Source of the DNA: Maricaulis sp.
GTDB lineage: Bacteria; Pseudomonadota; Alphaproteobacteria; Caulobacterales; Maricaulaceae
Assembly (NCBI GenBank): GCA_017643585.1
Contig: JAEPND010000008.1
Location: 84,331 to 148,330, forward strand
Length of the DNA stretch: 64,000 nucleotides
Reading direction: 5' to 3'
Both the position numbers and the translations under genes were made by a program. Each line of letters begins with the position of its first letter. Positions within the stretch are counted from its first letter, which is position 1. Positions 1 through 64,000 of this stretch are shown here, in pieces. The notes under the pieces were generated by a model. That model did no database searches. It had not been told where the DNA came from and was given only the letters and a program-made list of their open reading frames with translations.

Positions 1-58
1 CTCACTGGCGTTCGCACCCCCTTCGACCTCGCCTTCGCCTCTGGCTTCGGCGAGCCCG

Positions 59-78
59 CTTCCCCGCGAGCGGGGAAG
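59..78. repeat. Short GC-rich inverted repeat downstream of the LysR gene
   Basis: A perfect 9-base stem (CTTCCCCGC / GCGGGGAAG) with a 2-base loop lies just past the stop of the LysR gene. There is no clear T-run, so it is not a textbook terminator. The flanking 1-58 is GC-rich with no supportable gene. Confidence 0.4.
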
Positions 79-91
79 ATAAGCTGCTGGC

Positions 92-1021
92 CTACCCGCC
101 CGCCTCGGGAAACGCCTTGGGCGCCCGGTTGAGGCAGAACGCCATGGGTTGGAACAGCATCCATTGCACGAAGGCCTTGATCTTGGGCTCGTTGGCGCGC
201 TCCGGATCAAACACCATGTAGTGGGCGTGGGTGTGCGGGCTTTCATGCGCGAAGGGCTGGACCAGAGCACCGGCTGCGATCTGTTCGGCAAAATAGATCG
301 GGGTGACCATGCAGGCGGCATCTCCCGCCGCAATGGCGGCAGAGATCTCCATCGTCTGGGTCTCCAGTTCCAGGTGCGGGCGCGCGGGCAGGAGGGTCGG
401 GTCGATGCCCTGTTCCTCAAACCAGGCCTGCCACCAGGGCAGGGGCCCGAACAGGCGCAGCTTGAGCAGGTCTTCCGGTTTTTCCAGCGGTCCGAACCGC
501 TGCAGGGCTGCTGTTGGAACCAGGGGCGCCGTGGTGTCGTCAAACAGTTTGCGCGCTTCCAGCCCCTCCCAATAGCCATAGCCGGAGCGCAGGGCGATGT
601 CGGCTTCCCCGGCCTTGATATCGGTGATGTCGCGATTGGATTCGATGCGGACGGCCAGGTCGGGATTTTCCATCTGGAAGGTGCCGATGCGCGGGACCAG
701 CCAGTTGTTACAAAAGGTCGGGATGGCCGAGATGTGCAGGATGTGGTCCTGCTCGTCGCGCACATTCTCGAAGGTCCGCTCAAGCAGGCGGAAGGCTTCG
801 CTGGTGCCGCTGGCGAGACGGGCGCCGCGGGCGGTCAGCTCCACATGGCGCGGCTTGCGATCAAACACCGCAAAGCCCAGCCGGTCTTCCAGCTGTTTGA
901 TCTGATAGCTCACCGCAGCCTGGGTCATGCCCAGGGCTTCACCCGTGCGCGTGAAATTGCCAAGGCGGGCAGCGGTCTCGAAAACGCGGATGGCCTGGAT
1001 GGGAGGTAGAGATTGGGGCAT
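92..1021 (-). CDS. LysR-family transcriptional regulator, GcvA-like
   Basis: 309 residues, the usual LysR length. The N-terminal winged helix-turn-helix (about residues 8-66; LPPIQAIRVFETAARLGNFT, then TQAAVSYQIKQLE) is followed by a LysR substrate-binding domain (about 95-295). The opening and the QAAVSYQIKQLE recognition helix are typical of the GcvA subgroup. It is divergent from a 49-codon ORF whose start lies 91 bases away, the usual arrangement for a LysR regulator and its target. The effector cannot be told from sequence. The family call is firm; a specific role such as glycine-cleavage control is not. Confidence 0.93.
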   Translation of the reverse strand: MPQSLPPIQAIRVFETAARLGNFTRTGEALGMTQAAVSYQIKQLEDRLGFAVFDRKPRHVELTARGARLASGTSEAFRLLERTFENVRDEQDHILHISAIPTFCNNWLVPRIGTFQMENPDLAVRIESNRDITDIKAGEADIALRSGYGYWEGLEARKLFDDTTAPLVPTAALQRFGPLEKPEDLLKLRLFGPLPWWQAWFEEQGIDPTLLPARPHLELETQTMEISAAIAAGDAACMVTPIYFAEQIAAGALVQPFAHESPHTHAHYMVFDPERANEPKIKAFVQWMLFQPMAFCLNRAPKAFPEAGG

Positions 1022-1112
1022 AAGAACAGCTTATGACAGACCCTTGATGTTTAGTTGGAATGGGTCTCCATATCAAGCGTAAGACATGTCTCAGTTAATG
1101 ACGGAGACGAAA

Positions 1113-1262
1113 ATGGCTTACGATTGGAGATATGACACCAATGCCCCTGAGGACGCGCAGATCTATTACGGACGGGCAGGCTGGCTGACCCGGCTGGTGC
1201 GGGCCCTCGAGGATTTCTTCGGCTATCTGAGAAAGTCCGGAGACTATAATCGCAAGGTTTAG
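1113..1262 (+). CDS. Small hypothetical protein, 49 aa, divergent from LysR gene
   Basis: The ATG at 1113 is preceded by a GGAG Shine-Dalgarno (ACGGAGACGAAA). The frame reads MAYDWRYDTN..., rich in aromatic and charged residues, and ends ...DYNRKV with TAG at 1260-1262. That stop overlaps the TAA of the convergent SprA-like gene by four bases (TTAG). There is no signal peptide or obvious membrane segment. I do not recognise the family. Divergence from the LysR gene, a good ribosome site and a protein-like composition support it being real. It could be the LysR target or an autoregulated partner. Confidence 0.55.
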   Translation: MAYDWRYDTNAPEDAQIYYGRAGWLTRLVRALEDFFGYLRKSGDYNRKV

Positions 1263-1909
1263 AGAGGGCTGGCGGGTGTCGCCGGTGTGGTCGACGCGTA
1301 TACGCCCTGCGCGTAGGCCATCAGATCAAACGGAGCCGCTACCCCCTGGGCCTGGTTCGCGGCGCCTGCTTCCTGCTCTTCCCGAGCCGTCTCTCGCATT
1401 TCGGCCAGCTTCTGGTTGAGATCGCCGCTCAACATGCTCTCCGGACTGTTCGGGGCAGCCCCTTCGGTCCGCTGCGTGTTGAGCTCGGCCTGGGCCTTCA
1501 TCATCTGCGCATCGGCGAGCGCCGCCACCTTGCGGTCCTGGGCCGACGGTTCGGCCGGAGCCAGGGCGGCAGCCTTGACAATGCGCATCTTCTCGATGGT
1601 CGCTTCCGGATCGCCGGCAATTTCGCTCGCATCGATCGGAACTTCTCCCCCTACGGCGTAGGAGCGACCATCGGGACCCTTCTGGAATTCATAGCTGATG
1701 GCGCCGGCATATTGGCCGCCAACATTCTTGTGCGCCTGTTCGTGCGCACGCACCTCGGCGTCGCGCGCTTTCAGCTTGGCGACCTGGGCCTGTTCTTCCT
1801 TGGATAGAGGCTGGTTGAGGCCCCCGTTTTTCTGGGGGGCAGGCGCACTTGCAGAGGCCGATGCCTGGGGCATCGACGGCAAGCCGGATAACGCGCCAAC
1901 ACTGCTCAT
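1259..1909 (-). CDS. SprA-related putative metalloprotease-like protein
   Basis: 216 residues. The core (about 50-130) contains HEQAHKNVGGQYAG, the HExxH-like element of the SprA-related family (PF12118, sometimes called CJM1_0395-type), then SYEFQKGPDGRSYAVGGEVPID and an ALAPAEPSAQDRKVAALA segment that are also characteristic. The N-terminus is low-complexity (Ala, Ser, Pro) and the C-terminus is Gln/Ala-rich and probably disordered. The family is named from sequence; proteolytic activity is not established. The stop interlocks with that of the small ORF at 1113-1262. Confidence 0.8.
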   Translation of the reverse strand: MSSVGALSGLPSMPQASASASAPAPQKNGGLNQPLSKEEQAQVAKLKARDAEVRAHEQAHKNVGGQYAGAISYEFQKGPDGRSYAVGGEVPIDASEIAGDPEATIEKMRIVKAAALAPAEPSAQDRKVAALADAQMMKAQAELNTQRTEGAAPNSPESMLSGDLNQKLAEMRETAREEQEAGAANQAQGVAAPFDLMAYAQGVYASTTPATPASPL

Positions 1910-1955
1910 GCCGAAATTATCGGCCGAGGCGCTTAATCAGATGTGAAAATCGGGG

Positions 1956-2261
1956 CTAGGGCAGTTCCTTGACCGTATCGCGGGAGCCATCGACGCGCTC
2001 GCGCAATTCCTTGCCGGTCTTGAAGAAGGGAACGTGTTTTTCCTTCACGGATACGCTTTCGCCGGTGCGCGGGTTGCGGCCGGTGCGGGCCGGGCGCTGG
2101 CGAACGGAAAAGGCACCAAATCCACGAAGCTCGACCCGGTCACCACGGGCGAGGGCATCGGTCACGCCATCGAGGATCGTATTGACCACACGCTCCACAT
2201 CCCGGTGGTAGAGGTGGGGATTGGCTTCTGCCAGACGATCGATCAGCTCGGATTTGATCAT
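1956..2261 (-). CDS. ihfB: Integration host factor subunit beta
   Basis: 101 residues of the bacterial HU/IHF fold. It starts [17 protein letters not shown] and has the DNA-binding arm [22 protein letters not shown], with the intercalating Pro in GRNPRTG, followed by [13 protein letters not shown] chose the ATG at 2261 because an ACGGAGG ribosome site precedes it; an upstream in-frame extension of 18 residues lacks family similarity. IHF-beta pairs with IHF-alpha, encoded elsewhere, to bend DNA. It lies just downstream of rpsA, the conserved order in proteobacteria, but a terminator separates them. Confidence 0.95.
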
Positions 2262-2324
2262 GCCATGCCTCCGTGTTTGCTCGATAAAACTGCCTTGAGA
2301 CAGAGGGCACGTCAACGCTTGATC

Positions 2325-2358
2325 AAAAAAAATCGGCCGAAGCAGTGCTCCGGCCGAT
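2325..2358 (-). terminator. Rho-independent terminator of rpsA
   Basis: Read on the minus strand, ATCGGCCG pairs with CGGCCGAT around an 11-12 base loop and is followed by a run of seven or eight T. It lies 29 bases past the rpsA stop and 64 bases before the ihfB start, so ihfB probably has its own promoter or relies on read-through. Confidence 0.9.
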
Positions 2359-2386
2359 CAATTTTTATTCGTTTGAACGTATGGGC

Positions 2387-4090
2387 TTAGCTTTTGTCTT
2401 CGCCGTCGTTCTCGCGCAGGGCAGCGCCCAGGATGTCACCCAGGGATGCACCGGCATCGGAAGAACCATACTGCTCAACCGCTTCACGCTCCTCGGAGAT
2501 CTCCAGTGCCTTGATGGACAGGGAGATACGGCGAGATGCCTTGTCGACATTGGTGACGCGAGCGTCGACCTTGTCGCCTACAGCAAAGCGCTCCGGACGC
2601 TGTTCCGCACGATCGCGGGACAGGTCGGACTTGCGGATGAAGGCTTTCACAGCCGTGTCGTCGCCGAAGGTGACTTCGATGCCGCCGGACGTGATTTCCG
2701 TAACCGTACAGGTGACGGTGTCGTTGCGGTTGACGCCAGAGCTGTCCATCGGGTCGCCAGCAAGCTGCTTGATGCCCAGGGAGACACGCTCTTTCTCGAC
2801 GTCAACGTCGAGAACCTTCGCGTCAACCATGTCGCCCTTCTTGAAGGCTTCCATGGCTTCTTCGCCAGACTGGTCCCAGGAGATGTCGGACAGGTGAACC
2901 ATGCCGTCTATGTCGCCTTCCAGGCCAACGAACAGACCGAACTCGGTGATGTTCTTGATCTCGCCCTGGATGGCGGAACCGGACGGGTGGTTCTCTGCGA
3001 ACACTTCCCACGGATTGCGCTGGGTCTGCTTGACGCCCAGGGAGATGCGGCGCTTCTCGGCGTCGACATCGAGAACCATGACCTGAACTTCCTGAGAAGT
3101 GGACAGGATCTTGCCCGGGTGGACGTTTTTCTTGGTCCAGGACATTTCGGAAACGTGGACCAGGCCTTCAACGCCCTGTTCCAGCTCAACGAATGCACCG
3201 TACTCGGCGATGTTGGTGACACGACCTTCGAAGGTTGCGCCAACCGGGTATTTCGCAGCAACGCCATCCCAAGGGTCAGACATCAGCTGTTTCATGCCGA
3301 GGGAGATACGCTGGGTGTCCTTGTTGATCTTGATGATCTGGACGGAAACCGTCTGACCAACTTCGACAACTTCGGACGGGTGGCCAACGCGGCTCCAGGA
3401 CATGTCGGTGACGTGCAGCAGGCCGTCAATGCCGCCCAGGTCAACGAACGCACCATAATCGGTGATGTTCTTGACCACGCCTTCGCGTGCTTCGCCTTCA
3501 GCCAGCTGGCCGACGAGTTCAGCACGCTGTTCGGCACGGCTCTCTTCGAGGACGGCGCGGCGGGAAACAACGATGTTTCCGCGCGGACGGTCCATCTTGA
3601 GGATGGCGAACGGCTGTTCCTGGTTCATCAGCGGACCAACGTCGCGGACCGGACGAATATCGACCTGGGAACCCGGCAGGAACGCAGATGCGCCGCCGAG
3701 ATCGACAGTGAAACCGCCTTTGACGCGACCGACGATCGCACCATTGACCGGCTCTTTCTTGTCGAAGGACTTCTCGAGGCGGTCCCAGCTTTCTTCGCGG
3801 CGAGCCTTGTCGCGCGACAGAATGGCGTCACCGAGCGCGTTTTCGATGCGCTCAAGGTAGACTTCAACCTCGTCACCCACGGACGGGGCTTCGGATCCCG
3901 GACCGGTGAATTCGCGCAGCGGGACGCGGCCTTCGGTCTTCAGACCAACATCGACAACAACAACGTCGTTTTCGATTGCGGTCACGGTGCCTTTGACAAC
4001 TTGGCCCTCGGCCAGATCGCGGCCGGCCAGGCTTGCCTCGAGCATCGCGGCAAAGTCATCAGTCGTCGGGGTGAGTGTTTCGGTAGACAT
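2387..4090 (-). CDS. rpsA: 30S ribosomal protein S1
   Basis: 567 residues, close to the length of other alphaproteobacterial S1 proteins. It contains six S1 (OB-fold) domains, starting near residues 30, 115, 205, 290, 378 and 462. Domains 3-6 carry the typical NITDYGAFVDLGGIDGLLHV or close variants. S1 binds mRNA leaders and brings them to the 30S subunit. It follows cmk after a 182-base gap (4091-4272) that could hold a leader with autogenous control, but I can name no specific element there. A strong terminator follows. Confidence 0.97.
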   Translation of the reverse strand: MSTETLTPTTDDFAAMLEASLAGRDLAEGQVVKGTVTAIENDVVVVDVGLKTEGRVPLREFTGPGSEAPSVGDEVEVYLERIENALGDAILSRDKARREESWDRLEKSFDKKEPVNGAIVGRVKGGFTVDLGGASAFLPGSQVDIRPVRDVGPLMNQEQPFAILKMDRPRGNIVVSRRAVLEESRAEQRAELVGQLAEGEAREGVVKNITDYGAFVDLGGIDGLLHVTDMSWSRVGHPSEVVEVGQTVSVQIIKINKDTQRISLGMKQLMSDPWDGVAAKYPVGATFEGRVTNIAEYGAFVELEQGVEGLVHVSEMSWTKKNVHPGKILSTSQEVQVMVLDVDAEKRRISLGVKQTQRNPWEVFAENHPSGSAIQGEIKNITEFGLFVGLEGDIDGMVHLSDISWDQSGEEAMEAFKKGDMVDAKVLDVDVEKERVSLGIKQLAGDPMDSSGVNRNDTVTCTVTEITSGGIEVTFGDDTAVKAFIRKSDLSRDRAEQRPERFAVGDKVDARVTNVDKASRRISLSIKALEISEEREAVEQYGSSDAGASLGDILGAALRENDGEDKS

Positions 4091-4272
4091 TTAAAGGGTT
4101 GCTCCAGTACAGCGCGGTCAAGCTAAAAATCGGTGATGGCGCTGTCTTAGTGCTGATGAATCAGCGGGTTAGAGTTCAAACAAGAGTGGGCCGAACGCCA
4201 CCCTTTGCTCCGGAAGAGAGCAATTGAGGTCTTGTCCGGTACTCGGCTGTGATCACGGAGTGCTCGGAAGTG

Positions 4273-4899
4273 TCACGCCTTTTGGCGCTTTTCCACAATC
4301 CTCACGGCTTCCGCGATGGCCGCGTCTATACTCAAGGATGACGTATCAAGCAAGGTTGCATCCTCCGCCTTGCGCATGGGGGCATCGGATCGCTGGGCAT
4401 CGCGCGCGTCGCGTTCGAGCGTCTGGGCGAGCATTTGCTCGAAGGTGATCGGATCGCCCTTGGCGTTCAGCTCGGTCTGACGGCGCCGGGCCCGGGTCTC
4501 AGGATCGGCGGTGACGAAGAGCTTCACTTCGGCATCCGGACAAATCACGGTCCCGATATCGCGACCATCCAGAATGGCGCCACCGGGTTGGGTGGCAAAG
4601 GCGCGTTGCACGTCGAACAAGGCGTCGCGGACGGGTTGTTGCTTGGCCACCTGCGAGGCTGCGACACCGACCTCGGCCGTGCGGATCCGGTCTTCGTCGA
4701 TGGCCGTGACATCAAGCGACGTTGCGGCTCGAACCGCGGCGGCCTCATCGGTCGGGTCCTCACCGGCGTCGAGTACCCGCAAGGCCGTTGCTCGATAAAG
4801 ACTGCCGGTATCGAGATAGGGCAGGCCGAATGTCTGTGACAATGCGCGGGCGATCGTGCCCTTACCCGAGGCCAGTGGACCATCAACGGCGATGATCAT
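4273..4899 (-). CDS. cmk: Cytidylate kinase
   Basis: 208 residues. The N-terminal P-loop is unusual, with GPLASGKGT in [20 protein letters not shown] where most CMP kinases have GP(A/S)(G/A)(S/A)[36 protein letters not shown] and ETRARRR are the CMP-kinase signatures for nucleotide binding and the lid. It phosphorylates CMP/dCMP to the diphosphates. The start overlaps the aroA stop by four bases, so the two are translationally coupled. The aroA-cmk-rpsA order is widely conserved. Confidence 0.96.
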
Positions 4900-6236
4900 T
4901 CCGTGGGCTCCATGGTCGCGCCCAGACCCAGCATGTGATCGAGGAAGTCCGGATAGCTGGTGGCGATCATGCTGGCATCATCGATGGTAACCGCGTCCTC
5001 TGCGATCAGGCCCAGAACCAGCGCGCTCATGGCAATCCGGTGGTCGTGATGGGTGATGACATGGCCACCGCCCGGCACCGTTCCACCCGTGCCGACCACG
5101 TCCAGCCCGTCATCGCGAATGATCGTCTCTACCCCATTCGAGGTCAGCAAGTCGGATGTGCCCATCAGGCGGTCGCTTTCCTTGGCACGCAGTTCGGCCA
5201 GTCCGTTCATGCGGGTTACGCCTTCTGCCGCAGCTGCCGCAACGCCCAGGATCGGGTATTCATCAATCATGGACGGGGCGCGATCTTCCGGGACGCTGAC
5301 ACCCTTGAGGCTGGAATGACGGGCTCGGATATCGATGGTCTTCTCGCCGGCCATATCCGCGGCAGGGGTGATAACGAGGTCTGCGCCCATCTCCGTGAGG
5401 GTCGTGTAGAGACCGGTGCGGGCGGGATTATCCATGACACCGCGAAGAGTGATCTCAGATCCCGGCGTAATCAGGGCCGCGACCACCGCGAAGGCGGCCG
5501 AACTCGGGTCACCTGGTACGCGCACCGGAGTGGCCGTCAGGGTCTGTTCGCCGGGCAGGGATATGGTCCAGCCGCCGCCTGTCGTCTCGACCGAGATTTG
5601 CGCGCCGAACAGCTTGAGCATGGTCTCGGTGTGGTCGCGCGTCGGGGTCGGTTCGTGGATGACGGTGGTGCCCGACGCACCAAGCCCTGCCAGCAACAGG
5701 GCGGATTTGACCTGGGCGGAGGCAATAGGCGGGGTGTAGCGAATGGCGTCCAGCGGAGCGCTCTCCACGGTTACGGGCAGTCGCCCCTCCGTCGTGGTGA
5801 CGTCTGCGCCCATTTCCGACAACGGGTCGGTCACGCGCCGCATCGGCCGGCCCGACAGGCTTTCATCGCCGACAAAGCGCGCGGTCGCACCCGTTCCGGC
5901 CACGACGCCCATCATGAGGCGTGCGCCGGTTCCGGAGTTTCCGAAATCGAGATCGGCGTCAGGTGATTCGAATTTTCCGCCCAGACCGGTCACCGACCAG
6001 CGATTATCGCCAAGATTTTGCACATCGGCGCCGAGAGCGGCGATGGCCTTGGCCGTATTGATCACATCCTCGCTTTCCAGCAGGCCTTCGATCTGGGTGT
6101 TACCGTTAGCAAGTCCTCCAAAAATAAGGGATCTATGCGAGATGGACTTGTCTCCGGGTGCGGCGAAATCGCCGCTCAGCGGGCCCGAGCGGGAGGCAGA
6201 AAAAGGGCCTTGCAGAGTGAAAGAATTTTGGGGCAT
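4896..6236 (-). CDS. aroA: 3-phosphoshikimate 1-carboxyvinyltransferase (EPSP synthase), class II-like
   Basis: About 446 residues. It makes EPSP from shikimate-3-phosphate and PEP in aromatic amino acid synthesis. Visible motifs are [20 protein letters not shown] (PEP and S3P binding), [52 protein letters not shown] and LRAKESDR. The overall text is close to class II enzymes such as CP4, but the PEP-site loop reads GNSGTGAR with Gly where CP4 has its resistance-associated Ala. The start at 6236 (MPQNSFTL) and one four codons upstream (6248) are both possible; neither has a clear ribosome site. Confidence 0.95.
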
Positions 6237-6346
6237 CAAGAAAAACACAAGGATTGGGGTGACATCACGGTGATCAGGTTTTGACAGAGCGCGGTGATCG
6301 TGGCAACGGGACCCGCCGAAACGTATTGTGGTTATGAAGGGAAGTC

Positions 6347-6790
6347 ATGGCCAAAGCAGATCTTGGAACCAAGCGCACCTGCCCTAGCTGCGCTGCCAAA
6401 TTTTACGACCTGGGCCGCCAGCCTGCGCGGTGCCCGAAGTGTGAGCATGAGTTCGATCCGGAAGCCCTGGAGCCGAAACTGCCGGTAGCGGATGATCCGA
6501 AACCGGAAGAGGCCGAGGAGCAGAAGGGCAAGGAAGCCGACGAACAGGACGGTTTCGAGGACGAGGCTGACGATACGCCGGAAGTCGACGAAGCGGCCAA
6601 CGAAGTGCCGGATTCCGATGATGACGACGATGAGGACGGTTCCGGCCTCAGCGACGATATCGGAGACGATTTCGAGTCCGAAGACGACCTCGACGATGAT
6701 GATGAGGACGACAACACCAAGGTCCTGATCGACGAGGAAGACGACGAGGATTTCGGCGACTTCAACATCGATAAAGAGGAAGATCTCTGA
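6347..6790 (+). CDS. TIGR02300 family protein (FYDLN zinc-ribbon-like, acidic tail)
   Basis: 147 residues. The N-terminus MAKADLGTKRTCPSCAAKFYDL contains the FYDL signature and two CxxC pairs (CPSC, CPKC), suggesting a small zinc ribbon. From about residue 55 the protein is extremely acidic, with runs of Asp/Glu (for example DSDDDDDEDG). The family is typical of alphaproteobacteria and of unknown function. It is divergent from aroA and followed by tRNA-Ala. The ribosome site is GAAGGGAAGTC before the ATG. Confidence 0.9.
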   Translation: MAKADLGTKRTCPSCAAKFYDLGRQPARCPKCEHEFDPEALEPKLPVADDPKPEEAEEQKGKEADEQDGFEDEADDTPEVDEAANEVPDSDDDDDEDGSGLSDDIGDDFESEDDLDDDDEDDNTKVLIDEEDDEDFGDFNIDKEEDL

Positions 6791-6893
6791 TCTTCTGCAG
6801 TACGGGGCGCAGCGGGCTCTTGATCCGGACACAATCCGGGACTAGGTTCCGCGCCTCTTGGCCGCTGACCCCAATGCGGCCAACCCGAGTTTC

Positions 6894-6969
<76 letters not shown>

Positions 6970-6976
6970 TTATCGA

Positions 6977-7008
6977 AAACCCCGCTGTCACCAGCGGGGT
7001 TTTTTGTT
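6977..7008. terminator. Bidirectional rho-independent terminator after tRNA-Ala
   Basis: AACCCCGCTG and CAGCGGGGTT pair around a TCAC loop and are followed on the plus strand by TTTTTTGTTG. The A-rich left flank gives a weaker T-run on the minus strand, so it may also stop the convergent Sel1 gene, whose coding region ends at 7020. Confidence 0.9.
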
Positions 7009-7019
7009 GTTCCGTTGCC

Positions 7020-7880
7020 TTACAGCCGGTCCAGATACTGGGTGGAGCGTTGTTCCGCCTCGGTCAGCTGGGCTTCTTCCAGTTGGTCCTCGATGGCTGA
7101 GGCGCTTTCAGCCGCGTCGAGATCACCCAGCGTGGCTGCGGTATAGAGCAGGGCGAGGGCCTCGACGAGATCGACATCGCCGCCCTCGCCGTCAAGCATC
7201 GCCTGGGCCAGCGCGGCCATGGACAGCGGGTCGCCACCGTCCGAGCCTGCCTGCCAGTAGGTGCGAGCGGCGGCCGGGTCCGCTTCGCCTTCCATGCCGG
7301 TCATGGCGCCAATGCCGAGAATATAGTTGGCGCCGGCCAGGCTGGTGTCGGCCGCAAGGGCCGCACGGGCGGCCGCGAGCGCCGCATCCGTATCCTCAAT
7401 GGCTTCCGGGCCGAACATCAGGGCTTCGGCGAGTCGTAACTGGGCGAAGGCTCCGACATCATTGCGTCCGGACAGCTGGCGATAGATCGCCAGACCGGCC
7501 TCGGCCTCGCCCTCATAGTCGTAGACCAGCAAATCGGCCAGATCGATCCCGGCGCTTGTATTGCGCGCCTGCCAGGCGAGCTCGAAAAAGGCGCGGGCCC
7601 GATCGAGCTCGGCATCCGTGCCGATGCCATCGCGATAGATCAGTCCCAGCACGTGATTAGCTTCTGCCGAGCCATCATTGGCAGCCTGCACGAGCCAGTA
7701 ACGCCCGATGGCGAAGTCGGGATCCCCGTTTTCGGGGAATGTCATGGCGTAGCCATAGTTGAACGCGGCAGAGCTGTCGCCGGCTTCGGCGGCGAGCCTC
7801 AGATCATCGACATTATCCTGGGCGATCACGGGTGAAGCCAGCAGGGCCGCTGAAACGGCCAGGGTGACAAGGCGCAACAT
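7020..7880 (-). CDS. Exported Sel1-like / TPR repeat protein
   Basis: 286 residues from the ATG at 7880, which has a GGAGG site five bases upstream. A longer reading adds 14 residues without a signal peptide. The first 22 residues (MLRLVTLAVSAALLASPVIAQ) form a signal peptide ending in AQ. The rest is repeated helical pairs with Sel1 features, such as AAEAGDSSAAFNYGYAM, AANDGSAEANHVLGLIYRDG and DGGDPLSMAALAQAML. Such proteins scaffold complexes or take part in envelope signalling; the role here is unknown. It lies downstream of ptsN in the same direction. Confidence 0.85.
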   Translation of the reverse strand: MLRLVTLAVSAALLASPVIAQDNVDDLRLAAEAGDSSAAFNYGYAMTFPENGDPDFAIGRYWLVQAANDGSAEANHVLGLIYRDGIGTDAELDRARAFFELAWQARNTSAGIDLADLLVYDYEGEAEAGLAIYRQLSGRNDVGAFAQLRLAEALMFGPEAIEDTDAALAAARAALAADTSLAGANYILGIGAMTGMEGEADPAAARTYWQAGSDGGDPLSMAALAQAMLDGEGGDVDLVEALALLYTAATLGDLDAAESASAIEDQLEEAQLTEAEQRSTQYLDRL

Positions 7881-7942
7881 GAAGTCCTCCGGAAACTGTT
7901 TCCCCGGAGCATGCTGATCCAAGCTGAATGTGCGATGAGTGC

Positions 7943-8407
7943 CTAAGCGGCGTCCGTGGCCGGCTCACCAGAGAGGGCGGCGAAAACCGCGTCCGTGTTG
8001 GGGGCCGCGCGCAGGCGCTGTCGGATATCTTCACGTCGCAGCAGGCGGGATACGCGCGCCAGCGCCTTGAGGTGCTCTGCACCGGCATCTTCCGGTGCGA
8101 TCAGCATGAATATCAGGTCCGCCGGACGTCCGTCGATCGACTCAAAGTCGACCGGCGAACGCAGGCGGGCAAAAAAGCCCTGCACCCGTTCATTCCCACG
8201 AATGCGTGCATGAGGAATGGCGACGCCCTGTCCCACGCCGGTCGAGCCGAGACGTTCGCGCTGAAGAACGGCGTCGAAAATCGTACGCGCATTCAGCCCG
8301 GTCGTCTCTGCGGCCAGCTCGGCGAGAGATTGTAGAACTTGCTTTCGGCTTGAGGCACCCAAGTCAAGGATGACACCGTCGCCGGGAATGAGATCAGCTA
8401 ACGCCAT
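7943..8407 (-). CDS. ptsN: PTS IIA-like nitrogen regulatory protein (EIIA-Ntr)
   Basis: 154 residues of the PTS EIIA type 2 fold. GQGVAIPHARI carries the phosphorylated histidine (about residue 66), and DLIFMLIAPEDAGAEHLKALARVSRLLR is a typical later segment. EIIA-Ntr is the end of the PEP-EI(Ntr)-NPr relay and signals nitrogen/carbon status, potassium uptake and stringent control. Its place after rpoN and hpf is the classical sigma-54 cluster arrangement. Confidence 0.94.
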   Translation of the reverse strand: MALADLIPGDGVILDLGASSRKQVLQSLAELAAETTGLNARTIFDAVLQRERLGSTGVGQGVAIPHARIRGNERVQGFFARLRSPVDFESIDGRPADLIFMLIAPEDAGAEHLKALARVSRLLRREDIRQRLRAAPNTDAVFAALSGEPATDAA

Positions 8408-8423
8408 TGATAACTTCTAGTGT

Positions 8424-9041
8424 CTACGCGGTTGCTTTCCGCTCGGCTCGTGACGGGTCTACCCACCCGATGTTTCCATCAGGCCGTCGGTAGACGATGT
8501 TGACCCCCCCGTTTGCAGCGTTCTTGAAAAGCAGGAACGGCGAATCTGCCGCGTCCAGTTCCAGAGATGCCATGCCCACAGTCATCGTGCGGACTTCACC
8601 GGGCTTTTCCGCGATCACTATTGGTTCCGGAGAACCGTTCGCTGCCGGCAGGCTGTCGTCTTCATCGTCGTCGGAGAAGCTGTCACGCATCCCCTTGAGA
8701 ACGACGAAAGGAAGACTTTCGCCAGGTAGCTCGGACTTATTATCAGCGTGGTGGTTCTTCAGCTTGCGCTTGTAGCGGCGCAACCGCTTCTCCAGCTTGA
8801 TCATGGTGTCGTCTGCCGCCTTGTAGGCGTCATCCGCTTCACCATGGGCCTGGAGCATTACGCCGGACGGCAGGTGCAAGGAACAGTCGACCCGAAAACC
8901 GACCCCCTCGCGTGCGATGGCGACATAGGCCTCGCCCGGACGATTGAAGTATTTTGAGACCCCGTCCTCGACACGTCCGAGAATTTGTTCCCGAAGTGCG
9001 TCGCTGACGTCGATGCCTTTGCTGACAACTTGTGTATGCAT
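8424..9041 (-). CDS. hpf: Ribosome hibernation promoting factor, long form
   Basis: 205 residues from the ATG at 9041, preceded by AAGGAGCGC; a start seven codons upstream is less likely. The N-terminal YfiA/HPF domain (about 1-105; QVVSKGIDVSDALREQILGRVE, LHLPSGVMLQAHGEADDAYKAAD, KLEKRLRRYKRKLKN) is joined by an acidic linker to the C-terminal dimerisation domain (about 145-205; VGMASLELDAADSPFLLFKN and VYRRPDGNIGWVDP). Long HPF dimerises 70S ribosomes in stationary phase. Confidence 0.94.
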   Translation of the reverse strand: MHTQVVSKGIDVSDALREQILGRVEDGVSKYFNRPGEAYVAIAREGVGFRVDCSLHLPSGVMLQAHGEADDAYKAADDTMIKLEKRLRRYKRKLKNHHADNKSELPGESLPFVVLKGMRDSFSDDDEDDSLPAANGSPEPIVIAEKPGEVRTMTVGMASLELDAADSPFLLFKNAANGGVNIVYRRPDGNIGWVDPSRAERKATA

Positions 9042-9219
9042 GCGCTCCTTCCCGCTGGCCATTCACCAGCATGTGAGGCGTTTCCGAACTGCTCCGCCCC
9101 TTGGAAAGCGGGCGGAACCTAGTCGCGGGCGGACCCAAGAGTCAATCTTGAAGTTCGTCACGAATCGCACGGACGCATGGGTGCGCTTCGTCCCGCGAGG
9201 CGCTCATTTGCGGCAGACC

Positions 9220-10725
9220 CTAACCGGCGCGCTTGAGAATGCGTCGACGCTGGACCGAAGAGGGTATGTTGAGCGCCTCTCGGTATTTGGCCACAGTCCG
9301 GCGTGCAATTTCAATCCCCTCGTCATGAAGAAGATTAACAAGCTTGTCGTCGGATAGCACGTCTTCCAAGGTTTCCTGGCCGATCAGCGTCTTGATCCTG
9401 TGACGAACTGCCTCAGCAGAATGGGCTTCTCCGCCCCCGGCGGACGGGATGGCGGAGGTGAAGAAATACTTCAGCTCGAACATGCCGCGGGGTGTGGAAA
9501 CAAACTTGTTGGACGTCACCCGGCTGACTGTGGACTCGTGCATGCCGATCGCATCAGCCACCGTCTTCAGGTTCAGCGGGCGCAGATAGGCCACGCCGTT
9601 AGCCAGGAACATGTCCTGCTGGCGGACAATCTCGCTGGCGACTTTCAGGATGGTGCGCGCGCGCTGATCCAGGCTTTTCACCAGCCAGGAGGCGTTCTGG
9701 CTGCACTCGGTAATGAAGCTCTTCTCGTTTTCTGTCCGCGCAGCAGTGTGGATCTCGTTATAATAGCGATTATTGACCAGGACGCGGGGCAGGGTTTCCG
9801 AGTTGAGCTCGACCTGCCAGCTGCCGTCGGGCGCCTGGCGGATGAAGACATCCGGCTCGACCGCGCGTGCGCTGTCATGTCCGAAAGCCATGCCTGGCTT
9901 GGGCGTCAGCTCGCGGATCTCGGAAATCATCTCGTCGAGGTCTTCATTGTCGACACCGCAAAGCGATTTGAGCGCGTCGTATTCATGCCGCGCCAAGCGC
10001 TCCAGATTGTCCAGCAACGTCGCCATGGCTGGATCGAGGCGATCCTTCTCGCGCAGTTGCAGGGCCAGGCATTCGCCCAGATCACGGGCCATGACCCCGG
10101 CCGGTTCAAAGCTCTGCGTCATTTCCAGCACGGCTTCAATGCGGGCCCGTTCGAGCCCGAGCCGGGCCGCGATCTCGGTCATGTCAGAGCGAAGATAGCC
10201 GTCTTCATCAGCCAGATCGATCAGATGCGCCCCGATCATGCGATCAATCGGGTCATGCGTGGCCGTCGCCAGCTGATCGTGCAGATGTTCGGCCAATGAC
10301 ATCTCGCGGGAGGAATTGGCTATGGCGTCATAGTCTTCGCTAATGGCGCCACCGCCTCCGTTTCCCCACGTCCCACCCTGGCTCACAGCGTCGGCTGGCG
10401 TATTGGCGGCGACCCCTGACAGGTCGGCCTTGGAATCATCGATGTGAAGCACGTCCGAATCAGCGTCGATTGATTCGCTCGCATCAGCGGACGGCGCGGA
10501 CAATTCGAGCTCTCGCGGTTCGCCTTCACCCTCCTGACGGGTTGATTCGGCGCTCTCGGAACTCTCGTCGCGTTCAAGCAGTGGATTGCGTTCCAGTTCG
10601 CCTTCGACGAACTCGGCAAGCTCCACATTTGATAGCTGTAGCAGCTTAATGGCTTGCTGGAGCTGTGGCGTCATCACCAGGGACTGGCCCTGGCGCATAT
10701 CCAGCTTCTGCATTATTCCAGCCAT
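9220..10725 (-). CDS. rpoN: RNA polymerase sigma-54 factor
   Basis: 501 residues. Region I (MRQGQSLVMTPQLQQAIKLL, residues about 10-50) binds activators. An acidic Ser/Glu-rich region II follows at about 55-130, then the core-binding domain (about 150-330), a helix-turn-helix (VADAIGMHESTVSRVTSNK) and the RpoN box ARRTVAKYREAL near the C-terminus, which recognises the -24 element. It needs AAA+ activators, none of which is in the window. GAGG five bases before ATG 10725 supports that start. Confidence 0.96.
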   Translation of the reverse strand: MAGIMQKLDMRQGQSLVMTPQLQQAIKLLQLSNVELAEFVEGELERNPLLERDESSESAESTRQEGEGEPRELELSAPSADASESIDADSDVLHIDDSKADLSGVAANTPADAVSQGGTWGNGGGGAISEDYDAIANSSREMSLAEHLHDQLATATHDPIDRMIGAHLIDLADEDGYLRSDMTEIAARLGLERARIEAVLEMTQSFEPAGVMARDLGECLALQLREKDRLDPAMATLLDNLERLARHEYDALKSLCGVDNEDLDEMISEIRELTPKPGMAFGHDSARAVEPDVFIRQAPDGSWQVELNSETLPRVLVNNRYYNEIHTAARTENEKSFITECSQNASWLVKSLDQRARTILKVASEIVRQQDMFLANGVAYLRPLNLKTVADAIGMHESTVSRVTSNKFVSTPRGMFELKYFFTSAIPSAGGGEAHSAEAVRHRIKTLIGQETLEDVLSDDKLVNLLHDEGIEIARRTVAKYREALNIPSSVQRRRILKRAG

Positions 10726-10762
10726 GAAAACCTCTGTTTGGTACGTTTCCTGCAGAGGTTAA

Positions 10763-11527
10763 TCAGGAAAAGCTTTCTCCGAGATAAACGCGCTTCACAT
10801 CCGGGTTGGATCGGATCTCGTCGGGAGAGCCTTCGAACAGCACTTCACCATCATAAATAATGGTTGCTCGGTCAGTGATTTCCAGCGTTTCACGGACATT
10901 GTGGTCGGTGATCAAAATGCCGATTCCACGATCCTTGAGAAAGCGGATCAGGTCGCGAATATCCGCGATCGCCAGTGGGTCAATGCCGGCAAAGGGCTCG
11001 TCGAGCAGCATGAAAGACGGGCGCGTAGCTAGGGCCCGGGCGATCTCGACGCGGCGGCGTTCACCACCCGAAAGCGAGGGCGCGCGCGCGTGGCGAAGGT
11101 GCGAGATGCGCAATTCCTCGAGCAATTGCTCGACCAGGTCCATGCGCTTTTCCCGGTCCTTCTCGACGATCTCGGCGACAGCAAGGATGTTCTGCTCGAC
11201 GCTCATACCGTGGAAGATGGATTTTTCCTGCGGCAGATAGCCGATGCCCAGGCGGGCGCGCTGGTACATGGGCAGGCGGGTGATGTCCTCGCCATCGAGC
11301 AGGATCTTGCCGTAATCGGCTTCGACCAGGCCCGTAATCATGTAGAAACAGGTGGTCTTGCCCGCGCCATTGGGGCCGAGTAGGCCGGCGACCTCGCCGC
11401 GCTGAAGGGTCAGGGAGACCCCTTTCACGACCGGACGTTTGGCGTAGGCCTTGCCAATTTTCTCGACCGTCAGGCCGGAGACGCGAGCGGGCGTCTCGGC
11501 GACGCGTTCTGTGGTCGTAGCATCCAT
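10763..11527 (-). CDS. lptB: LPS export ABC transporter ATP-binding protein LptB
   Basis: 254 residues. Walker A is GPNGAGKTT, the Q-loop region is YLPQEKSIFHGMSVEQN, the signature is LSGGERRRVEIARAL, Walker B is FMLLDEPFAGIDP, and the switch His is in ITDHNVRETLEI. With LptFG, encoded elsewhere, it powers LPS extraction from the inner membrane. It follows lptA by 18 bases and precedes rpoN, the usual order. The first 17 or so residues are not conserved, so a later start is possible. Confidence 0.96.
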   Translation of the reverse strand: MDATTTERVAETPARVSGLTVEKIGKAYAKRPVVKGVSLTLQRGEVAGLLGPNGAGKTTCFYMITGLVEADYGKILLDGEDITRLPMYQRARLGIGYLPQEKSIFHGMSVEQNILAVAEIVEKDREKRMDLVEQLLEELRISHLRHARAPSLSGGERRRVEIARALATRPSFMLLDEPFAGIDPLAIADIRDLIRFLKDRGIGILITDHNVRETLEITDRATIIYDGEVLFEGSPDEIRSNPDVKRVYLGESFS

Positions 11528-11545
11528 GAAAACAGTATCCCGGCC

Positions 11546-12067
11546 CTAATTGCCGTCGGTTTCGGTGTCATCAGCAGGGACGAGCACGGCGCGGACGCGC
11601 TGGCCATCACCCTGTTCGCCGAAGCGGGAATTGCCGCTGACGAGATCCGTCTGGAAAAACGTGGTCGTGACGGTGTTGTCGCCCTGGGTAATGACGACGT
11701 CTCCGGTGAGCGTGATGGTTTCATCATCTAGATTGTACAGGCCGCGATCACCGCGCGCTGTTTGTTCCGGGGTTATGTAGAAGACGTTCTCCACGGCCTC
11801 GATACGATCGATATCACCCCATCCACTGGAGCCATCCGCTGCGGTCCCGGTGTAATAGACATCGATGCGCGCCGCGCGCAGGGCGCTGTCGCCCTGCACC
11901 GCATTGACATTGCCCCGCCAGACGATGCGGTGCTCTGCATCAAGCACCTCGACGTGATCCGCCTCAATGTCCAGCGGCAGACTGGCATTGCCGATCTGGG
12001 CGCTGGCAGGCGCACCGGCCAGCGCAAGGGCTGTCGTGGCGAGAGCAATCAAAACCAGGATGCGCAT
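11546..12067 (-). CDS. lptA: LPS transport periplasmic protein LptA (OstA-like)
   Basis: 173 residues with an N-terminal signal peptide (about 1-24, ending ASAQ). The OstA/LptA beta-jellyroll follows (about 28-160): LPLDIEADHVEVLDAEHRIVW, GNVNAVQGDSALRAARIDVYY and LTGDVVITQGDNTV. LptA oligomerises to bridge the periplasm for LPS. Its ATG shares one base with the lptC stop (TGATG), so translation is coupled. Confidence 0.9.
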   Translation of the reverse strand: MRILVLIALATTALALAGAPASAQIGNASLPLDIEADHVEVLDAEHRIVWRGNVNAVQGDSALRAARIDVYYTGTAADGSSGWGDIDRIEAVENVFYITPEQTARGDRGLYNLDDETITLTGDVVITQGDNTVTTTFFQTDLVSGNSRFGEQGDGQRVRAVLVPADDTETDGN

Positions 12068-12765
12068 CAGTTTCCGTCTCCGTCCGTCGCGGTATCTGTG
12101 CGATCTTGTACGATACGCGCGCGCACGCGTCCCTCGAAAATCACACGATCGCCGCCATCATGTATTTCAAACCGGTCAGCCCGGATCTGCCCCATGGGGC
12201 CATTGCCATCGACCGGCTCTTCGCCAACCACACGTTCCTCGCGCAGATAGACCCGCGCATGATCGGTAGCGAAGCTGTAGCCTTCGGCCGTGTTCAGATT
12301 CACCTCGGTGTTGAGATCGATGATCCGGTTCGAGGGGTCATAGACGCCGGATTCGGCCAGAACGAGTGATTCCGCACCGCCTCCGGTCAGCAGGTCATAC
12401 TCCAGCCGCGGTCGATCAAGATCGGTCAGCCCGATCGCGCTGTCGCTGCGCCGGATGGCAGAGTCTGCGGTGACCGTGTAAGGTGTCAGATTCTCGTCCC
12501 GGCCGGTAAAGCGCGGATTGAGCATGCGCACATCCGTGCTGACCGCCTCGGTGGATTCCGTCGAGCCGCCCTGTGAGCCAAAAAACATCTGAGCAATCAC
12601 CAGCAGCGAGATCGCGATGGCGCCGCCTGCGAAGATCATCCGCAACAGGCTGACCAGCGCCGTACGGCGACGGGCCGCGTTCAGCGTCAATGCGCGTCGC
12701 GGTTCCCAGTTTCCGTGATGTGTCGGCTGCAGGGCTTCCAGACCCTGCGCGGCACTCGCAGTCAT
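12067..12765 (-). CDS. lptC: LPS export protein LptC
   Basis: About 232 residues. One transmembrane segment near residues 38-62 (VSLLRMIFAGGAIAISLLVI) anchors the protein. The periplasmic domain has the LptC pattern MLNPRFTGRDENLTPYTVTAD and later a jellyroll repeat with EVNLNTAEGYSFATDHARVY. LptC hands LPS from LptBFG to LptA. The ATG at 12765 and a GTG one codon earlier are both possible starts. It is the first gene of the lptC-lptA-lptB-rpoN-hpf-ptsN run. Confidence 0.88.
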   Translation of the reverse strand: MTASAAQGLEALQPTHHGNWEPRRALTLNAARRRTALVSLLRMIFAGGAIAISLLVIAQMFFGSQGGSTESTEAVSTDVRMLNPRFTGRDENLTPYTVTADSAIRRSDSAIGLTDLDRPRLEYDLLTGGGAESLVLAESGVYDPSNRIIDLNTEVNLNTAEGYSFATDHARVYLREERVVGEEPVDGNGPMGQIRADRFEIHDGGDRVIFEGRVRARIVQDRTDTATDGDGN

Positions 12766-12848
12766 CACTCTAAGTCTTTCGAGTTGGCGCGTTCGTGGTT
12801 ACCGCCCACTAAGACCAGCCTTTGCTGGCTATTTCAAGGCGGCCTCCG

Positions 12849-13463
12849 TTACGAATGTGCGAAGATATCGGTTTCCGGCCAGCCCATCAGATCGAGTTCT
12901 GCGCGTGTGGGCAGGAAGTCGAAGCAGGATTTCGCCAACGCCATACGGCCCTCGCGCTCCAGCATGGCGCTCAGTCGCTCGCGCAATTTGTGCAGGTGCT
13001 GCACATCCGAGGCTGCATATTCCAGCTGTGCAGGGGACAGCGTCTCTGCACCCCAATCAGAGCTTTGCTGCTGCTTGTTCATGTCCGCGCCCACCAGTTC
13101 CCGGGTGACGTCCTTCAGGCCATGACGATCCGTATAGGTCCGGATCAGTTTCGAAGCGATCTTGGTGCAGAAAACCGGGGCGAGTGTCACACCCAGATAT
13201 TTGCGGATCATGGCCACGTCGAAACGCGCGAAGTGCAGGATTTTCTCAACTCCGGGATCCGCAAGCAGGGCCTTCAGATTGGGGCAGTTATAATGGCTGC
13301 GATCCATCTGCACGATGTGAGCATCGCCATCGCCGGAGGATATCTGCACAACGCACAGCTGGTCGCGCACCAGGGAGAGGCCCTGGGTTTCCGTATCAAT
13401 GGCGATGAGCGAGCCCAGGTCGAGCCCGTCGGGCAGGTCGCCCTTGTGGTAGTGGATGGTCAT
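12849..13463 (-). CDS. Short RNase D-like 3'-5' exonuclease
   Basis: 204 residues: a DEDDy exonuclease domain without the HRDC domains of full-length RNase D. Motif I is AIDTETQGLSL (DxE), motif II is HFARFDVAMIRKYLG, and motif III is YAASDVQHLHKL (YxxxD). This short form is common in alphaproteobacteria and usually lies next to the lpt cluster. It probably trims tRNA or other small RNAs. I prefer ATG 13463, with AAGGA seven bases upstream, over the adjoining GTG. Confidence 0.9.
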   Translation of the reverse strand: MTIHYHKGDLPDGLDLGSLIAIDTETQGLSLVRDQLCVVQISSGDGDAHIVQMDRSHYNCPNLKALLADPGVEKILHFARFDVAMIRKYLGVTLAPVFCTKIASKLIRTYTDRHGLKDVTRELVGADMNKQQQSSDWGAETLSPAQLEYAASDVQHLHKLRERLSAMLEREGRMALAKSCFDFLPTRAELDLMGWPETDIFAHS

Positions 13464-13861
13464 CACATGATCCTTGTCTGAGCTGTCGTCCTAGCGCTCC
13501 GGAGATGAATGGGCAATGGTGCGTGCGGGTGCAGCGCGCAGCGCGAGATCGCTCCCGCGCGGCGGCGGGATGAGTGAACGCGTGTTCGAGGTGCTTGTGA
13601 ACCGGCTCCGCCGCCGGGGCGAGGCCTGGTGATACGTTCACGATCAAAAGGCACGATTGTGTGACGTTTCGGATAAAAACGAAAAAGTAATCGATCAGTA
13701 AATTATCAAAATGATCAGATAAAAATATATAAAAACAGGATATTAAATCCAATTCAAAGGCACTCCAAAATACGCAGTATACGGACTTTACTTTTCGAAT
13801 TCTGGGTTGTAACAATAGTGTCACATTCAACGACACATGATCCCGACAAGGAGGGTGAAGC
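13464..13861. other. Intergenic region with an abrupt AT-rich stretch
   Basis: No gene is supported here. The left half is high-GC. From about 13640 to 13810 composition drops sharply to AT-rich, with many AAAA and ATAT tracts, which is unlike the neighbours. The right end holds a strong ribosome site (AAGGAGGGTGAAGC) for the gene at 13862. The AT-rich block is a plausible promoter or upstream activating region for that gene and for the exonuclease. Confidence 0.5.
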
Positions 13862-14287
13862 ATGAAAAAGACAAACATGATGTTCGCCGCATCCCTCGCA
13901 GCAACCGTCGCTTTCGCACCGTTTGCTGCCGCTCAGAATTATTCCCGTCCGGACGCATTCCTGCTAGAGGCCATGGGCCAGCGGGGCTGGACGGTATCCT
14001 GCCAATTGACCCAGGCTGATGGGGACCGTGTCACCACGCGCGACCGCGGCCGCGGCCTGCACGACAATGCGCGTGTCCAGGTCAGTGATGTTCAGACCGG
14101 TACGTGTTCCTACGAAGTGCCCGAACGCGGCGCTCTGCGTCTCACCATGCGGATCGATCACACGCAGTTCGAGTGCCCCTTCACGGTGACCGAGGACGGT
14201 TTCTGCCGCGCCCAGCTGCGGCCGGGCACGTCCGGCAGCTTCCGGGTCGAGCGTCGCGCAGGTGACGTAGCAGGCACGGGCAGCTAG
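13862..14287 (+). CDS. Exported hypothetical protein
   Basis: 141 residues. The signal peptide MKKTNMMFAASLAATVAFAP... ends AAAQ (about residue 25). The mature part has three cysteines (VSCQLT, TGTCSYEV, FECPFT) plus one more in GFCRAQ, so two disulfides are possible. No family is recognised. It has a very strong ribosome site, an AT-rich upstream region and its own terminator, which suggests a well-expressed single gene. Confidence 0.75.
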   Translation: MKKTNMMFAASLAATVAFAPFAAAQNYSRPDAFLLEAMGQRGWTVSCQLTQADGDRVTTRDRGRGLHDNARVQVSDVQTGTCSYEVPERGALRLTMRIDHTQFECPFTVTEDGFCRAQLRPGTSGSFRVERRAGDVAGTGS

Positions 14288-14332
14288 GCGCTGCACACCA
14301 CTGCATAGACGGCCGGATCGCACGAGATCCCG

Positions 14333-14376
14333 AGCCACGCAGGGCTGTCTTTCAGGGCCCTGCGCGGCTTTTTTGT
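14333..14376 (+). terminator. Rho-independent terminator of the exported protein gene
   Basis: CGCAGGGC pairs with GCCCTGCG, extended by AGCC/GGCT with small bulges, and is followed by TTTTTTGTGT. Confidence 0.9.
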
Positions 14377-14398
14377 GTGCGCGATACAGCGTCAGATC

Positions 14399-14428
14399 TT
14401 GCGCGCGCTACAGAGGTATTAGAATATT
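14399..14428 (+). promoter_or_regulatory. Possible sigma-70-type promoter
   Basis: TTGCGC at 14399 and AATATT at 14423 are separated by 18 bases, giving a start near 14433-14436, right at the first paired base of the structured RNA candidate. This is a pattern match only. Confidence 0.3.
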
Positions 14429-14431
14429 ACT

Positions 14432-14580
14432 AGTGCTGCGCTCATGCGACACGCATAAGTGGCGGGCAGGGTCGCATCCCCCAAAATGTGAGCCTGAATT
14501 GCCCAATACCCGTGATCTACGGATCGCAAAAAGCACTGCATCCCGCTTCGGCCCCAAAACGAAGCGGGATGTTTTGTGTC
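14432..14580 (+). ncRNA. Candidate structured small RNA
   Basis: No protein gene is credible here, but the sequence folds: AGTGCT at 14432 pairs with AGCACT at 14532, GCG with CGC just inside, and GGGCA with TGCCC further in. The closed domain is followed at once by a 12-base perfect stem (14539-14550 with 14560-14571) and TTTTGTGT, a convincing intrinsic terminator. A promoter-like pair lies upstream. I do not match it to a known RNA family; it is shorter than 6S RNA. Confidence 0.35.
14539..14578 (+). terminator. Strong intrinsic terminator hairpin
   Basis: The stem CATCCCGCTTCG / CGAAGCGGGATG is perfect over 12 pairs with a 9-base loop and is followed by TTTTGTGT on the plus strand. No protein gene ends just upstream, which is the main reason to suspect an RNA gene here. 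Confidence 0.75.
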
Positions 14581-14642
14581 TGGGCTCCGGCTGAGCGCGC
14601 GATCGCACCGTCACCGGCAGCGCCACAAACACAGCCAGAAAC

Positions 14643-14666
14643 AAAAACAGCCGCACATCGGCGGCT
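14643..14666 (-). terminator. Displaced terminator of tRNA-Leu
   Basis: On the minus strand AGCCGC, a six-base loop and GCGGCT are followed by G and TTTTTG. It lies about 25 bases beyond the left attachment repeat, the distance expected for a terminator just past the tRNA-Leu 3' end. The integrated element now separates it from the tRNA by 4.7 kb. Confidence 0.55.
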
Positions 14667-14690
14667 TGTCGTTTCAATCTTTGCGAGGGG

Positions 14691-14713
14691 ATGGTGCCAG
14701 GAGAGGCGTCGAA
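14691..14713 (-). repeat. Left attachment-site repeat (att)
   Basis: Reads ATGGTGCCAGGAGAGG then CGTCGAA on the plus strand, against ATGGTGCCCAGGAGAGG then ACTCGAA in the tRNA-Leu 3' end (19420-19443). That is 21 matches with one gap and two substitutions, in the same orientation. The divergence suggests an old insertion or a tRNA-like target. Confidence 0.7.
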
Positions 14714-14768
14714 TATTTGTAGCATCTTACTGATTTAATATCAAAAATTATATCCCGAATTTTGAAAG

Positions 14769-14792
14769 ACCAACAATTATACCAACAAATTT
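14769..14792 (+). repeat. Arm-type integrase-binding repeats, left end
   Basis: ACCAACAA at 14769 and TACCAACAAATTT at 14780 lie 4 bases apart. The second is identical over 13 bases to the repeat at 19291-19303, in the same orientation. Repeats at both ends of an integrase element fit arm-type sites. Confidence 0.6.
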
Positions 14793-14947
14793 AGCGCCCA
14801 TGAGCTCGTCGCTTCGAGGGGGGCATCGAAGATTTGGTCAGCTGGATAGGATTGGGACAAGCGACAGTGCGCCATCTTCGCTACACGTCTCTAATCGCTC
14901 AAACTCAGACTACTAGCAAGTGCGATTGAGAACTGCTTTGTCCTTGG

Positions 14948-14981
14948 CCGAACTCGGTTTGGGCTAAACCGAATTCGGTTT
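14948..14981. promoter_or_regulatory. Tandem palindromic operator-like repeat
   Basis: CCGAACTCGGTTT (14948) and CCGAATTCGGTTT (14969) are 21 bases apart, two helical turns. The second sits in a perfect 16-base palindrome, AAACCGAATTCGGTTT (14966-14981). Such a pair is typical of a dimeric repressor's operators, perhaps for the gene at 15201 or the element's own regulator. Confidence 0.4.
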
Positions 14982-15200
14982 CAAACGGGTTGTCGCGTTC
15001 GTCCGCTCGCAATGATCGCGGAGTTGGAGTCAGGCGAAAGCGGACCGGTCTTCAAAAGCACGAACTTCCGGTCGGAGCCCACTCGACCTATTGCCGTCAC
15101 AAAGTTTACTTTCTCTAGGATGCGTGTCTGGCTGCGTGCAACTGAGCGCCGCTCGCTGCAGCGCATTGATCCGCTGGGGCGGATCACGGGAGACTAGTTG

Positions 15201-16970
15201 ATGCTTGAGAGTTTATCCGCGCTTGTTTTTGCGGCCGCGATTTCTTCTTTGACAGCGCAAGATTCTGATCAATATCAATTTGACCGCGAAGTTCTGGAAT
15301 GCGTGAGCGTTGAAGATTGCACTCCGTACCTAATGCGGCGTCGAGGCGTGCGGCACACCGATGATCTGATTGAGCATCTTGTGTCGGTTTATTCACAAGC
15401 CGGGGCTGATGGACGCGTTGCGGTCATCGAGGCAATCGGTCGAGCGGAGCGGTTTGAAGCTCGTCCTGGCGTGCAAGTCGCTATGCATCTGCCCGGTTAT
15501 ACTGAAGCGGACCAAGGCCGAATTCTGGCGCTTGTCAGCGAGGATCTGTTCTCAGACGCAACGGTGCTGTTGGGGCATGTGGGTGAGCGGCTGGCGCTCT
15601 TGGAGCTGATGGAAGCTCAGGATGGGCAATACAATCGCGCGAGCTTTGTGGACGCGGTCAGCGTCGCTGGCGACCGCGCAATTCCTGTTTTTCTTCCGTA
15701 CATGTCCTCACTTATCCGGGAGGATCGGGAAGAAGACGCCTGGACACTGGCCAACGGATTGCGAACGTTCCGGTCGTCAGACGCTTACTCGCAGTTTCGT
15801 GTCCCCATCACGAGCGCTTCTATTCAGATGTTGTTTGAATTAGCTGCGTCCACGGCTACCGCGGACGAAGAACGGCTTGCGGCAATGATCCTCCTTCAGC
15901 GTGGTGGCGACGCAATTCGCACCGTCGAGGAAGGGCTTCTCGAGATGGCTCGAGGGGAGCATGAGCGCCTCGCGCCGCTCGCTCTAAGCGCGCTCATGGA
16001 GATTCGGAACCATGAGATCGTGCCTGACCTGATCGCCCAATGTCAGTCACACGGTTTAGGCGATGAGCGATATTTCGATCTCTATGGTCCGTGTCAGTTC
16101 GACTACTTTCAATTCCTTGGGCCAAATGCCATTCCGGCCGGCCCGCGTATGCTGGATCTATTGAATTCGGAGCACCTTGAGTTTCGGCTGGAGGTTATCA
16201 AGACGCTCGCCGCCATAGGATACCGCCCGGCGGTGCCGCGCCTTCGCGAGCTATTGCGCTCCGAGTATTGGTCGGAGGTCATTGAGGCCGCGAATGCACT
16301 TCGGTCGCTGGACGATCGCGGTTATGCATCCATAATCGAAGAGGTCGCGTCCACCCATTGGCTTCCGTTCGCTCGTGAGGAGCTTGAATTGGTGATGAGT
16401 GGTTGGCTCACTGAGGCGGTTGAGGATGAAGACGCCGATGATCGCCTCTGGCGTTTTCCGGAAGCCGAAGCTTGCGCGAGCGGTCGGTGGGCTTGGCAAG
16501 GCGCCGTGATCGATGAGCCTGGCTCAGACGCGATCATGACGGACCCAGCCGAAAACGATTTCGGTCGTCGCATGGTTCTAGACCTCGGTGCGTTTCAATT
16601 GATCGGAACGGACCGGGGCGAATGGAGCGGTGAGTTGTACATTCAGTCAGGCGAAGGTGATCCGGTTCGTCTTGTCGAGGACAATGTTCTCAGCATGCAG
16701 CGAGTAGAAGGCGGGGCGATTGTTGCAACTGGCCTCAACCACATGATGCCGGGCCGTGGCAACATCTACCTTGTGACCGAGACCAACGATGGCTGGCATC
16801 TCAGTCATCTTACGGAGGCAACGGGGCCGAGCTACGGCGGATTGGTGCGAGTCTCTGATGGGGTGTTTGCGGCGTTCGAGCTGCGGCCGCAGCCTGGGAG
16901 CGAGCAATTCGTGTCTGTGTTCCACTTAAGCCGCGGGATGTTGGGCGTGGCGTCTTGTGTTTCCGATTGA
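15201..16970 (+). CDS. Exported protein with HEAT-like repeats, element cargo
   Basis: 589 residues from ATG 15201, with GGGAG upstream; a TTG just before is less likely. An N-terminal signal peptide (MLESLSALVFAAAISSLTAQ) precedes a charged region. Helical repeats of HEAT/PBS-lyase type are clearest at about 315-380: EVIKTLAAIGYRPAVPRLREL, then EVIEAANALRSLDDRGYASI. The C-terminal third (about 430-589) is beta-rich (LDLGAFQLIGTDRGEWSGELY, VRLVEDNVLSMQRVEGG), perhaps propeller-like. I do not recognise the whole protein. It is the only cargo gene of the tRNA-Leu element, but nothing shows what it does for element or host. Confidence 0.75.
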   Translation: MLESLSALVFAAAISSLTAQDSDQYQFDREVLECVSVEDCTPYLMRRRGVRHTDDLIEHLVSVYSQAGADGRVAVIEAIGRAERFEARPGVQVAMHLPGYTEADQGRILALVSEDLFSDATVLLGHVGERLALLELMEAQDGQYNRASFVDAVSVAGDRAIPVFLPYMSSLIREDREEDAWTLANGLRTFRSSDAYSQFRVPITSASIQMLFELAASTATADEERLAAMILLQRGGDAIRTVEEGLLEMARGEHERLAPLALSALMEIRNHEIVPDLIAQCQSHGLGDERYFDLYGPCQFDYFQFLGPNAIPAGPRMLDLLNSEHLEFRLEVIKTLAAIGYRPAVPRLRELLRSEYWSEVIEAANALRSLDDRGYASIIEEVASTHWLPFAREELELVMSGWLTEAVEDEDADDRLWRFPEAEACASGRWAWQGAVIDEPGSDAIMTDPAENDFGRRMVLDLGAFQLIGTDRGEWSGELYIQSGEGDPVRLVEDNVLSMQRVEGGAIVATGLNHMMPGRGNIYLVTETNDGWHLSHLTEATGPSYGGLVRVSDGVFAAFELRPQPGSEQFVSVFHLSRGMLGVASCVSD

Positions 16971-17066
16971 GGCCGAATGGCGTTGTCTAGCGCCGGAATC
17001 TTGATGGCTTGATCTCATTTGAGCTGTAGATGCATAGACGCGGTGGTGTTCACCTGCCGACTGCAG

Positions 17067-18020
17067 TCAATCCATATCTGCTGGAGGCGCATATTCCACC
17101 GCTTCAGCTAGGTATTTCCGGATCGTGTCATCGCTGACAGCGATCCCCAGCGTCTGTAAGTCTGTCAGAATTGCGCTTGCTGTGGTGGTTCGCCCGGCGT
17201 GTGGATTGTGCTCGTAACAAGCCATCGCCATGCCAAGCACAATCTTCAAGAGCGTCGACCGTTCGCGGGCGCCGAGCGGCTTTTCAGAAGATGCCGCAGG
17301 CTTTGCGGCGTTCTTCGCTTCAAGTTCCGCCAATTCGGATTTGAGCCTCGCCAGCTCGGACGACTGATTGTCGAATAGCGTTTTCCAGTCTGCGACTTGG
17401 CTGCCGTGATTTGTGACGGCTTCTTCTAACGCGATGGGAACATCGATCCTGTTGCGCTTTGCCCACGCGAGAAAGAAGCCAGGCAAATTCTCAGGCGCCA
17501 GTTGGTTCATCTTCAACGCCCGGGTTGCCAACAAGCGTATGTCGGCAAATTTCTTCGCGGCTTGAGATGGAGGCGAAACTCGCTTCAGCTTTGTCGAATT
17601 AAACTCAGTCGGGTTGCGTTCGAGTATGAGGGCGACGGCTTCGTCCAGTGTCCAATATGCGGCTTTCTAGTAAAAGTCGTACACGGCCTCGTTTGCCAAC
17701 GCAGCGGGGCGATTATGCCAGTGTTTCGCCTCGTTAAGCTCGGCCTGCTTTCTCTTGCGTGCCGGTTCCTCGTCGACGAATGCCCTCCATCTGCTTTGCA
17801 GATCGTCTTCGTCTAATGACGACAATTCCTCGTAGAACGCTTTTGCCTCGACATAATCGGCAGATAGGCGATCTTCTTCGTTGGAAGTGAATATGCCTTC
17901 CGGCCTGTAGCGATAGTTCCCGATTACACAAAACTTGGGGTACTTCTCTCCGAAGATATCCCACATCTTGCTGATCCGGATTTGCTCTGGAGTTAGCCGC
18001 GTGCCTGCCCGGTTGGTCAT
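17067..18020 (-). pseudogene. Element wHTH-like protein gene, interrupted by in-frame TAG
   Basis: One frame runs 318 codons from ATG 18020 to 17067 and is interrupted only by TAG at 17667-17669. The N-terminal part is 117 residues (MTNRAGTRLTPEQIRISKMW ... NEAVYDFY). Past the stop it continues KAAYWTLDEAVALILERNPT and ends with a coiled-coil-like stretch and a C-terminal domain ending LQTLGIAVSDDTIRKYLAEA. From memory, related proteins found next to tyrosine integrases have an aromatic, often Trp, before the xAxYWTLDEA motif, so TGG to TAG fits. The start overlaps the integrase stop (ATGA). Function is unknown; the C-terminal helix pair suggests DNA binding. Confidence 0.75.
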
Positions 18021-19240
18021 TTTTTTTCTCGATCGATTTTGTCTTGGCCGTCTTCACTCGTGCGCATTTTTTCAGCCTCCGCAGCCCACCACTCAGCCAT
18101 TCTTACGCGCTCATCCCAGTAAGCTGAACGATGATAGGCTCGCCTGACTTCATCTGCGCCCACATGGCCGAGTTCCGCTTCGATTGCGTCCGGGTGCCAT
18201 TTGCCGCTTTCATTGAGCAGGCTGGAGGCCGTCGCTCGGAACCCGTGCGAGGTCGCTTCGCCCTTACCGAAACCAAGGCGGCGTAGGGCCATGTTCATGG
18301 TGTTCTCGCTCATTGAGCGGTGAAAGCTGCTTGTTGACGGGAACACAAGATTGCCTGTACCGTTGAGCTTCTTCAGTTCTCTCAGGATGTCGATGGCGGC
18401 ACTGGAAAGTGGCTTGCGATGCTCGCGCCGCATTTTCGTTCGTTCTGCCGGGATGACCTAGGTCTTCGCGTCGAGGTCGAATTCGGCCCAATTGGCGCCA
18501 CGCAATTCGCCGGGGCGTGGGTAGAGGAGCGCCATGAGCTGCAGGGCAGATCGCGTTTCGAATGCCCCTTCGTATCGCCAGATGGCGCTGAATAGCGATG
18601 CCGCCTTTGTTCGATCGGTCGCGGCGGCGCGGTGAGTGACGCTGGGGGTGGTCAGCGCGCCCTTGATGCTTTGCGTCGGATCATGCGTCGCTTTCGCCGA
18701 GGCGATAGCAAATCGTATCACCTGGCCGATCACTGAACGGAGACGTTGAGCCGTTTCGAGCTTGCCTGCTGTTTCCATTCTTCGCAGTGGGATGAGAACG
18801 TCGGTGGCGGAAATCTCTGAAACAGGCATTTTGCCCAGATCCTTGTTCGCCAGATCGATCATCCAGCGGATCTTTTTCATCGTGGGTGCAGCACGGCCTT
18901 CGCGTTCGACCTTCTCGATATAGGCGCTCGCCAGTGCGCTGAATGTGTTGTCACGGCTCGCACGTTGGGCCTGCTTTTCAGCTTTTCCATGTGCCGAAGG
19001 ATCGATTCCCGTTGCCAGAAGCGTTTTGGCCTCGTCGCGTCTTTGTCGGGCCAGCGCCAATGAAACCGCCGGGTAGGCTCCGAAGGCGAGCGTTTTTTGC
19101 TTTTTGTCAAAGCGATACGCTAGTCGCCAGAGTTTCCCGCCGCTGGGGGATATGAGCAGGTGAAGCCCGCCGCCATCGCTCCGCTTGTACGGTTTGTCAG
19201 CGGGTTTGAGCGACCGGATTTTGATGTCGGTTAGAGGCAT
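18017..19240 (-). pseudogene. P4-type tyrosine integrase, interrupted by in-frame TAG
   Basis: A 408-codon frame, the normal P4-integrase length, is broken only by TAG at 18458-18460. N-terminal residues 1-90 form the DUF4102 arm-binding domain (MPLTDIKIRSLKPADKPYKR, then GGGLHLLISPSGGKLWRLAY). The core-binding domain is about 100-200, and the catalytic domain starts RSALQLMALLYPRPGELRGA with the first Arg. At the stop, FDLDAKT-stop-VIPAERTKMRR replaces the family's usual ...TWxIPAERMKMRR, so the lost residue is a conserved Trp. After the stop the catalytic HGFRATASSLLNE, ELGH and the Tyr of VRRAYHRSAYW are all present. It sits next to tRNA-Leu, its likely target. Confidence 0.88.
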
Positions 19241-19264
19241 CGTGCGTCGGCTTGCTGCAGCGGT

Positions 19265-19303
19265 TTAGTTGGTAAAAGTACCAACAAAAGTACCAACAAA
19301 TTT
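19265..19303 (+). repeat. Arm-type integrase-binding repeats, right end
   Basis: TACCAACAAA at 19279 and TACCAACAAATTT at 19291 are 12 bases apart. An inverted copy, TTAGTTGGTA, lies at 19265. They sit just upstream of the integrase start and match the left-end repeats at 14769-14792, so they may serve in both recombination and autoregulation. Confidence 0.6.
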
Positions 19304-19420
19304 GCTGGATGCAAGGCGACGTCGTCGGATCGTCTCGGACGATGATTTTCCGTAACCATTGATAAATAAATGGTTTTTGCGTCCATATTGGACGCTGTCG
19401 GACCTAGTAAAATAGGAGAA

Positions 19421-19507
19421 TGGTGCCCAGGAGAGGACTCGAACCTCCACGTCCATACGGACACTAGCACCTGAAGCTAGCGCGTCTACCAATTCCGCCA
19501 CCTGGGC
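19421..19507 (-). tRNA. tRNA-Leu (anticodon CAG)
   Basis: 87 nt with encoded CCA and a long variable arm (TGTCCGTATGGACG), as expected for leucine. The acceptor is GCCCAGG/CCTGGGC, the anticodon arm CTAGC-TTCAGGT-GCTAG gives CAG, and the T arm has GGTTCGAGTCC. Its 3' end is the attachment site of the element to its left. Confidence 0.97.
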
Positions 19508-19877
19508 AGGTGTCAGGAGCGCGGTAGGTAAAGAAGCGGGCGGCGCGTGTCAACGCCTGTATGTGTCTTCGCCGGGGAGTTTTGCAGCGCGTACTTCATG
19601 GTCGATGCCGCAGGGCGGTGCGACAGGGCCTGTCCGGGTGTTCGGTGGTGCAGACAAGGGCCCGGTGCTGACCCCGACCGCGCGCTCGCGCAGGCAGGTC
19701 CGCGGCCTGTGGCGCGCGCCGCCAATCCGATGTCCGCGAGGCCGGGCGGGGACGCAAATCGGGTGTGAGCTGAAGAATAGTGTGTCCGGGACCGCGCCGG
19801 AGCGCATCAACGCATGGACATCCGGGGTATTTTTTGGTCTACCCGGAGCCATACTACTCTTTAATGAGGATTCCCTC
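19508..19877. other. Upstream region of tRNA-Leu and the NDUFA9-like gene
   Basis: GC-rich, no supportable gene. An in-frame extension of the next gene reaches back to 19563, but its predicted residues (Arg/Pro/Gly-rich) have no similarity to the family, and a better start exists at 19878. The divergent promoters of tRNA-Leu and that gene must lie here. Confidence 0.5.
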
Positions 19878-20843
19878 ATGCTTCGCGATGAAATGATCAC
19901 TGTTTTTGGCGGGTCCGGCTTCCTCGGTCGCCATGTTGTCCGGGCGCTTGCCAAGGCGGGTTACCGCGTGCGTGTCGCGACACGCCGGCCTCATCTGGCC
20001 CAGGACCTGCGGGTGATGGGTGTTGTTGGCCAGGTTCAGCTGGTCCAGGCCAATATCCGGGTTCCCAGTTCGGTCGAGCGTGCCGTTGACGGTGCCAGCG
20101 GTGTCATCAACCTGGTAGGCGTGTTGGCCGAAAGCGGTCGCCAGTCCTTTTCCGGCCTGCATGCCATTGGTGCCAAGACGATCGCGGAAGCGAGCGCCGC
20201 TGCGGGCATCGACAAGCTGATCCAGGTGTCAGCGATCGGAGCCAGTGCGGAGAGCGAGTCCAAGTATGCGCGCTCCAAGGCCGAAGGCGAAGCCAGCGTG
20301 CTCGCTGCGGTGCCAAGTGCGACGATCCTGCGCCCGTCCATCATTTTCGGGACCGATGACGGCTTCTTCAACATGTTCGGATCCATCGCCCGCTTTGCGC
20401 CGGCCCTGCCGCTGTTCGGCGGTGGTCATTCGCGCTTCCAGCCGGTCTTCGCCGGCGATGTGGCATCTGCGGTGCTGGCAGCCTATAAGCGCGATGATGC
20501 GCGTGGCGAGACCTATGAGCTCGGCGGCCCGGCGACGTATTCCTACAAGGAGCTGATGGAGTTCACGCTCAAGGAAACCGCGCGTCCGCGTTTCCTGATC
20601 CCGCTGCCCTTTGCGATTGGCAAGGTCGTCGCACTTATGTCCGAAATCGCCGCCATCCTGCCCTTCGTTCCCAGCCTGCTCACCCAGGACCAGCTGACCC
20701 AGCTGCGCTCTGACAATGTCGTTGCCGAAGGCGCCAAGTCGCTCGCCGATCTCGACATCGAGCCTGAAACGATGGAGGCCATCGTGCCGGGTTATCTGGC
20801 GCGGTATCGCCGCTATGGCCAGTTCCACGAGAGTTCCGTCTGA
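19878..20843 (+). CDS. Complex I NDUFA9-like NAD(P)-binding protein
   Basis: 321 residues from ATG 19878, preceded by TGAGGA. It is an atypical short-chain dehydrogenase/epimerase: ITVFGGSGFLGRHVVRALAK is the Rossmann glycine motif, ARSKAEGEASVLAA retains a YARSK-type YxxxK, and LRPSIIFGTDDGFFNMF with FGGGHSRFQPVFAGDVASA is characteristic of the NDUFA9 family. Alphaproteobacterial members resemble the mitochondrial complex I accessory subunit and may act in quinone or respiratory complex biogenesis. A bidirectional terminator follows. Confidence 0.92.
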   Translation: MLRDEMITVFGGSGFLGRHVVRALAKAGYRVRVATRRPHLAQDLRVMGVVGQVQLVQANIRVPSSVERAVDGASGVINLVGVLAESGRQSFSGLHAIGAKTIAEASAAAGIDKLIQVSAIGASAESESKYARSKAEGEASVLAAVPSATILRPSIIFGTDDGFFNMFGSIARFAPALPLFGGGHSRFQPVFAGDVASAVLAAYKRDDARGETYELGGPATYSYKELMEFTLKETARPRFLIPLPFAIGKVVALMSEIAAILPFVPSLLTQDQLTQLRSDNVVAEGAKSLADLDIEPETMEAIVPGYLARYRRYGQFHESSV

Positions 20844-20865
20844 TCTCACAGTTCAGACTGATAGC

Positions 20866-20897
20866 AAAAAGGCGACGGGTGACCGTCGCCTTTTTTG
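20866..20897. terminator. Bidirectional terminator between NDUFA9-like gene and uppP
   Basis: AAAAAGGCGACGG and CCGTCGCCTTTTTT pair around GTGA, giving T-runs on both strands between two convergent genes. Confidence 0.95.
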
Positions 20898-20914
20898 TTT
20901 CCGGTGCAAGCGTT

Positions 20915-21715
20915 CTAGGTCGCGAAGATCAGCAGGGCGCCGCCCAGTGCAAATCGGTAGATGACGAACGGCATAAAGCCGACTCGGTCGACGAGTTTCA
21001 TCAACACCGCAATAGCGCCAAGGGCTGAAACAAAGGACAGGGCGGCGACCAGAAGTCCGGCGCCCAGGCCGGCAGCGGGGTTCGCCTCACCGGCCAGCTG
21101 GATGACCGAGATCAGGGCGAAGGCGGCAATCACTGGAACCGACATCAGCATGGAAAACCGCGCGCTCTCGGTACGGGTCAGGCCCAGGGCACGGGCAGCC
21201 GTCATGGTCACGCCGGATCGAGAGGCACCCGGGATCAGGGCGAACATCTGGGCGATGCCGATCAGGGTCGCATCCTTGAAGCTCATCTCCTCGGTGGTCT
21301 TCATCTGTGGCGCATAGCGGTCTGCAGCCCACAGGGGCAGGGCAAAGACCAGGGTGGAGATGGCAATCACCATCGGCGAGCGCAGCGCATCGACCAGGTC
21401 GAAGACGAAGAGCGCGCCGCCCAGCAGGATTACCGGCGGCAGCGAAGCCGCGACCAGCAGGGCAAGGCGCCCGCCGGGCGTAATCCGGCCTTGCAGCAGC
21501 GCCAGCTTGCCCTTGGCGACCGATCCGATATCGCGCCAGAAATAAACAAGCACAGCCAGCAGCGAGCCGGCATGGGCCATGACATCGATCAGCGGTCCCT
21601 GGTCTTCGGCTCCGAGCACCTCCGGTACCAGGATCAGGTGCGCAGAGGAGCTGATCGGCAGGAACTCGGTAATGCCCTGGACAAGGGCCAGGATGACAAA
21701 ATGGATGAGGGTCAT
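20915..21715 (-). CDS. uppP: Undecaprenyl-diphosphatase
   Basis: 266 residues of a BacA/UppP integral membrane protein with about eight hydrophobic segments. The catalytic motifs ITEFLPISSSAHLILVPEVL (EFLPISSSAH region) and ALIPGASRSGVTMTAARALG (PGxSRSG) are intact. It dephosphorylates undecaprenyl pyrophosphate to recycle the peptidoglycan lipid carrier; overexpression gives bacitracin resistance in known members. It stands alone, convergent with the NDUFA9-like gene. Confidence 0.96.
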   Translation of the reverse strand: MTLIHFVILALVQGITEFLPISSSAHLILVPEVLGAEDQGPLIDVMAHAGSLLAVLVYFWRDIGSVAKGKLALLQGRITPGGRLALLVAASLPPVILLGGALFVFDLVDALRSPMVIAISTLVFALPLWAADRYAPQMKTTEEMSFKDATLIGIAQMFALIPGASRSGVTMTAARALGLTRTESARFSMLMSVPVIAAFALISVIQLAGEANPAAGLGAGLLVAALSFVSALGAIAVLMKLVDRVGFMPFVIYRFALGGALLIFAT

Positions 21716-21841
21716 GGCTCAACTCACAGGCATGTTGGCTCAGATTCTGTTCTATTTTGTCGAGGAAGACCAGCCCGCATGACCGCTCGTGCATTGACGC
21801 AACTTGGCGGGCAGACCTAAATCGGTTGTCAGGAGATCTGA

Positions 21842-22816
21842 ATGCCCCACGATCATTCACATGCGGCTGGCCCCGGCCGTGTCACCCCCGAGGAAGCCAA
21901 GCGTATTACCGGTGCGGCCACCTGGGCGTCGCTGGCGGTCGCCGCGGTGCTGGTGGTGTCCAAGGCTGTTGTCTGGTGGATGTCGGGATCGGTGGCGTTG
22001 CTGGCCTCGATGGCCGACAGCATGCTCGACCTCACAGCCTCGCTGACGGTGTTTTTCGCCGTGCGCTATGCCGCCGAGCCGGCGGACAAGGAGCACCGCT
22101 TTGGTCACGGCAAGGCGGAGGCCTTTGCCAGCATTCTCCAGGCCATGCTGGTGGCCGTGTCTGCCGCCTTGCTGGTGCGGGAGGGCATTGAGCACACCTT
22201 GCGGCCAGTTGAGCTCCAGGCCAGCGGCTGGGCGCTAGGTGTCATGGTGCTTTCCATCGTTCTGACCCTGGCGCTGTTGATGGTGCAGTCACGCGCGATC
22301 GACGAGACCGGATCGGTCGCGATCGAAGGCGACCGGGCGCACTACCTCTCGGACCTGGCAGCCAATCTGGCTGTGATCATCGGTATTGGCGGATCGATGC
22401 TGGGCTTTGCCCGGCTGGACGGGATTGCCGCCCTGGCGGTCGCGGCCTGGCTTGGCTGGACAGCCTGGGAAGTCGCCAAGCGCGCGCTTGACCAGTTGAT
22501 GGACCGGGAGCTGCCCGACGAGGAGCGGGCGCGCATCCATGATCTCGCCGTGGGCCAGGATCCGCGCATTATCGATGTGCATGACCTTCGGACCCGGGCG
22601 TCCGGTCCGCTGGTCCATATCCAGTTTCACCTGGCGCTGCCGCCGGAGATGACGCTGGAAGACGCGCATGAAGTCATGGTGGAGTGCGAGAAGCGGGTGT
22701 TGGGTGTGTATCCAGCCGCCGATATCCTTATCCATGCCGATCCGCACGGCGCAGCTGAGCCGCATGGCGGGCCGTTTTTCCAGGGTGATGCAGAGGCCAC
22801 TGACAATGACGCATAA
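21842..22816 (+). CDS. Cation diffusion facilitator (FieF-like)
   Basis: 324 residues. It opens with a His-rich MPHDHSHAAG, and six transmembrane segments span about 25-215. SMADSMLDLTAS carries the metal-site Asp residues of TM2 (DxxxD), followed by HRFGHGKAEAFAS, the HxxGHGKAE signature of FieF proteins. The C-terminal cytoplasmic domain (about 220-305; DPRIIDVHDLRTRASGPLVH, HEVMVECEKRV) binds regulatory metal. It exports Zn or Fe by proton antiport; which metal cannot be told. It precedes a GST gene by 31 bases. Confidence 0.93.
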   Translation: MPHDHSHAAGPGRVTPEEAKRITGAATWASLAVAAVLVVSKAVVWWMSGSVALLASMADSMLDLTASLTVFFAVRYAAEPADKEHRFGHGKAEAFASILQAMLVAVSAALLVREGIEHTLRPVELQASGWALGVMVLSIVLTLALLMVQSRAIDETGSVAIEGDRAHYLSDLAANLAVIIGIGGSMLGFARLDGIAALAVAAWLGWTAWEVAKRALDQLMDRELPDEERARIHDLAVGQDPRIIDVHDLRTRASGPLVHIQFHLALPPEMTLEDAHEVMVECEKRVLGVYPAADILIHADPHGAAEPHGGPFFQGDAEATDNDA

Positions 22817-22847
22817 TTTTGCCGTCAAACGAGGTTAGACCCCCATC

Positions 22848-23525
22848 ATGCGTCACCTCTATTTCTGGCCCCTTGATCCCTTTTCCCGTCAGGTCCGCCT
22901 GGTCCTCGACGAAAAATCCGTGCGCTACAAGTCCACGCTCGTGGAGCCCTGGAAGCGACCGGAAGACCTGTTGACGCTCAATCCGGCCGGGATAACGCCG
23001 GTGCTGACCGATAATGCCGGCGGCCAGGATCGCGTGGTGATCGAGGCGCGGGCGATCGTGGAATATCTCGAGGAAACCACGCCCAGCCCCTGCCTCCTAC
23101 CTGGTGGCCCGGCAGACCGCGCCGAGGCGCGTCGCCTGGTGGAATGGTTCGACCGCAAGTTCGATGGCGAGGTGAACGCCTATCTCCTGCACGAGAAGCT
23201 GGAAAAACCGGTGCAGGGGCTCGGCGCGCCGGACCCGCAATCCATGCGTGACGGTCGCGAGCATCTGAAGGGCCATATGGAACACATGGCCTGGCTGCTG
23301 GAGAGTCGGGATGGCCTGGCCGGTCCGCGCTATACGCTTGCCGATATCGCGGCCGCGGCGCACCTGTCCTGCCTGGACTATCTGGGGGAGGTGCCCTGGG
23401 ACCAGTTCGAGCCGGTCAAGCACTGGTATCAACGCGTCAAATGCCGCCCGGCATTCCGCGGACTGCTGGAAGACAAATTGCCAGGCATCCCCCCGTCTGC
23501 GCACTATGCGGATCTGGATTTTTAG
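22848..23525 (+). CDS. Glutathione S-transferase family protein
   Basis: 225 residues. The N-terminal thioredoxin fold (about 1-80) has LYFWPLDPFSRQVRLVLDEK with Ser in the usual nucleophile-stabilising region, and NPAGITPVL with the cis-Pro. An all-helical C-terminal domain follows (about 95-215; LADIAAAAHLSCLDYLGE). The substrate is unknown. It may share a transcript with the cation exporter upstream. Confidence 0.9.
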   Translation: MRHLYFWPLDPFSRQVRLVLDEKSVRYKSTLVEPWKRPEDLLTLNPAGITPVLTDNAGGQDRVVIEARAIVEYLEETTPSPCLLPGGPADRAEARRLVEWFDRKFDGEVNAYLLHEKLEKPVQGLGAPDPQSMRDGREHLKGHMEHMAWLLESRDGLAGPRYTLADIAAAAHLSCLDYLGEVPWDQFEPVKHWYQRVKCRPAFRGLLEDKLPGIPPSAHYADLDF

Positions 23526-23535
23526 GGACGTTCCA

Positions 23536-24582
23536 GTGCTGGCAAATTTGTTGAAGCTGCTGATCGTATTCGTGCTGCTCAACAGCAGTGACAGGGCGTT
23601 TGGGCAAAACGAAACCGCGGAAGATTTGCAGGCTGTTACCGCGTGGAGCCTGCAGCGATACGCATCGTTCGAACAAGTGGCATATGTTCCGGTTCGGCTC
23701 CAAAGTACCTTGCAGGCTACGAACTCAATCTCCGATAGGGGCAACATTAGCGCGGCGGATGTTCGCATTATTGATCTCGCAATCGCAGACATTCAAGCTG
23801 ACCGGCAGCTCCTAATCGACACGTTCGATCGGCTTCCGCCGCCACCTGCGTTGCGTGATGCGGAGATGTACCGGAGACTCTCGGACAGCGTTCCTTTGGT
23901 TGAAAGAGCCGTTTTTAACGGGCGTATTCAATATGATGCAGCCATTGGCTGGTTGGTTGCGTTGCGAGAGGGATGTGACCCAGAGCCGGACGAGTTGGCA
24001 CTCGCTCTTGCTGATGCACAGATTTCTTACCTCGAGGCCATGATCGATCTTTTTGATCTGACGGGTAGTCAAGATCTATCAAATCCTGGAACTCTCGACG
24101 CCATGCAGCGTACAGCAATGCAGTTCGCTCAGCGTGCCGTGCTAATCTTGGACCGTGCAGATCTGGTCGGAGAGTGGAACGCCGGCTTACTGGAAAACTT
24201 GGATCAGAACTTCGCGGGGATACGGCAAGTCGTTACTTTTACATCGACTGAGATTTCGGTGCGGGCAAGCGAGTCAGTGCGAGAACTTGACGAAGTGATT
24301 GAAGCTGACCCCCTCGTATCTGAGGGCTTTCGAGCGTATCGCAACAAGATCGCTGAAATCGCGGAAACTTACAGCCTTGTTCCAGCTGCAGGCCAAAATC
24401 TGCTTTTTGCGATGGAGGAATTCAGGGATCGATATGGAGCAGCCACTAGTCGGGAAGAGCGTCAACTGATCTCACAGACATTCATGTCTTCCTTGCGAGA
24501 AATAGCTCTGCAGCAGAACATTGTTAAAACCCGAAGAAATCAGCTCTTCCGCGAAGCGACAAGGCTCGCGAATGAGCTTTGA
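23536..24582 (+). CDS. Exported hypothetical protein
   Basis: 348 residues from a GTG at 23536, 10 bases after the GST stop. The hydrophobic signal segment LANLLKLLIVFVLLNSS ends near AFGQN. The mature part is helical with many Gln, Asp and Leu and no recognised domain. Codon use is clearly less GC-biased than in the GST and queG genes on either side, which suggests acquisition. Its end overlaps the likely queG start by 11 bases. Confidence 0.65.
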   Translation: MLANLLKLLIVFVLLNSSDRAFGQNETAEDLQAVTAWSLQRYASFEQVAYVPVRLQSTLQATNSISDRGNISAADVRIIDLAIADIQADRQLLIDTFDRLPPPPALRDAEMYRRLSDSVPLVERAVFNGRIQYDAAIGWLVALREGCDPEPDELALALADAQISYLEAMIDLFDLTGSQDLSNPGTLDAMQRTAMQFAQRAVLILDRADLVGEWNAGLLENLDQNFAGIRQVVTFTSTEISVRASESVRELDEVIEADPLVSEGFRAYRNKIAEIAETYSLVPAAGQNLLFAMEEFRDRYGAATSREERQLISQTFMSSLREIALQQNIVKTRRNQLFREATRLANEL

Positions 24583-25678
24583 TATCCATTCCTTGGCCAC
24601 CGAGATCGGTTTCACCACTGTGCGGGTGTGCCGTGCCGATGAGGCGTGGGCGGCGGCGGAGCGGTTGTCGCATTTCGTGGCTCAGGATTATCACGGCACG
24701 ATGGCGTGGATGGAGGAGACGCTGGAGCGTCGCCAACATCCCACCCATATGTGGCCAGACGCCAAATCTGCCGTGGTGTTCGGGCTGAATTACGGGCCGG
24801 ATCACAACCCGCTGGAGGCGCTGGAGCGGCGCAGCGAAGCGGTGGTGTCGGTGTATGCCCAGAACAAGGACTATCACGACCTGATCAAGAAAAGGCTCAA
24901 GCGATTTGCCCGCGAATTCGTGGTGCAGACCGGCGCCGAGGTGAAAGTGTTTGTCGATACGGCGCCGCTGATGGAAAAACCGCTGGCCGCCAAGGCCGGG
25001 CTGGGGTGGCAGGGCAAGCACACAAACCTGGTCAGCCGCGAGCACGGCTCCTGGCTGTTCCTGGGCGTGATGCTGACCACGGCCGAGCTGGAGCCGGATG
25101 CACCGGAGACGGATCATTGCGGATCGTGTACGGCCTGCCTGGACATCTGTCCCACCGATGCGTTTCCCGCGCCGTTCCAGCTGGATGCCCGGCGCTGCAT
25201 TTCCTATCTCACTATCGAGCACAAAGAGGCCATTCCGCACGCGTTTCGCGAAGCGATGGGCAATCGCATCTATGGCTGTGATGACTGTCTGGCGGTCTGT
25301 CCCTGGAACAAGTTCGCCGCGGTGACGCCAGAGCTGGCCTTCCACCCGCGTGAGGCGTTGAAAGGACCGTTGCTGGCAGACCTGGTGACGCTGGATGACC
25401 CGGCGTTTCGCGCCCTGTTTACCGCATCGCCCGTCAAGCGGATCGGGCGCGAGCGTTTTATCCGTAATGTTCTGATTGCAATAGGTAATTCCGGTGATCA
25501 AAGCCTTATTCCGGCAGTCTGTGACCGGCTCGATGATGACGGGGTATGGGTGCGCGGCGCTGCCGTCTGGGCCCTGTCGCGCCTCGATCATGCCGAGTTC
25601 GCGCGCCAGAAGGCGGTCCGGATGAAAAAAGAAACAGCGAAATCGGTAGTGCTGGAATGGAATCTCGCCAAATCCTGA
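24572..25678 (+). CDS. queG: Epoxyqueuosine reductase
   Basis: 368 residues from ATG 24572 (MSFDIHSLATEIGFTTVRVC), inside the 3' end of the preceding gene. The N-terminal cobalamin-binding domain includes FGLNYGPDHNP and VDTAPLMEKPLAAKAGLGWQ. Two [4Fe-4S] motifs follow: CGSCTACLDICP and CDDCLAVCPWN. A short HEAT-like tail (about 300-360) binds tRNA. It catalyses the last step of queuosine synthesis in tRNA. Confidence 0.96.
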   Translation: MSFDIHSLATEIGFTTVRVCRADEAWAAAERLSHFVAQDYHGTMAWMEETLERRQHPTHMWPDAKSAVVFGLNYGPDHNPLEALERRSEAVVSVYAQNKDYHDLIKKRLKRFAREFVVQTGAEVKVFVDTAPLMEKPLAAKAGLGWQGKHTNLVSREHGSWLFLGVMLTTAELEPDAPETDHCGSCTACLDICPTDAFPAPFQLDARRCISYLTIEHKEAIPHAFREAMGNRIYGCDDCLAVCPWNKFAAVTPELAFHPREALKGPLLADLVTLDDPAFRALFTASPVKRIGRERFIRNVLIAIGNSGDQSLIPAVCDRLDDDGVWVRGAAVWALSRLDHAEFARQKAVRMKKETAKSVVLEWNLAKS

Positions 25679-25782
25679 TATTTCGTTGATGGCGCGTTAG
25701 ACATTTCCAAAGCCCTTTTCGCTAGGGTCCAGTCAGATTGCGAGACCGGGGTGCTCGCTGAACGGGCAAGTGATTTGGGCTT

Positions 25783-26754
25783 ATGAGTGATACCAACGAG
25801 GCGTTTGGCGCCGGATCTCCGACAACACCGATCAGCGTGATGATCTGTGAGAACAGTGCGGTTCAGCTGCGCATCCTCTCGCAGGCTGTCCGCGAAGCCG
25901 GCTACGAAGTCCAGACTGCCAAATCCGCGACCGATGCCCTGGAGGTCATGAAGCTGATGCCGGTGGATATCTTCCTGACCGGGATCGAGGTTGGCGAAGT
26001 CAACGGGCTGGAGGCCTGCTGGTCGCTGAAGGGCAATTCCGACACCGAGTCGACCTACACAATCGTGGTCACTGCATCGGGCGAGGAGCGCCGGCTCGAA
26101 GAGAGCCTGGATGCCGGCGCCGATGATTTCATTCGCAAGCCGGTGAACATGACCGAGCTGCGGGCGCGACTTCGTGCAGCGTCACGCCTTGTGCGCATGC
26201 AGAAGCAATTCCGCCATCTGGCCGAAACCGACAGCCTGACCGGTTCCGCCAATCGCCGTGCCTTCCTGCAGTATCTGGAGATGGAAGTGACACGCTCCGA
26301 GCGCCATGGCGCGGAGACGTCTGTCATCATGGTCGATCTCGACCACTTCAAGAACATCAATGATACCTGCGGTCATGCGGCTGGAGATGCGGTCTTGCGC
26401 GAAGTCGTCAAGGCGATGCAGTCCTGCCTGCGTCCGCGAGATATGCTGGGGCGTCTGGGCGGTGAGGAATTCGCTATCCTGCTCAATGGCACGGATATCT
26501 CCGAAGCCTCGACGATCGCCGAGGAAGTCCGCTCTTCGATTGAACAGCGCCTGATCGAACTGCCGAGCGGTGAAAAACTCTCGGTCACAGCTAGCTTCGG
26601 CGTGTCCAATGTCTGCCCGGCCCTGGGGCAGGACACACCGGAAACCGTGCTCCAGGCCGCGGATGACGCGCTCTATCACGCCAAACAGTGCGGCCGCAAC
26701 CAGGTCATCGTCTGCGCTGCCGAGCCAGACGAACAGCTGGCCGAAGCCTCCTGA
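25783..26754 (+). CDS. Receiver-GGDEF diguanylate cyclase with degenerate receiver
   Basis: 323 residues. Receiver domain about 16-135, GGDEF domain about 150-310. The active-site loop is RLGGEEFAILL, and upstream DLDHFKNINDTCGHAAGDAVL is intact, so c-di-GMP synthesis is likely. In the receiver, the phosphoacceptor strand reads VDIFLTGIEVGEVNG, with Gly where the Asp should be; KPVN and VTASGEE are kept. The layout resembles half of PleD. Its stop TGA abuts the convergent gene's stop with no gap. Confidence 0.92.
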   Translation: MSDTNEAFGAGSPTTPISVMICENSAVQLRILSQAVREAGYEVQTAKSATDALEVMKLMPVDIFLTGIEVGEVNGLEACWSLKGNSDTESTYTIVVTASGEERRLEESLDAGADDFIRKPVNMTELRARLRAASRLVRMQKQFRHLAETDSLTGSANRRAFLQYLEMEVTRSERHGAETSVIMVDLDHFKNINDTCGHAAGDAVLREVVKAMQSCLRPRDMLGRLGGEEFAILLNGTDISEASTIAEEVRSSIEQRLIELPSGEKLSVTASFGVSNVCPALGQDTPETVLQAADDALYHAKQCGRNQVIVCAAEPDEQLAEAS

Positions 26755-27417
26755 TCAATCCGCATCACGACGGCGCATGGCCTCGCTGATGCGACCCCTG
26801 AGAACATAGTGTTCCACCCCGTCCGGTTGCTGTTCGATGGCAACCCGTATGTCTTCCATGGCCTGGTCCAGCGTGCCCAGATTCAGCCGGGCTTCTGCGC
26901 GGACCGCGCGGGCTGAGGCATTGTCCGGATAGATCTCGATCAGATTGGATGCTGCGGTCTCGGCAGCGGGAAATTGTTCCAGGCCCAGAGAGGCATTTGC
27001 GTGACCCAGCATCGCGTGTGGTGACAGTTCAACCAGGGCCAGGGCAACCGCAAAACTGCGTTCGGCGGCCTCGAAATCCTCGATTTCCAGCCAGGTGGCG
27101 CCAGCTTCGAGCCACATGTCCAGGCGCTCCTGCATCAACAGGCCCGGGCGCTCCAGCGAGGCGATGCTCTCGAGCAGGCTCGCGCCGGTATGCGGGTCGC
27201 CGACCGCGATTAAGGCCCGGGCCTGACAATGTTCTGCCGGCCAGCCGCCTCCATCATATTTCCACGCCAGCGCGTCTTCATAGGCTTCGACGGCTTCGGT
27301 CTCGATCCGCTCCATACAGGCGGAATAACGCTGGTATTCGCTGAGCTGGGCAGTGCTCTGGGCGAGGGCCGTTGGCGCTGACAGCAGGACGAGGGCAAGG
27401 GGGGCAAGGATACGCAT
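26755..27417 (-). CDS. Exported TPR protein
   Basis: 220 residues from ATG 27417 with signal peptide MRILAPLALVLLSAPTALAQ. A longer reading would overlap the divergent glycosyltransferase and lacks sense. TPR-like pairs are clear from about 95 to 210: GATWLEIEDFEAAERSFAVA, GHANASLGLEQFPAAETAAS, ARLNLGTLDQAMEDIRVAI, and finally HYVLRGRISEAMRRRDAD. Two cysteines lie near the N-terminus of the mature protein. No enzymatic domain. Confidence 0.85.
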   Translation of the reverse strand: MRILAPLALVLLSAPTALAQSTAQLSEYQRYSACMERIETEAVEAYEDALAWKYDGGGWPAEHCQARALIAVGDPHTGASLLESIASLERPGLLMQERLDMWLEAGATWLEIEDFEAAERSFAVALALVELSPHAMLGHANASLGLEQFPAAETAASNLIEIYPDNASARAVRAEARLNLGTLDQAMEDIRVAIEQQPDGVEHYVLRGRISEAMRRRDAD

Positions 27418-27547
27418 CAAACACTCCGGGGGGCTGGCCTGAAGGCTAGGCGGGCGGGGGCCGCACGTCCAGAACGGATTGGCATGTGTGGCTCCGTCGC
27501 GCACAGCCCACTTGTCTGACGGCGCAAATTGCGCTTCGAAAGCCGGG

Positions 27548-28687
27548 ATGAATATTCTCCAGGTCATACCCCAGCTCGATGCAGGTGGCGCGGAACGGAC
27601 CACGCTTGAAGTCGCCGAGGCGATTGTCGCAGCGGATGGCCGTGCGCTGGTGGCCAGCCAGGGCGGGCGTCTGGAAGACGAACTGAAAGCCGTAGGTGGC
27701 GAGCTGTACCGCCTGCCGATGGCGACCAAGAATCCGCTTGTCGCCTGGCAAAACGTCTCGGAGCTGGAAAAGATCATCCGTGCGGAAAAGGTGGAGATCG
27801 TGCATGCCCGCTCCCGGGCGCCGGCTCTGAGTGCGAAGGCGGCCTGCAATCGCACCGGCGCGCATTATGTGACGACCTATCACGGCACCTACAACGCCCG
27901 CTCCGGTCTCAAGCGCTGGTATAATTCCTTCATGGCGAAGGGTGAGCTGGTGATCGCCAATTCGAACTTTATCCGAGACCACGTGCTGAGTGAGCACCGG
28001 ATTGATGAAGCGAAGATCCGGGTCATCCCGCGTGGCGTTGATTTGGCGCGGTTTGATGAAGACGCTATCGCGCCCGAGCGCGTTCAGGCCCTTGTCGAGG
28101 CCTGGGGAATTGATGGCGCGGACCCTGTCGCGTTGATGCCAGGTCGTCTGACCGGGTGGAAGGGCCAGCGTGAAGTCCTGCGGGCCTACGGGCAATTGCA
28201 TCGAGCCGGTGCCGCGCTGCCGGTTCTGATCCTGGCGGGCGATGCGCAGGGTCGGGGCGCCTATGTCACCGAGCTGGAAGCCATCATTGCAGAATATGCG
28301 CTTGGTGACCGGGTCAAGCTGGTCGGTCATTGCTCCGACATGCCGGCGGCGCTGATGCTCAGCCGCCTTGTCCTGACGCCCTCGATCGAGCCGGAGGCCT
28401 TCGGCCGTACCGCGGCGGAGGCCGGTGCGATGGGCAAGCTGGTGATCGCCGCCGATCATGGGGGTGCGCGCGAGGTCATCCTGCAGGGTGATACCGGCTG
28501 GCGCGTGACGCCGGGCGATGTCGACGAACTGGCTGACACCATTGAACAGGCGCTCAATCTCGACGAAATATCCTATTCCGGCATGAGTGATCGCGCTAGG
28601 ATGCATGTGCGCCAGTCGTTTTCGACGGAACAATTGCAAGCTTCGACATTGCGTGTCTACGAAGAGGTCTTAAACTCTGCACGATGA
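27548..28687 (+). CDS. Glycosyltransferase family 4 (GT-B)
   Basis: 379 residues from ATG 27548. MNILQVIPQLDAGGAERTTL is the GT-B N-terminal Rossmann motif. The C-terminal donor domain has MPGRLTGWKGQREVLRAYGQ, LVGHCSDMPAALMLSRLVLTPS and a EAFGRTAAEAGAMGK E(x)7E element. It probably transfers a hexose in LPS core or surface polysaccharide. The stop overlaps the next start by four bases, coupling it to a GT9 gene. Confidence 0.93.
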   Translation: MNILQVIPQLDAGGAERTTLEVAEAIVAADGRALVASQGGRLEDELKAVGGELYRLPMATKNPLVAWQNVSELEKIIRAEKVEIVHARSRAPALSAKAACNRTGAHYVTTYHGTYNARSGLKRWYNSFMAKGELVIANSNFIRDHVLSEHRIDEAKIRVIPRGVDLARFDEDAIAPERVQALVEAWGIDGADPVALMPGRLTGWKGQREVLRAYGQLHRAGAALPVLILAGDAQGRGAYVTELEAIIAEYALGDRVKLVGHCSDMPAALMLSRLVLTPSIEPEAFGRTAAEAGAMGKLVIAADHGGAREVILQGDTGWRVTPGDVDELADTIEQALNLDEISYSGMSDRARMHVRQSFSTEQLQASTLRVYEEVLNSAR

Positions 28688-29667
28688 GTGAACCGCAGCG
28701 TGATATTGTCTACGTCCTGCACTGGGGCGATCTGGCGAGCACAATTCGCATGTTGGCGATCGCGCCGACCTTGCGCGAGGTACACAAACGCGACCGTATC
28801 GTGCTGCTGACCAGGCCGGATTTTGAGAGCTTTCTCAAGCACAGCCCCTATTTCAACGCCATCGAGATCGATGCCCTTCCGGATCAGCGCCCGCTCGTCT
28901 CCATGCGGGACAAGCGCATAAAGGCGGCCCATCCGGTGCGCGTGTATGACCTTGTCGGCAGCAATGACAGCCGCAAGCTGAAGAAGCTGTTCCGTTTTTC
29001 CAAGTGCGAATGGGTCGAGGTCGTGGCCGACGCCAAGTCCGGGCAGCATCCGGTCGATGATGTCGCCGGCAAGCTGAATGCTGCGCTGGGATATCAGCCG
29101 ACCCGGTACCAGCTTGGCGAGGCGCCGCCTCCGGATGCGTCCTGGGTTGATTACCTGGCCAAGAAATCACGCATGCTGGAGCCGGAATATTTCGGTCTGT
29201 CCGGTGCCTATGCCCTGTTGTGCCCCTCGGGCGAAAATGTGAAAGCGCAATTGCGCTGGCCCAAGGAGAAGTGGGCCGCACTGGCGCACGAGCTCATGCA
29301 GGTCGGCGTTACACCGGCGCTGGTCGGTGGACCCGATACGCGAGAGGTCGGCCGCTATGTCGGCCATGTCACTCCGGGCGCGCGCGACATCACCGGCAAG
29401 GCCAAGCTGCCGCAGCTGGCGGGGCTGGCGCGTCGCACACGTTTTGTCTTCGCCGAGGATACGCCGCTGATGCATGTGCTGGTGGCGGCGGGCGCGCCGA
29501 CTCTGGCGCTCTATTGCAATGTCGAGGATCCTGCCTATATCGCCCCTCGCGGTTCCGCTCCGGTGATCCTTATGCACGCGCCGACCCTGGCGCAGGTCTC
29601 CCCGGCGGAAGCGATGCAAGCCATGAAATTTGCCGGTGGCTTTGCCGACGCGCCCGAGGCGGCCTGA
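28684..29667 (+). CDS. Glycosyltransferase family 9 (heptosyltransferase-like)
   Basis: 327 residues. IVYVLHWGDLASTIRMLAIA resembles the N-terminal LGDxxxxxP segment of GT9, and the donor domain contains GGPDTREVGR, ITGKAKLPQLAGLARRTRFVF and FAEDTPLMHVLVAAGAPTLA, where family members have xxDSGPMHLAAA. It is coupled by ATGA overlap to the GT4 gene, so both probably act on the same LPS or glycan. Heptose specificity is not established. Confidence 0.9.
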   Translation: MSEPQRDIVYVLHWGDLASTIRMLAIAPTLREVHKRDRIVLLTRPDFESFLKHSPYFNAIEIDALPDQRPLVSMRDKRIKAAHPVRVYDLVGSNDSRKLKKLFRFSKCEWVEVVADAKSGQHPVDDVAGKLNAALGYQPTRYQLGEAPPPDASWVDYLAKKSRMLEPEYFGLSGAYALLCPSGENVKAQLRWPKEKWAALAHELMQVGVTPALVGGPDTREVGRYVGHVTPGARDITGKAKLPQLAGLARRTRFVFAEDTPLMHVLVAAGAPTLALYCNVEDPAYIAPRGSAPVILMHAPTLAQVSPAEAMQAMKFAGGFADAPEAA

Positions 29668-29820
29668 CCGCGTCTCACACTTGCTTAATGTGTTCAATTC
29701 ACCATAGTGCGCGCTTTCCCGCATGCTGACTGAGGATTTTTGGCCCTTGGGGGCTTGATCCGAAAGGCTTGCGGGAGGATTACTAGGCGACAGTTTGCCG
29801 GCCACAAGGGAGAAAAGGCC

Positions 29821-30360
29821 ATAGCCCGTAGACCACACGTTGCGACACCGCCCAAGAAAGAAGGGCCACGCATCAACCGAGACATTCGCGTACCGCGAGT
29901 GCTTCTCATCGACGAGAACGGAGAAAAGCAGGGGATCATGCCGACCGATGCTGCGCTGGAAGCGGCCGAAGAGGTTGGTCTGGATCTGGTTGAAGTCTCA
30001 CCCAATGCTGATCCGCCCGTCTGCAAGATCGTCGATTACGGCAAGCTGAAGTATCAGGAACAGAAGAAGAAGGCTGAAGCCAAGAAGAAGCAGAAGACCG
30101 TCGAGATCAAGGAGATCAAGATGCGTCCGAACATTGATGTGCATGACTATGGTGTAAAGACCAAGGCCATGACGCGTTTCTTCGAGGCCGGCGACAAGGT
30201 CAAGGTGACCCTGCGTTTCCGGGGGCGCGAAATGGCGCACCAGAACCGCGGCATGGAAATCATGAACCGGGTCAAGGAAGACTTCGCAGAGACCGCCAAG
30301 GTCGAGTTCGAGCCGAAGATGGAAGGCCGTCTCATGGTCATGGTGATGGCACCGCGCTAG
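29821..30360 (+). CDS. infC: Translation initiation factor IF-3
   Basis: About 179 residues from a proposed ATA start at 29821, eight bases after AAGGGAG. N-domain: [42 protein letters not shown]; basic linker [16 protein letters not shown]-domain: [19 protein letters not shown] and [10 protein letters not shown]-3 controls start-codon fidelity. No ATG lies between 29740 (a TTG) and the conserved region, so a rare start codon is likely, as in E. coli infC, where it permits autoregulation. A TTG at 29740 or ATT at 29779 are alternatives. Confidence 0.93.
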
Positions 30361-30386
30361 CCGCGTCATGCTGTTTCTCAACGAAC

Positions 30387-30412
30387 AGGGCTGCTTCGGC
30401 AGCCCTTTTTGT
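30387..30412 (+). terminator. Rho-independent terminator of infC
   Basis: AGGGCTGC and GCAGCCCT pair around TTCG and are followed by TTTTTG, 27 bases past the infC stop. Confidence 0.95.
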
Positions 30413-30623
30413 TTGCGCTTTTGCCGGCCCTTTCCGCCCGGCGGGGAGGTCGCGCCCCTGCGCTCCCGTCATCACTCCCTGGTTTCGGCGCGTGGAGGTT
30501 TTGGCGCATGCAAAATCGCAAATCTGGTTTGCGCTAACATTTTTGCGTGAAGGGGCGCTTCGCTCTGTTGCGGTGCAATGAAATGGCGCTAGTCTGCATG
30601 TCTCCTCAAAAAAGGTGCGCCCG

Positions 30624-31832
30624 ATGAGCCAGACCGCTGTCCTCTTTGAAAATATCCACCCGGTCGCCGACAAGCCGCTGCTCGCGGGATCGCTGACCAT
30701 TGAGCGTCATGGCGCCGCCCTGCCGGTTGATGATCTGCATTCTGCCCTTGGCAAGGCGACCATTGCCGGTATCCGTTCGCGCACCAAGATGAATGCCGAC
30801 GCCTTTGCCGCGGCGCCACATCTGCTGGCACTGGGATGTTTCTGTATCGGCACCAACCAGGTGGATCTGGACGTCGCAGCCGGTCGCGGCATTCCGGTCT
30901 TCAACGGCCCGTTTGGCAATACCCGTTCCGTCGCCGAGCTCACCCTGGCCTCTGTGATCATGCTGATGCGCGGTGTGCCGCACCGCTCGGAGGCGGCCAA
31001 GCGCGGCGAGTGGCGCAAGAATGCCGAGCATTCCCATGAGGTGCGCGGCAAGAAGCTGGGCATTGTCGGCTATGGCAATATCGGGTCCCAGCTCTCGGTG
31101 CTCGCCTCTGGCCTTGGCATGCATGTCTATTTCTATGACGTCGAGCCCAAGCTGGCGCACGGCAATGCGCGCTCTGTCGGATCGCTGGATGAATTGCTCG
31201 AACTGGCCGATGTGGTCACCGTACACGTTCCCTCCACGCCGCAAACAAAGGGCATGATGGGGCCCGAGCAGTTCGCCCGCATGAAGGCCGGATCGCATTT
31301 CATCAACCAGGCGCGCGGTGATCTGGTGGACGTGGATGCGCTCGCAGCCGCGCTTGAGAGTGGCCATATCCGTGGGACGGCCGTGGACGTCTTTCCCAAG
31401 GAGCCGGCCTCCAAGGACGAGGCGTTTGTTTCGCCGCTGCAGCAGTTTGAAAACGTCATCCTGACCCCCCATGTCGGTGGCTCAACGCTGGAGGCCCAGG
31501 CCGCGATCGGTGATGATGTAGCGTTGAAGCTGGCGCGTTTCCTGAGCCAGGGGACGACCAAGGGCGCCGTCAACGTGCCCGAGCTGGACCCCGGTCCTCT
31601 CAAGTCGGGTACCCGCCGTATCCTCAGCTTCCACCGCAACGCGCCGGGCTTCCTGTCCAGGTTCAATGACGCGGTCAGCGCATCCGGTGCCAATATCGCC
31701 GCGCAGCGCCTGCAGACGATGGGAGAGCTGGGTTATGCCACGGCGGATCTGGAGGGCGATCTGCCAGCCGGTTTTGTCGACCACATAGCAGCGCTGGATG
31801 GCTCAATCGCCACGCGCCTGATTGAAGGCTGA
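30624..31832 (+). CDS. serA: D-3-phosphoglycerate dehydrogenase with ACT domain
   Basis: 402 residues from ATG 30624. The catalytic domain flanks an NAD-binding domain with GIVGYGNIGSQLSVLASGLG; catalytic Arg lies in INQARGDLVDVDAL, Glu in DVFPKEPASKDE and His in LTPHVGGSTLEAQ. The C-terminal ACT domain (about 330-402; RFNDAVSASGANIAAQRLQT, GYATADLEG) usually binds serine for feedback inhibition. It starts the phosphorylated serine pathway. Its 3' end overlaps convergent serB by 30 bases. Confidence 0.95.
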   Translation: MSQTAVLFENIHPVADKPLLAGSLTIERHGAALPVDDLHSALGKATIAGIRSRTKMNADAFAAAPHLLALGCFCIGTNQVDLDVAAGRGIPVFNGPFGNTRSVAELTLASVIMLMRGVPHRSEAAKRGEWRKNAEHSHEVRGKKLGIVGYGNIGSQLSVLASGLGMHVYFYDVEPKLAHGNARSVGSLDELLELADVVTVHVPSTPQTKGMMGPEQFARMKAGSHFINQARGDLVDVDALAAALESGHIRGTAVDVFPKEPASKDEAFVSPLQQFENVILTPHVGGSTLEAQAAIGDDVALKLARFLSQGTTKGAVNVPELDPGPLKSGTRRILSFHRNAPGFLSRFNDAVSASGANIAAQRLQTMGELGYATADLEGDLPAGFVDHIAALDGSIATRLIEG

Positions 31833-32504
31833 GGCTTTCAGGGCCCGCGACAGCGCGTCCACCGTGCGCACATAATCCGCCCCGGAATGCTCGGCTGCTG
31901 CCAGCACGACCTCGCGCTGGGCGATGACGCCAAAGCCGATGAAGCGGTCTGCCGCGCCACCTTCATAAGCCTCGAAGTCGGTCATCCCGTCACCGATCAT
32001 GACCACCTGGTCGAACTGTCCGGCAATCAGGTTCAATACCTCGGTCTTGCCGCCATTGCGGGAGAGCGGGATATCCTCATCCAGCCCGGTCACCTGTTCA
32101 CCCTGATATCGAAATCGATTGGCGTGAATGAAGGCCGGACCGAAACCGAGATCATCCAGAACCGGTTCCAGCAGGTCCGTGAAGCCGCCGGAGATGGCGT
32201 GCAGCACATCGCCCTGGTCGCGCAATTGTTTCAGCAGAGGCTTGATGCCCGGGGTGACCTGCCGGCGCAGCGTCTCCGCGATCTCCTCGACCAGCGGTCG
32301 CGTCAGCTCGGCGATCCCGATCCGGGTCAACAGGCTGTCCCGCAAAGCCAGCTGACCGGTCATGCCGGCCTGGGTCAGCCCGTGTAGCCGGGCCTCGGCG
32401 CCTTCCCGATCAGGATGTGATGACAACGCATGCTGCACCGCCATGTCGAGAGACTCGACACGCAGCAGCGTGGAATCGACATCAAACGCGATAAGGCGGC
32501 TCAA
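31803..32504 (-). CDS. serB: Phosphoserine phosphatase-like HAD hydrolase
   Basis: 233 residues from a TTG at 32504 (LSRLIAFDVDSTLLRVESLD), six bases after AGGAG; an ATG ten codons upstream is less well placed. HAD motif I is DVDST, motif II is HAISGGFTD, the Lys is in RNGGKTEVL, and motif IV is MIGDGMTDFEAY. It completes serine synthesis from phosphoserine. It is convergent with serA and overlaps its end, an unusual tail-to-tail pairing of pathway partners. Confidence 0.92.
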   Translation of the reverse strand: MSRLIAFDVDSTLLRVESLDMAVQHALSSHPDREGAEARLHGLTQAGMTGQLALRDSLLTRIGIAELTRPLVEEIAETLRRQVTPGIKPLLKQLRDQGDVLHAISGGFTDLLEPVLDDLGFGPAFIHANRFRYQGEQVTGLDEDIPLSRNGGKTEVLNLIAGQFDQVVMIGDGMTDFEAYEGGAADRFIGFGVIAQREVVLAAAEHSGADYVRTVDALSRALKASAFNQARGD

Positions 32505-32566
32505 GCAGGGCTCCTGTCGGTTGCAAGCCCACACAAGCCTGCTTCAGCGGTGCCTGCAAGCGAAAC

Positions 32567-33103
32567 CTACTGCGGCGAATTTTCTATTCCATAGCGGGTG
32601 CGTGTGATGCGCTGGTACGGGCGCCAGCTGTCGCCATGACCCTGGCTCATATCGACCTGGTAGACATGGCTGTCCGGGCCCTCAATGCGCGTGGTCAGCC
32701 GGAAGTGGAGCGAGGATCCGTCCGCGTTTTCAAAACTGGTGTCCGAACGCAGATTGTTCAGTGACAGCACATTCGCTTCGGTCCAACCACCTTCATAGAT
32801 GTCCATATTGCCCCAGGTATCGTCAATCGCGACCAGCCGGTAGATGTCGCGGTTCTGGTCATACTGGATGGTGGATTCCAGGCGGAAGACATTGATCGGG
32901 TACTCGGCCGGATCCTCGCGAAGGGCGCGCCCGCCCAGCAGGTAGCGGATGGAGACGAGTTCCTCGCCGGCCAGCTCCCAATTGCCATCGCCCTGCATCG
33001 TCTCGATCGCAGCGGTCCAGTTGCCGGCGACGTCATGTGTGGACGGCCCCTGTTCTGCAAGGTCTGATTTGAGTGATTTCTGATCATTGCGGGTTGCGGT
33101 CAT
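32567..33103 (-). CDS. Hypothetical protein, DUF1579-like
   Basis: 178 residues, no signal peptide. The body (about 25-175) looks like a lipocalin-type beta barrel: NWTAAIETMQGDGNWELAGE, VFRLESTIQYDQNRDIYRLV, DTWGNMDIYEGGWTEANV and YQRITRTRYG. The resemblance to the DUF1579 family is weak and only a guess. It lies immediately downstream of the IS element, which may have separated it from its promoter. Confidence 0.65.
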   Translation of the reverse strand: MTATRNDQKSLKSDLAEQGPSTHDVAGNWTAAIETMQGDGNWELAGEELVSIRYLLGGRALREDPAEYPINVFRLESTIQYDQNRDIYRLVAIDDTWGNMDIYEGGWTEANVLSLNNLRSDTSFENADGSSLHFRLTTRIEGPDSHVYQVDMSQGHGDSWRPYQRITRTRYGIENSPQ

Positions 33104-33304
33104 GTGTCCGGCCTGTTGGCGCGGTGCTTGTGACCGCTGGCCCTGATGAAGTCCGCTTGGCCGGGTCCCTTTCAGACGATCGAGCTTTTATGCCCTGACA
33201 GCACCTCGAGTTTTCCCGGCTGCGGCCCCGTTTGATCATCATCACTTACATCTGCCCTCACAGCTCCTGAGCGACAGCATTCCGGCTGACGCAGATTATT
33301 TTGC

Positions 33305-34318
33305 CTATGCCATCGCAGGCGCCCGATAGGTCTCGCCCCGGGCCAGCACAGCCCAGGCGATGCGCGCGGTTTTGTTGGCCATGGCGACAGTGGCGACACG
33401 GGCCGGTTTGCGCTCCAGCAGACGCCTGACCCACTCCCCCGTCGCCGAGGTGTTCGTGCCAACACGTCGGATGACAGAGGTCGCGCCGACGACAAGAAGC
33501 CGGCGCAGATAACCATCGCCCATCTTCGATATGCGCCCCAGACGCTCTTTGCCGCCCGACGAGTTCTGGCGCGGCACCAGTCCGAGGAAGGCGGCGAACT
33601 GACGGCCCGTCTTGAACACCGACGGATCCGGTATGCTGGCAGACAGCGCGGTTGCCGTGATGAGGCCCACGCCCGGTATCGTCTCCAGCCGTTGGCTGGT
33701 CTCATCGGTGCGGTGCCAGGCCATGAGCTGGCGCTCAAGCGTGCGGATCTCCTCCGCCAGGCTGTCGAGCTGGGCCGTCAAGCTGGTCAAGGCAGAGCGA
33801 GCGATAGCCGGCAAGCGATCCTCGTCCAGGGTGTCGAGCAACGCCGCCAGCTTGTGAGGACCTTGCGCTGTGATGATGCCGAACTCGGCCAGATGTGCGC
33901 GGATTGCATTGAGCATCATGGTGCGCTGGCGCATCAGAAGATCGCGCGTCCTATGCAGCATCATCACGCCCTGGCGCGCCTCGCTCTTGATCGGAACAAA
34001 GCGCATGGAGGGGCGCGTCACCGCCTCGCAGATCGCTTCGGCGTCTGCGGCATCATTCTTCTGACGCTTCACGTAAGGCTTTACGTAAGCCGGCGGGATC
34101 AGCCGCACCTCATGGCCCAGAGTGCCGATCTCGCGCGCCCAGAAGTGCGCCGTGGCACACGCTTCCAGCCCGATGAGACACGGCGGTAAATCCCGCAGAA
34201 AATCCAGAACACCCCCGCGGCGGAGCTTCTTGCGGAAAACCACTTCTCCCGCTTCATCAACGCCGTGAAGCTGAAAGACAGACTTGGCCAGATCAATGCC
34301 GATTGTTGTAACATTCAT
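33305..34318 (-). CDS. IS110 family transposase (DEDD recombinase)
   Basis: 337 residues. The N-terminal DEDD_Tnp_IS110 domain (about 1-155) has GIDLAKSVFQLHGVD (first Asp), LIGLEACATAHFWAREI (Glu) and KRQKNDAADAEAICEA (the two Asp). The C-terminal Transposase_20 domain (about 200-290) has LETIPGVGLITATALSASI and FAAFLGLVPRQNSSGGKERL with the serine of the family. No frameshift or stop is visible, so it could be active. Its ATG directly follows the right half of an inverted repeat. Confidence 0.95.
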   Translation of the reverse strand: MNVTTIGIDLAKSVFQLHGVDEAGEVVFRKKLRRGGVLDFLRDLPPCLIGLEACATAHFWAREIGTLGHEVRLIPPAYVKPYVKRQKNDAADAEAICEAVTRPSMRFVPIKSEARQGVMMLHRTRDLLMRQRTMMLNAIRAHLAEFGIITAQGPHKLAALLDTLDEDRLPAIARSALTSLTAQLDSLAEEIRTLERQLMAWHRTDETSQRLETIPGVGLITATALSASIPDPSVFKTGRQFAAFLGLVPRQNSSGGKERLGRISKMGDGYLRRLLVVGATSVIRRVGTNTSATGEWVRRLLERKPARVATVAMANKTARIAWAVLARGETYRAPAMA

Positions 34319-34400
34319 GGTGGACGGTTCCTTCCCTTGTGCTGGTTCCTAACAGCTCCAGCATGGCACATCGCGATGCCGTTGGTCGGGGCCGTCCACC
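34319..34400. repeat. Inverted repeat flanking the transposase leader
   Basis: GGTGGACGG (34319-34327) and CCGTCCACC (34392-34400) are perfect inverted repeats 64 bases apart. On the minus strand the second half ends right at the transposase ATG, so the folded leader could hide the start codon. Confidence 0.6.
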
Positions 34401-34726
34401 CCATCAGACAACGTAATCCGGCGCACCCGGCGGTCTGCGTCTGTTGGGCTGGAGACAACCCAACCGCTCTTTTCCATCTGGTCAATCATCCGAGAGACGC
34501 CCGGCTGGGCGATGACCAGCATCTGCGCCAGCTCTCCGGTTGATTGCGCGCCATGGAGATGGAGCGCTGCCAGTACCGGCATCTGCGCCGAGGGCAATTC
34601 ACAGCCCTGCGCTTGCAGCCATTTCTGGGCCACGGCCTGCATGGCCATGCCGGACCGTTTCAGGCGTGTACCCAGCGCCGTATGGCCAAAACTGGCGACA
34701 AAATCCTCGACCACATCCACCTCCAT
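34401..34726 (-). pseudogene. MarR-family regulator truncated by the IS element
   Basis: 108 native codons remain, of an expected 140-150. The helix-turn-helix and wing are present (LHGAQSTGELAQMLVIAQPG, then SRMIDQMEKSGWV and DADRRVRRITLSD), but the C-terminal dimerisation helix is replaced by about 17 residues read from the IS. No remnant of the missing end is found on the far side of the IS. Loss of the dimerisation helix should impair DNA binding. Confidence 0.85.
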
Positions 34727-34748
34727 AACTTGATATATATCTTGTTAT
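34725..34748. promoter_or_regulatory. MarR-type operator palindrome
   Basis: A 24-base imperfect palindrome overlaps the marR start: half-sites ATAACTTGATAT and ATATCTTGTTAT match as inverted repeats except at two positions per half. The centre, GATATATATC, is perfectly symmetric. Position and form fit MarR autorepression. Confidence 0.65.
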
Positions 34749-34768
34749 GTTTATGCAATGAGCCAAGC

Positions 34769-36346
34769 CTAACCCAGCTCGATACAGCGGTCCGGCGCCA
34801 GTGCAGAAATGAAAGTCCTGTCGTGACTGGCGATCAGCAAGGCACCATCGAACCCCTGCAAAGCGGCCTCCAGCAATTCCACCGCCTCGATATCGAGGTG
34901 ATTGGTGGGCTCGTCGAGAATCAACAGGGATGGCATCGCAGAACCGGCGAACAAACAGGCCAGTCCGGCGCGCATACGCTCTCCGCCGCTCAAAACCCCG
35001 GCCGGTTTCAGCGCGGCGTCATTGCGAAAGGCATAACGCGCCAGGGCCGCGCGGACTTCATTGTCGGACAGCTCCGGGTTCAGACGCTGGCAATTCTCGC
35101 GCACGCTCTGGCGAGGGTCTAGAAACCCGACATGCTGATCGAGAATGGCGATGGGGACATGCCGCTGGACCCCGCCCGACGACGGCGCCAATCCTCCACT
35201 CGCTAGGTTCAGCAGGCTGCTCTTGCCCGCTCCGTTCGCGCCTTGGACGTGCACACGCTCGGGCCCGGTGATGTCCAGGCTCACCCCCTCGAACAGGACG
35301 CGCCCGCCCCGCTCCAGCGCGACATTATCGATTGTCAGCACATTCTGGCCCGCCGCCAGACCGCTGGGCGGGATGGCGATCTGAAGCGGGGTGATGACGT
35401 CCAGCTGCTCGCGCGCCTGTTTCAGCGTGTCCTCGGCCTGGCTGATCTGGCGCGCACTGGCGGCCACTGTCCGGCTGTCCGTGCCCTGCGCCCGCTCACG
35501 CTGGGCGTTCAGGATCAGCTTGCTCTGGGACCCGGACCGGCGTGCGGCACGCCCCTGCCCGTCCGATCGCGCCTTGCGTTCGGCCCTTTGCTGACCCGCG
35601 GATTTCGCCTGGCGCAACCCCGACTGCGCGGTCTCCACGGCCTCGGCCAGTCTTTCCCGACGCGCCTCGCGCTCGGCGACATAACTCGACCAGCCTCCGC
35701 CCGTGACCGTACAGCAAGCAGGGTTTAGCTCGACAATACAATCAACATGTTCGAGCAGGTCGCGGTCATGACTGGCCAGCACCAGACCGCCACGGCATTC
35801 ACGGACCAGCCGGAGGATCAGCGCTCGCCCCTCGGCGTCGAGATTATTGGTGGGCTCGTCCAGCAACAGCACGTCCGGCCGCGCCAGCATCAACCGGGCC
35901 AGCGCCAGGCGTGTGCGCTGCCCCCCGCTGCTGGCCTCCAGGGGACTGTCCAGGTCCCGCACGGGCAAGGCCAGCGCGTGCAGACAGGTTTCAACGCGGC
36001 TTTCCAGATCCCAGACGGCCAGCTCGATATCGTCTGCTTCGGGACGACCGCGCTCGATGCGTTTGAGGCGCTGCCAGTCTTCGCCGACGCCCAGACCGTC
36101 CGCCCAGCTCAGCCCCAGGACCTCCTGGTGCTGGTCAAGCAGACCCGTCTTGCCGATACGGCGCACAAATCCGCTCGCCGGACGCTGTCGGCCGGCGATT
36201 ACCTGCAACAAGGAGGATTTGCCACAACCATTGCGCCCCACCAGGCCTATGCGCTCATGGCCCAGGGTCAGGCTGAGACCGGAAAAAAGAGCCTTGGCGT
36301 CAGGCGTGGTCAGGGAAAGGGAATCGAGAGTAAGCAAGGCGGACAT
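34769..36346 (-). CDS. ABC-F family ATP-binding protein
   Basis: 525 residues from ATG 36346. Two ATPase domains without membrane segments: Walker A GRNGCGKSS and GANGAGKSS, signatures SSGGQRTRLALARLM and LSGGERMRAGLACL, Walker B VLLLDEPTNNLDAEG and LLILDEPTNHLDIEA. The linker (about 235-320) is Arg/Gln-rich and helical (the ABC-F interdomain arm). These proteins act at the ribosomal E site, some giving antibiotic resistance. It precedes marR, so resistance control by the MarR protein is plausible. Confidence 0.92.
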   Translation of the reverse strand: MSALLTLDSLSLTTPDAKALFSGLSLTLGHERIGLVGRNGCGKSSLLQVIAGRQRPASGFVRRIGKTGLLDQHQEVLGLSWADGLGVGEDWQRLKRIERGRPEADDIELAVWDLESRVETCLHALALPVRDLDSPLEASSGGQRTRLALARLMLARPDVLLLDEPTNNLDAEGRALILRLVRECRGGLVLASHDRDLLEHVDCIVELNPACCTVTGGGWSSYVAEREARRERLAEAVETAQSGLRQAKSAGQQRAERKARSDGQGRAARRSGSQSKLILNAQRERAQGTDSRTVAASARQISQAEDTLKQAREQLDVITPLQIAIPPSGLAAGQNVLTIDNVALERGGRVLFEGVSLDITGPERVHVQGANGAGKSSLLNLASGGLAPSSGGVQRHVPIAILDQHVGFLDPRQSVRENCQRLNPELSDNEVRAALARYAFRNDAALKPAGVLSGGERMRAGLACLFAGSAMPSLLILDEPTNHLDIEAVELLEAALQGFDGALLIASHDRTFISALAPDRCIELG

Positions 36347-36497
36347 GAAGGTTCTCGGCAACGGCTGCAATCGGACGGGTTTCGAACTGCAGGTGCTGCT
36401 TCATGTGCGCGTCTCCTTTACTCGCTGCGATGGCGCTTATCTAATCAAGGCACGCTAAAGTCAATCTTGACCCGCCTCTAAAAACAAGGACAGCCCT

Positions 36498-36977
36498 GTG
36501 AGCCAGATCTACGATTTCAATGCCCAGACCCTTTCCGGCGAAGACCGCGCCCTGGCCGATTTCAAGGGCCAGGTCATGCTGATCGTCAACACCGCCTCCA
36601 AGTGCGGCTTCACCCCGCAATATGAAGGCCTGGAAAAACTGCATGACGAGCTGGGCGAAAAAGGCCTCAGCGTGCTCGGCTTCCCCTGCAACCAGTTCGG
36701 CAAGCAGGAACCGGGCGATGCCGAGGAAATCGCCAATTTCTGCAAGCTGACCTACGACGTCAGCTTCCCCATGTTCGCCAAGATCGAGGTCAACGGCCCC
36801 AATACCGCACCGCTCTACGAGTATCTCAAGTCGGAGGCGAAAGGCCTGATGGGGTCAAAGTCGATCAAGTGGAACTTCACCAAATTCCTCGTCGATCGCG
36901 AGGGCAATGTCGTCAAGCGCTTTGGCCCGCAGGATACGCCGGAACAATTGCGCTCGGAGATCGAGGCTTTGCTTTAG
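36498..36977 (+). CDS. Glutathione peroxidase, Cys type
   Basis: 159 residues. VNTASKCGFTPQYEGLEKLH holds the peroxidatic Cys, FPCNQFGKQEPG the Gln motif, and KWNFTKFLVDREGNVV the Trp/Asn motif. It reduces hydroperoxides, probably with thioredoxin as the donor as in most bacterial members. A single gene with ACAAGGACAGCCCT ahead of a GTG start. Confidence 0.95.
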   Translation: MSQIYDFNAQTLSGEDRALADFKGQVMLIVNTASKCGFTPQYEGLEKLHDELGEKGLSVLGFPCNQFGKQEPGDAEEIANFCKLTYDVSFPMFAKIEVNGPNTAPLYEYLKSEAKGLMGSKSIKWNFTKFLVDREGNVVKRFGPQDTPEQLRSEIEALL

Positions 36978-36981
36978 AGCG

Positions 36982-37120
36982 CCTTCGGCGCGCACCCACT
37001 CCGTCTTGCGGCTGCGCCGCAATCCACCTCGCCTATCAAGGGCGAGGTGGGGAACCAGTCGCCTCTCCTTTCCCTTGATGGGAAAGAGCCTGCCCCGGAT
37101 TTGATCCGGGGTGGGCCGGT
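36982..37120. repeat. Cluster of intergenic inverted repeats
   Basis: Three hairpins follow gpx in a row: CCACCTCGCC/GGGCGAGGTGG (37024-37050), CTTTCCC/GGGAAAG (37068-37086) and CCCCGGAT/ATCCGGGG (37093-37111). There is no T-run. This is the look of a dispersed extragenic palindromic element rather than a simple terminator. Confidence 0.5.
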
Positions 37121-37227
37121 GCGCAGCAGCGGATCGGAAAGGGTGCGCGGCGAACCCGCAATAGAAATTTTCGGCACTGGTAGTGACACTCGAATAAGCG
37201 GCGGAATCTGCGCCGCAAGCTGCATCA

Positions 37228-37800
37228 TCAATGAGCTGAATGATCACGACGAAACTTGCTCCGTTCCGCCAACACTGTTTTGCGATAAACAGCATCCGTT
37301 TTCCAACGCCTCGAGTACCGCACGATTTGCCATCTCACGCCATCGGCGATCCAGCTGTCTTCGGGATCGTAATGTGGAAACCGATCGACCGGATAACGGC
37401 GCCCCAATGCCTCAAGGCGGGCCCAAACATAGGTTGAGGTCAGGGGGTCGCTTTTTTCTGCGAGTATGAAGGAAGGCTTTCCGATCGCCGTTAATCCCGA
37501 TGATTGGCTAAAAGCCTTGGTGTGTCTTGAGCGATCATTGGGCGGCAATGATGAGATAGCCTCTTCGAGGCCACTCCACCATCTGACCGCGATAACCGAA
37601 ATCAGTTTAGAGCGAACAAGATCAACATCGCTGCTCGCCCACAGAATCAGACGAGCGAGACGCGAGACTGAAACGTCGCGCGAAGCCTCCAGGGCAGCAT
37701 CGAGAAGGTCGGACGCCTGCCAATGCGTCAATTCCAACCTGTAAGTTGCCCAGTCAGGCCGGTCCAGAACAGCAAGTCTATCCTGCTGATTTTTCGTCAT
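37228..37800 (-). CDS. Hypothetical protein
   Basis: 190 residues, not recognised. It is Trp- and Arg-rich with a helical N-terminal half (WQASDLLDAALEASRDVSVS, RLARLILWASSDVDLVRSKL) and a C-terminus containing PHYDPEDSWIADGVRWQIVR. No signal peptide or membrane segment. Codon use is less GC-biased than neighbouring guaA. It follows guaA on the same strand reversed in order (guaA ends 15 bases before it begins to the right), so it may be co-transcribed after guaA. Confidence 0.6.
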   Translation of the reverse strand: MTKNQQDRLAVLDRPDWATYRLELTHWQASDLLDAALEASRDVSVSRLARLILWASSDVDLVRSKLISVIAVRWWSGLEEAISSLPPNDRSRHTKAFSQSSGLTAIGKPSFILAEKSDPLTSTYVWARLEALGRRYPVDRFPHYDPEDSWIADGVRWQIVRYSRRWKTDAVYRKTVLAERSKFRRDHSAH

Positions 37801-37815
37801 ATTAACTAGCGAGCA

Positions 37816-39378
37816 TCACTCCCACTCAATCGTACCCGGCGGCTTGGACGTGACGTCATAGACGACCCGGTTGACGCCGCGGACCTCGTTGATGATGCGG
37901 GTTGCGGTGCGGGACAGGAAGTCGTGTTCGAACGGATAGTAATCCGCCGTCATGCCGTCGACAGAGGTCACCGCGCGCAGGGCGAGAACGTGGTCATAGG
38001 TGCGTTCATCACCCATCACACCCACGGTACGCACCGGCAACAGGACCGCGAAGGCCTGCCAGATCTCGTCGTAAAGACCGGCCTTCTTGATCTCGTCGAT
38101 ATAGATGGCGTCGGCCTTGCGCAGAATATCGGCCTTTTCCTTGGTGATCTCACCGGGAATACGAATGGCCAGCCCCGGTCCCGGGAAGGGATGACGGCCC
38201 ACAAAGGCTTCCGGCAGACCCAGCTCGCGACCCAGGGCACGAACCTCGTCCTTGAACAGCTCGCGCAGCGGCTCGACCAGATCCATTTTCATGCGCGCCG
38301 GCAGACCGCCGACATTGTGGTGGGACTTGATGGTGACAGACGGGCCGCCATCAAAGCTGACACTCTCGATGACGTCCGGATACAGCGTGCCCTGGGCGAG
38401 GAAATCCGCCCCACCGGCTTCTTTCGCCTTGGCGTCAAAAACATCGATGAACAGCTTGCCAATCGTCTTGCGCTTGACTTCCGGGTCGTCCACGCCGGCC
38501 AGGGCGTCGAGGAAGAGCGCCTCCTCGTCGGCATGGATCAGCGGGATGTTGTAGTGCTCCTTGAACAGGGAGACGACCTGGTCGGCTTCGCCCTGGCGCA
38601 TCAGGCCCGTGTCCACGAATACACAGGTCAGCTGATCACCGATGGCTTCGTGCAGCAGCACGGCCACGACCGAGCTGTCGACACCGCCGGACAGGCCACA
38701 GATCACACGCTTGTCACCGACCTGGGCGCGGACCTTGGCGATGGCTTCATCCTTGAAGCTGGCCATGGACCAGTCGCCGGCAAAGCCGGAGATCTTGTGG
38801 GTGAAGTTCTTGAGCAGTTCGGCACCGCGCGGCGTGTGCACGACTTCCGGGTGGAATTGCACGCCATAGAATCTGCGCGCCTCGTCAGCGATCGCCGCAT
38901 AGGGCGCATTGCCGGAGGTGGCGATGACTTCAAATCCGTCGGGAATGGCCGAGACACGGTCACCATGGCTCATCCAGACCCGTTCCTCGTGACCGACGCC
39001 GCCGAGCCCCTCAAACAGCGGGCTCTCCGCCTTGATGGTGATATCGGCCCGGCCGAACTCGCGTTCGTCGGAGGCTTCAACTGCGCCGCCCAGCTGGGCG
39101 CACATGGTCTGCTCGCCGTAACAAATGCCCAGCACCGGCAGACCGCGTGTGAACACGCTCTCGTCTGCGCGCGGGGAATTGTCCCAGTGTGTGGAATGCG
39201 GAGACCCGGACAGGATGATCGCCTTGGGATCATAACTGTCGATGAAAGCCGCATCAGCGCGATTATAGGGATGGACTTCGCAGTAGACGCCGCTCTCGCG
39301 GACACGTCGGGCGATCAGCTGGGTGACCTGGCTGCCGAAGTCGATGATGAGAAGTTTTTCGTGGGTTTCAGTCGTCAT
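37816..39378 (-). CDS. guaA: GMP synthase (glutamine-hydrolysing)
   Basis: 520 residues from ATG 39378 ([20 protein letters not shown]). The class I glutaminase domain (about 8-200) has [15 protein letters not shown] with the catalytic Cys and [11 protein letters not shown] with His/Glu. The ATP-pyrophosphatase domain has the P-loop [17 protein letters not shown], and the C-terminal dimerisation domain ends GTIEWE. It converts XMP to GMP. guaB lies 4.4 kb away, not in the same operon. Confidence 0.97.
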
Positions 39379-39501
39379 GGCGAGCCGATAGCGCGAGTCA
39401 GATCGAATTTCCAGTAGGGAATCGCCGCATATCGACATGGCAGATTTGCCGAGATGCTCTAAATTGCGGATCGCAAAGTGAACTTGCCGTTGGAGACTTA
39501 C

Positions 39502-40101
39502 ATGCGCGCTCTCATTCCTGCCCTTGCCGGCCTGTCTGTCCTTGCGGCCTGTTCGCAGTCACAGACGCCGGATATCCCGGGCGACTGGACCGTGGTCGAA
39601 GCGGAGTCGATGCTGACTTTTGACAGCGTCAAGAACGGCGATATCGACGAAACGCACGAAATCTCCGGCATTACCGGCTTCTCAGACGCCTACGGCACGA
39701 TCCGCATCGAACTCGCCATGGACAGCGTGGAAAGCTATATCGACATCCGCAATGAGCGCATGCGCGAGCACCTCTTCCAGACGACCGAACACCCGATCGC
39801 TGTTGTCAGCGCAGCCTATGACCTGGCAGCTCTGGAGGATCTGGAGATCGGCGCATCGCGCGGTATCGAGCTGCCCTTCAGCCTGAGCCTGCGCGGTGTT
39901 CCGCTCGACCTCGTCGCCCAGGTCTGGGTCACGCGCCTGGAGGCCGACCGCGTTCGGGTCGAGAGCGCAGAGCCTGTCCAGGTGCACGCCCTGGCGCTGG
40001 AGCTGATGGACGGCATCGACACACTGCAGGAACTGGCCGGGCTGGACAGTATTGCGCGGCAGGTCCCCGTCAGCTTCGTGATTGAATTCGCCCGCAACTG
40101 A
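39502..40101 (+). CDS. YceI-family lipoprotein
   Basis: 199 residues from ATG 39502, with GGAGAC upstream. A lipoprotein signal peptide ends LSVLAAC, giving a lipidated Cys. The YceI-like lipocalin domain follows (about 30-195): [60 protein letters not shown]. YceI proteins bind isoprenoid-like lipids; the ligand here is unknown. Confidence 0.88.
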
Positions 40102-40162
40102 CCAGCCTTGCCCTGCGCGTCGAAGCGCGCGAGACATATCGGGCAGGAAAATAGGTAAGCGT

Positions 40163-41188
40163 GTGAAATCCATAATCGAACTTCAGGTCTTGCGAGGCCT
40201 TGCCGTGCTGATGGTCGTGTTCGGACACGTGCATCAGGCCCAGGAACGCTTCATGGGCCCGGCCCTGTTGGGCGACATGGCCTATATCGGCTTTGCCGGT
40301 GTGGATGTGTTTTTCGTCATCTCCGGCTTCATCATCCACCACCTCTATCGGCAGGCGGATGGCCCGGATGCAGGTTATTTCCTCAAGCGGATCAATCGGA
40401 TCTATCCGCTCTACTGGGTCTATACGCTGGCCGCGCTGGGCGGATACATGGTGCTGGGCGATGCGCTCAACCGGGATGGCGACACCGTCAACTGGCTCAA
40501 TTCAGTCACGCTCTTCCCCACCGGCAACCTGCCCATGCTTTCGGTTGGCTGGACCCTGACTCACGAGCTCTATTTCTACGCCGTCTACGGACTGGTGTTA
40601 TTCCTGCCAGGGCGATTGCGCCTGCCTGCACTCGCGGCCTGGGGCGCGCTGACTCTGGTCTTCCTTTTTCTGGGACGGTCCGGCTGGCCGGCCTGGGCGG
40701 CGCTGATGCTCAGCCCGTTCAACCTTCTCTTCCTCGCCGGGATCGCGCTGGCTGAAGGTTTCAAATGGGCCGAAAGGCTGAAATGGATCGCACTGGGCAT
40801 GACCCTGGCAGGCTTGGCGCTGGGCGCCTGGTTCACAGGCACGTTCGGACTGCAGGGTTTTGCCCAGGTGGGCGTGCGCGTCACCGTCTTCGCACCCCTT
40901 TCTGTGGGCATCGTCTGGGCGCTGCTGGCTTTCAAACCCCGCTTGCCCGCGATTGCAGCCCGGCTGGGTGACTGGTCCTATTCAACCTATCTCAGCCACA
41001 TCCTCGTACTTGGGGTGCTGGCAAGGCTGGCGGCCCCGGTGCTGACCAGCCTGCCCCTCACGGGTGTGCTGGCTTATGTGCTGCTGATCGCCGCTGCTCT
41101 GGTCTATGGCGCCGTCAGCTTCTACCTGATCGAGAAACCGCTCTTGAAGCTCGGCCGAGGCGTGATTGGCAAGCTGACCGGACGTTAG
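40163..41188 (+). CDS. Acyltransferase family 3 membrane protein
   Basis: 341 residues from GTG 40163. About ten membrane segments. ELQVLRGLAVLMVVFGHVHQ carries the family's Arg and catalytic His, and YIGFAGVDVFFVISGFIIHH and FLKRINRIYPLYW are the following signatures. It transfers acyl groups to sugars of LPS or other surface glycans. Its TAG interlocks with the TAA of rsmB (TTAG, 41185-41188). Confidence 0.92.
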   Translation: MKSIIELQVLRGLAVLMVVFGHVHQAQERFMGPALLGDMAYIGFAGVDVFFVISGFIIHHLYRQADGPDAGYFLKRINRIYPLYWVYTLAALGGYMVLGDALNRDGDTVNWLNSVTLFPTGNLPMLSVGWTLTHELYFYAVYGLVLFLPGRLRLPALAAWGALTLVFLFLGRSGWPAWAALMLSPFNLLFLAGIALAEGFKWAERLKWIALGMTLAGLALGAWFTGTFGLQGFAQVGVRVTVFAPLSVGIVWALLAFKPRLPAIAARLGDWSYSTYLSHILVLGVLARLAAPVLTSLPLTGVLAYVLLIAAALVYGAVSFYLIEKPLLKLGRGVIGKLTGR

Positions 41189-42498
41189 GTCTCGCGCTCA
41201 AGCACACAGATGTAGAACCCGTCGGTATCCGTCCGACCGGGCGACAGCTGAAGCGCGCCGAGATCGGTCTCGCACGCTTTCAGCGTGTCTGCTGCGTAAG
41301 CGGCAAGCCCGCCCGAGGACTGGATCACCTCCAGCGCGGAGACCGGTTTGAACGGAGCACCGGTGTCCAGAAAGGCCTGGACCCGGTCACCGTTTTCCTC
41401 CGGCAACACGGAACAGGTCACATAGACCAGACGACCGCCGGGCTTCACGTAACGCTGGGCCTTGTTGAGGACGGTGTCCTGTTCGCTCATGCGGCGTTCC
41501 AGGGCGGTGGATTTGAGGCGCCATTTGGCATCCGGGCGACGACGCCAGGTGCCGGTTCCAGTGCAAGGCGCATCGCAGAACACCACATCCATTGCATCAA
41601 CAAACGGCTCCAACACCTCGTTTTCCTTGCCATCATGGACCTGGACATTTCGTGTTCCAGCGCGCTTGAGGCGCGGCCAGATGGCACGCAGTCGGCGCCA
41701 GTCCAGATCCCAGGCATGCACTTGACCGGTATTGTTGAGCAGCGCGGACAGCGCCAGCGTCTTGCCGCCGGCGCCTGCACAGTAATCGAGGATGTTCATG
41801 CCTTCTTTGGGCGCCGCCGCAAGTGCGGCGACCTGCGAACCCAGGTCCTGAACCTCGACCCAGCCCTTGCCATAGGCGGGGATGCTTTCAGCCGCCGCGG
41901 ACTTGGCGCGCGGGTCGCGCAGCGGGATCCGCATGCCAAGACGGGTCAGCGGCGATTCGGAAACTGCTTTAATTTTGCTCGACACCTCTTTGAAAGCACG
42001 CTCAAAATTGGTCTTGACTTCATTCACCCTCAAATCGACCGGAGCGCGCGCAGACAGGAGGCGTCCCTCCTCTGCGGCCGCCTCGCCGAAAGCGCGGACC
42101 AGGCTCTCTTCCAGCCACTCGGGAAAGTCTCCGCGCACGAACATGGGCGCATCGGAAATGTCGCGCACCAGCCCTTCCCGTTCGGCTTCGCTCAGCTTTT
42201 CCGGCGCGTGCTCATCGCCGTCGAAAATCTCGTCCAGCTCATCCGCGCTCATGCCCCAGACACGCCCCGCCGTTCCCAGCGCCAACGCGCGCGCGCTGTC
42301 GTCCTGCATGGCATGGGAGACTGAAAGCTTGTGGCGCAGTGCATCGAGCACCAGCCCGCCAATCCAGGCGCGGTCGCCGGAGCCGGCAAAACGGTGCGCC
42401 TTGCCCCAGTCCCGTACGGCGTCCTTGACCGGCTGGTGCCGGGTCTGAAGCGTGTCCAGGATCTCAATCGCTGCAGCGATGCGTCCACCGTCTCTCAT
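41185..42498 (-). CDS. RsmB/NOP family rRNA cytosine-C5 methyltransferase
   Basis: 437 residues. An N-terminal RNA-binding region is followed by a SAM domain: ILDYCAGAGGKTLALSALL, a VHAWDLDWRRLRAIWPRLK segment, and the PC motif VVFCDAPCTGTGTWRRRPDA, with YVTCSVLPEENGDRV holding the catalytic Cys. It likely modifies 16S rRNA. Its ATG overlaps the preceding immunity-like gene's stop (ATGA). Confidence 0.93.
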   Translation of the reverse strand: MRDGGRIAAAIEILDTLQTRHQPVKDAVRDWGKAHRFAGSGDRAWIGGLVLDALRHKLSVSHAMQDDSARALALGTAGRVWGMSADELDEIFDGDEHAPEKLSEAEREGLVRDISDAPMFVRGDFPEWLEESLVRAFGEAAAEEGRLLSARAPVDLRVNEVKTNFERAFKEVSSKIKAVSESPLTRLGMRIPLRDPRAKSAAAESIPAYGKGWVEVQDLGSQVAALAAAPKEGMNILDYCAGAGGKTLALSALLNNTGQVHAWDLDWRRLRAIWPRLKRAGTRNVQVHDGKENEVLEPFVDAMDVVFCDAPCTGTGTWRRRPDAKWRLKSTALERRMSEQDTVLNKAQRYVKPGGRLVYVTCSVLPEENGDRVQAFLDTGAPFKPVSALEVIQSSGGLAAYAADTLKACETDLGALQLSPGRTDTDGFYICVLERET

Positions 42499-42929
42499 GG
42501 CTTCAATCTCTTTCGTATCTGAAGGAAATTCATTTGAATTTCCTTGTTCGCCTCGGACGCTATGTTGGCTTCGACAGCTCGTAAAAACCGCACTGCCAAT
42601 TCGCCATTGTCAGCCCAGAATGAACCAATTTCTTCCCGCCCCATCACAGCAACCAGGTCACCGTCATACATGCTCGCGCAAACACGTGGATGGCGGTCCA
42701 ACACATCGAGAGCAATCGGCACAAGATGCGCGAGCCCAATGGTCTGACCGATCAATAATCGGACCTGTTCCAAGCCCAGTTCCGACAACGGAAGCTTCCG
42801 ATAATCGTAAACTCGCTGCACAAGCGGTGACGGAAAATCGGTAGCAAGCCAGACATCCCCCTCCATCTCCTCGATGGACTGGGAAGGCAATTCATAACTC
42901 TCAGGCAGCAACTCGGCGAGTTTCACATT
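42495..42929 (-). CDS. CdiI-like immunity protein, orphan
   Basis: About 144 residues from GTG 42929 (VKLAELLPESYELPSQSIEE); the frame is open to an ATG at 42980, which would overlap the upstream gene. The pattern LEEMEGDVW-x-PSPLVQRVYDYRKLPLSEL followed by LGLEQVRLLIGQTIGLAHLV matches, from memory, the contact-dependent-inhibition immunity family CdiI_3. No CdiA-type toxin or other toxin gene is in the window. It lies between rsmB and a DUF3088 gene, coupled to rsmB. Confidence 0.7.
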   Translation of the reverse strand, partial: NVKLAELLPESYELPSQSIEEMEGDVWLATDFPSPLVQRVYDYRKLPLSELGLEQVRLLIGQTIGLAHLVPIALDVLDRHPRVCASMYDGDLVAVMGREEIGSFWADNGELAVRFLRAVEANIASEANKEIQMNFLQIRKRLKP

Positions 42930-42934
42930 ATCGC

Positions 42935-43306
42935 TCACGCTGGTCTTGAACCGCCATGGCTGGCGGCCAGTTGCCGGCAAATGGTTTTCGGGTCCGTCAT
43001 GATGCGCCGACCATTCACCTCCGCCTCGACCTCCTGGTGGGCCTTCGTATCAGCGGCCAGGATCAGGGTCGGTGCATTCTGGTTCTCTTCGTCCAGCAGA
43101 TCGATGACAGGCTGGCGCGGGCGCGGATAATCCACACGAATGATCGTCACCGCGTCCGCCCAATGCGGGTTGAGCAACATCGCCCCTTCAACCAGGCAGG
43201 CGTCGGGACACAGGCGCTCTTCACCCGTCTCCTCATTGACCCAGCTGCCGGTCAGCAGGATCAGGATGTCCTTGCCGGTATCGATCGGCGGTTGCTCTTG
43301 CATCAT
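42935..43306 (-). CDS. DUF3088 family protein
   Basis: 123 residues from ATG 43306, which overlaps the MAPEG gene's stop. The start of the long open frame further upstream is a shadow of that gene. Content: LILLTGSWVNEETGEERLCP, DACLVEGAMLLNPHWADAVT, VDYPRPRQPVIDLLDEENQN, TLILAADTKAHQEVEAEVNG. The pattern, with two cysteines in a thioredoxin-like setting, matches DUF3088 as I recall it; function unknown. Confidence 0.75.
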   Translation of the reverse strand: MMQEQPPIDTGKDILILLTGSWVNEETGEERLCPDACLVEGAMLLNPHWADAVTIIRVDYPRPRQPVIDLLDEENQNAPTLILAADTKAHQEVEAEVNGRRIMTDPKTICRQLAASHGGSRPA

Positions 43307-43719
43307 TGGCTGAAGACCTCCAGGGCAATTACGATCCACATGGCCGCCATCGCGACAAGCCCCAGAGCGAAACTGGTGAAACGCGAGAGGATGTGGTTGA
43401 CGCTGATATAGATGGTGGCGTGCACCAGGCGCGTCACGACGAAGAACCAGGCCAGCGGCACCAGTAGCGGCGCGTCGAGCTCGAGGATGAGCGCCGTCGC
43501 GATTGCGCCCCAGAACAGGATGGGCGTTTCCCACTGGTTCTGGGCGACGTTGGAGACCCGCTGGATCTTTTCCGGCCAGTTGCGTTCGCCCAGCTTGAGC
43601 TGGCGGCCGCGAACCGCACCCGATGACATGGCCTTGAAGCGCATCGCGCCCATCATGCCGATGATCACGAAACAAAAGGCCACATAGACAAAGACTGGTG
43701 TCAGAAGCGCAGTAGACAT
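43303..43719 (-). CDS. MAPEG family membrane protein
   Basis: 138 residues with four hydrophobic segments. QRVSNVAQNQWETPILFWGA and RLVHATIYISVNHILSRF are the MAPEG core motifs (the family is named for eicosanoid and glutathione metabolism). Bacterial members are mostly uncharacterised. It begins an ATGA-coupled run: MAPEG, DUF3088, then immunity-like gene and rsmB. Confidence 0.85.
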   Translation of the reverse strand: MSTALLTPVFVYVAFCFVIIGMMGAMRFKAMSSGAVRGRQLKLGERNWPEKIQRVSNVAQNQWETPILFWGAIATALILELDAPLLVPLAWFFVVTRLVHATIYISVNHILSRFTSFALGLVAMAAMWIVIALEVFSQ

Positions 43720-43822
43720 CGCATTACCCTTGAAACTGTTGGTGAGTACGCGAACGCTAGTTCAGAGCCGACACGGCCCCCAGATACATTTCCGTCTGGA
43801 GGCCATGCAGGAAGGAGCAGTG

Positions 43823-45382
<1,560 letters not shown>

Positions 45383-45471
45383 TCAATCAAGCCTGGTGCC
45401 TCAAACAAAAATTGCGACAAAGGTTCATCGCACGTATTCTGTAACCACCCTATCCAACCGGGAGTTTGAAT

Positions 45472-45948
45472 GTGTTGATCAGCTCGACCTATCTTTTGGC
45501 TTTGGCCGTGCTTCAATCTGAGGCGCAGGAATTCCAGACCCGGCACTGGTTGTGTCCTGGCGAGGAATATGCTCGCGATGCGATCGAGACCGGAGATGCA
45601 GCCTCCTGGCCGAACTACTCTGAAGGACCCGGGATGCGCGTCCAACGCCAACACCCACAAACCGGCTTGTGGGCCCAGGCCAAATACATCGCCTGGTCGG
45701 ATCAACAGATCGGCATCTGCCAATACTACAACTCCGTCGGTCACGTCGCGACCATGCTGGTGCCCGTGGAGGGGCGCGGCCTTCCCGGGGAGGACTTCCA
45801 GTGGCGCATGGAATGGTCGGAAACCGATCCTGACAGTGATCGGGAGGGCCGGGAAATGCTGGAAACATGCGTGGAGAACCGAGACGGAAGTCAGTGGCCC
45901 GGCGTCGGATGCGCATTTGTCATCAGGGTCAATCCGAATGAGGACTAA
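45472..45948 (+). CDS. Exported hypothetical protein
   Basis: 158 residues from GTG 45472 (or two codons more from a TTG). Signal segment LISSTYLLALAVLQSEAQ. The mature part is Trp- and Gln-rich (RHWLCPGEEYARDAIETGDA, MRVQRQHPQTGLWAQAKYIA) with four cysteines (C29, about C80, C133, C146), so two disulfides are possible. No family recognised. Confidence 0.6.
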   Translation: MLISSTYLLALAVLQSEAQEFQTRHWLCPGEEYARDAIETGDAASWPNYSEGPGMRVQRQHPQTGLWAQAKYIAWSDQQIGICQYYNSVGHVATMLVPVEGRGLPGEDFQWRMEWSETDPDSDREGREMLETCVENRDGSQWPGVGCAFVIRVNPNED

Positions 45949-46046
45949 CCGCCGCCACAATTAATCCCAATCCCGGCACATTGCCCCCGGAGTTTTGCCG
46001 CAAGCGCCAGCTGTCATGCCCCCGTTAGCAATCGTGGGGAATTGCC

Positions 46047-46457
46047 ATGCGCAAACGCAGCAAGCGGCGGGAGGACGCCGCTGAAGTGAACATGACGCCC
46101 ATGCTGGATATCGTGTTCATTCTTCTGATCTTTTTCATCGTCACAGCGACCTTCCTGAACGAGGAAGGCATCGACATGCAACCACCGCCGGACGAGGCAC
46201 CGCCCTGTCCGGACTGCCCGGCACCGATTGTCGTACAGGTCACCGAGGACAACCGCATCTACGTCAATGGCGTGATCACGGATGTCGACCGGGTCATCTC
46301 GGCGGTGAACCGCTTCCGGGCCGAAAACGCCGGCGCGGCTGTCCTGATCGAAGCCAATAACGAGGCCAGCCACGGCATTATTGTCAGGATCTGGGACGAC
46401 ATGCAGGCCAATGCCGTACCTGTTTCGCTCAGGCGAGCGGAGGAAACTGTCGAATAG
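46047..46457 (+). CDS. ExbD/TolR family protein, orphan
   Basis: 136 residues. A basic N-terminus RKRSKRREDAAEVNM precedes one membrane helix (MLDIVFILLIFFIVTATF) with the conserved proton-relay Asp in TPMLDIVF. The periplasmic domain (about 50-130) is TolR-like: ITDVDRVISAVNRFRAENAG. ExbD needs an ExbB/TolQ partner; none is adjacent, so it must join an Exb complex encoded elsewhere. Confidence 0.92.
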   Translation: MRKRSKRREDAAEVNMTPMLDIVFILLIFFIVTATFLNEEGIDMQPPPDEAPPCPDCPAPIVVQVTEDNRIYVNGVITDVDRVISAVNRFRAENAGAAVLIEANNEASHGIIVRIWDDMQANAVPVSLRRAEETVE

Positions 46458-46496
46458 GCATTTCGTTTCTTTCGAACGGAACTCGTGGGGACTGCT

Positions 46497-46874
46497 TCAG
46501 GGCACATAGACGTCATGAAGCGAGACAAGAAACCCATCCTGCTCGGCAACAGTGACGTGCATCACAAGATCACTTCGCCCTTCCGCATCCGTAAAGAGGT
46601 CGACCAGCACCTCCCAATGCCCGCCAAGCCATCGGCAGACCGATGTCTCCCAGCTTGCTTCGGGTAAGGGCACGAGAGAACAGCCATAGTCTTGGATGTT
46701 TGTGCTGATGCGCCTCATGTCATCGGGCAAAACCGGCTTGAGCCTCATTGTCACCGCCTTAATTTCTGGAGCGCTCAAGGCGAGAGAATTTGCCAAATCT
46801 GCCAAGGCTGCTCGCCAAATAGTGGGGACCGGCAGCTCCCGGTCGAAATCCCTGACGACCGGGACGTCGGACAT
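46497..46874 (-). CDS. DUF7668-like small protein, possible immunity factor
   Basis: 125 residues. Segments PTIWRAALADLANSLAL, NIQDYGCSLVPLPEASWETS, VCRWLGGHWEVLVDLFTDAE, GRSDLVMHVTVAEQDGFLVS match, from memory, a family found near polymorphic toxins and used as immunity proteins (DUF7668). No toxin partner in the window. It lies 4 bases after rlmE on the same strand and points at exbD. Confidence 0.6.
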   Translation of the reverse strand: MSDVPVVRDFDRELPVPTIWRAALADLANSLALSAPEIKAVTMRLKPVLPDDMRRISTNIQDYGCSLVPLPEASWETSVCRWLGGHWEVLVDLFTDAEGRSDLVMHVTVAEQDGFLVSLHDVYVP

Positions 46875-46878
46875 AATC

Positions 46879-47634
46879 CTACCCCTTGAACCCGGTCGCG
46901 ATCAGGAAGGTCTCGGGACTGCCGGAACGGGATGATGGCGGTTTGAAGTGGCGGACCTTGGCGAAACGGCCCTTCATCTGGTCCAGCAGCTCGCCGGAGG
47001 TGCCACCCTGGAAGACCTTGGCGACAAAACTGCCGCCGGGCTTGAGCGTTTCAAAGGCGAACTGGGCTGCCATCTCCACCAGGCCGACTATGCGCAGGTG
47101 ATCCGTGGTCTTGTGACCGGTGGTCCACGGCGCAAGGTCCGAGATGACCAGGTCGGCCGGGCCGCCCATCTCGGCCTTCACCAGGTCCGGCGCGTCATCC
47201 TCGGTGAAGTCCTTCTGCAACAGGACCGCGCCCTCGATCGGGTCCATCTCCAGGAGGTCGATGCCGATCACCTCGGTCGCGCCACGTTTGAGTGCAACCT
47301 GCACCCAGCCGCCCGGTGCCGAACCGAGATCGACGATGCGCTGTCCCGGGCGCAGGAATTTGAATTTCTCGTCCAGCTCGATGAGCTTGTAGGCCGCACG
47401 GGAGCGATAGCCCTCCATCTGGGCCTTTTTCACATAGGGATCATTGAGCTGACGGTCGAGCCAGCGCGTCGAGGAGAGCTTGCGGCCCCGCGCGGTTTTC
47501 ACACGGGTGCGGAATTGTTTCGCAGCACGGGCATCCCCGCCCTTGGTGACAGGACCGGAGCGGCGACGGCGGCGACCGCCCTCCTCCTCGGACGGCTCTT
47601 GCGGAGTGTCATTCTCGTTATTGTCGTCGCTCAC
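46879..47634 (-). CDS. rlmE: 23S rRNA (uridine-2552-2'-O) methyltransferase
   Basis: 251 residues. A basic, Arg-rich leader (about 1-48) precedes the FtsJ fold. The K-D-K-E active site is seen as SRAAYKLIELDEKF (Lys), VISDLAPWTTGHKTTDHLRI (Asp), and GGSFVAKVFQGGTS (Lys); the SAM loop is VDLGSAPGGWVQVALKRGA. It methylates U2552 of 23S rRNA. Its start overlaps the Ppx/GppA gene's stop by four bases. Confidence 0.95.
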   Translation of the reverse strand: MSDDNNENDTPQEPSEEEGGRRRRRSGPVTKGGDARAAKQFRTRVKTARGRKLSSTRWLDRQLNDPYVKKAQMEGYRSRAAYKLIELDEKFKFLRPGQRIVDLGSAPGGWVQVALKRGATEVIGIDLLEMDPIEGAVLLQKDFTEDDAPDLVKAEMGGPADLVISDLAPWTTGHKTTDHLRIVGLVEMAAQFAFETLKPGGSFVAKVFQGGTSGELLDQMKGRFAKVRHFKPPSSRSGSPETFLIATGFKG

Positions 47635-48746
47635 GTCTCGTCTCCGCCGGTCTGGGCAGCCTGGGATTTACGCCCCCCTCTGCGGCGACGTTTAGGACGC
47701 CGCATCAGATTGAGCAACATGCCCTCGCGCAGACCGCGATCGCCGACCCGCAGCTTGTCGGCCGGCCATTTCTCCGCAACCGCTTCATAGATCGCACACC
47801 CCGCCAGCACCAGCTCGGCCCGGTCCGCACCGATTGTCGGCTCCTGGGCCCGCCCCTTGATGTCGAGATCCCGCAAGCGGGTACAGGCCGCCAGGGCCTC
47901 TTCGCCGGACATCCACAAACCGTCCACACGCGAACGATCATAACGCTGCAAACGCAAATGCACGCCGGCCATTGATGTTACCGTGCCCGAAGTGCCCACG
48001 AGATGCCCGCGCCCCTCGGCAAACACGGCCCGCATGGAGCGTGCGCCGCGCGGCGTCTTGAGCTGCTGGCGGGCAAAGGATTTCATCTCCTCATACCAGG
48101 CCAGACGGTCATCATGGCGTTCGGGAAAACGTTCCGACAGCGTGACAACGCCAATCGGGGCAGACGACCAGGATTTCATCGGCGGACGACCGCCGCTCTC
48201 GGGCCCACCGCGTCGACGCCATTCGGCCAGGTCGACCCAGGACAGCTCGGTCGAACCGCCACCGATATCGATGACAAGGGCTGCATCCCGCTCGACATCC
48301 ATCAGATCGACACAGCCATGCACGGCCAGTCGAGCCTCTTCTTCCGGCGAGATAAGGTCGAAATTCAACCCGGTCTCCAAGCGCACGCGCTCGAGGAAGG
48401 CCTCACCATTATCGGCCAGCCGACAGGCCTGAGTGGCAATCGCACGGTGCTTGGCCACGTTCTGGCGGGCCAGCTTTTCTGCACAGACTTTCAGGGCGTC
48501 GACGGCCCGCGACATCGCCGCCTCGGACAATTGTCCGGACGCTGTCAGGCCTTCGCCCAACCTCACAACTCTGGAAAATGCATCAACAACCTGGAAATTG
48601 CCGCCACTCCTACGAGCCAACAGCATTCGGCAGTTATTGGTGCCGAGGTCGATCGCGCCGTACACCGCAGCCGGCGCCCGGCGCCGGTTTCGCTTGCGTC
48701 CGGCGGATCCTTTGCCCCCCTCTTTGTGGGGCGATGGCTCCGCCAT
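47631..48746 (-). CDS. Ppx/GppA family phosphatase
   Basis: 371 residues from ATG 48746. Basic N-terminal tail KRNRRRAPAAV, then the ASKHA-fold phosphate-1 motif YGAIDLGTNNCRMLLARR and phosphate-2 motif LVIDIGGGSTELSW. It likely hydrolyses polyphosphate or pppGpp. The C-terminus is again basic (MRRPKRRRRGGRKSQ), which could bind nucleic acid or polyphosphate. Coupled to rlmE. Confidence 0.93.
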   Translation of the reverse strand: MAEPSPHKEGGKGSAGRKRNRRRAPAAVYGAIDLGTNNCRMLLARRSGGNFQVVDAFSRVVRLGEGLTASGQLSEAAMSRAVDALKVCAEKLARQNVAKHRAIATQACRLADNGEAFLERVRLETGLNFDLISPEEEARLAVHGCVDLMDVERDAALVIDIGGGSTELSWVDLAEWRRRGGPESGGRPPMKSWSSAPIGVVTLSERFPERHDDRLAWYEEMKSFARQQLKTPRGARSMRAVFAEGRGHLVGTSGTVTSMAGVHLRLQRYDRSRVDGLWMSGEEALAACTRLRDLDIKGRAQEPTIGADRAELVLAGCAIYEAVAEKWPADKLRVGDRGLREGMLLNLMRRPKRRRRGGRKSQAAQTGGDET

Positions 48747-48961
48747 GATGGTCCTTTCGCCGACGGGTGCGCAGGCGCCCTGCCTGTTCAGGCAAAGGCG
48801 GCGCATCGCAGTGCGGCCTAAATTTGGTCTTGAAAAACAGCATACTCATCTCACATGTGAGAGGAAAGATGCGTGACAAAACTTTGCACAGCCGGGCGCA
48901 GAACTGCGTTCGAACTGTCAGCCATCACGCAAATTTAAGCTGAGTATGGCAGTATAGCGTA

Positions 48962-49297
48962 ATGGATATCCGACAAGCCAAATATGGTCTCGGCGACGTG
49001 GTGCGTCACCGCCTCTTCCCTTTCCGGGGCGTGGTGGTCGATGTCGATCCGGAATTCGCCAATACCGAGGAATGGTATGAAGCCATTCCCGAGGATATCC
49101 GCCCGTCCAAGGACCAGCCCTTCTATCATCTGCTCGCCGAGAATGATGAGAGCTATTACGGCGCCTATGTGTCCGAAGGCAATCTCCTGCCCGATGCGGA
49201 AAACGGCCCCGTCGGTCATCCGGAGATCCAGGAGTCCTTCGACGAGTTCGACGGCCAGCGCTATCCACTGCGCACAGAGGACGTTCGCCCGAACTAA
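48962..49297 (+). CDS. hspQ: Heat shock protein HspQ (YccV-like)
   Basis: 111 residues: QAKYGLGDVVRHRLFPFRGV, DVDPEFANTEEWYEAIPEDI, PSKDQPFYHLLAENDESYYG, AYVSEGNLLPDAENGPVGHP are the HspQ/YccV (hemimethylated DNA-binding) core. HspQ in E. coli acts as a Lon specificity enhancer. Single gene, divergent from the phosphatase. Confidence 0.95.
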   Translation: MDIRQAKYGLGDVVRHRLFPFRGVVVDVDPEFANTEEWYEAIPEDIRPSKDQPFYHLLAENDESYYGAYVSEGNLLPDAENGPVGHPEIQESFDEFDGQRYPLRTEDVRPN

Positions 49298-49472
49298 CGG
49301 CCAGCCGAGCTGCCATTGCGCTCGCCCTCATTCCGCGCTTAGCCAAGGATAGTGCGCAAGCCTCGCCTTCCCCCCGGGGGGCAATGGTCGAGCGCGCGAA
49401 CCGGACGAACATCCTGAAGGCCCGAAACTTGCGAGCATGCCCGTCATAGCAAGCTTGCGGAGGCCTTGCTCC

Positions 49473-50543
49473 ATGAACAGCACCAATCTGGCACAAACAC
49501 GCCATGGCGGCATTGATACGCTGCGCGGGCTGGCCTGTATCCTGTTGCTGGTCCTGCATGTGGTGGGCGAACAGGTCACCAGCGGCCTACGGGTTCCCGA
49601 CGAGCATCCGCTGGCCATGTTCACGGCGATTTTCCTTCATCTGCGCATGCCGCTGTTCGCCATGTTGTCCGGCTTTGTCTATGCCTACCGACCGCCAACG
49701 CGCGAGGTGAGCGGCCGGTTCCTGACCGGCAAGCTGCGCCGTATCGGTCTGCCCTTCGTTTTCGTGACCACCATTTATGGTGTGGCCAACACGGTGCTGG
49801 GCGCCGGATATGGCGTCCCCTGGGGTGAGTTCTGGCAGATCTATGTCAGTGCCTATGCCTATCTCTGGTTCCTGCAGGCCGTGTTCATTCTCTTCCTGGT
49901 CATCGGGGCACTGGACCTTTTGTTTCCCAAGGCCCGGCTGCAGGTCGCCACGGGCTTCCTGGCTGTCACCTCGGCCCTGTTCCTGTCGGATATCGGCCGG
50001 GGCATTGAATGGCTGTCCTTTGACCGCACGCTCTACCTTGCGCCCTTCTTTGCGCTCGGCGTGTTCCTCAACCGGTTTGAAGGCAATGCGACGCGCGGCT
50101 TGAAGACAGCTTTCCTGTCGAGCCTGGCGCTGTTGGGCACGATCCACCTGGTCGGTGTGCTTACGGACCCGACCGCCGTGATCGAACGCCGCAACGCCAT
50201 GTCGCTCGGCCTGGGCCTGGTGGCATCCGGCTCGCTGATCCTGTTCCGCAATGTGTTAAACTTCGCGCCGCTGGCGTGGATCGGGCGGTTCTCGTTCGGG
50301 ATCTATCTCTATCACATGTTCCCGGTCATGGCCCTGCTCGCCGTCTACAAGTTCATCGGTTTCCCCGATCCCTGGCTTGGCCTCGCAATCGGTGCAACGG
50401 CAGGTCTCAGCCTCTCCATCGCTGCGGAAATCATCGCCCGGCGTCTGGGGCCGGTTCTGCCATGGCTTCCCACCTTGACGCTCGGCCTCACGGTCGCGGG
50501 CAAAGAAAAACGCCGGCACGAAACCGTGCCGGCGTCTGTCTAG
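49473..50543 (+). CDS. Acyltransferase family 3 membrane protein
   Basis: 356 residues from ATG 49473, with GGAGG upstream. HGGIDTLRGLACILLLVLHV carries the family His. About ten membrane segments; HLRMPLFAMLSGFVYAYRPP is the second signature. Different in detail from the acyltransferase at 40163, so not a recent duplicate. Its 3' end contains the terminator of the opposing gene. Confidence 0.9.
   Translation: MNSTNLAQTRHGGIDTLRGLACILLLVLHVVGEQVTSGLRVPDEHPLAMFTAIFLHLRMPLFAMLSGFVYAYRPPTREVSGRFLTGKLRRIGLPFVFVTTIYGVANTVLGAGYGVPWGEFWQIYVSAYAYLWFLQAVFILFLVIGALDLLFPKARLQVATGFLAVTSALFLSDIGRGIEWLSFDRTLYLAPFFALGVFLNRFEGNATRGLKTAFLSSLALLGTIHLVGVLTDPTAVIERRNAMSLGLGLVASGSLILFRNVLNFAPLAWIGRFSFGIYLYHMFPVMALLAVYKFIGFPDPWLGLAIGATAGLSLSIAAEIIARRLGPVLPWLPTLTLGLTVAGKEKRRHETVPASV
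50505..50534 (-). terminator. Terminator of the FAH-type hydrolase, inside the opposing gene
   Basis: On the minus strand ACGCCGGCACG pairs with CGTGCCGGCGT around GTTT, followed by TTTTTC. It lies 25 bases past the hydrolase stop but entirely within the last codons of the acyltransferase gene. Confidence 0.9.
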
Positions 50544-50558
50544 TCCTGTGGCGGGGGC

Positions 50559-51572
50559 CTAGCCCTCGTACTTGACCACGGTCTGTTCGATCGCACCGAA
50601 GATGGACTTGCCGTCCTTGTCCTTCATCTGGATCTTGACGGTATCGCCGTACTTCATGAACGAGGTCGACGGCTTGCCGTCATTGATCGTCTCGATCATG
50701 CGGATCTCGGCGATGCAGGAATAACCCACGCCGCCCTCGGAGATCGGCTTGCCCGGACCATCATCCAGCTTGTTGGAGATTGTGCCCGAGCCGATGATCG
50801 TGCCGGCCGTGACCGGGCGCGTCTTGGCCAGGTGAGCGACCAGCTGCGGGAAGTCGAACGTCATGTCGACACCACAGTCGGCGACGCCGAAAGGCTCGTT
50901 GTTGTAGTGAACGACCAGCGGCAGGAAGACTTTCTTGCCATCCCAGGCCTCGCCCAGCTCATCCGGGGTCACAGCAACCGGCGAGAAGGCCGTTGGCGGC
51001 TTGGACTGGAAGAAGCCGAAGCCCTTGGCCAGCTCGGCCGGGATCAAGCCGCGCAGCGACACATCATTGACCAGCATGATCAGGCGGATCGACTTGGCGG
51101 CCTCCTCCAGGGAACATCCCATCGGCGCATCGCCACAGATGACAGCAACCTCGCCCTCCATGTCACAGCCCCAGGCCTCGTCGCCCAGCGGGATGTCTGC
51201 GCGCGGCGCGAGGAAAGCGTCTGAGCCGCCCTGATACATCAGCGGATCTGTCCAGAAGGTCGCCGGCATTTCTGCATTGCGCGCCTTGCGAACGAGTTCG
51301 ACGTGATTGACGTAAGCAGAGCCGTCCGCCCACTGGAAGGCCCGAGGCAACGGCGAGAGGGCGTCATGTTCATGGAAGCGCTCGCGCGGAATGGTCTCGC
51401 GATTGAGCTGTTCGTAAAGGCTCTGCAGCTCGCTCTCGCATCGCTCCCAGTCATCCAGGGCCGCTTGCATGGTTGGGGCGATGGAAGACGCGTCCGCATA
51501 CCAGGCGATGTCCTTGGAAACGACGACCAGCTTGCCGTCGCGATGACCGTTTTTCAAAGATGCGAGTTTCAT
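50559..51572 (-). CDS. Fumarylacetoacetate hydrolase family protein
   Basis: 337 residues. The C-terminal FAH fold has DIPLGDEAWGCDMEGEVAVI with metal-ligand Glu, LIMLVNDVSLRGLIPAELAK, GFGFFQSKPPTAFSPVAVTP, and GTIIGSGTISNKLDDGPGKP. The N-terminal region (about 1-100) fits the longer FAH group that hydrolyses tyrosine-pathway diketones. True fumarylacetoacetase is possible but not proven, since no hgd or other tyrosine-catabolism gene is adjacent. Confidence 0.9.
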   Translation of the reverse strand: MKLASLKNGHRDGKLVVVSKDIAWYADASSIAPTMQAALDDWERCESELQSLYEQLNRETIPRERFHEHDALSPLPRAFQWADGSAYVNHVELVRKARNAEMPATFWTDPLMYQGGSDAFLAPRADIPLGDEAWGCDMEGEVAVICGDAPMGCSLEEAAKSIRLIMLVNDVSLRGLIPAELAKGFGFFQSKPPTAFSPVAVTPDELGEAWDGKKVFLPLVVHYNNEPFGVADCGVDMTFDFPQLVAHLAKTRPVTAGTIIGSGTISNKLDDGPGKPISEGGVGYSCIAEIRMIETINDGKPSTSFMKYGDTVKIQMKDKDGKSIFGAIEQTVVKYEG

Positions 51573-51681
51573 AGTGAACCAGTTGCTTGTTGGGTGGAAG
51601 CTGATGGCTATCGCTACTCACCCGACAAGACAAGCTCAGTGTGAAGCTTGATCGCCTCACCTGCCGGCAGGTGCAGGCAGC

Positions 51682-51711
51682 AAAAAGCCGGAGCGGGGGA
51701 GCGCTCCGGCT
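51682..51711 (-). terminator. Rho-independent terminator of the TPR gene
   Basis: On the minus strand AGCCGGAGCG and CGCTCCGGCT pair around CTCCCC and run into TTTTTG, 35 bases past the stop of the gene at 51746. Confidence 0.93.
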
Positions 51712-51745
51712 GCATCATCAGCCTTGGGCAGGCTGATGGGGGACT

Positions 51746-52207
51746 TTAGCTGCACTGAGCCAGGGCGAGGTTGGCCTCGACTTCGTCTTCATCGCCAGCA
51801 ACGGCAGCAGCAGCCTGGAAATCAGCGGCGGCGGCAGAACGGTTACCCGCCAGCCAGTTCGCAGCGCCACGATTGTTCAGGGCACGCCAGGCGCTCGAGC
51901 GGTATTCCAGCGCTGCATCACATGCCGCGATGGCTTCGGCCGCATCGCCGGAAGCGGCATAGGCGTAACAAAGGTTGGACAGGGCGGCGACTTTGTCGCG
52001 CGGGGACGCGCCGGACTCGGCCACTTCCACGCCAAAGTGGATGGCCTGGGGCCACTGGGCACGTGCCAGGGAGTTGAGCTGGGCCCGCACGATACCATTG
52101 GAGGTCCGGTGGGTTGCAAACTGCGGATCAGCCTCGCAGGACTGAGCGTTCGCAGCGGCGGTCGGGGCGGCGACAAGCGCCGTGGCAATCAAAAACGTTC
52201 TGAACAT
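51746..52207 (-). CDS. Exported TPR protein
   Basis: 153 residues from ATG 52207 with signal peptide MFRTFLIATALVAAPTAAAN ending NAQ. At least two TPR units follow: KVAALSNLCYAYAASGDAAE, AIAACDAALEYRSSAWRALN and NRGAANWLAGNRSAAAADFQ. Three cysteines. Divergent from the LysR gene at 52299, with start codons 91 bases apart, so it may be its target. Confidence 0.85.
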   Translation of the reverse strand: MFRTFLIATALVAAPTAAANAQSCEADPQFATHRTSNGIVRAQLNSLARAQWPQAIHFGVEVAESGASPRDKVAALSNLCYAYAASGDAAEAIAACDAALEYRSSAWRALNNRGAANWLAGNRSAAAADFQAAAAVAGDEDEVEANLALAQCS

Positions 52208-52298
52208 CTCGCTCTCCATGAGTGAACGGTGTTTATATTTAGAACGAAGTTATGTGAATACCATTGACCAATATCACATCATTCGAATACATAAATGT

Positions 52299-53210
52299 AT
52301 GGACGATTGGTCAGACTATCTCGTGTGTCTCACGGTCGCGGAATGTGGCAGCCTCACGGCCGCCGCCGCGGAGCTCAATGTTTCCCAACCCACAGTCACC
52401 CGTCGACTGCAGGCGCTTGAATCGCGTCTGGGCGAGCCGCTGTTCGAACGCGAAAACGGACAATCCAAACTGACCGCGCTGGGTGAACGTATTGTGGGCC
52501 ATGCGCGCCGCATGCGTGAGGAAGCTTCCGCCATACACCGCGCGGCCATCGCCCAGGACCAATCACTGGCGGGTCTGGTTGTCATCTCTGCCACCGAAGG
52601 ACTGGGCGCAGACTGGCTGCCGGGCGCCCTCGCCTCCTTCCAACGGGAAAACCCGGGCATCGGCATCGAGATTTCAATCAAGAACCACCCGGCCAATTTG
52701 GCGGATCGCGAAGCCGACATCGCCCTGAGATGGAATGGCCCGGGGACGCAGCAAAGCCTGATCGGGCGCCGCGGCGCGACCGTGGGCGCCGGGCTGTACG
52801 CCTCGAAAGCCTATATCGAACGCCACGGGACACCCAAAGCCGTCGAGGACTTGTCAGATCATGCCTGCGTGGCCTGGTCGATCGGCGATTATCTGGGCTG
52901 GCCCCAGACCGCCAATGGTTCCGCCGTTGTTCCCAGCCATGTGGCGTTCAAAGCCAACAGTCCGGCCAGCCACATCAAAGGGCTGGAAGCTGGATATGGA
53001 GTGGGTGTGACCTCGCATCGCCTCGCCCGCCGCTGCGACAGTCTCGTGCGCCTTCTGCCTGAATTCTCGACCTCGCTGGATCTGTGGATCGTCGCGCACG
53101 AAACCGTTCGCAAGAGCGCCCGAATTCGTGCGACCTTCGATCACATCGTGGCCCAGATGAAACGCGACAATGCCTATTTCGAGCTCGGCGAGGACTCGAC
53201 CCTGACCTAA
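52299..53210 (+). CDS. LysR-family transcriptional regulator
   Basis: 303 residues from ATG 52299. The helix-turn-helix (CGSLTAAAAELNVSQPTVTR, RLQALESRLGEPLFERENGQ) is at about 15-65, with a substrate-binding domain after residue 90. The upstream region, also the TPR gene's, is AT-rich. The stop interlocks with that of the peptidase gene (CTAA, 53207-53210). Confidence 0.93.
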   Translation: MDDWSDYLVCLTVAECGSLTAAAAELNVSQPTVTRRLQALESRLGEPLFERENGQSKLTALGERIVGHARRMREEASAIHRAAIAQDQSLAGLVVISATEGLGADWLPGALASFQRENPGIGIEISIKNHPANLADREADIALRWNGPGTQQSLIGRRGATVGAGLYASKAYIERHGTPKAVEDLSDHACVAWSIGDYLGWPQTANGSAVVPSHVAFKANSPASHIKGLEAGYGVGVTSHRLARRCDSLVRLLPEFSTSLDLWIVAHETVRKSARIRATFDHIVAQMKRDNAYFELGEDSTLT

Positions 53211-54265
53211 TCCTCGTCGCCATAGATGCCGACCACGGGATCGCCACCCGCGGTCTGGCGCGCGCGGTACATGCCCGGCGTGTTGTAGCTCCAGGCAATC
53301 TCTCCCGAGGGCGTCAGCGCGACGATGCCGCCATCGCCTCCCATGGCCGTCAGCTCGTCCTGGATCACCTGGTCAGAGGCGTCCTGCAAGTTCAGCCCCT
53401 GGAACTCGACCAGGGCACAGATCCGGCTGGCGACGGTCAGACGGATGAAATACTCGCCAGTCCCGGTCGCAGACACCCCACAAGACGCATTGCTGGCATA
53501 GGTTCCAGCCCCCAGGATCGGGCTGTCGCCCACACGCCCCCAGCGCTTGGCGGTTGTCCCACCGGTCGAGGTCCCGGCAGCAATATTTCCGTCGCTGTCC
53601 AGCGCGACCACGCCAACTGTACCGAAGCGATGCTCGCGCTCATCCCGCTCAAGCGTGCCATGATCCACACCCTGCAGCTCTGGCGCCCCCTCTGGCCGCT
53701 CTGGCAGATCCAGGCCCAGGCGCTCGAGCGAGCGGGTCATGGAGGCCCAGCGGCGTTCGGTGAAGAACCAGGCCGGTGGCACCATCTCTATGCCCTGCTC
53801 GATGGCAAAGGTCTCGGCGCCCTCGCCCTGCAGCATGACGTGACGAGAGCGCTCCATGACCGCACGGGCCAGGGAGATCGGGTGACGCACCTGGGTCACC
53901 CCGGCGACGGCGCCGGCATTCAGCGTTGCGCCGTCCATGATCGATGCATCCAGCTCATTGCGCCCCGCCGCGGTAAACACCGCCCCGCGCCCGGCATTGA
54001 ACAAGGGATCGTCCTCCATGCCATGGATAACGGCCTCAATGGCGTCCAGCGCGCTGCCCCCCGCCTCCAGAACAGCTTCGCCCCGATCGAGGGCCGCGTG
54101 CATGGCAGCCCGGTATTCTGCCTCGCGTTCAGCCGTCATCTGGCCACGTTCGATCACGCCGGCACCGCCGTGAATGACCAGCGCCCAGTCGGACTGGTCC
54201 TCGGCCATGGCAAACGGTGTCAAGACAGTTGCTGCGAATGCAGCCGCAATAGCTTTGATTTTCAT
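53207..54265 (-). CDS. Isoaspartyl peptidase / L-asparaginase (Ntn hydrolase)
   Basis: 352 residues from ATG 54265, with signal peptide MKIKAIAAAFAATVLTPFAMA. WALVIHGGAGVIERGQ is the family N-terminus. Autocleavage should occur before the Thr of IAAGTSTGGTTAKRWGRVGD, which becomes the nucleophile; GDSPILGAGTYASNASCGVS follows. It is an exported type, cleaving isoaspartyl dipeptides and asparagine in the periplasm. Confidence 0.94.
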   Translation of the reverse strand: MKIKAIAAAFAATVLTPFAMAEDQSDWALVIHGGAGVIERGQMTAEREAEYRAAMHAALDRGEAVLEAGGSALDAIEAVIHGMEDDPLFNAGRGAVFTAAGRNELDASIMDGATLNAGAVAGVTQVRHPISLARAVMERSRHVMLQGEGAETFAIEQGIEMVPPAWFFTERRWASMTRSLERLGLDLPERPEGAPELQGVDHGTLERDEREHRFGTVGVVALDSDGNIAAGTSTGGTTAKRWGRVGDSPILGAGTYASNASCGVSATGTGEYFIRLTVASRICALVEFQGLNLQDASDQVIQDELTAMGGDGGIVALTPSGEIAWSYNTPGMYRARQTAGGDPVVGIYGDED

Positions 54266-54325
54266 GACGCCCCCCTTGGTTGGCGACAGGATGACCTGAT
54301 CGCCAGGTGGGAGCAAGACAGACCG

Positions 54326-54841
54326 CTATTGCATCGCCATCAGTGTGCAGAGCGGGCGAATGCCGGAGAGGTTACGGTGAGAGCGGGTCTGGGCTTGTCC
54401 GTCAAAATAAAGCTGTAGTCCCTGTACGGCCCAGCCCTCCTCGCAATCCACGCGCTGGAAGCGTGTCGAGCACTCGCCCACGCGCGCTTCGGCAACCTCG
54501 TGATTGCCGGAATGCAGGCGGATAACGGCGAGATGACCGCGGTGGTCCTTGCAGCCACTCAACCCGGTAACCTCTTCAGTTACGCCCATCAGGGCGGCGG
54601 CGGCATTGCGAACATGACGCCCGACCACCCGACCGGAGCAGAACTGGGCGGTTCGAGGCGGATTGCCCCGGAAAAAGGCACGGACCTGGCAGGCCCGACT
54701 GCGTCGTTCAGTGAATTGCAGCCCGTAGAGCGCTCCGCTCCCCTCACCCAGCAAGGTCGTGTCATAGTCAGTGACGGAACCAATGACCTGGGCATCGCCT
54801 TCGCCGATCAATACCGCTGTCAGAACCAGGGTGAGTAACAT
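54326..54841 (-). CDS. Exported hypothetical protein
   Basis: 171 residues from ATG 54841 (a TTG five codons upstream is also open). Signal peptide MLLTLVLTAVLIGEGDAQ. The mature protein has about six cysteines and repeats of an aromatic/Gly pattern (LYGLQFTERRSRACQVRAFF, then VQGLQLYFDGQAQTRSHRNL), perhaps a small beta-sandwich. Family not recognised. Confidence 0.6.
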   Translation of the reverse strand: MLLTLVLTAVLIGEGDAQVIGSVTDYDTTLLGEGSGALYGLQFTERRSRACQVRAFFRGNPPRTAQFCSGRVVGRHVRNAAAALMGVTEEVTGLSGCKDHRGHLAVIRLHSGNHEVAEARVGECSTRFQRVDCEEGWAVQGLQLYFDGQAQTRSHRNLSGIRPLCTLMAMQ

Positions 54842-54935
54842 GGAGTTCGCCTTCAATCGAAATCTCGCCGCGCACTCGATCTAGATAGCGCGCAGTCCCT
54901 GACGGGTCTTCTCGCGCTGCATCACAATGGCGTGC

Positions 54936-55211
54936 TTATTCGACGGGAATCCCGCAGAAGGCCGCGATGGCTTTCCACGGCAGCGCCGCGGACAGGATCC
55001 CAAGACTGACGATACTCAATCCGGTCAGCACTCGCATCTGTGGGCGAGCAGCGAAACTCATCAGCTTGGCGGCACCAAAGGCCGAGGCCAGAACAGCGGG
55101 CAGCGTGCCGGCAGCAAAGAGCGCCCACAGCGCCCCCAAGATTGTAATGAGACCAACGCCTGCAAGGTTTACATCAAACCCGCTGCGCTGGAGAGATTGC
55201 GACGAAGTCAT
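54936..55211 (-). CDS. Small membrane protein
   Basis: 91 residues with three hydrophobic segments (GVGLITILGALWALFAAGTL, AVLASAFGAAKLMSFAA, VLTGLSIVSLGILSAALPW). No recognised family. Confidence 0.5.
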   Translation of the reverse strand: MTSSQSLQRSGFDVNLAGVGLITILGALWALFAAGTLPAVLASAFGAAKLMSFAARPQMRVLTGLSIVSLGILSAALPWKAIAAFCGIPVE

Positions 55212-55474
55212 CGACGCCCCCGGTTAGTAGTTCCTGTCAGGACTCCGGGGCATGCGCCCATTCCCATAAAATCTGTATGGCAATTTGTCGCGCGACAGGA
55301 TGGATCCATGCGAGGCGGGAAAACTCTGACAATTTTGCCACGCATGATGCGAAAGGCGCGACGGATTAGCGCTTTTGGTTGCGTTTCACTTCCCGCATCG
55401 CCAAAATCGCGCTCAAGAGTCGATCACAGACTCAACAGGGGAGCGAGCAACGACCAGCTCGAGGGGGAAAGAGC

Positions 55475-55729
55475 ATGCCTGCCCAGACACACAGCTTCCA
55501 ATCGGAAGAAGAAGTGCTGCGTTTTCAGAAACATGTCCTGCGCTTTATCGCGCGACTTGATCAGGACAGTCCCGATAACAATGAATGCCTGTTTCTAAGC
55601 AACAACAGAACCGTACGGCGCCAATTGGTAACCGTCGAAGCTACGAGCTCAGGTACACTTGAAGCCTTCAACCGATATCTGCGCAACGCATCTGCAGCGT
55701 ATGATTCAAACGTCGCTGATGCGATCTGA
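55475..55729 (+). CDS. Small hypothetical protein
   Basis: 84 residues from ATG 55475, with GAGGGGG upstream. Soluble and polar: SFQSEEEVLRFQKHVLRFIA, NECLFLSNNRTVRRQLVTVE. No recognised family. It ends three bases before the convergent transaldolase stop. Non-coding 55212-55474 upstream shows nothing else I can name. Confidence 0.6.
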   Translation: MPAQTHSFQSEEEVLRFQKHVLRFIARLDQDSPDNNECLFLSNNRTVRRQLVTVEATSSGTLEAFNRYLRNASAAYDSNVADAI

Positions 55730-55732
55730 CAC

Positions 55733-56383
55733 CTAGAGCGACTGTCCGGTTTTCTTCCAGTCTTCCATGAAGGCGGCCAGTCCCTTGTCGGTCAGCTGGT
55801 GTTTGACCAGGCTCTTGAGCACGTTCGGCGGAACGGTCGAAACATCCGCACCCGCTATGGCGCACTCCTGCACGTGGGCCGCTGAACGGATGGATGCAGC
55901 CAGGATTTCGGTCTCGAAGCCGTAATTGTCGTAGATCGTGCGCAGATCATGGATCAGCTCCATGCCATCAACACCCAGATCGTCCAGACGGCCGATGAAA
56001 GGCGACACATAGGTTGCGCCGGCCTTGGCCGCCATCAATCCCTGATTGGCCGAAAAACACAGGGTGACATTGGTTTGAATACCTTCGCTGACCAGCGCCT
56101 TGCAGGCTTTGAGTCCATCCCACGTCAGCGGCAGCTTGACGACGACATTGGAGGCCACAGCCGCCAGCGTCTTGCCTTCGGCGATCATGGCGTCCGCCTC
56201 CAGTGCGGTCACCTCGGCGCTGACCGGACCGTCGACGATGCTGCAGATCTCGGTGATAACCTCGATGAAATCACGCCCGGATTTCATGATCAGCGAAGGA
56301 TTGGTGGTCACGCCATCCAGCAGGCCGACATCGGCAATCTCGCGAATCTCGGAAACGTCTGCGGTGTCGACGAAAAACTTCAT
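55733..56383 (-). CDS. tal: Transaldolase (fructose-6-phosphate aldolase type)
   Basis: 216 residues from ATG 56383, after GAGGGTGCAGCC. It is a short TalC/FSA-type TIM barrel: [35 protein letters not shown], and [20 protein letters not shown] with the Schiff-base Lys. The later [20 protein letters not shown] is the transaldolase signature. Pentose phosphate pathway. Confidence 0.95.
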
Positions 56384-56453
56384 GGCTGCACCCTCGCTGG
56401 CTGATCTTTCGCCAAGCGACATGACATGTTTGCGTTCCCATGCCAAGCCAATA

Positions 56454-57416
56454 TCAAGACGCGAATACCCGCTTGGCCATGTCGTCGATAAATCCCTCGC
56501 AAGCGTCCGGCTGGGTGACCAGCGGCATGTGCCCGACACCGCTCATGCGCACAAGGTGCAGGTCGGGTAGCACCGACTGGATCGCCTCGATGTGCTTGTC
56601 AGCGACCAGGACAGCGTCGTCATCGCCATAGAGCATGCCCAGCGGCAATTTGATTTGCGCGTAATGATCCTGTTGCTCTGCAATATCCAGCGGGACAGCG
56701 TGCATGTCCGTCGACGCCGCATAGAACGCCACCGGTCGAAGCGAAAGCAGTCCGCCTCCCCGGGTGCGGAAATCCTCTGGAACCGGTTCGGGGGCGAAAA
56801 TCGTTCCCACCACGGCGGCGCCATTGCGGATGGACGCGGGCACGGCAAATGTATTCGCGATCAGGCCGCGCACCGCCGGATTTGGCGCATGCAAGCCGTT
56901 GAACACTGCCGGGGCACTCTCCTGAATAGCCGTCAGCGGCGCGAGCATGGCGAGGCCCCCAAGCAGTTCGGGATGGTCGATTGCCATGCGCAGTGAGATC
57001 GCCCCGCCCAGCGAGTGTCCGACGATCAGTGGTTTCTGCACCCCCTTGCGTCGAATAAAGTCGGCAATCATCGCCGCCTGGTTGGGCAATCGCGCCATGT
57101 CATCACTGTCGCGCTCCGAATGACCGCAGCCCGGACGATCGATCGCGATAACGTGATAGCGTTTCGCCAACCGGTCGATCATCGTGTAGCCGAAATTGTG
57201 AAGGTTTCCGCCCAGCCCGTGGATCAAGAGCAGGGTCGGCCCCTCGCCTTTCTCGACATAGTGAAGACGTCCGCCGGTCACGTCCTGAAAGGCGCCCATC
57301 GGTTTCATCGCCTTGCTGACCTTGCCGGCGACCATGGCTGTAAAACCGGCAAAGCCGAGCAACACCACCATCACCAGCAGGGCCATAGCCGCAAGTACAG
57401 TCAAAACGGTATCCAT
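56454..57416 (-). CDS. Alpha/beta hydrolase, membrane-anchored
   Basis: 320 residues from ATG 57416, one base after the SDR stop region. An N-terminal membrane helix ([20 protein letters not shown]) precedes the hydrolase. [20 protein letters not shown] is the oxyanion-hole loop, and [20 protein letters not shown] holds the nucleophile Ser (GHSLGG). Catalytic Asp is in [10 protein letters not shown], and His in [17 protein letters not shown]. Third gene of the monooxygenase operon, so esterase or lactonase action on the oxidation product is likely. Confidence 0.9.
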
Positions 57417-57417
57417 C

Positions 57418-58254
57418 TCACCCCTCCGTCTTGGCACGGCCGAGGCGTCGAGCCATCAGCCCCCAGTAACTCGAAGGCATCAGGCGCTCGAGCCAGTGAA
57501 GAATATGCGCATCCTTGCCGACCAGGACACGGGGCCTGCGACGTTCCACACCACGAAGGATGATATCGGCTGCCTTGCTGGGCGGCATAACGAGGTTCTG
57601 CTCGGCCTGTTTCAGGCCGGCTTCGATCTCTTCCGGGGTCGCGCGCTCGGACATCCGCGCAGATCTGGCGATATTGGTATTCACCCCGCCCGGGTGCACG
57701 GTGGTCACCGAGATTTCCGATCCGGCGAGTTCATGACGCAGGGCGTCGGAGAAACCGCGAACACCAAACTTGCTGGCGCTGTACGCCGTCTGGCCAGCTG
57801 GTGCGATCACACCGAAAATGCTGGAAATATTGGTGATATGCCCGCCACCACTCTCCCGCATCAGGGGCAGGAAGGCGCGGGTCATCCGGATCGGCCCCCA
57901 GAAATTGATGCCGACCAGCCATTCAAAATTCTCTTCAGAGAGCTCTTCGAAAGTTCCGCCGGCCGCGACACCCGCATTATTGAACAGCAAATGGGCAGCA
58001 CCGTGTTCGGCGCGGACAGCCTCTGCAAAATCTGCAATGTCACCGCGGCGACCCACATCGACCCTATGGGTCGTGATCTTGCGCTCATTGCTGGCCAGCG
58101 TGCGTGCGAGCTCTTCAAGGGCAGTTTCGTTGATGTCGGCAAGGGCGAGATTGCACCCGCGTTCCGCAAGGGCGAGCGCAAGCGCACGGCCTATACCGCT
58201 CGCTGCCCCCGTGATCACGGCCGTCTTGCCGGCGAAATCCAGCGCCTCGGTCAT
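57418..58254 (-). CDS. Short-chain dehydrogenase/reductase
   Basis: 278 residues. TAVITGAASGIGRALALALA is the NAD(P)-binding TGxxxGxG, LLFNNAGVAAGGTF the NNAG, and YSASKFGVRGFSDALRHELA the YxxxK active site. Asp of ALADINETALEE suggests NAD preference. ATGA overlap with the monooxygenase above and direct join to the hydrolase below. It may oxidise an alcohol to the ketone the monooxygenase uses. Confidence 0.93.
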   Translation of the reverse strand: MTEALDFAGKTAVITGAASGIGRALALALAERGCNLALADINETALEELARTLASNERKITTHRVDVGRRGDIADFAEAVRAEHGAAHLLFNNAGVAAGGTFEELSEENFEWLVGINFWGPIRMTRAFLPLMRESGGGHITNISSIFGVIAPAGQTAYSASKFGVRGFSDALRHELAGSEISVTTVHPGGVNTNIARSARMSERATPEEIEAGLKQAEQNLVMPPSKAADIILRGVERRRPRVLVGKDAHILHWLERLMPSSYWGLMARRLGRAKTEG

Positions 58255-59768
58255 TCTGCTGCCGCCGCCACGCGATCGGCATCATGCTCGGCTTGCGCGT
58301 CACGACGACCGAATTTCAAAGCGCCGTCTTCCAGCTTGCCATAGCGGATCGCCATCATGTCCTTGATATAGTTCTGATAGGTGCGCCATGGCGGCTTCGT
58401 GCCCTGACGTGGCAAATAGGGTTCCGCCCGCTTGATATAACCCGATTGAAGATTGAGCAGCGGCATCGTCTCGATGTCTGCAGGCGGCTCGGGCACGCAA
58501 TAATCATAGCCATGTTTCTGCATGTGCTTGATCAGGCGACAGACCCGTTCGCACGTCAGATCGATCTTCAGTGTCCAGGACGCGTTGGTATAGCCAAATG
58601 CGATCGCCATGTTCGGGATCGGGCTCAGCATCATGCCGCGATAGCTGATGGATTGGCGGGGGTCGACGGCCTGCCCATCGATATTGAACTCCATCCCGCC
58701 CGCCAGCAGCATTTCCAGCCCCGTGGCGGGTATGATGACATCCGCGTCGAGATGCTCGCCGGATTTCAGTTGGATGCCGGTCTCGGTAAAGCGCTCGATG
58801 TGGTCCGTGACCACCGATGCCGAACCATCCTTCAACACGTCAAAGAAATCGCCATCCGGTGCCGCACAAAACCGTTCATCCCAGGGGTTATATTTCGGGG
58901 TGAAATGCTTATCGACATCCATCTGCTCGCCCAGCTCGGCCCGGATGTGTTTCATCACCATATTCCGGATCATCTGGGGATTTCGTTTGGCCAGCTCGAA
59001 AAAGATAATTGAAATCAGGACGTTTTTGATGCGGGTGGCCGAATAGGCCATGCGGCGCGGCATGATCTTGCGGAAGACATTCGCGACGGGGTCAGTGGCC
59101 GGGCGCGGTGCGATATAGGTCGGAGAACGCTGCAGCATCGTGACGTGACCAGCGGTACCGGCCATGGCGGGTACCAGCGTCACAGCCGTCGCGCCGGAGC
59201 CGATAATGACCACCTTCTTGCCGGTATAGTCAAACCCTTCCGGCCAGAGTTGCGGGTGCACGATATCACCCTTGAAATCCTTCTCACCCTCAAACTTGAC
59301 GATATGTCCGTGGCCATACCGGTAGTAACCGGAGCACATCATCAGGAAACGACACGCAAAATGAATGCGTTCTCCGGTGTCGGTGCGCTTGGCTGTGACT
59401 TCCCATCGCGCCAGGTCCGAATTCCAGTTTGATTCGATCACCCGGTGCTTGAAGTGAATATGTGGGGTGATGCCTGCCTCGTCGGCGGTTTCGGTGACGT
59501 AGCGCTTGATATTCGGTCCATCCGCAAACACCTGCCCGTCTTCCCAGGGTTTGAAGGCATAACCGAAGGTGTGCATGTCGCTGTCGGAGCGGATGCCGGG
59601 ATATTTGAACAGGTCCCAGGTGCCGCCGATGGCCTCGCGCGCCTCCAGGATCGCGTAGGATTGATCCGGACAGCGTGTCGTCAGATGGTGCGCTGCGCCG
59701 ATCCCGGACACGCCAGCGCCCACGATCAGAACGTCCACCGATTGTGACGGTGTAAAACCTTCAGACAT
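58251..59768 (-). CDS. Flavin-containing / Baeyer-Villiger-type monooxygenase
   Basis: 505 residues from ATG 59768, after GGGAGGAAGC. Two Rossmann motifs: VDVLIVGAGVSGIGAAHHL (FAD) and KKVVIIGSGATAVTLVPAMA (NADPH). Between them, FKGDIVHPQLWPE fits the Baeyer-Villiger fingerprint FxGxxxHxxxW(P/D). It inserts oxygen into ketones to give esters or lactones, or oxidises heteroatoms. First gene of a three-gene operon whose leader holds a TetR-like palindrome. Confidence 0.93.
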   Translation of the reverse strand: MSEGFTPSQSVDVLIVGAGVSGIGAAHHLTTRCPDQSYAILEAREAIGGTWDLFKYPGIRSDSDMHTFGYAFKPWEDGQVFADGPNIKRYVTETADEAGITPHIHFKHRVIESNWNSDLARWEVTAKRTDTGERIHFACRFLMMCSGYYRYGHGHIVKFEGEKDFKGDIVHPQLWPEGFDYTGKKVVIIGSGATAVTLVPAMAGTAGHVTMLQRSPTYIAPRPATDPVANVFRKIMPRRMAYSATRIKNVLISIIFFELAKRNPQMIRNMVMKHIRAELGEQMDVDKHFTPKYNPWDERFCAAPDGDFFDVLKDGSASVVTDHIERFTETGIQLKSGEHLDADVIIPATGLEMLLAGGMEFNIDGQAVDPRQSISYRGMMLSPIPNMAIAFGYTNASWTLKIDLTCERVCRLIKHMQKHGYDYCVPEPPADIETMPLLNLQSGYIKRAEPYLPRQGTKPPWRTYQNYIKDMMAIRYGKLEDGALKFGRRDAQAEHDADRVAAAAE

Positions 59769-59803
59769 GCTTCCTCCCTGCCCCTTCTTCGGGCTTTCCT
59801 GAG

Positions 59804-59826
59804 ATTAGTGAACACTGTTCGCTAAT
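59804..59826. promoter_or_regulatory. TetR-type operator palindrome upstream of the monooxygenase operon
   Basis: A 23-base palindrome centred at 59815: half-sites ATTAGTGAACA and TGTTCGCTAAT are inverted repeats matching at 10 of 11 positions. The GAACA-N-TGTTC core is typical of TetR-family operators. It lies 36 bases before the monooxygenase start. No TetR gene is in the window. Confidence 0.7.
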
Positions 59827-59969
59827 TCATGGCAAGGCAGGACGTCCGCGCGGACATGGATCCAGCCGCGCCACATCGATAACCCCTCAGGCTTCTTAGG
59901 TAATTTGAAAGCTGGATTTGCTAGCAAACAAGCCTAATGTCCGCTTCACGACGGAAATACAGGACCTAG

Positions 59970-61760
59970 GTGGTCAACGACCATACGATCTCACGGGCCA
60001 TCAAAGGCCGGATCCTCGCGCGGACCTGTGGCGCGTTCGGGGTCGTTTTGCTCGTCTATCTGGGCCTGGTGTCCATGGCGATGCCGGGCTGGTCCCCCGC
60101 CAAGATCGCAGGTCTCGTGGCCGCTTCCAGCTTCCTTGTCATCGCGGCAATCGCCTGGCGCGGCATCGCTTAATCCATCTGTGGCCATATCTTCATCGGA
60201 CTGGCCGAACTCATGGCTTTCGCGGCCGCCCTGACCAATGGCGGGATTGTGGGCTATGTCACCCCGTTCCTGATCATCGCGCCCATGGCCGCGGGTTACT
60301 TCCTTTCATTGCGCTCCTCGATCTTCTTCGCGGCGATGGCGGTTGGTCTTCTGGGTTTGCATTTATATCTGGACGGCAGCGGGATCTTTTCACCCACGCC
60401 CTACTCTGAAGAGGCAGAGCGGATCGCCAGTTTCATCCTGTTGTCGACCACGACGCTGCTCGGCTTGACCTGTGTCATGGCATTCGCCGGCGCGACCCGG
60501 CGTATGCTGGAAGAAGCGCGCCAGGCCGAACAGGCCAAGGCGGCCTTCCTGGCCAATATGAGCCATGAAATCCGCACCCCCATGAATGGCATTCTCGGGC
60601 TGCTGGAACTGGCCAGGAATACAAGGAGCGGCGTGCCTGACGCCGAGCATGTCCAGATCATGCACTCCTCGGCCCGAACCCTTGTCGCGGTTCTCGATGA
60701 CATTCTCGATATTTCCAAGCTCGAACAGGGCGCGATCGAGATTGAACCCATTGATACGGTCATCGACACGCTGTGCAGTGACGTGCTGAGTTTGTTTGAG
60801 GCCAAGCTGGCCAACACAAGTGTTCTCCTGTCGGTGGATATCGCGCCCGATGTGCCCTGCACCCTGTCGCTCGACCCGACCCGAACTCGCCAGGTCTTGT
60901 GGAACCTGGTCGGCAATGCGGTGAAATTCACTGAGCGCGGTCAGATCACCCTGACACTGGGCCGCTCAGCGCCGGACGAAAACATGCTCCGCTTTGCTGT
61001 AACGGACACCGGAATCGGCATGTCATCCGAGGCCCGCGAAAGGGTTTTCCATCGCTTCTCGCAGGCTGACGCATCCACCACCCGCAAATTCGGCGGTGCC
61101 GGGCTGGGGCTCTCGATCTGCCGCGAACTGGTCGAGCTGATGGGCGGTGAAATCGGTGTGGAAAGCGTCCAGGGCGAAGGCTCGACCTTCTGGTTTACGC
61201 TCCCCCTGTCAGAAGGCAGCCCGATCAGCCAACCGGAAGTCGACGCCGAGGATACGGTCGTGGCAAGCGCCTACTGCATTCTCGTGATCGACGACCAGGC
61301 GATCAATCGCACGGTCGCACAGACCCTGCTGACCCATATGGGACATGAGGTAACAACCGCTGACGGCGGCGAGAGAGGCCTGGACGGCGCTCGCCGCGAA
61401 CGTTTCGATCTGATTTTCATGGACATTCACATGCCTGATCTCGACGGGTTAGAAACCACCAAGGCCCTGCTGGCCGAGGGAGGCGCGTCGACCGGAACGC
61501 CCATTATCGCACTCACGGCCAGTACGATGGATGAAGATCGCCAGAAATATGCCCAGGCCGGTATGAGCGATTGCATAGGCAAACCGCTGGAACTGGACGC
61601 GCTTCAGACCGTCATTGCCGCGCACGCAATGATCGCGCCGCACTACCGGGCTGCCCAGCAATCCACGACAAGACTGACAATGATTGATGAAATGGTGGAG
61701 GGGGTTGGATTCGAACCAACGTACGCTCTCGCGGCCAGATTTACAGTCTGGTGCCTTTAA
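59970..61760 (+). pseudogene. Hybrid sensor histidine kinase, membrane domain split by in-frame TAA
   Basis: One frame from GTG 59970 (after AGGACC) to 61760 is broken only by TAA at 60171-60173. The first 67 residues hold two membrane helices (FGVVLLVYLGLVSMAM, IAGLVAASSFLVIAAIAW). After the stop, SICGHIFIGLAELMAFAAAL continues the membrane domain. Then HisKA (FLANMSHEIRTPMNGILGLL), HATPase (NLVGNAVKFT, DTGIGM, GAGLGLSI), and a receiver (FMDIHMPDLDG, KPLELDAL). Restart at ATG 60213 would give a 515-residue kinase lacking the first helices. The last 22 or so codons run through tRNA-Tyr antisense. Confidence 0.85.
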
Positions 61761-61778
61761 CCACTCGACCACCCCTCC
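61693..61778 (-). tRNA. tRNA-Tyr (anticodon GTA)
   Basis: 86 nt with CCA. Acceptor GGAGGGG/CCCCTCC, anticodon arm CCAGA-CTGTAAA-TCTGG giving GTA, long variable arm, T arm GGTTCGAATCC. The 3' end of the histidine kinase frame overlaps it antisense by 68 bases. Confidence 0.97.
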
Positions 61779-61906
61779 ACAGGGTTTGTGAAACACGACT
61801 TAGCCGGGTCTCACCGGACCTGCAACAAAGGGTCTCAGTAATTGCTGCGACATGTTATGGAGCCGCCCAATCAAGACACCGCCCTGAAACAGGAGCGCGG
61901 ACTATA

Positions 61907-62725
61907 ATGACGAAGCCAACAGACCGCAACACTCGCAAACGCACGGATTACACACGACGCTCCAAGCCTTCTGGCGCAAGCCAATCGGGCTGGATCTGGG
62001 GGCGTCATGCCGTGCTTGCGGCCATCGAAAATCCGCGTCGGGAAATTCTCGACCTGCGGGTGACACTCAATGCTGCACGTGAGTTGCCGGAAGGCACGCC
62101 GCATACGCTGGCCAAGCCGGACGAGATTGATCGCCAGCTGCCCGACAGTGCCGTGCACCAGGGATTCGCGGCCGAGGCCAGAGCGCTCGATCCCGAGCCG
62201 ATCAATGCCGTGCTCGACCCGACTCACGGAACGGTCCTGGTGCTCGACCAGGTTACCGACCCGCACAATGTCGGCGCCATCATGCGTTCCGCGGCCGCTT
62301 TTGGCATCCGCGCCATGGTCATGCAGGACCGCAAGTCCCCGCCCCTGTTCGGTACTGTGTGTAAGAGCGCGGTGGGTGCAGCGGAGCGTGTACCGCATAT
62401 CCGCGTGACCAATATCGCCGACACCCTTCTGGAGATGCGCAAGAAGGGACGTTTTGTCGTCGGTCTGGCGGGTGAAGGCGAACAATCCCTCGCCGATGCG
62501 CTGGCCGGTCCCGACGGACAGGGTCACGGCGCTGGCCTGGTGATTGTCATGGGCTCGGAAGACAAAGGCCTCCGCCCACGTGTGGCAGAGGCCTGTGATG
62601 TTCTCGCGCGCATCCCGATGAGCGAAACAATCGAGAGCCTGAATGTCTCCAATGCGGCAGCGATCACACTCTACGAGGCCGCGAAATGGCGGCCGGTCAG
62701 AAACCGGCCGACCGAGGAGACCTAG
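61907..62725 (+). CDS. rlmB: 23S rRNA 2'-O-ribose methyltransferase, TrmH/RlmB family
   Basis: 272 residues from ATG 61907, with AGGAG 12 bases upstream. A basic leader (RNTRKRTDYTRRSKPSGASQ) precedes the substrate-binding domain (IWGRHAVLAAIENPRREILD) and the SPOUT knot: LVLDQVTDPHNVGAIMRSAA, VMGSEDKGLRPRVAEACDV, RIPMSETIESLNVSNAAAIT. It likely methylates G2251 of 23S rRNA. Stops of rlmB and the next gene interlock (CTAG, 62722-62725). Confidence 0.95.
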   Translation: MTKPTDRNTRKRTDYTRRSKPSGASQSGWIWGRHAVLAAIENPRREILDLRVTLNAARELPEGTPHTLAKPDEIDRQLPDSAVHQGFAAEARALDPEPINAVLDPTHGTVLVLDQVTDPHNVGAIMRSAAAFGIRAMVMQDRKSPPLFGTVCKSAVGAAERVPHIRVTNIADTLLEMRKKGRFVVGLAGEGEQSLADALAGPDGQGHGAGLVIVMGSEDKGLRPRVAEACDVLARIPMSETIESLNVSNAAAITLYEAAKWRPVRNRPTEET

Positions 62726-63741
62726 CGGGAATTTCCGGTGCGCAGCACGGTCCGGCCGTGGCGGCGCCAGTTAATCGATCCCTCGATCTCGTTGATCTCG
62801 ACATCACCGGAACCGTTTTCATTGACGGTGACATTGGTGGCCGTGCCGCCAAAATCGATATCGCCGGAACCATTGATGCGGGCCTCGAACGGCTGCGCCT
62901 GGCCACCGCGCACGCGGATGTCGCCAGAGCCGGAGATACCGGCATTGAAAGCACCATTCATGTTGTCAGCGACAATGTCTCCGGAGCCGGAAATACGGAT
63001 GCTCAGGGACTGAACATCGCCCAGTTCAACGTCGCCGGAACCGGAAATACCGATCTCGACATCGCCATCAACACTGCCGGCTTCGACATCACCGGAACCT
63101 GAAATACCGATATCCATCATGCCGCCGACAGTGCCCATGAAGACATCGCCGGAACCTGAAATGCCGATATCCGCCGTACCGCCGACATTTTGCAGGCGCA
63201 CATCACCGGAACCGGAAATACCGATATCCGCGTCGCCAGCAACATTGCCCGCTTCGAAACGGCCACACTTGGACATGCCGATATCCATGGACGCCATATC
63301 TTCCGCCGTACCGACAAACAGGCTGCGCTCGATTTCCAGTGCCAGATCGGCCGGCGCGGTAATCGTCAGCATCGGGTATTCATCGAGCGACTCGCGACTC
63401 TCGCCCTGCTCCCAGACCTGGTAGCGGTTATTGCGGCTGTTACAGCGCATGCGGCGCATGTTGAGGCCGCCATCGATGACGACTGCGTCGCCAACGGCAT
63501 TGACGCTCGGCGTGGATACATGGCCGCCGGGATTGCTCACAGCGACGGTCACCTCTCCAGATCCGCCGGTCTGGATCTGGACACGACCAGCAAAATTCTC
63601 GATGCGAACGGCGTCTGCGCCGGCAAAGCGCTCGCCGCCCTGAAGGACTACGGCTGACGCATTCGTCGATGCATTCGCGAGACCTGCGACGCCTGCAATC
63701 ACCAGTGCGGACGTCGCAATAAGTGTGGTTTTGGTCGGCAT
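62722..63741 (-). CDS. Exported GIN-domain (DUF2807) repeat protein
   Basis: 339 residues. Signal peptide about 1-24 (TALVIAGVAGLANASTNASA). From about residue 160 to 320 there are nine or so repeats of (I)GISGSGDV-type, as in MDIGISGSGDVEAGSVDGDV and EIGISGSGDVELGDVQ, forming a beta-helix (PF10988, head GIN domain). The DNA between 62860 and 63240 has a matching period of about 57 bases. The family is tied to adhesins or envelope scaffolds. Confidence 0.9.
   Translation of the reverse strand: MPTKTTLIATSALVIAGVAGLANASTNASAVVLQGGERFAGADAVRIENFAGRVQIQTGGSGEVTVAVSNPGGHVSTPSVNAVGDAVVIDGGLNMRRMRCNSRNNRYQVWEQGESRESLDEYPMLTITAPADLALEIERSLFVGTAEDMASMDIGMSKCGRFEAGNVAGDADIGISGSGDVRLQNVGGTADIGISGSGDVFMGTVGGMMDIGISGSGDVEAGSVDGDVEIGISGSGDVELGDVQSLSIRISGSGDIVADNMNGAFNAGISGSGDIRVRGGQAQPFEARINGSGDIDFGGTATNVTVNENGSGDVEINEIEGSINWRRHGRTVLRTGNSR
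62860..63240 (-). repeat. Minisatellite-like repeats within the GIN-domain gene
   Basis: Close copies of a 24-base unit containing CCGGAACCTGAAAT and CCGATATCC recur at about 63095, 63152 and 63209, a 57-base spacing (19 codons), with more diverged copies to the left. Array length may vary by slippage or recombination. Confidence 0.75.
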
Positions 63742-63888
63742 GATTATTCCCTCAAAAATGTCCCTGTTGTCCCCTAGATGCGCGAAACGCCTCTTCCGGA
63801 TGCAAAATAATCACGTCGAGACGCACAAAATGCTGACCGCAACATGACGGTCACTTAATGCGATGGACATAGCGGGTTTGAAAGGGAG

Positions 63889-63917
63889 ATTGGTCTGGCG
63901 GGCGTCCCGCCAGACCA
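63889..63917. repeat. Perfect palindrome near the window end
   Basis: TTGGTCTGGCGGG and CCCGCCAGACCAA pair perfectly around CGT. No T-run follows on either strand, but it lies just past the stop of a partial minus-strand frame and could act as its terminator. Confidence 0.5.
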
Positions 63918-63923
63918 AAGGGG

Positions 63924-64000
63924 CTAGCTGTGAGTTCTCATAAGGTTGTTCACCCGGGCTGAAGCCTTGAGACTGGTTGATGCGAAGCAAACAGCGATCA
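63924..64000 (-). CDS. Partial hypothetical CDS, C-terminal end
   Basis: Minus-strand frame open from the window edge to TAG at 63924-63926. The visible end reads SLKASARVNNLMRTHS, followed at once by the palindrome at 63889-63917. Too short to name. Confidence 0.4.
   Translation of the reverse strand, partial: IAVCFASTSLKASARVNNLMRTHS

Follow-up and report, generated by a model that had tools for sequence, protein, structure and literature searches.

A 4.7-kb P4-type integrative element sits in the tRNA-Leu(CAG) gene of the window (the whole stretch of 64,000 nucleotides of Maricaulis sp. DNA analysed here), and both of its ends and a native-like flank are present. We consider it likely that this element entered the tRNA gene site-specifically and is now stranded there by a broken integrase, perhaps with the tRNA gene as its hostage. 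Its parts are the following, with tRNA positions here and below counted backwards from the CCA end:

19421-19507, minus strand: tRNA-Leu(CAG), the integration target; tRNA position 70 is 19427
19280-19303, strand not applicable: arm-type direct repeat on the integrase side, from repeat comparison
18017-19240, minus strand: P4-type integrase gene, with an in-frame TAG at 18458-18460
17067-18020, minus strand: partner gene directly after the integrase, with an in-frame TAG at 17667-17669
15201-16970, plus strand: open HEAT-repeat gene of 589 aa, from the ORF list and Pfam
14769-14792, strand not applicable: arm-type direct repeat on the far side, from repeat comparison
14692-14713, minus strand: displaced copy of the tRNA 3' end without position 70, the gap lying between 14697 and 14698
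14643-14666, minus strand: terminator-like hairpin of the native tRNA flank, from folding

The tRNA call, the displaced copy, the arm repeats and the flank agree with one another, as the sequence-only reading had proposed when it placed an integrative element with two readable ends in tRNA-Leu. The imperfect copy that it placed at 14691-14713 is real, but the true span is 14692-14713, and 14691 lies one base beyond. This copy has 88% identity to the tRNA 3' end over an ungapped 17-nt core, and its edit distance from the tRNA is 3 over 22 nt, the best shuffle reaching 5 (n=20). The match claimed between the arm repeats at both ends was borne out (21/24 positions identical; 0/300 Markov-shuffled pairs reached 21, and the best reached 19), and so was the tRNA-style terminator past the far repeat, where a hairpin with a T-run gives -16.7 kcal/mol over 14635-14680. 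The integrase gene adjoins the tRNA 3' end and reads away from it. Pfam searches of its two parts, made apart, found Arm-DNA-bind_3 and Phage_int_M before the stop and Phage_integrase after it, that is, the arm-binding, core-binding and catalytic domains of a P4-type tyrosine integrase, and a tRNA gene and a displaced 3' copy bound the 4.7 kb, as is expected of a P4-type element. Measured from the tRNA to the far copy, the element is the second smallest among 35 (range 4.5-19.2 kb, with L186 and L200 left out), and the description of it as unusually small thus holds for its size, but it is not unique. A DNA search of the source genome (3.1 Mb, 46 contigs) with the element returned one place. 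Pfam found no relaxase, mating-pair, capsid or helper-hijacking domain in the three genes, in line with the earlier statement that conjugation and capsid genes are absent, and no further plausible long ORF was seen by eye in the ORF list. Judged from this gene content, the element appears not to be assignable to ICEs, mobilisable elements or phage satellites, whose defining features it lacks.

The type and direction of the integrase had been read correctly, but the in-frame TAG had been missed. This stop precedes most of the catalytic domain, so that the working integrase of a P4-type element seems to be lacking, and a second in-frame TAG interrupts the partner gene, in which Pfam gives a weak HTH match below the cut-off. 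The integrase activity has presumably been lost, and because of the stops in these two genes the element is probably immobile. It might be argued that both codons are read through and the element is active, since both stops are TAG and lie in adjoining genes. Among related integrases, stops in the matched stretch were flagged at 13 places and include TAA and TGA as well as TAG, and at 6 of the 13 (the window, G212, G413, G224, G348 and G405) the stop is internal to the alignment, at positions that all differ, the window's being common to no relative. This indicates scattered loss rather than recoding, and we rejected read-through as very improbable. Outside the window, the sole other arm-domain integrase found in the source genome (G000:C45 near 6400-7485; L097, L242) is 27% identical to the window's and has a TAA within its matched N-terminal stretch.

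That the element was inserted between the tRNA and a native flank is supported by comparison within the genus. The tRNA lies near the same neighbouring gene in 17 of 18 other genomes, whose loci were retrieved, and was not found there in G008. The flank past the window's far copy resembles the sequence that follows tRNA-Leu(CAG) in relatives, with at most 10 of 300 shuffles reaching the score in 8/11 comparisons and none of the 300 in 3/11 (G009, G015 and G018 were unremarkable), whereas the integrase-side flank resembles the post-tRNA flank of only 1/11 (G015). In the nearest relative, G010, a different sequence follows the tRNA, and an ORF beside the tRNA there gave no Pfam match in the frame tried; among the genus loci none proved to be the exact empty site of a sister strain. 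The comparison of related tRNA-Leu(CAG) loci that had been proposed as a check therefore supports the native flank at the level of the genus, but it did not yield the exact empty site of a sister strain.

The tRNA-Leu(CAG) site is a hotspot in this genus. A window-type integrase is found in 2/17 relatives (G006, 74% identical; G016, 56%), and 27/30 loci of this integrase kind (L113-L142) lie directly after tRNA-Leu(CAG). G004 and G005 have tyrosine integrases of another kind directly after the tRNA, the contig of G007 ends 136 nt past the tRNA, beyond repeat-like units, and that of G012 ends one base past it. In G004 the whole tRNA is duplicated, with a stretch of ~13 kb between two complete tRNA-Leu(CAG) genes (L045, 3441-3527 and 16743-16829). 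The closest relative system is the element of M. salignorans DSM 16077 (NZ_FNHG01000010.1; G006, L033), which like the window's lies at tRNA-Leu(CAG), carries the arm-repeat motif at both ends and has the same one-base gap in its far copy, though its tRNA differs from the window's; its partner protein is 46% identical. Unlike the window's element, it has an intact integrase and partner, measures 8.9 kb, and carries type III restriction-modification genes in place of the HEAT gene.

The imperfection of the far repeat, which the sequence-only reading had noted, is a recurrent feature of related elements. The survey of far copies took in 69 loci, namely the window's, the 60 stretches L173-L232 and eight further loci, which are a part of the close-integrase finds in 96/398 genomes of the order and 12/385 of the class. 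A recognisable far copy was present at 37 of the 69, and 31 of these copies lack one base, 5 are intact (L197, L203, L219, L220, L227) and 1 is one base longer. The other loci were dropped, 27 because no copy was seen there, several of these lying on short contigs, and 5 because the match was weak (L202, L211, L218, L221, L229). The 31 include L207 and L208, which were counted by hand because a change at position 73 had put them in the script's class "other", and L177, L186, L187, L191, L205 and L206, which are no closer to the tRNA than the best of 20 shuffles and were accepted on a conserved string. Their targets are tRNA-Leu(CAG) in 25 cases and tRNA-Leu(CAA), Leu(UAA), Phe, Thr(CGU), Thr(UGU) and Gly in one case each. 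Only position 70 fits as the missing base in all 31 copies, as position 71 fits 29 and position 69 fits 28. It could be supposed that the copy is an unused remnant in ordinary decay, for the element contains broken genes and there would be no strong selection on it, but loss of the same position in 31/37 recognisable copies at several tRNA targets leaves random decay with hardly any probability, and we rejected it. The one extra base, in the far copy of L200 (tRNA-Gly), lies in a C run at the same place. Where the integrase is of another kind, the repeats are exact, over 50 aligned nt in G004 and 17 nt in G005. The source genome itself holds a second element outside the window (L253, G000:C43:9900-29800), of ~17.9 kb in tRNA-Leu(GAG), whose repeat is exact (22/22) and whose tyrosine integrase is of a different kind, outside the arm-domain matches of the genome; by eye, its genes look like type I restriction-modification.

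The far copies also suggest where recombination takes place. Positions 63-69 match the host tRNA in 31/31 copies, as does position 61, and position 57 does so in 30/31, position 62 in 25 and positions 59 and 60 in 10 each; these counts are biased towards matches, as far copies were found by their similarity to the tRNA. Position 66 follows the host in all 25 Leu(CAG) cases (15 C, 10 T), hosts with C66 and T66 are intermixed on the integrase tree, and in the 6 hosts with T62 the far copy has C62. The host-following of positions 63-69 and of position 66, together with the mixing of C66 and T66, points to strand exchange within tRNA positions 63-69, which would place the missing base at the 3' edge of the exchange block. 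By eye, many Leu(CAG) copies carry TGATGCC, or a sequence much like it, on their left side, which comes close to an inverted repeat of the GGCACCA on the right, as expected of paired integrase sites. A free site is available from the plasmid pBAM2, where an intact tRNA-Gly end stands ahead of a related integrase (46% identical); over 22 nt this end is identical to that of the tRNA-Gly at L198 and L200, the comparison being with these and not with the tRNA of pBAM2's own host. For a Xanthobacter plasmid site, a pattern search did not find the matching chromosomal tRNA, and we gave the site no weight. Inspection by eye of other phage records yielded no free site that could be used, and a viral scan with the far-copy pattern returned one contig with no integrase or tRNA nearby, which we took as chance.

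This kind of element is already known, since damaged Islander fragments, the excision of CP4So and a deletion in Sinorhizobium precede it. Islander distinguishes islands with a "damaged tDNA fragment", in which a small deletion lies 3 bp ahead of the discriminator (PMC4383910); this is tRNA position 70, and the window's displaced copy, with its small deletion at that place, is such a fragment. That account gives 148 damaged among 3919 islands for all integrases, in contrast to 31/37 recognisable copies for the one integrase clade considered here (PMC4383910). CP4So of Shewanella oneidensis is a P4-like prophage whose att sites differ by one base; when it excises, ssrA loses one base and no longer functions (PMC5148205). 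It shares with the window's element a P4-like integrase and a one-base difference between the ends, but it targets a tmRNA, measures 36 kb and is able to excise, whereas the window's element targets a sense-codon tRNA and has a broken integrase frame (PMC5148205). In a survey of Sinorhizobium, one att site is said to lack a single nucleotide, whose place the passage does not give. Our literature search, mostly short of full text, turned up no account of the position-70 deletion at the present tRNA targets in this integrase clade; the new points here are that it occurs at several tRNA targets and that it adjoins an invariant 7-bp block.

Williams reportedly noted in 2003 that a P4-subfamily integrase routinely damages attachment sites, perhaps adaptively. 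In the mechanism that we propose for the window, a P4-type element would have recombined site-specifically into tRNA-Leu(CAG), the exchange using the 7-bp block of positions 63-69 that adjoins the missing base; the part of the far copy 3' of this block would derive from the host tRNA, and one base would have been lost at the edge of the block. Excision would then yield an intact circle, but a tRNA-Leu gene without one acceptor-stem base. Because the far copy lacks this base, leaving would probably spoil the tRNA gene, and perhaps the element is held by the gene in this way, the tRNA acting as a hostage against its loss. The broader form of the idea, in which the integrases of this clade routinely delete the edge base in the displaced half of each new target, so that every integration makes a hostage of the tRNA while the circle stays intact, is a tentative proposal that we think could well be wrong. 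The five intact far copies and the one with an extra base count against the hostage model. The source genome also has a tRNA-Leu(UAG), which might read CUG, so that a cell without the CAG tRNA may still be viable.

It is also possible, if somewhat doubtful, that the gap travels with the element, the att site being an imperfect mimic of the tRNA and the strands being exchanged within the CCA end, on the 3' side of position 70. A good tRNA would then be restored on excision, and there would be no hostage. The changes in the far copies left of position 63 are element-like and recur across hosts, and one inherited gap would need fewer events within the Leu(CAG) group. L207 and L208, which are unrelated insertions with outer flanks (3 kb) that do not match, share the change at position 73, as if the 3' part of the copy travelled with the element, which speaks against the hostage model as well. 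A travelling gap is hard to reconcile with position 66, which follows the host throughout the Leu(CAG) cases, and with L216 and L220, whose integrases are 90% identical and which use the same tRNA, one far copy being gapped and the other (L220) intact. It would also require a new origin of the gap for every tRNA target, and the free pBAM2 site is intact. In CP4So, the deletion ends up in the RNA gene upon excision (PMC5148205).

Should every integration produce the gap, a single base pair would suffice to tie an element to its host, by way of the tRNA for a common codon: among the 1480 Leu codons of 36 long ORFs of the window, which were picked mechanically, 737 are CTG. With 31 copies gapped and 5 intact across several tRNA targets, pairs are at hand for testing whether the gap is made by the integrase. 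Island finders that require exact repeats will miss much of this integrase clade.

The earlier description of one obvious cargo gene, HEAT-like, was confirmed, as the gene encodes a 589-aa HEAT-repeat protein whose N-terminus, judged by eye, suggests export. Relatives of this protein occur in 10/136 other genomes of the family. The suggestion that it might be a recurrent integrase-linked cargo found no sign in its favour: a window-type integrase or partner was absent from the stretches around one HEAT match in each of the 10 genomes (one stretch per genome, that of L093 covering 3.9 kb), and a viral scan with the protein returned 7 stretches and no relative. The HEAT protein would thus be a passenger, its family otherwise standing at places without a window-type integrase. 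The protein had a HEAT match of marginal strength in PADLOC (E 0.007), and a single-sequence structure prediction had a mean pLDDT of 46.6, too poor for a fold search. Our guess from the N-terminus and the repeats is that an envelope or periplasmic scaffold protein is most likely.

Beyond the far end of the element, the intergenic stretch 14415-14575 is common with G010. It has a TATTAGAATATTAC-like start by eye, and Rfam gave no match there. A perfect 12-bp inverted repeat lies inside a 35-nt stretch that is identical in G010, and the whole is perhaps a small RNA gene with its terminator.
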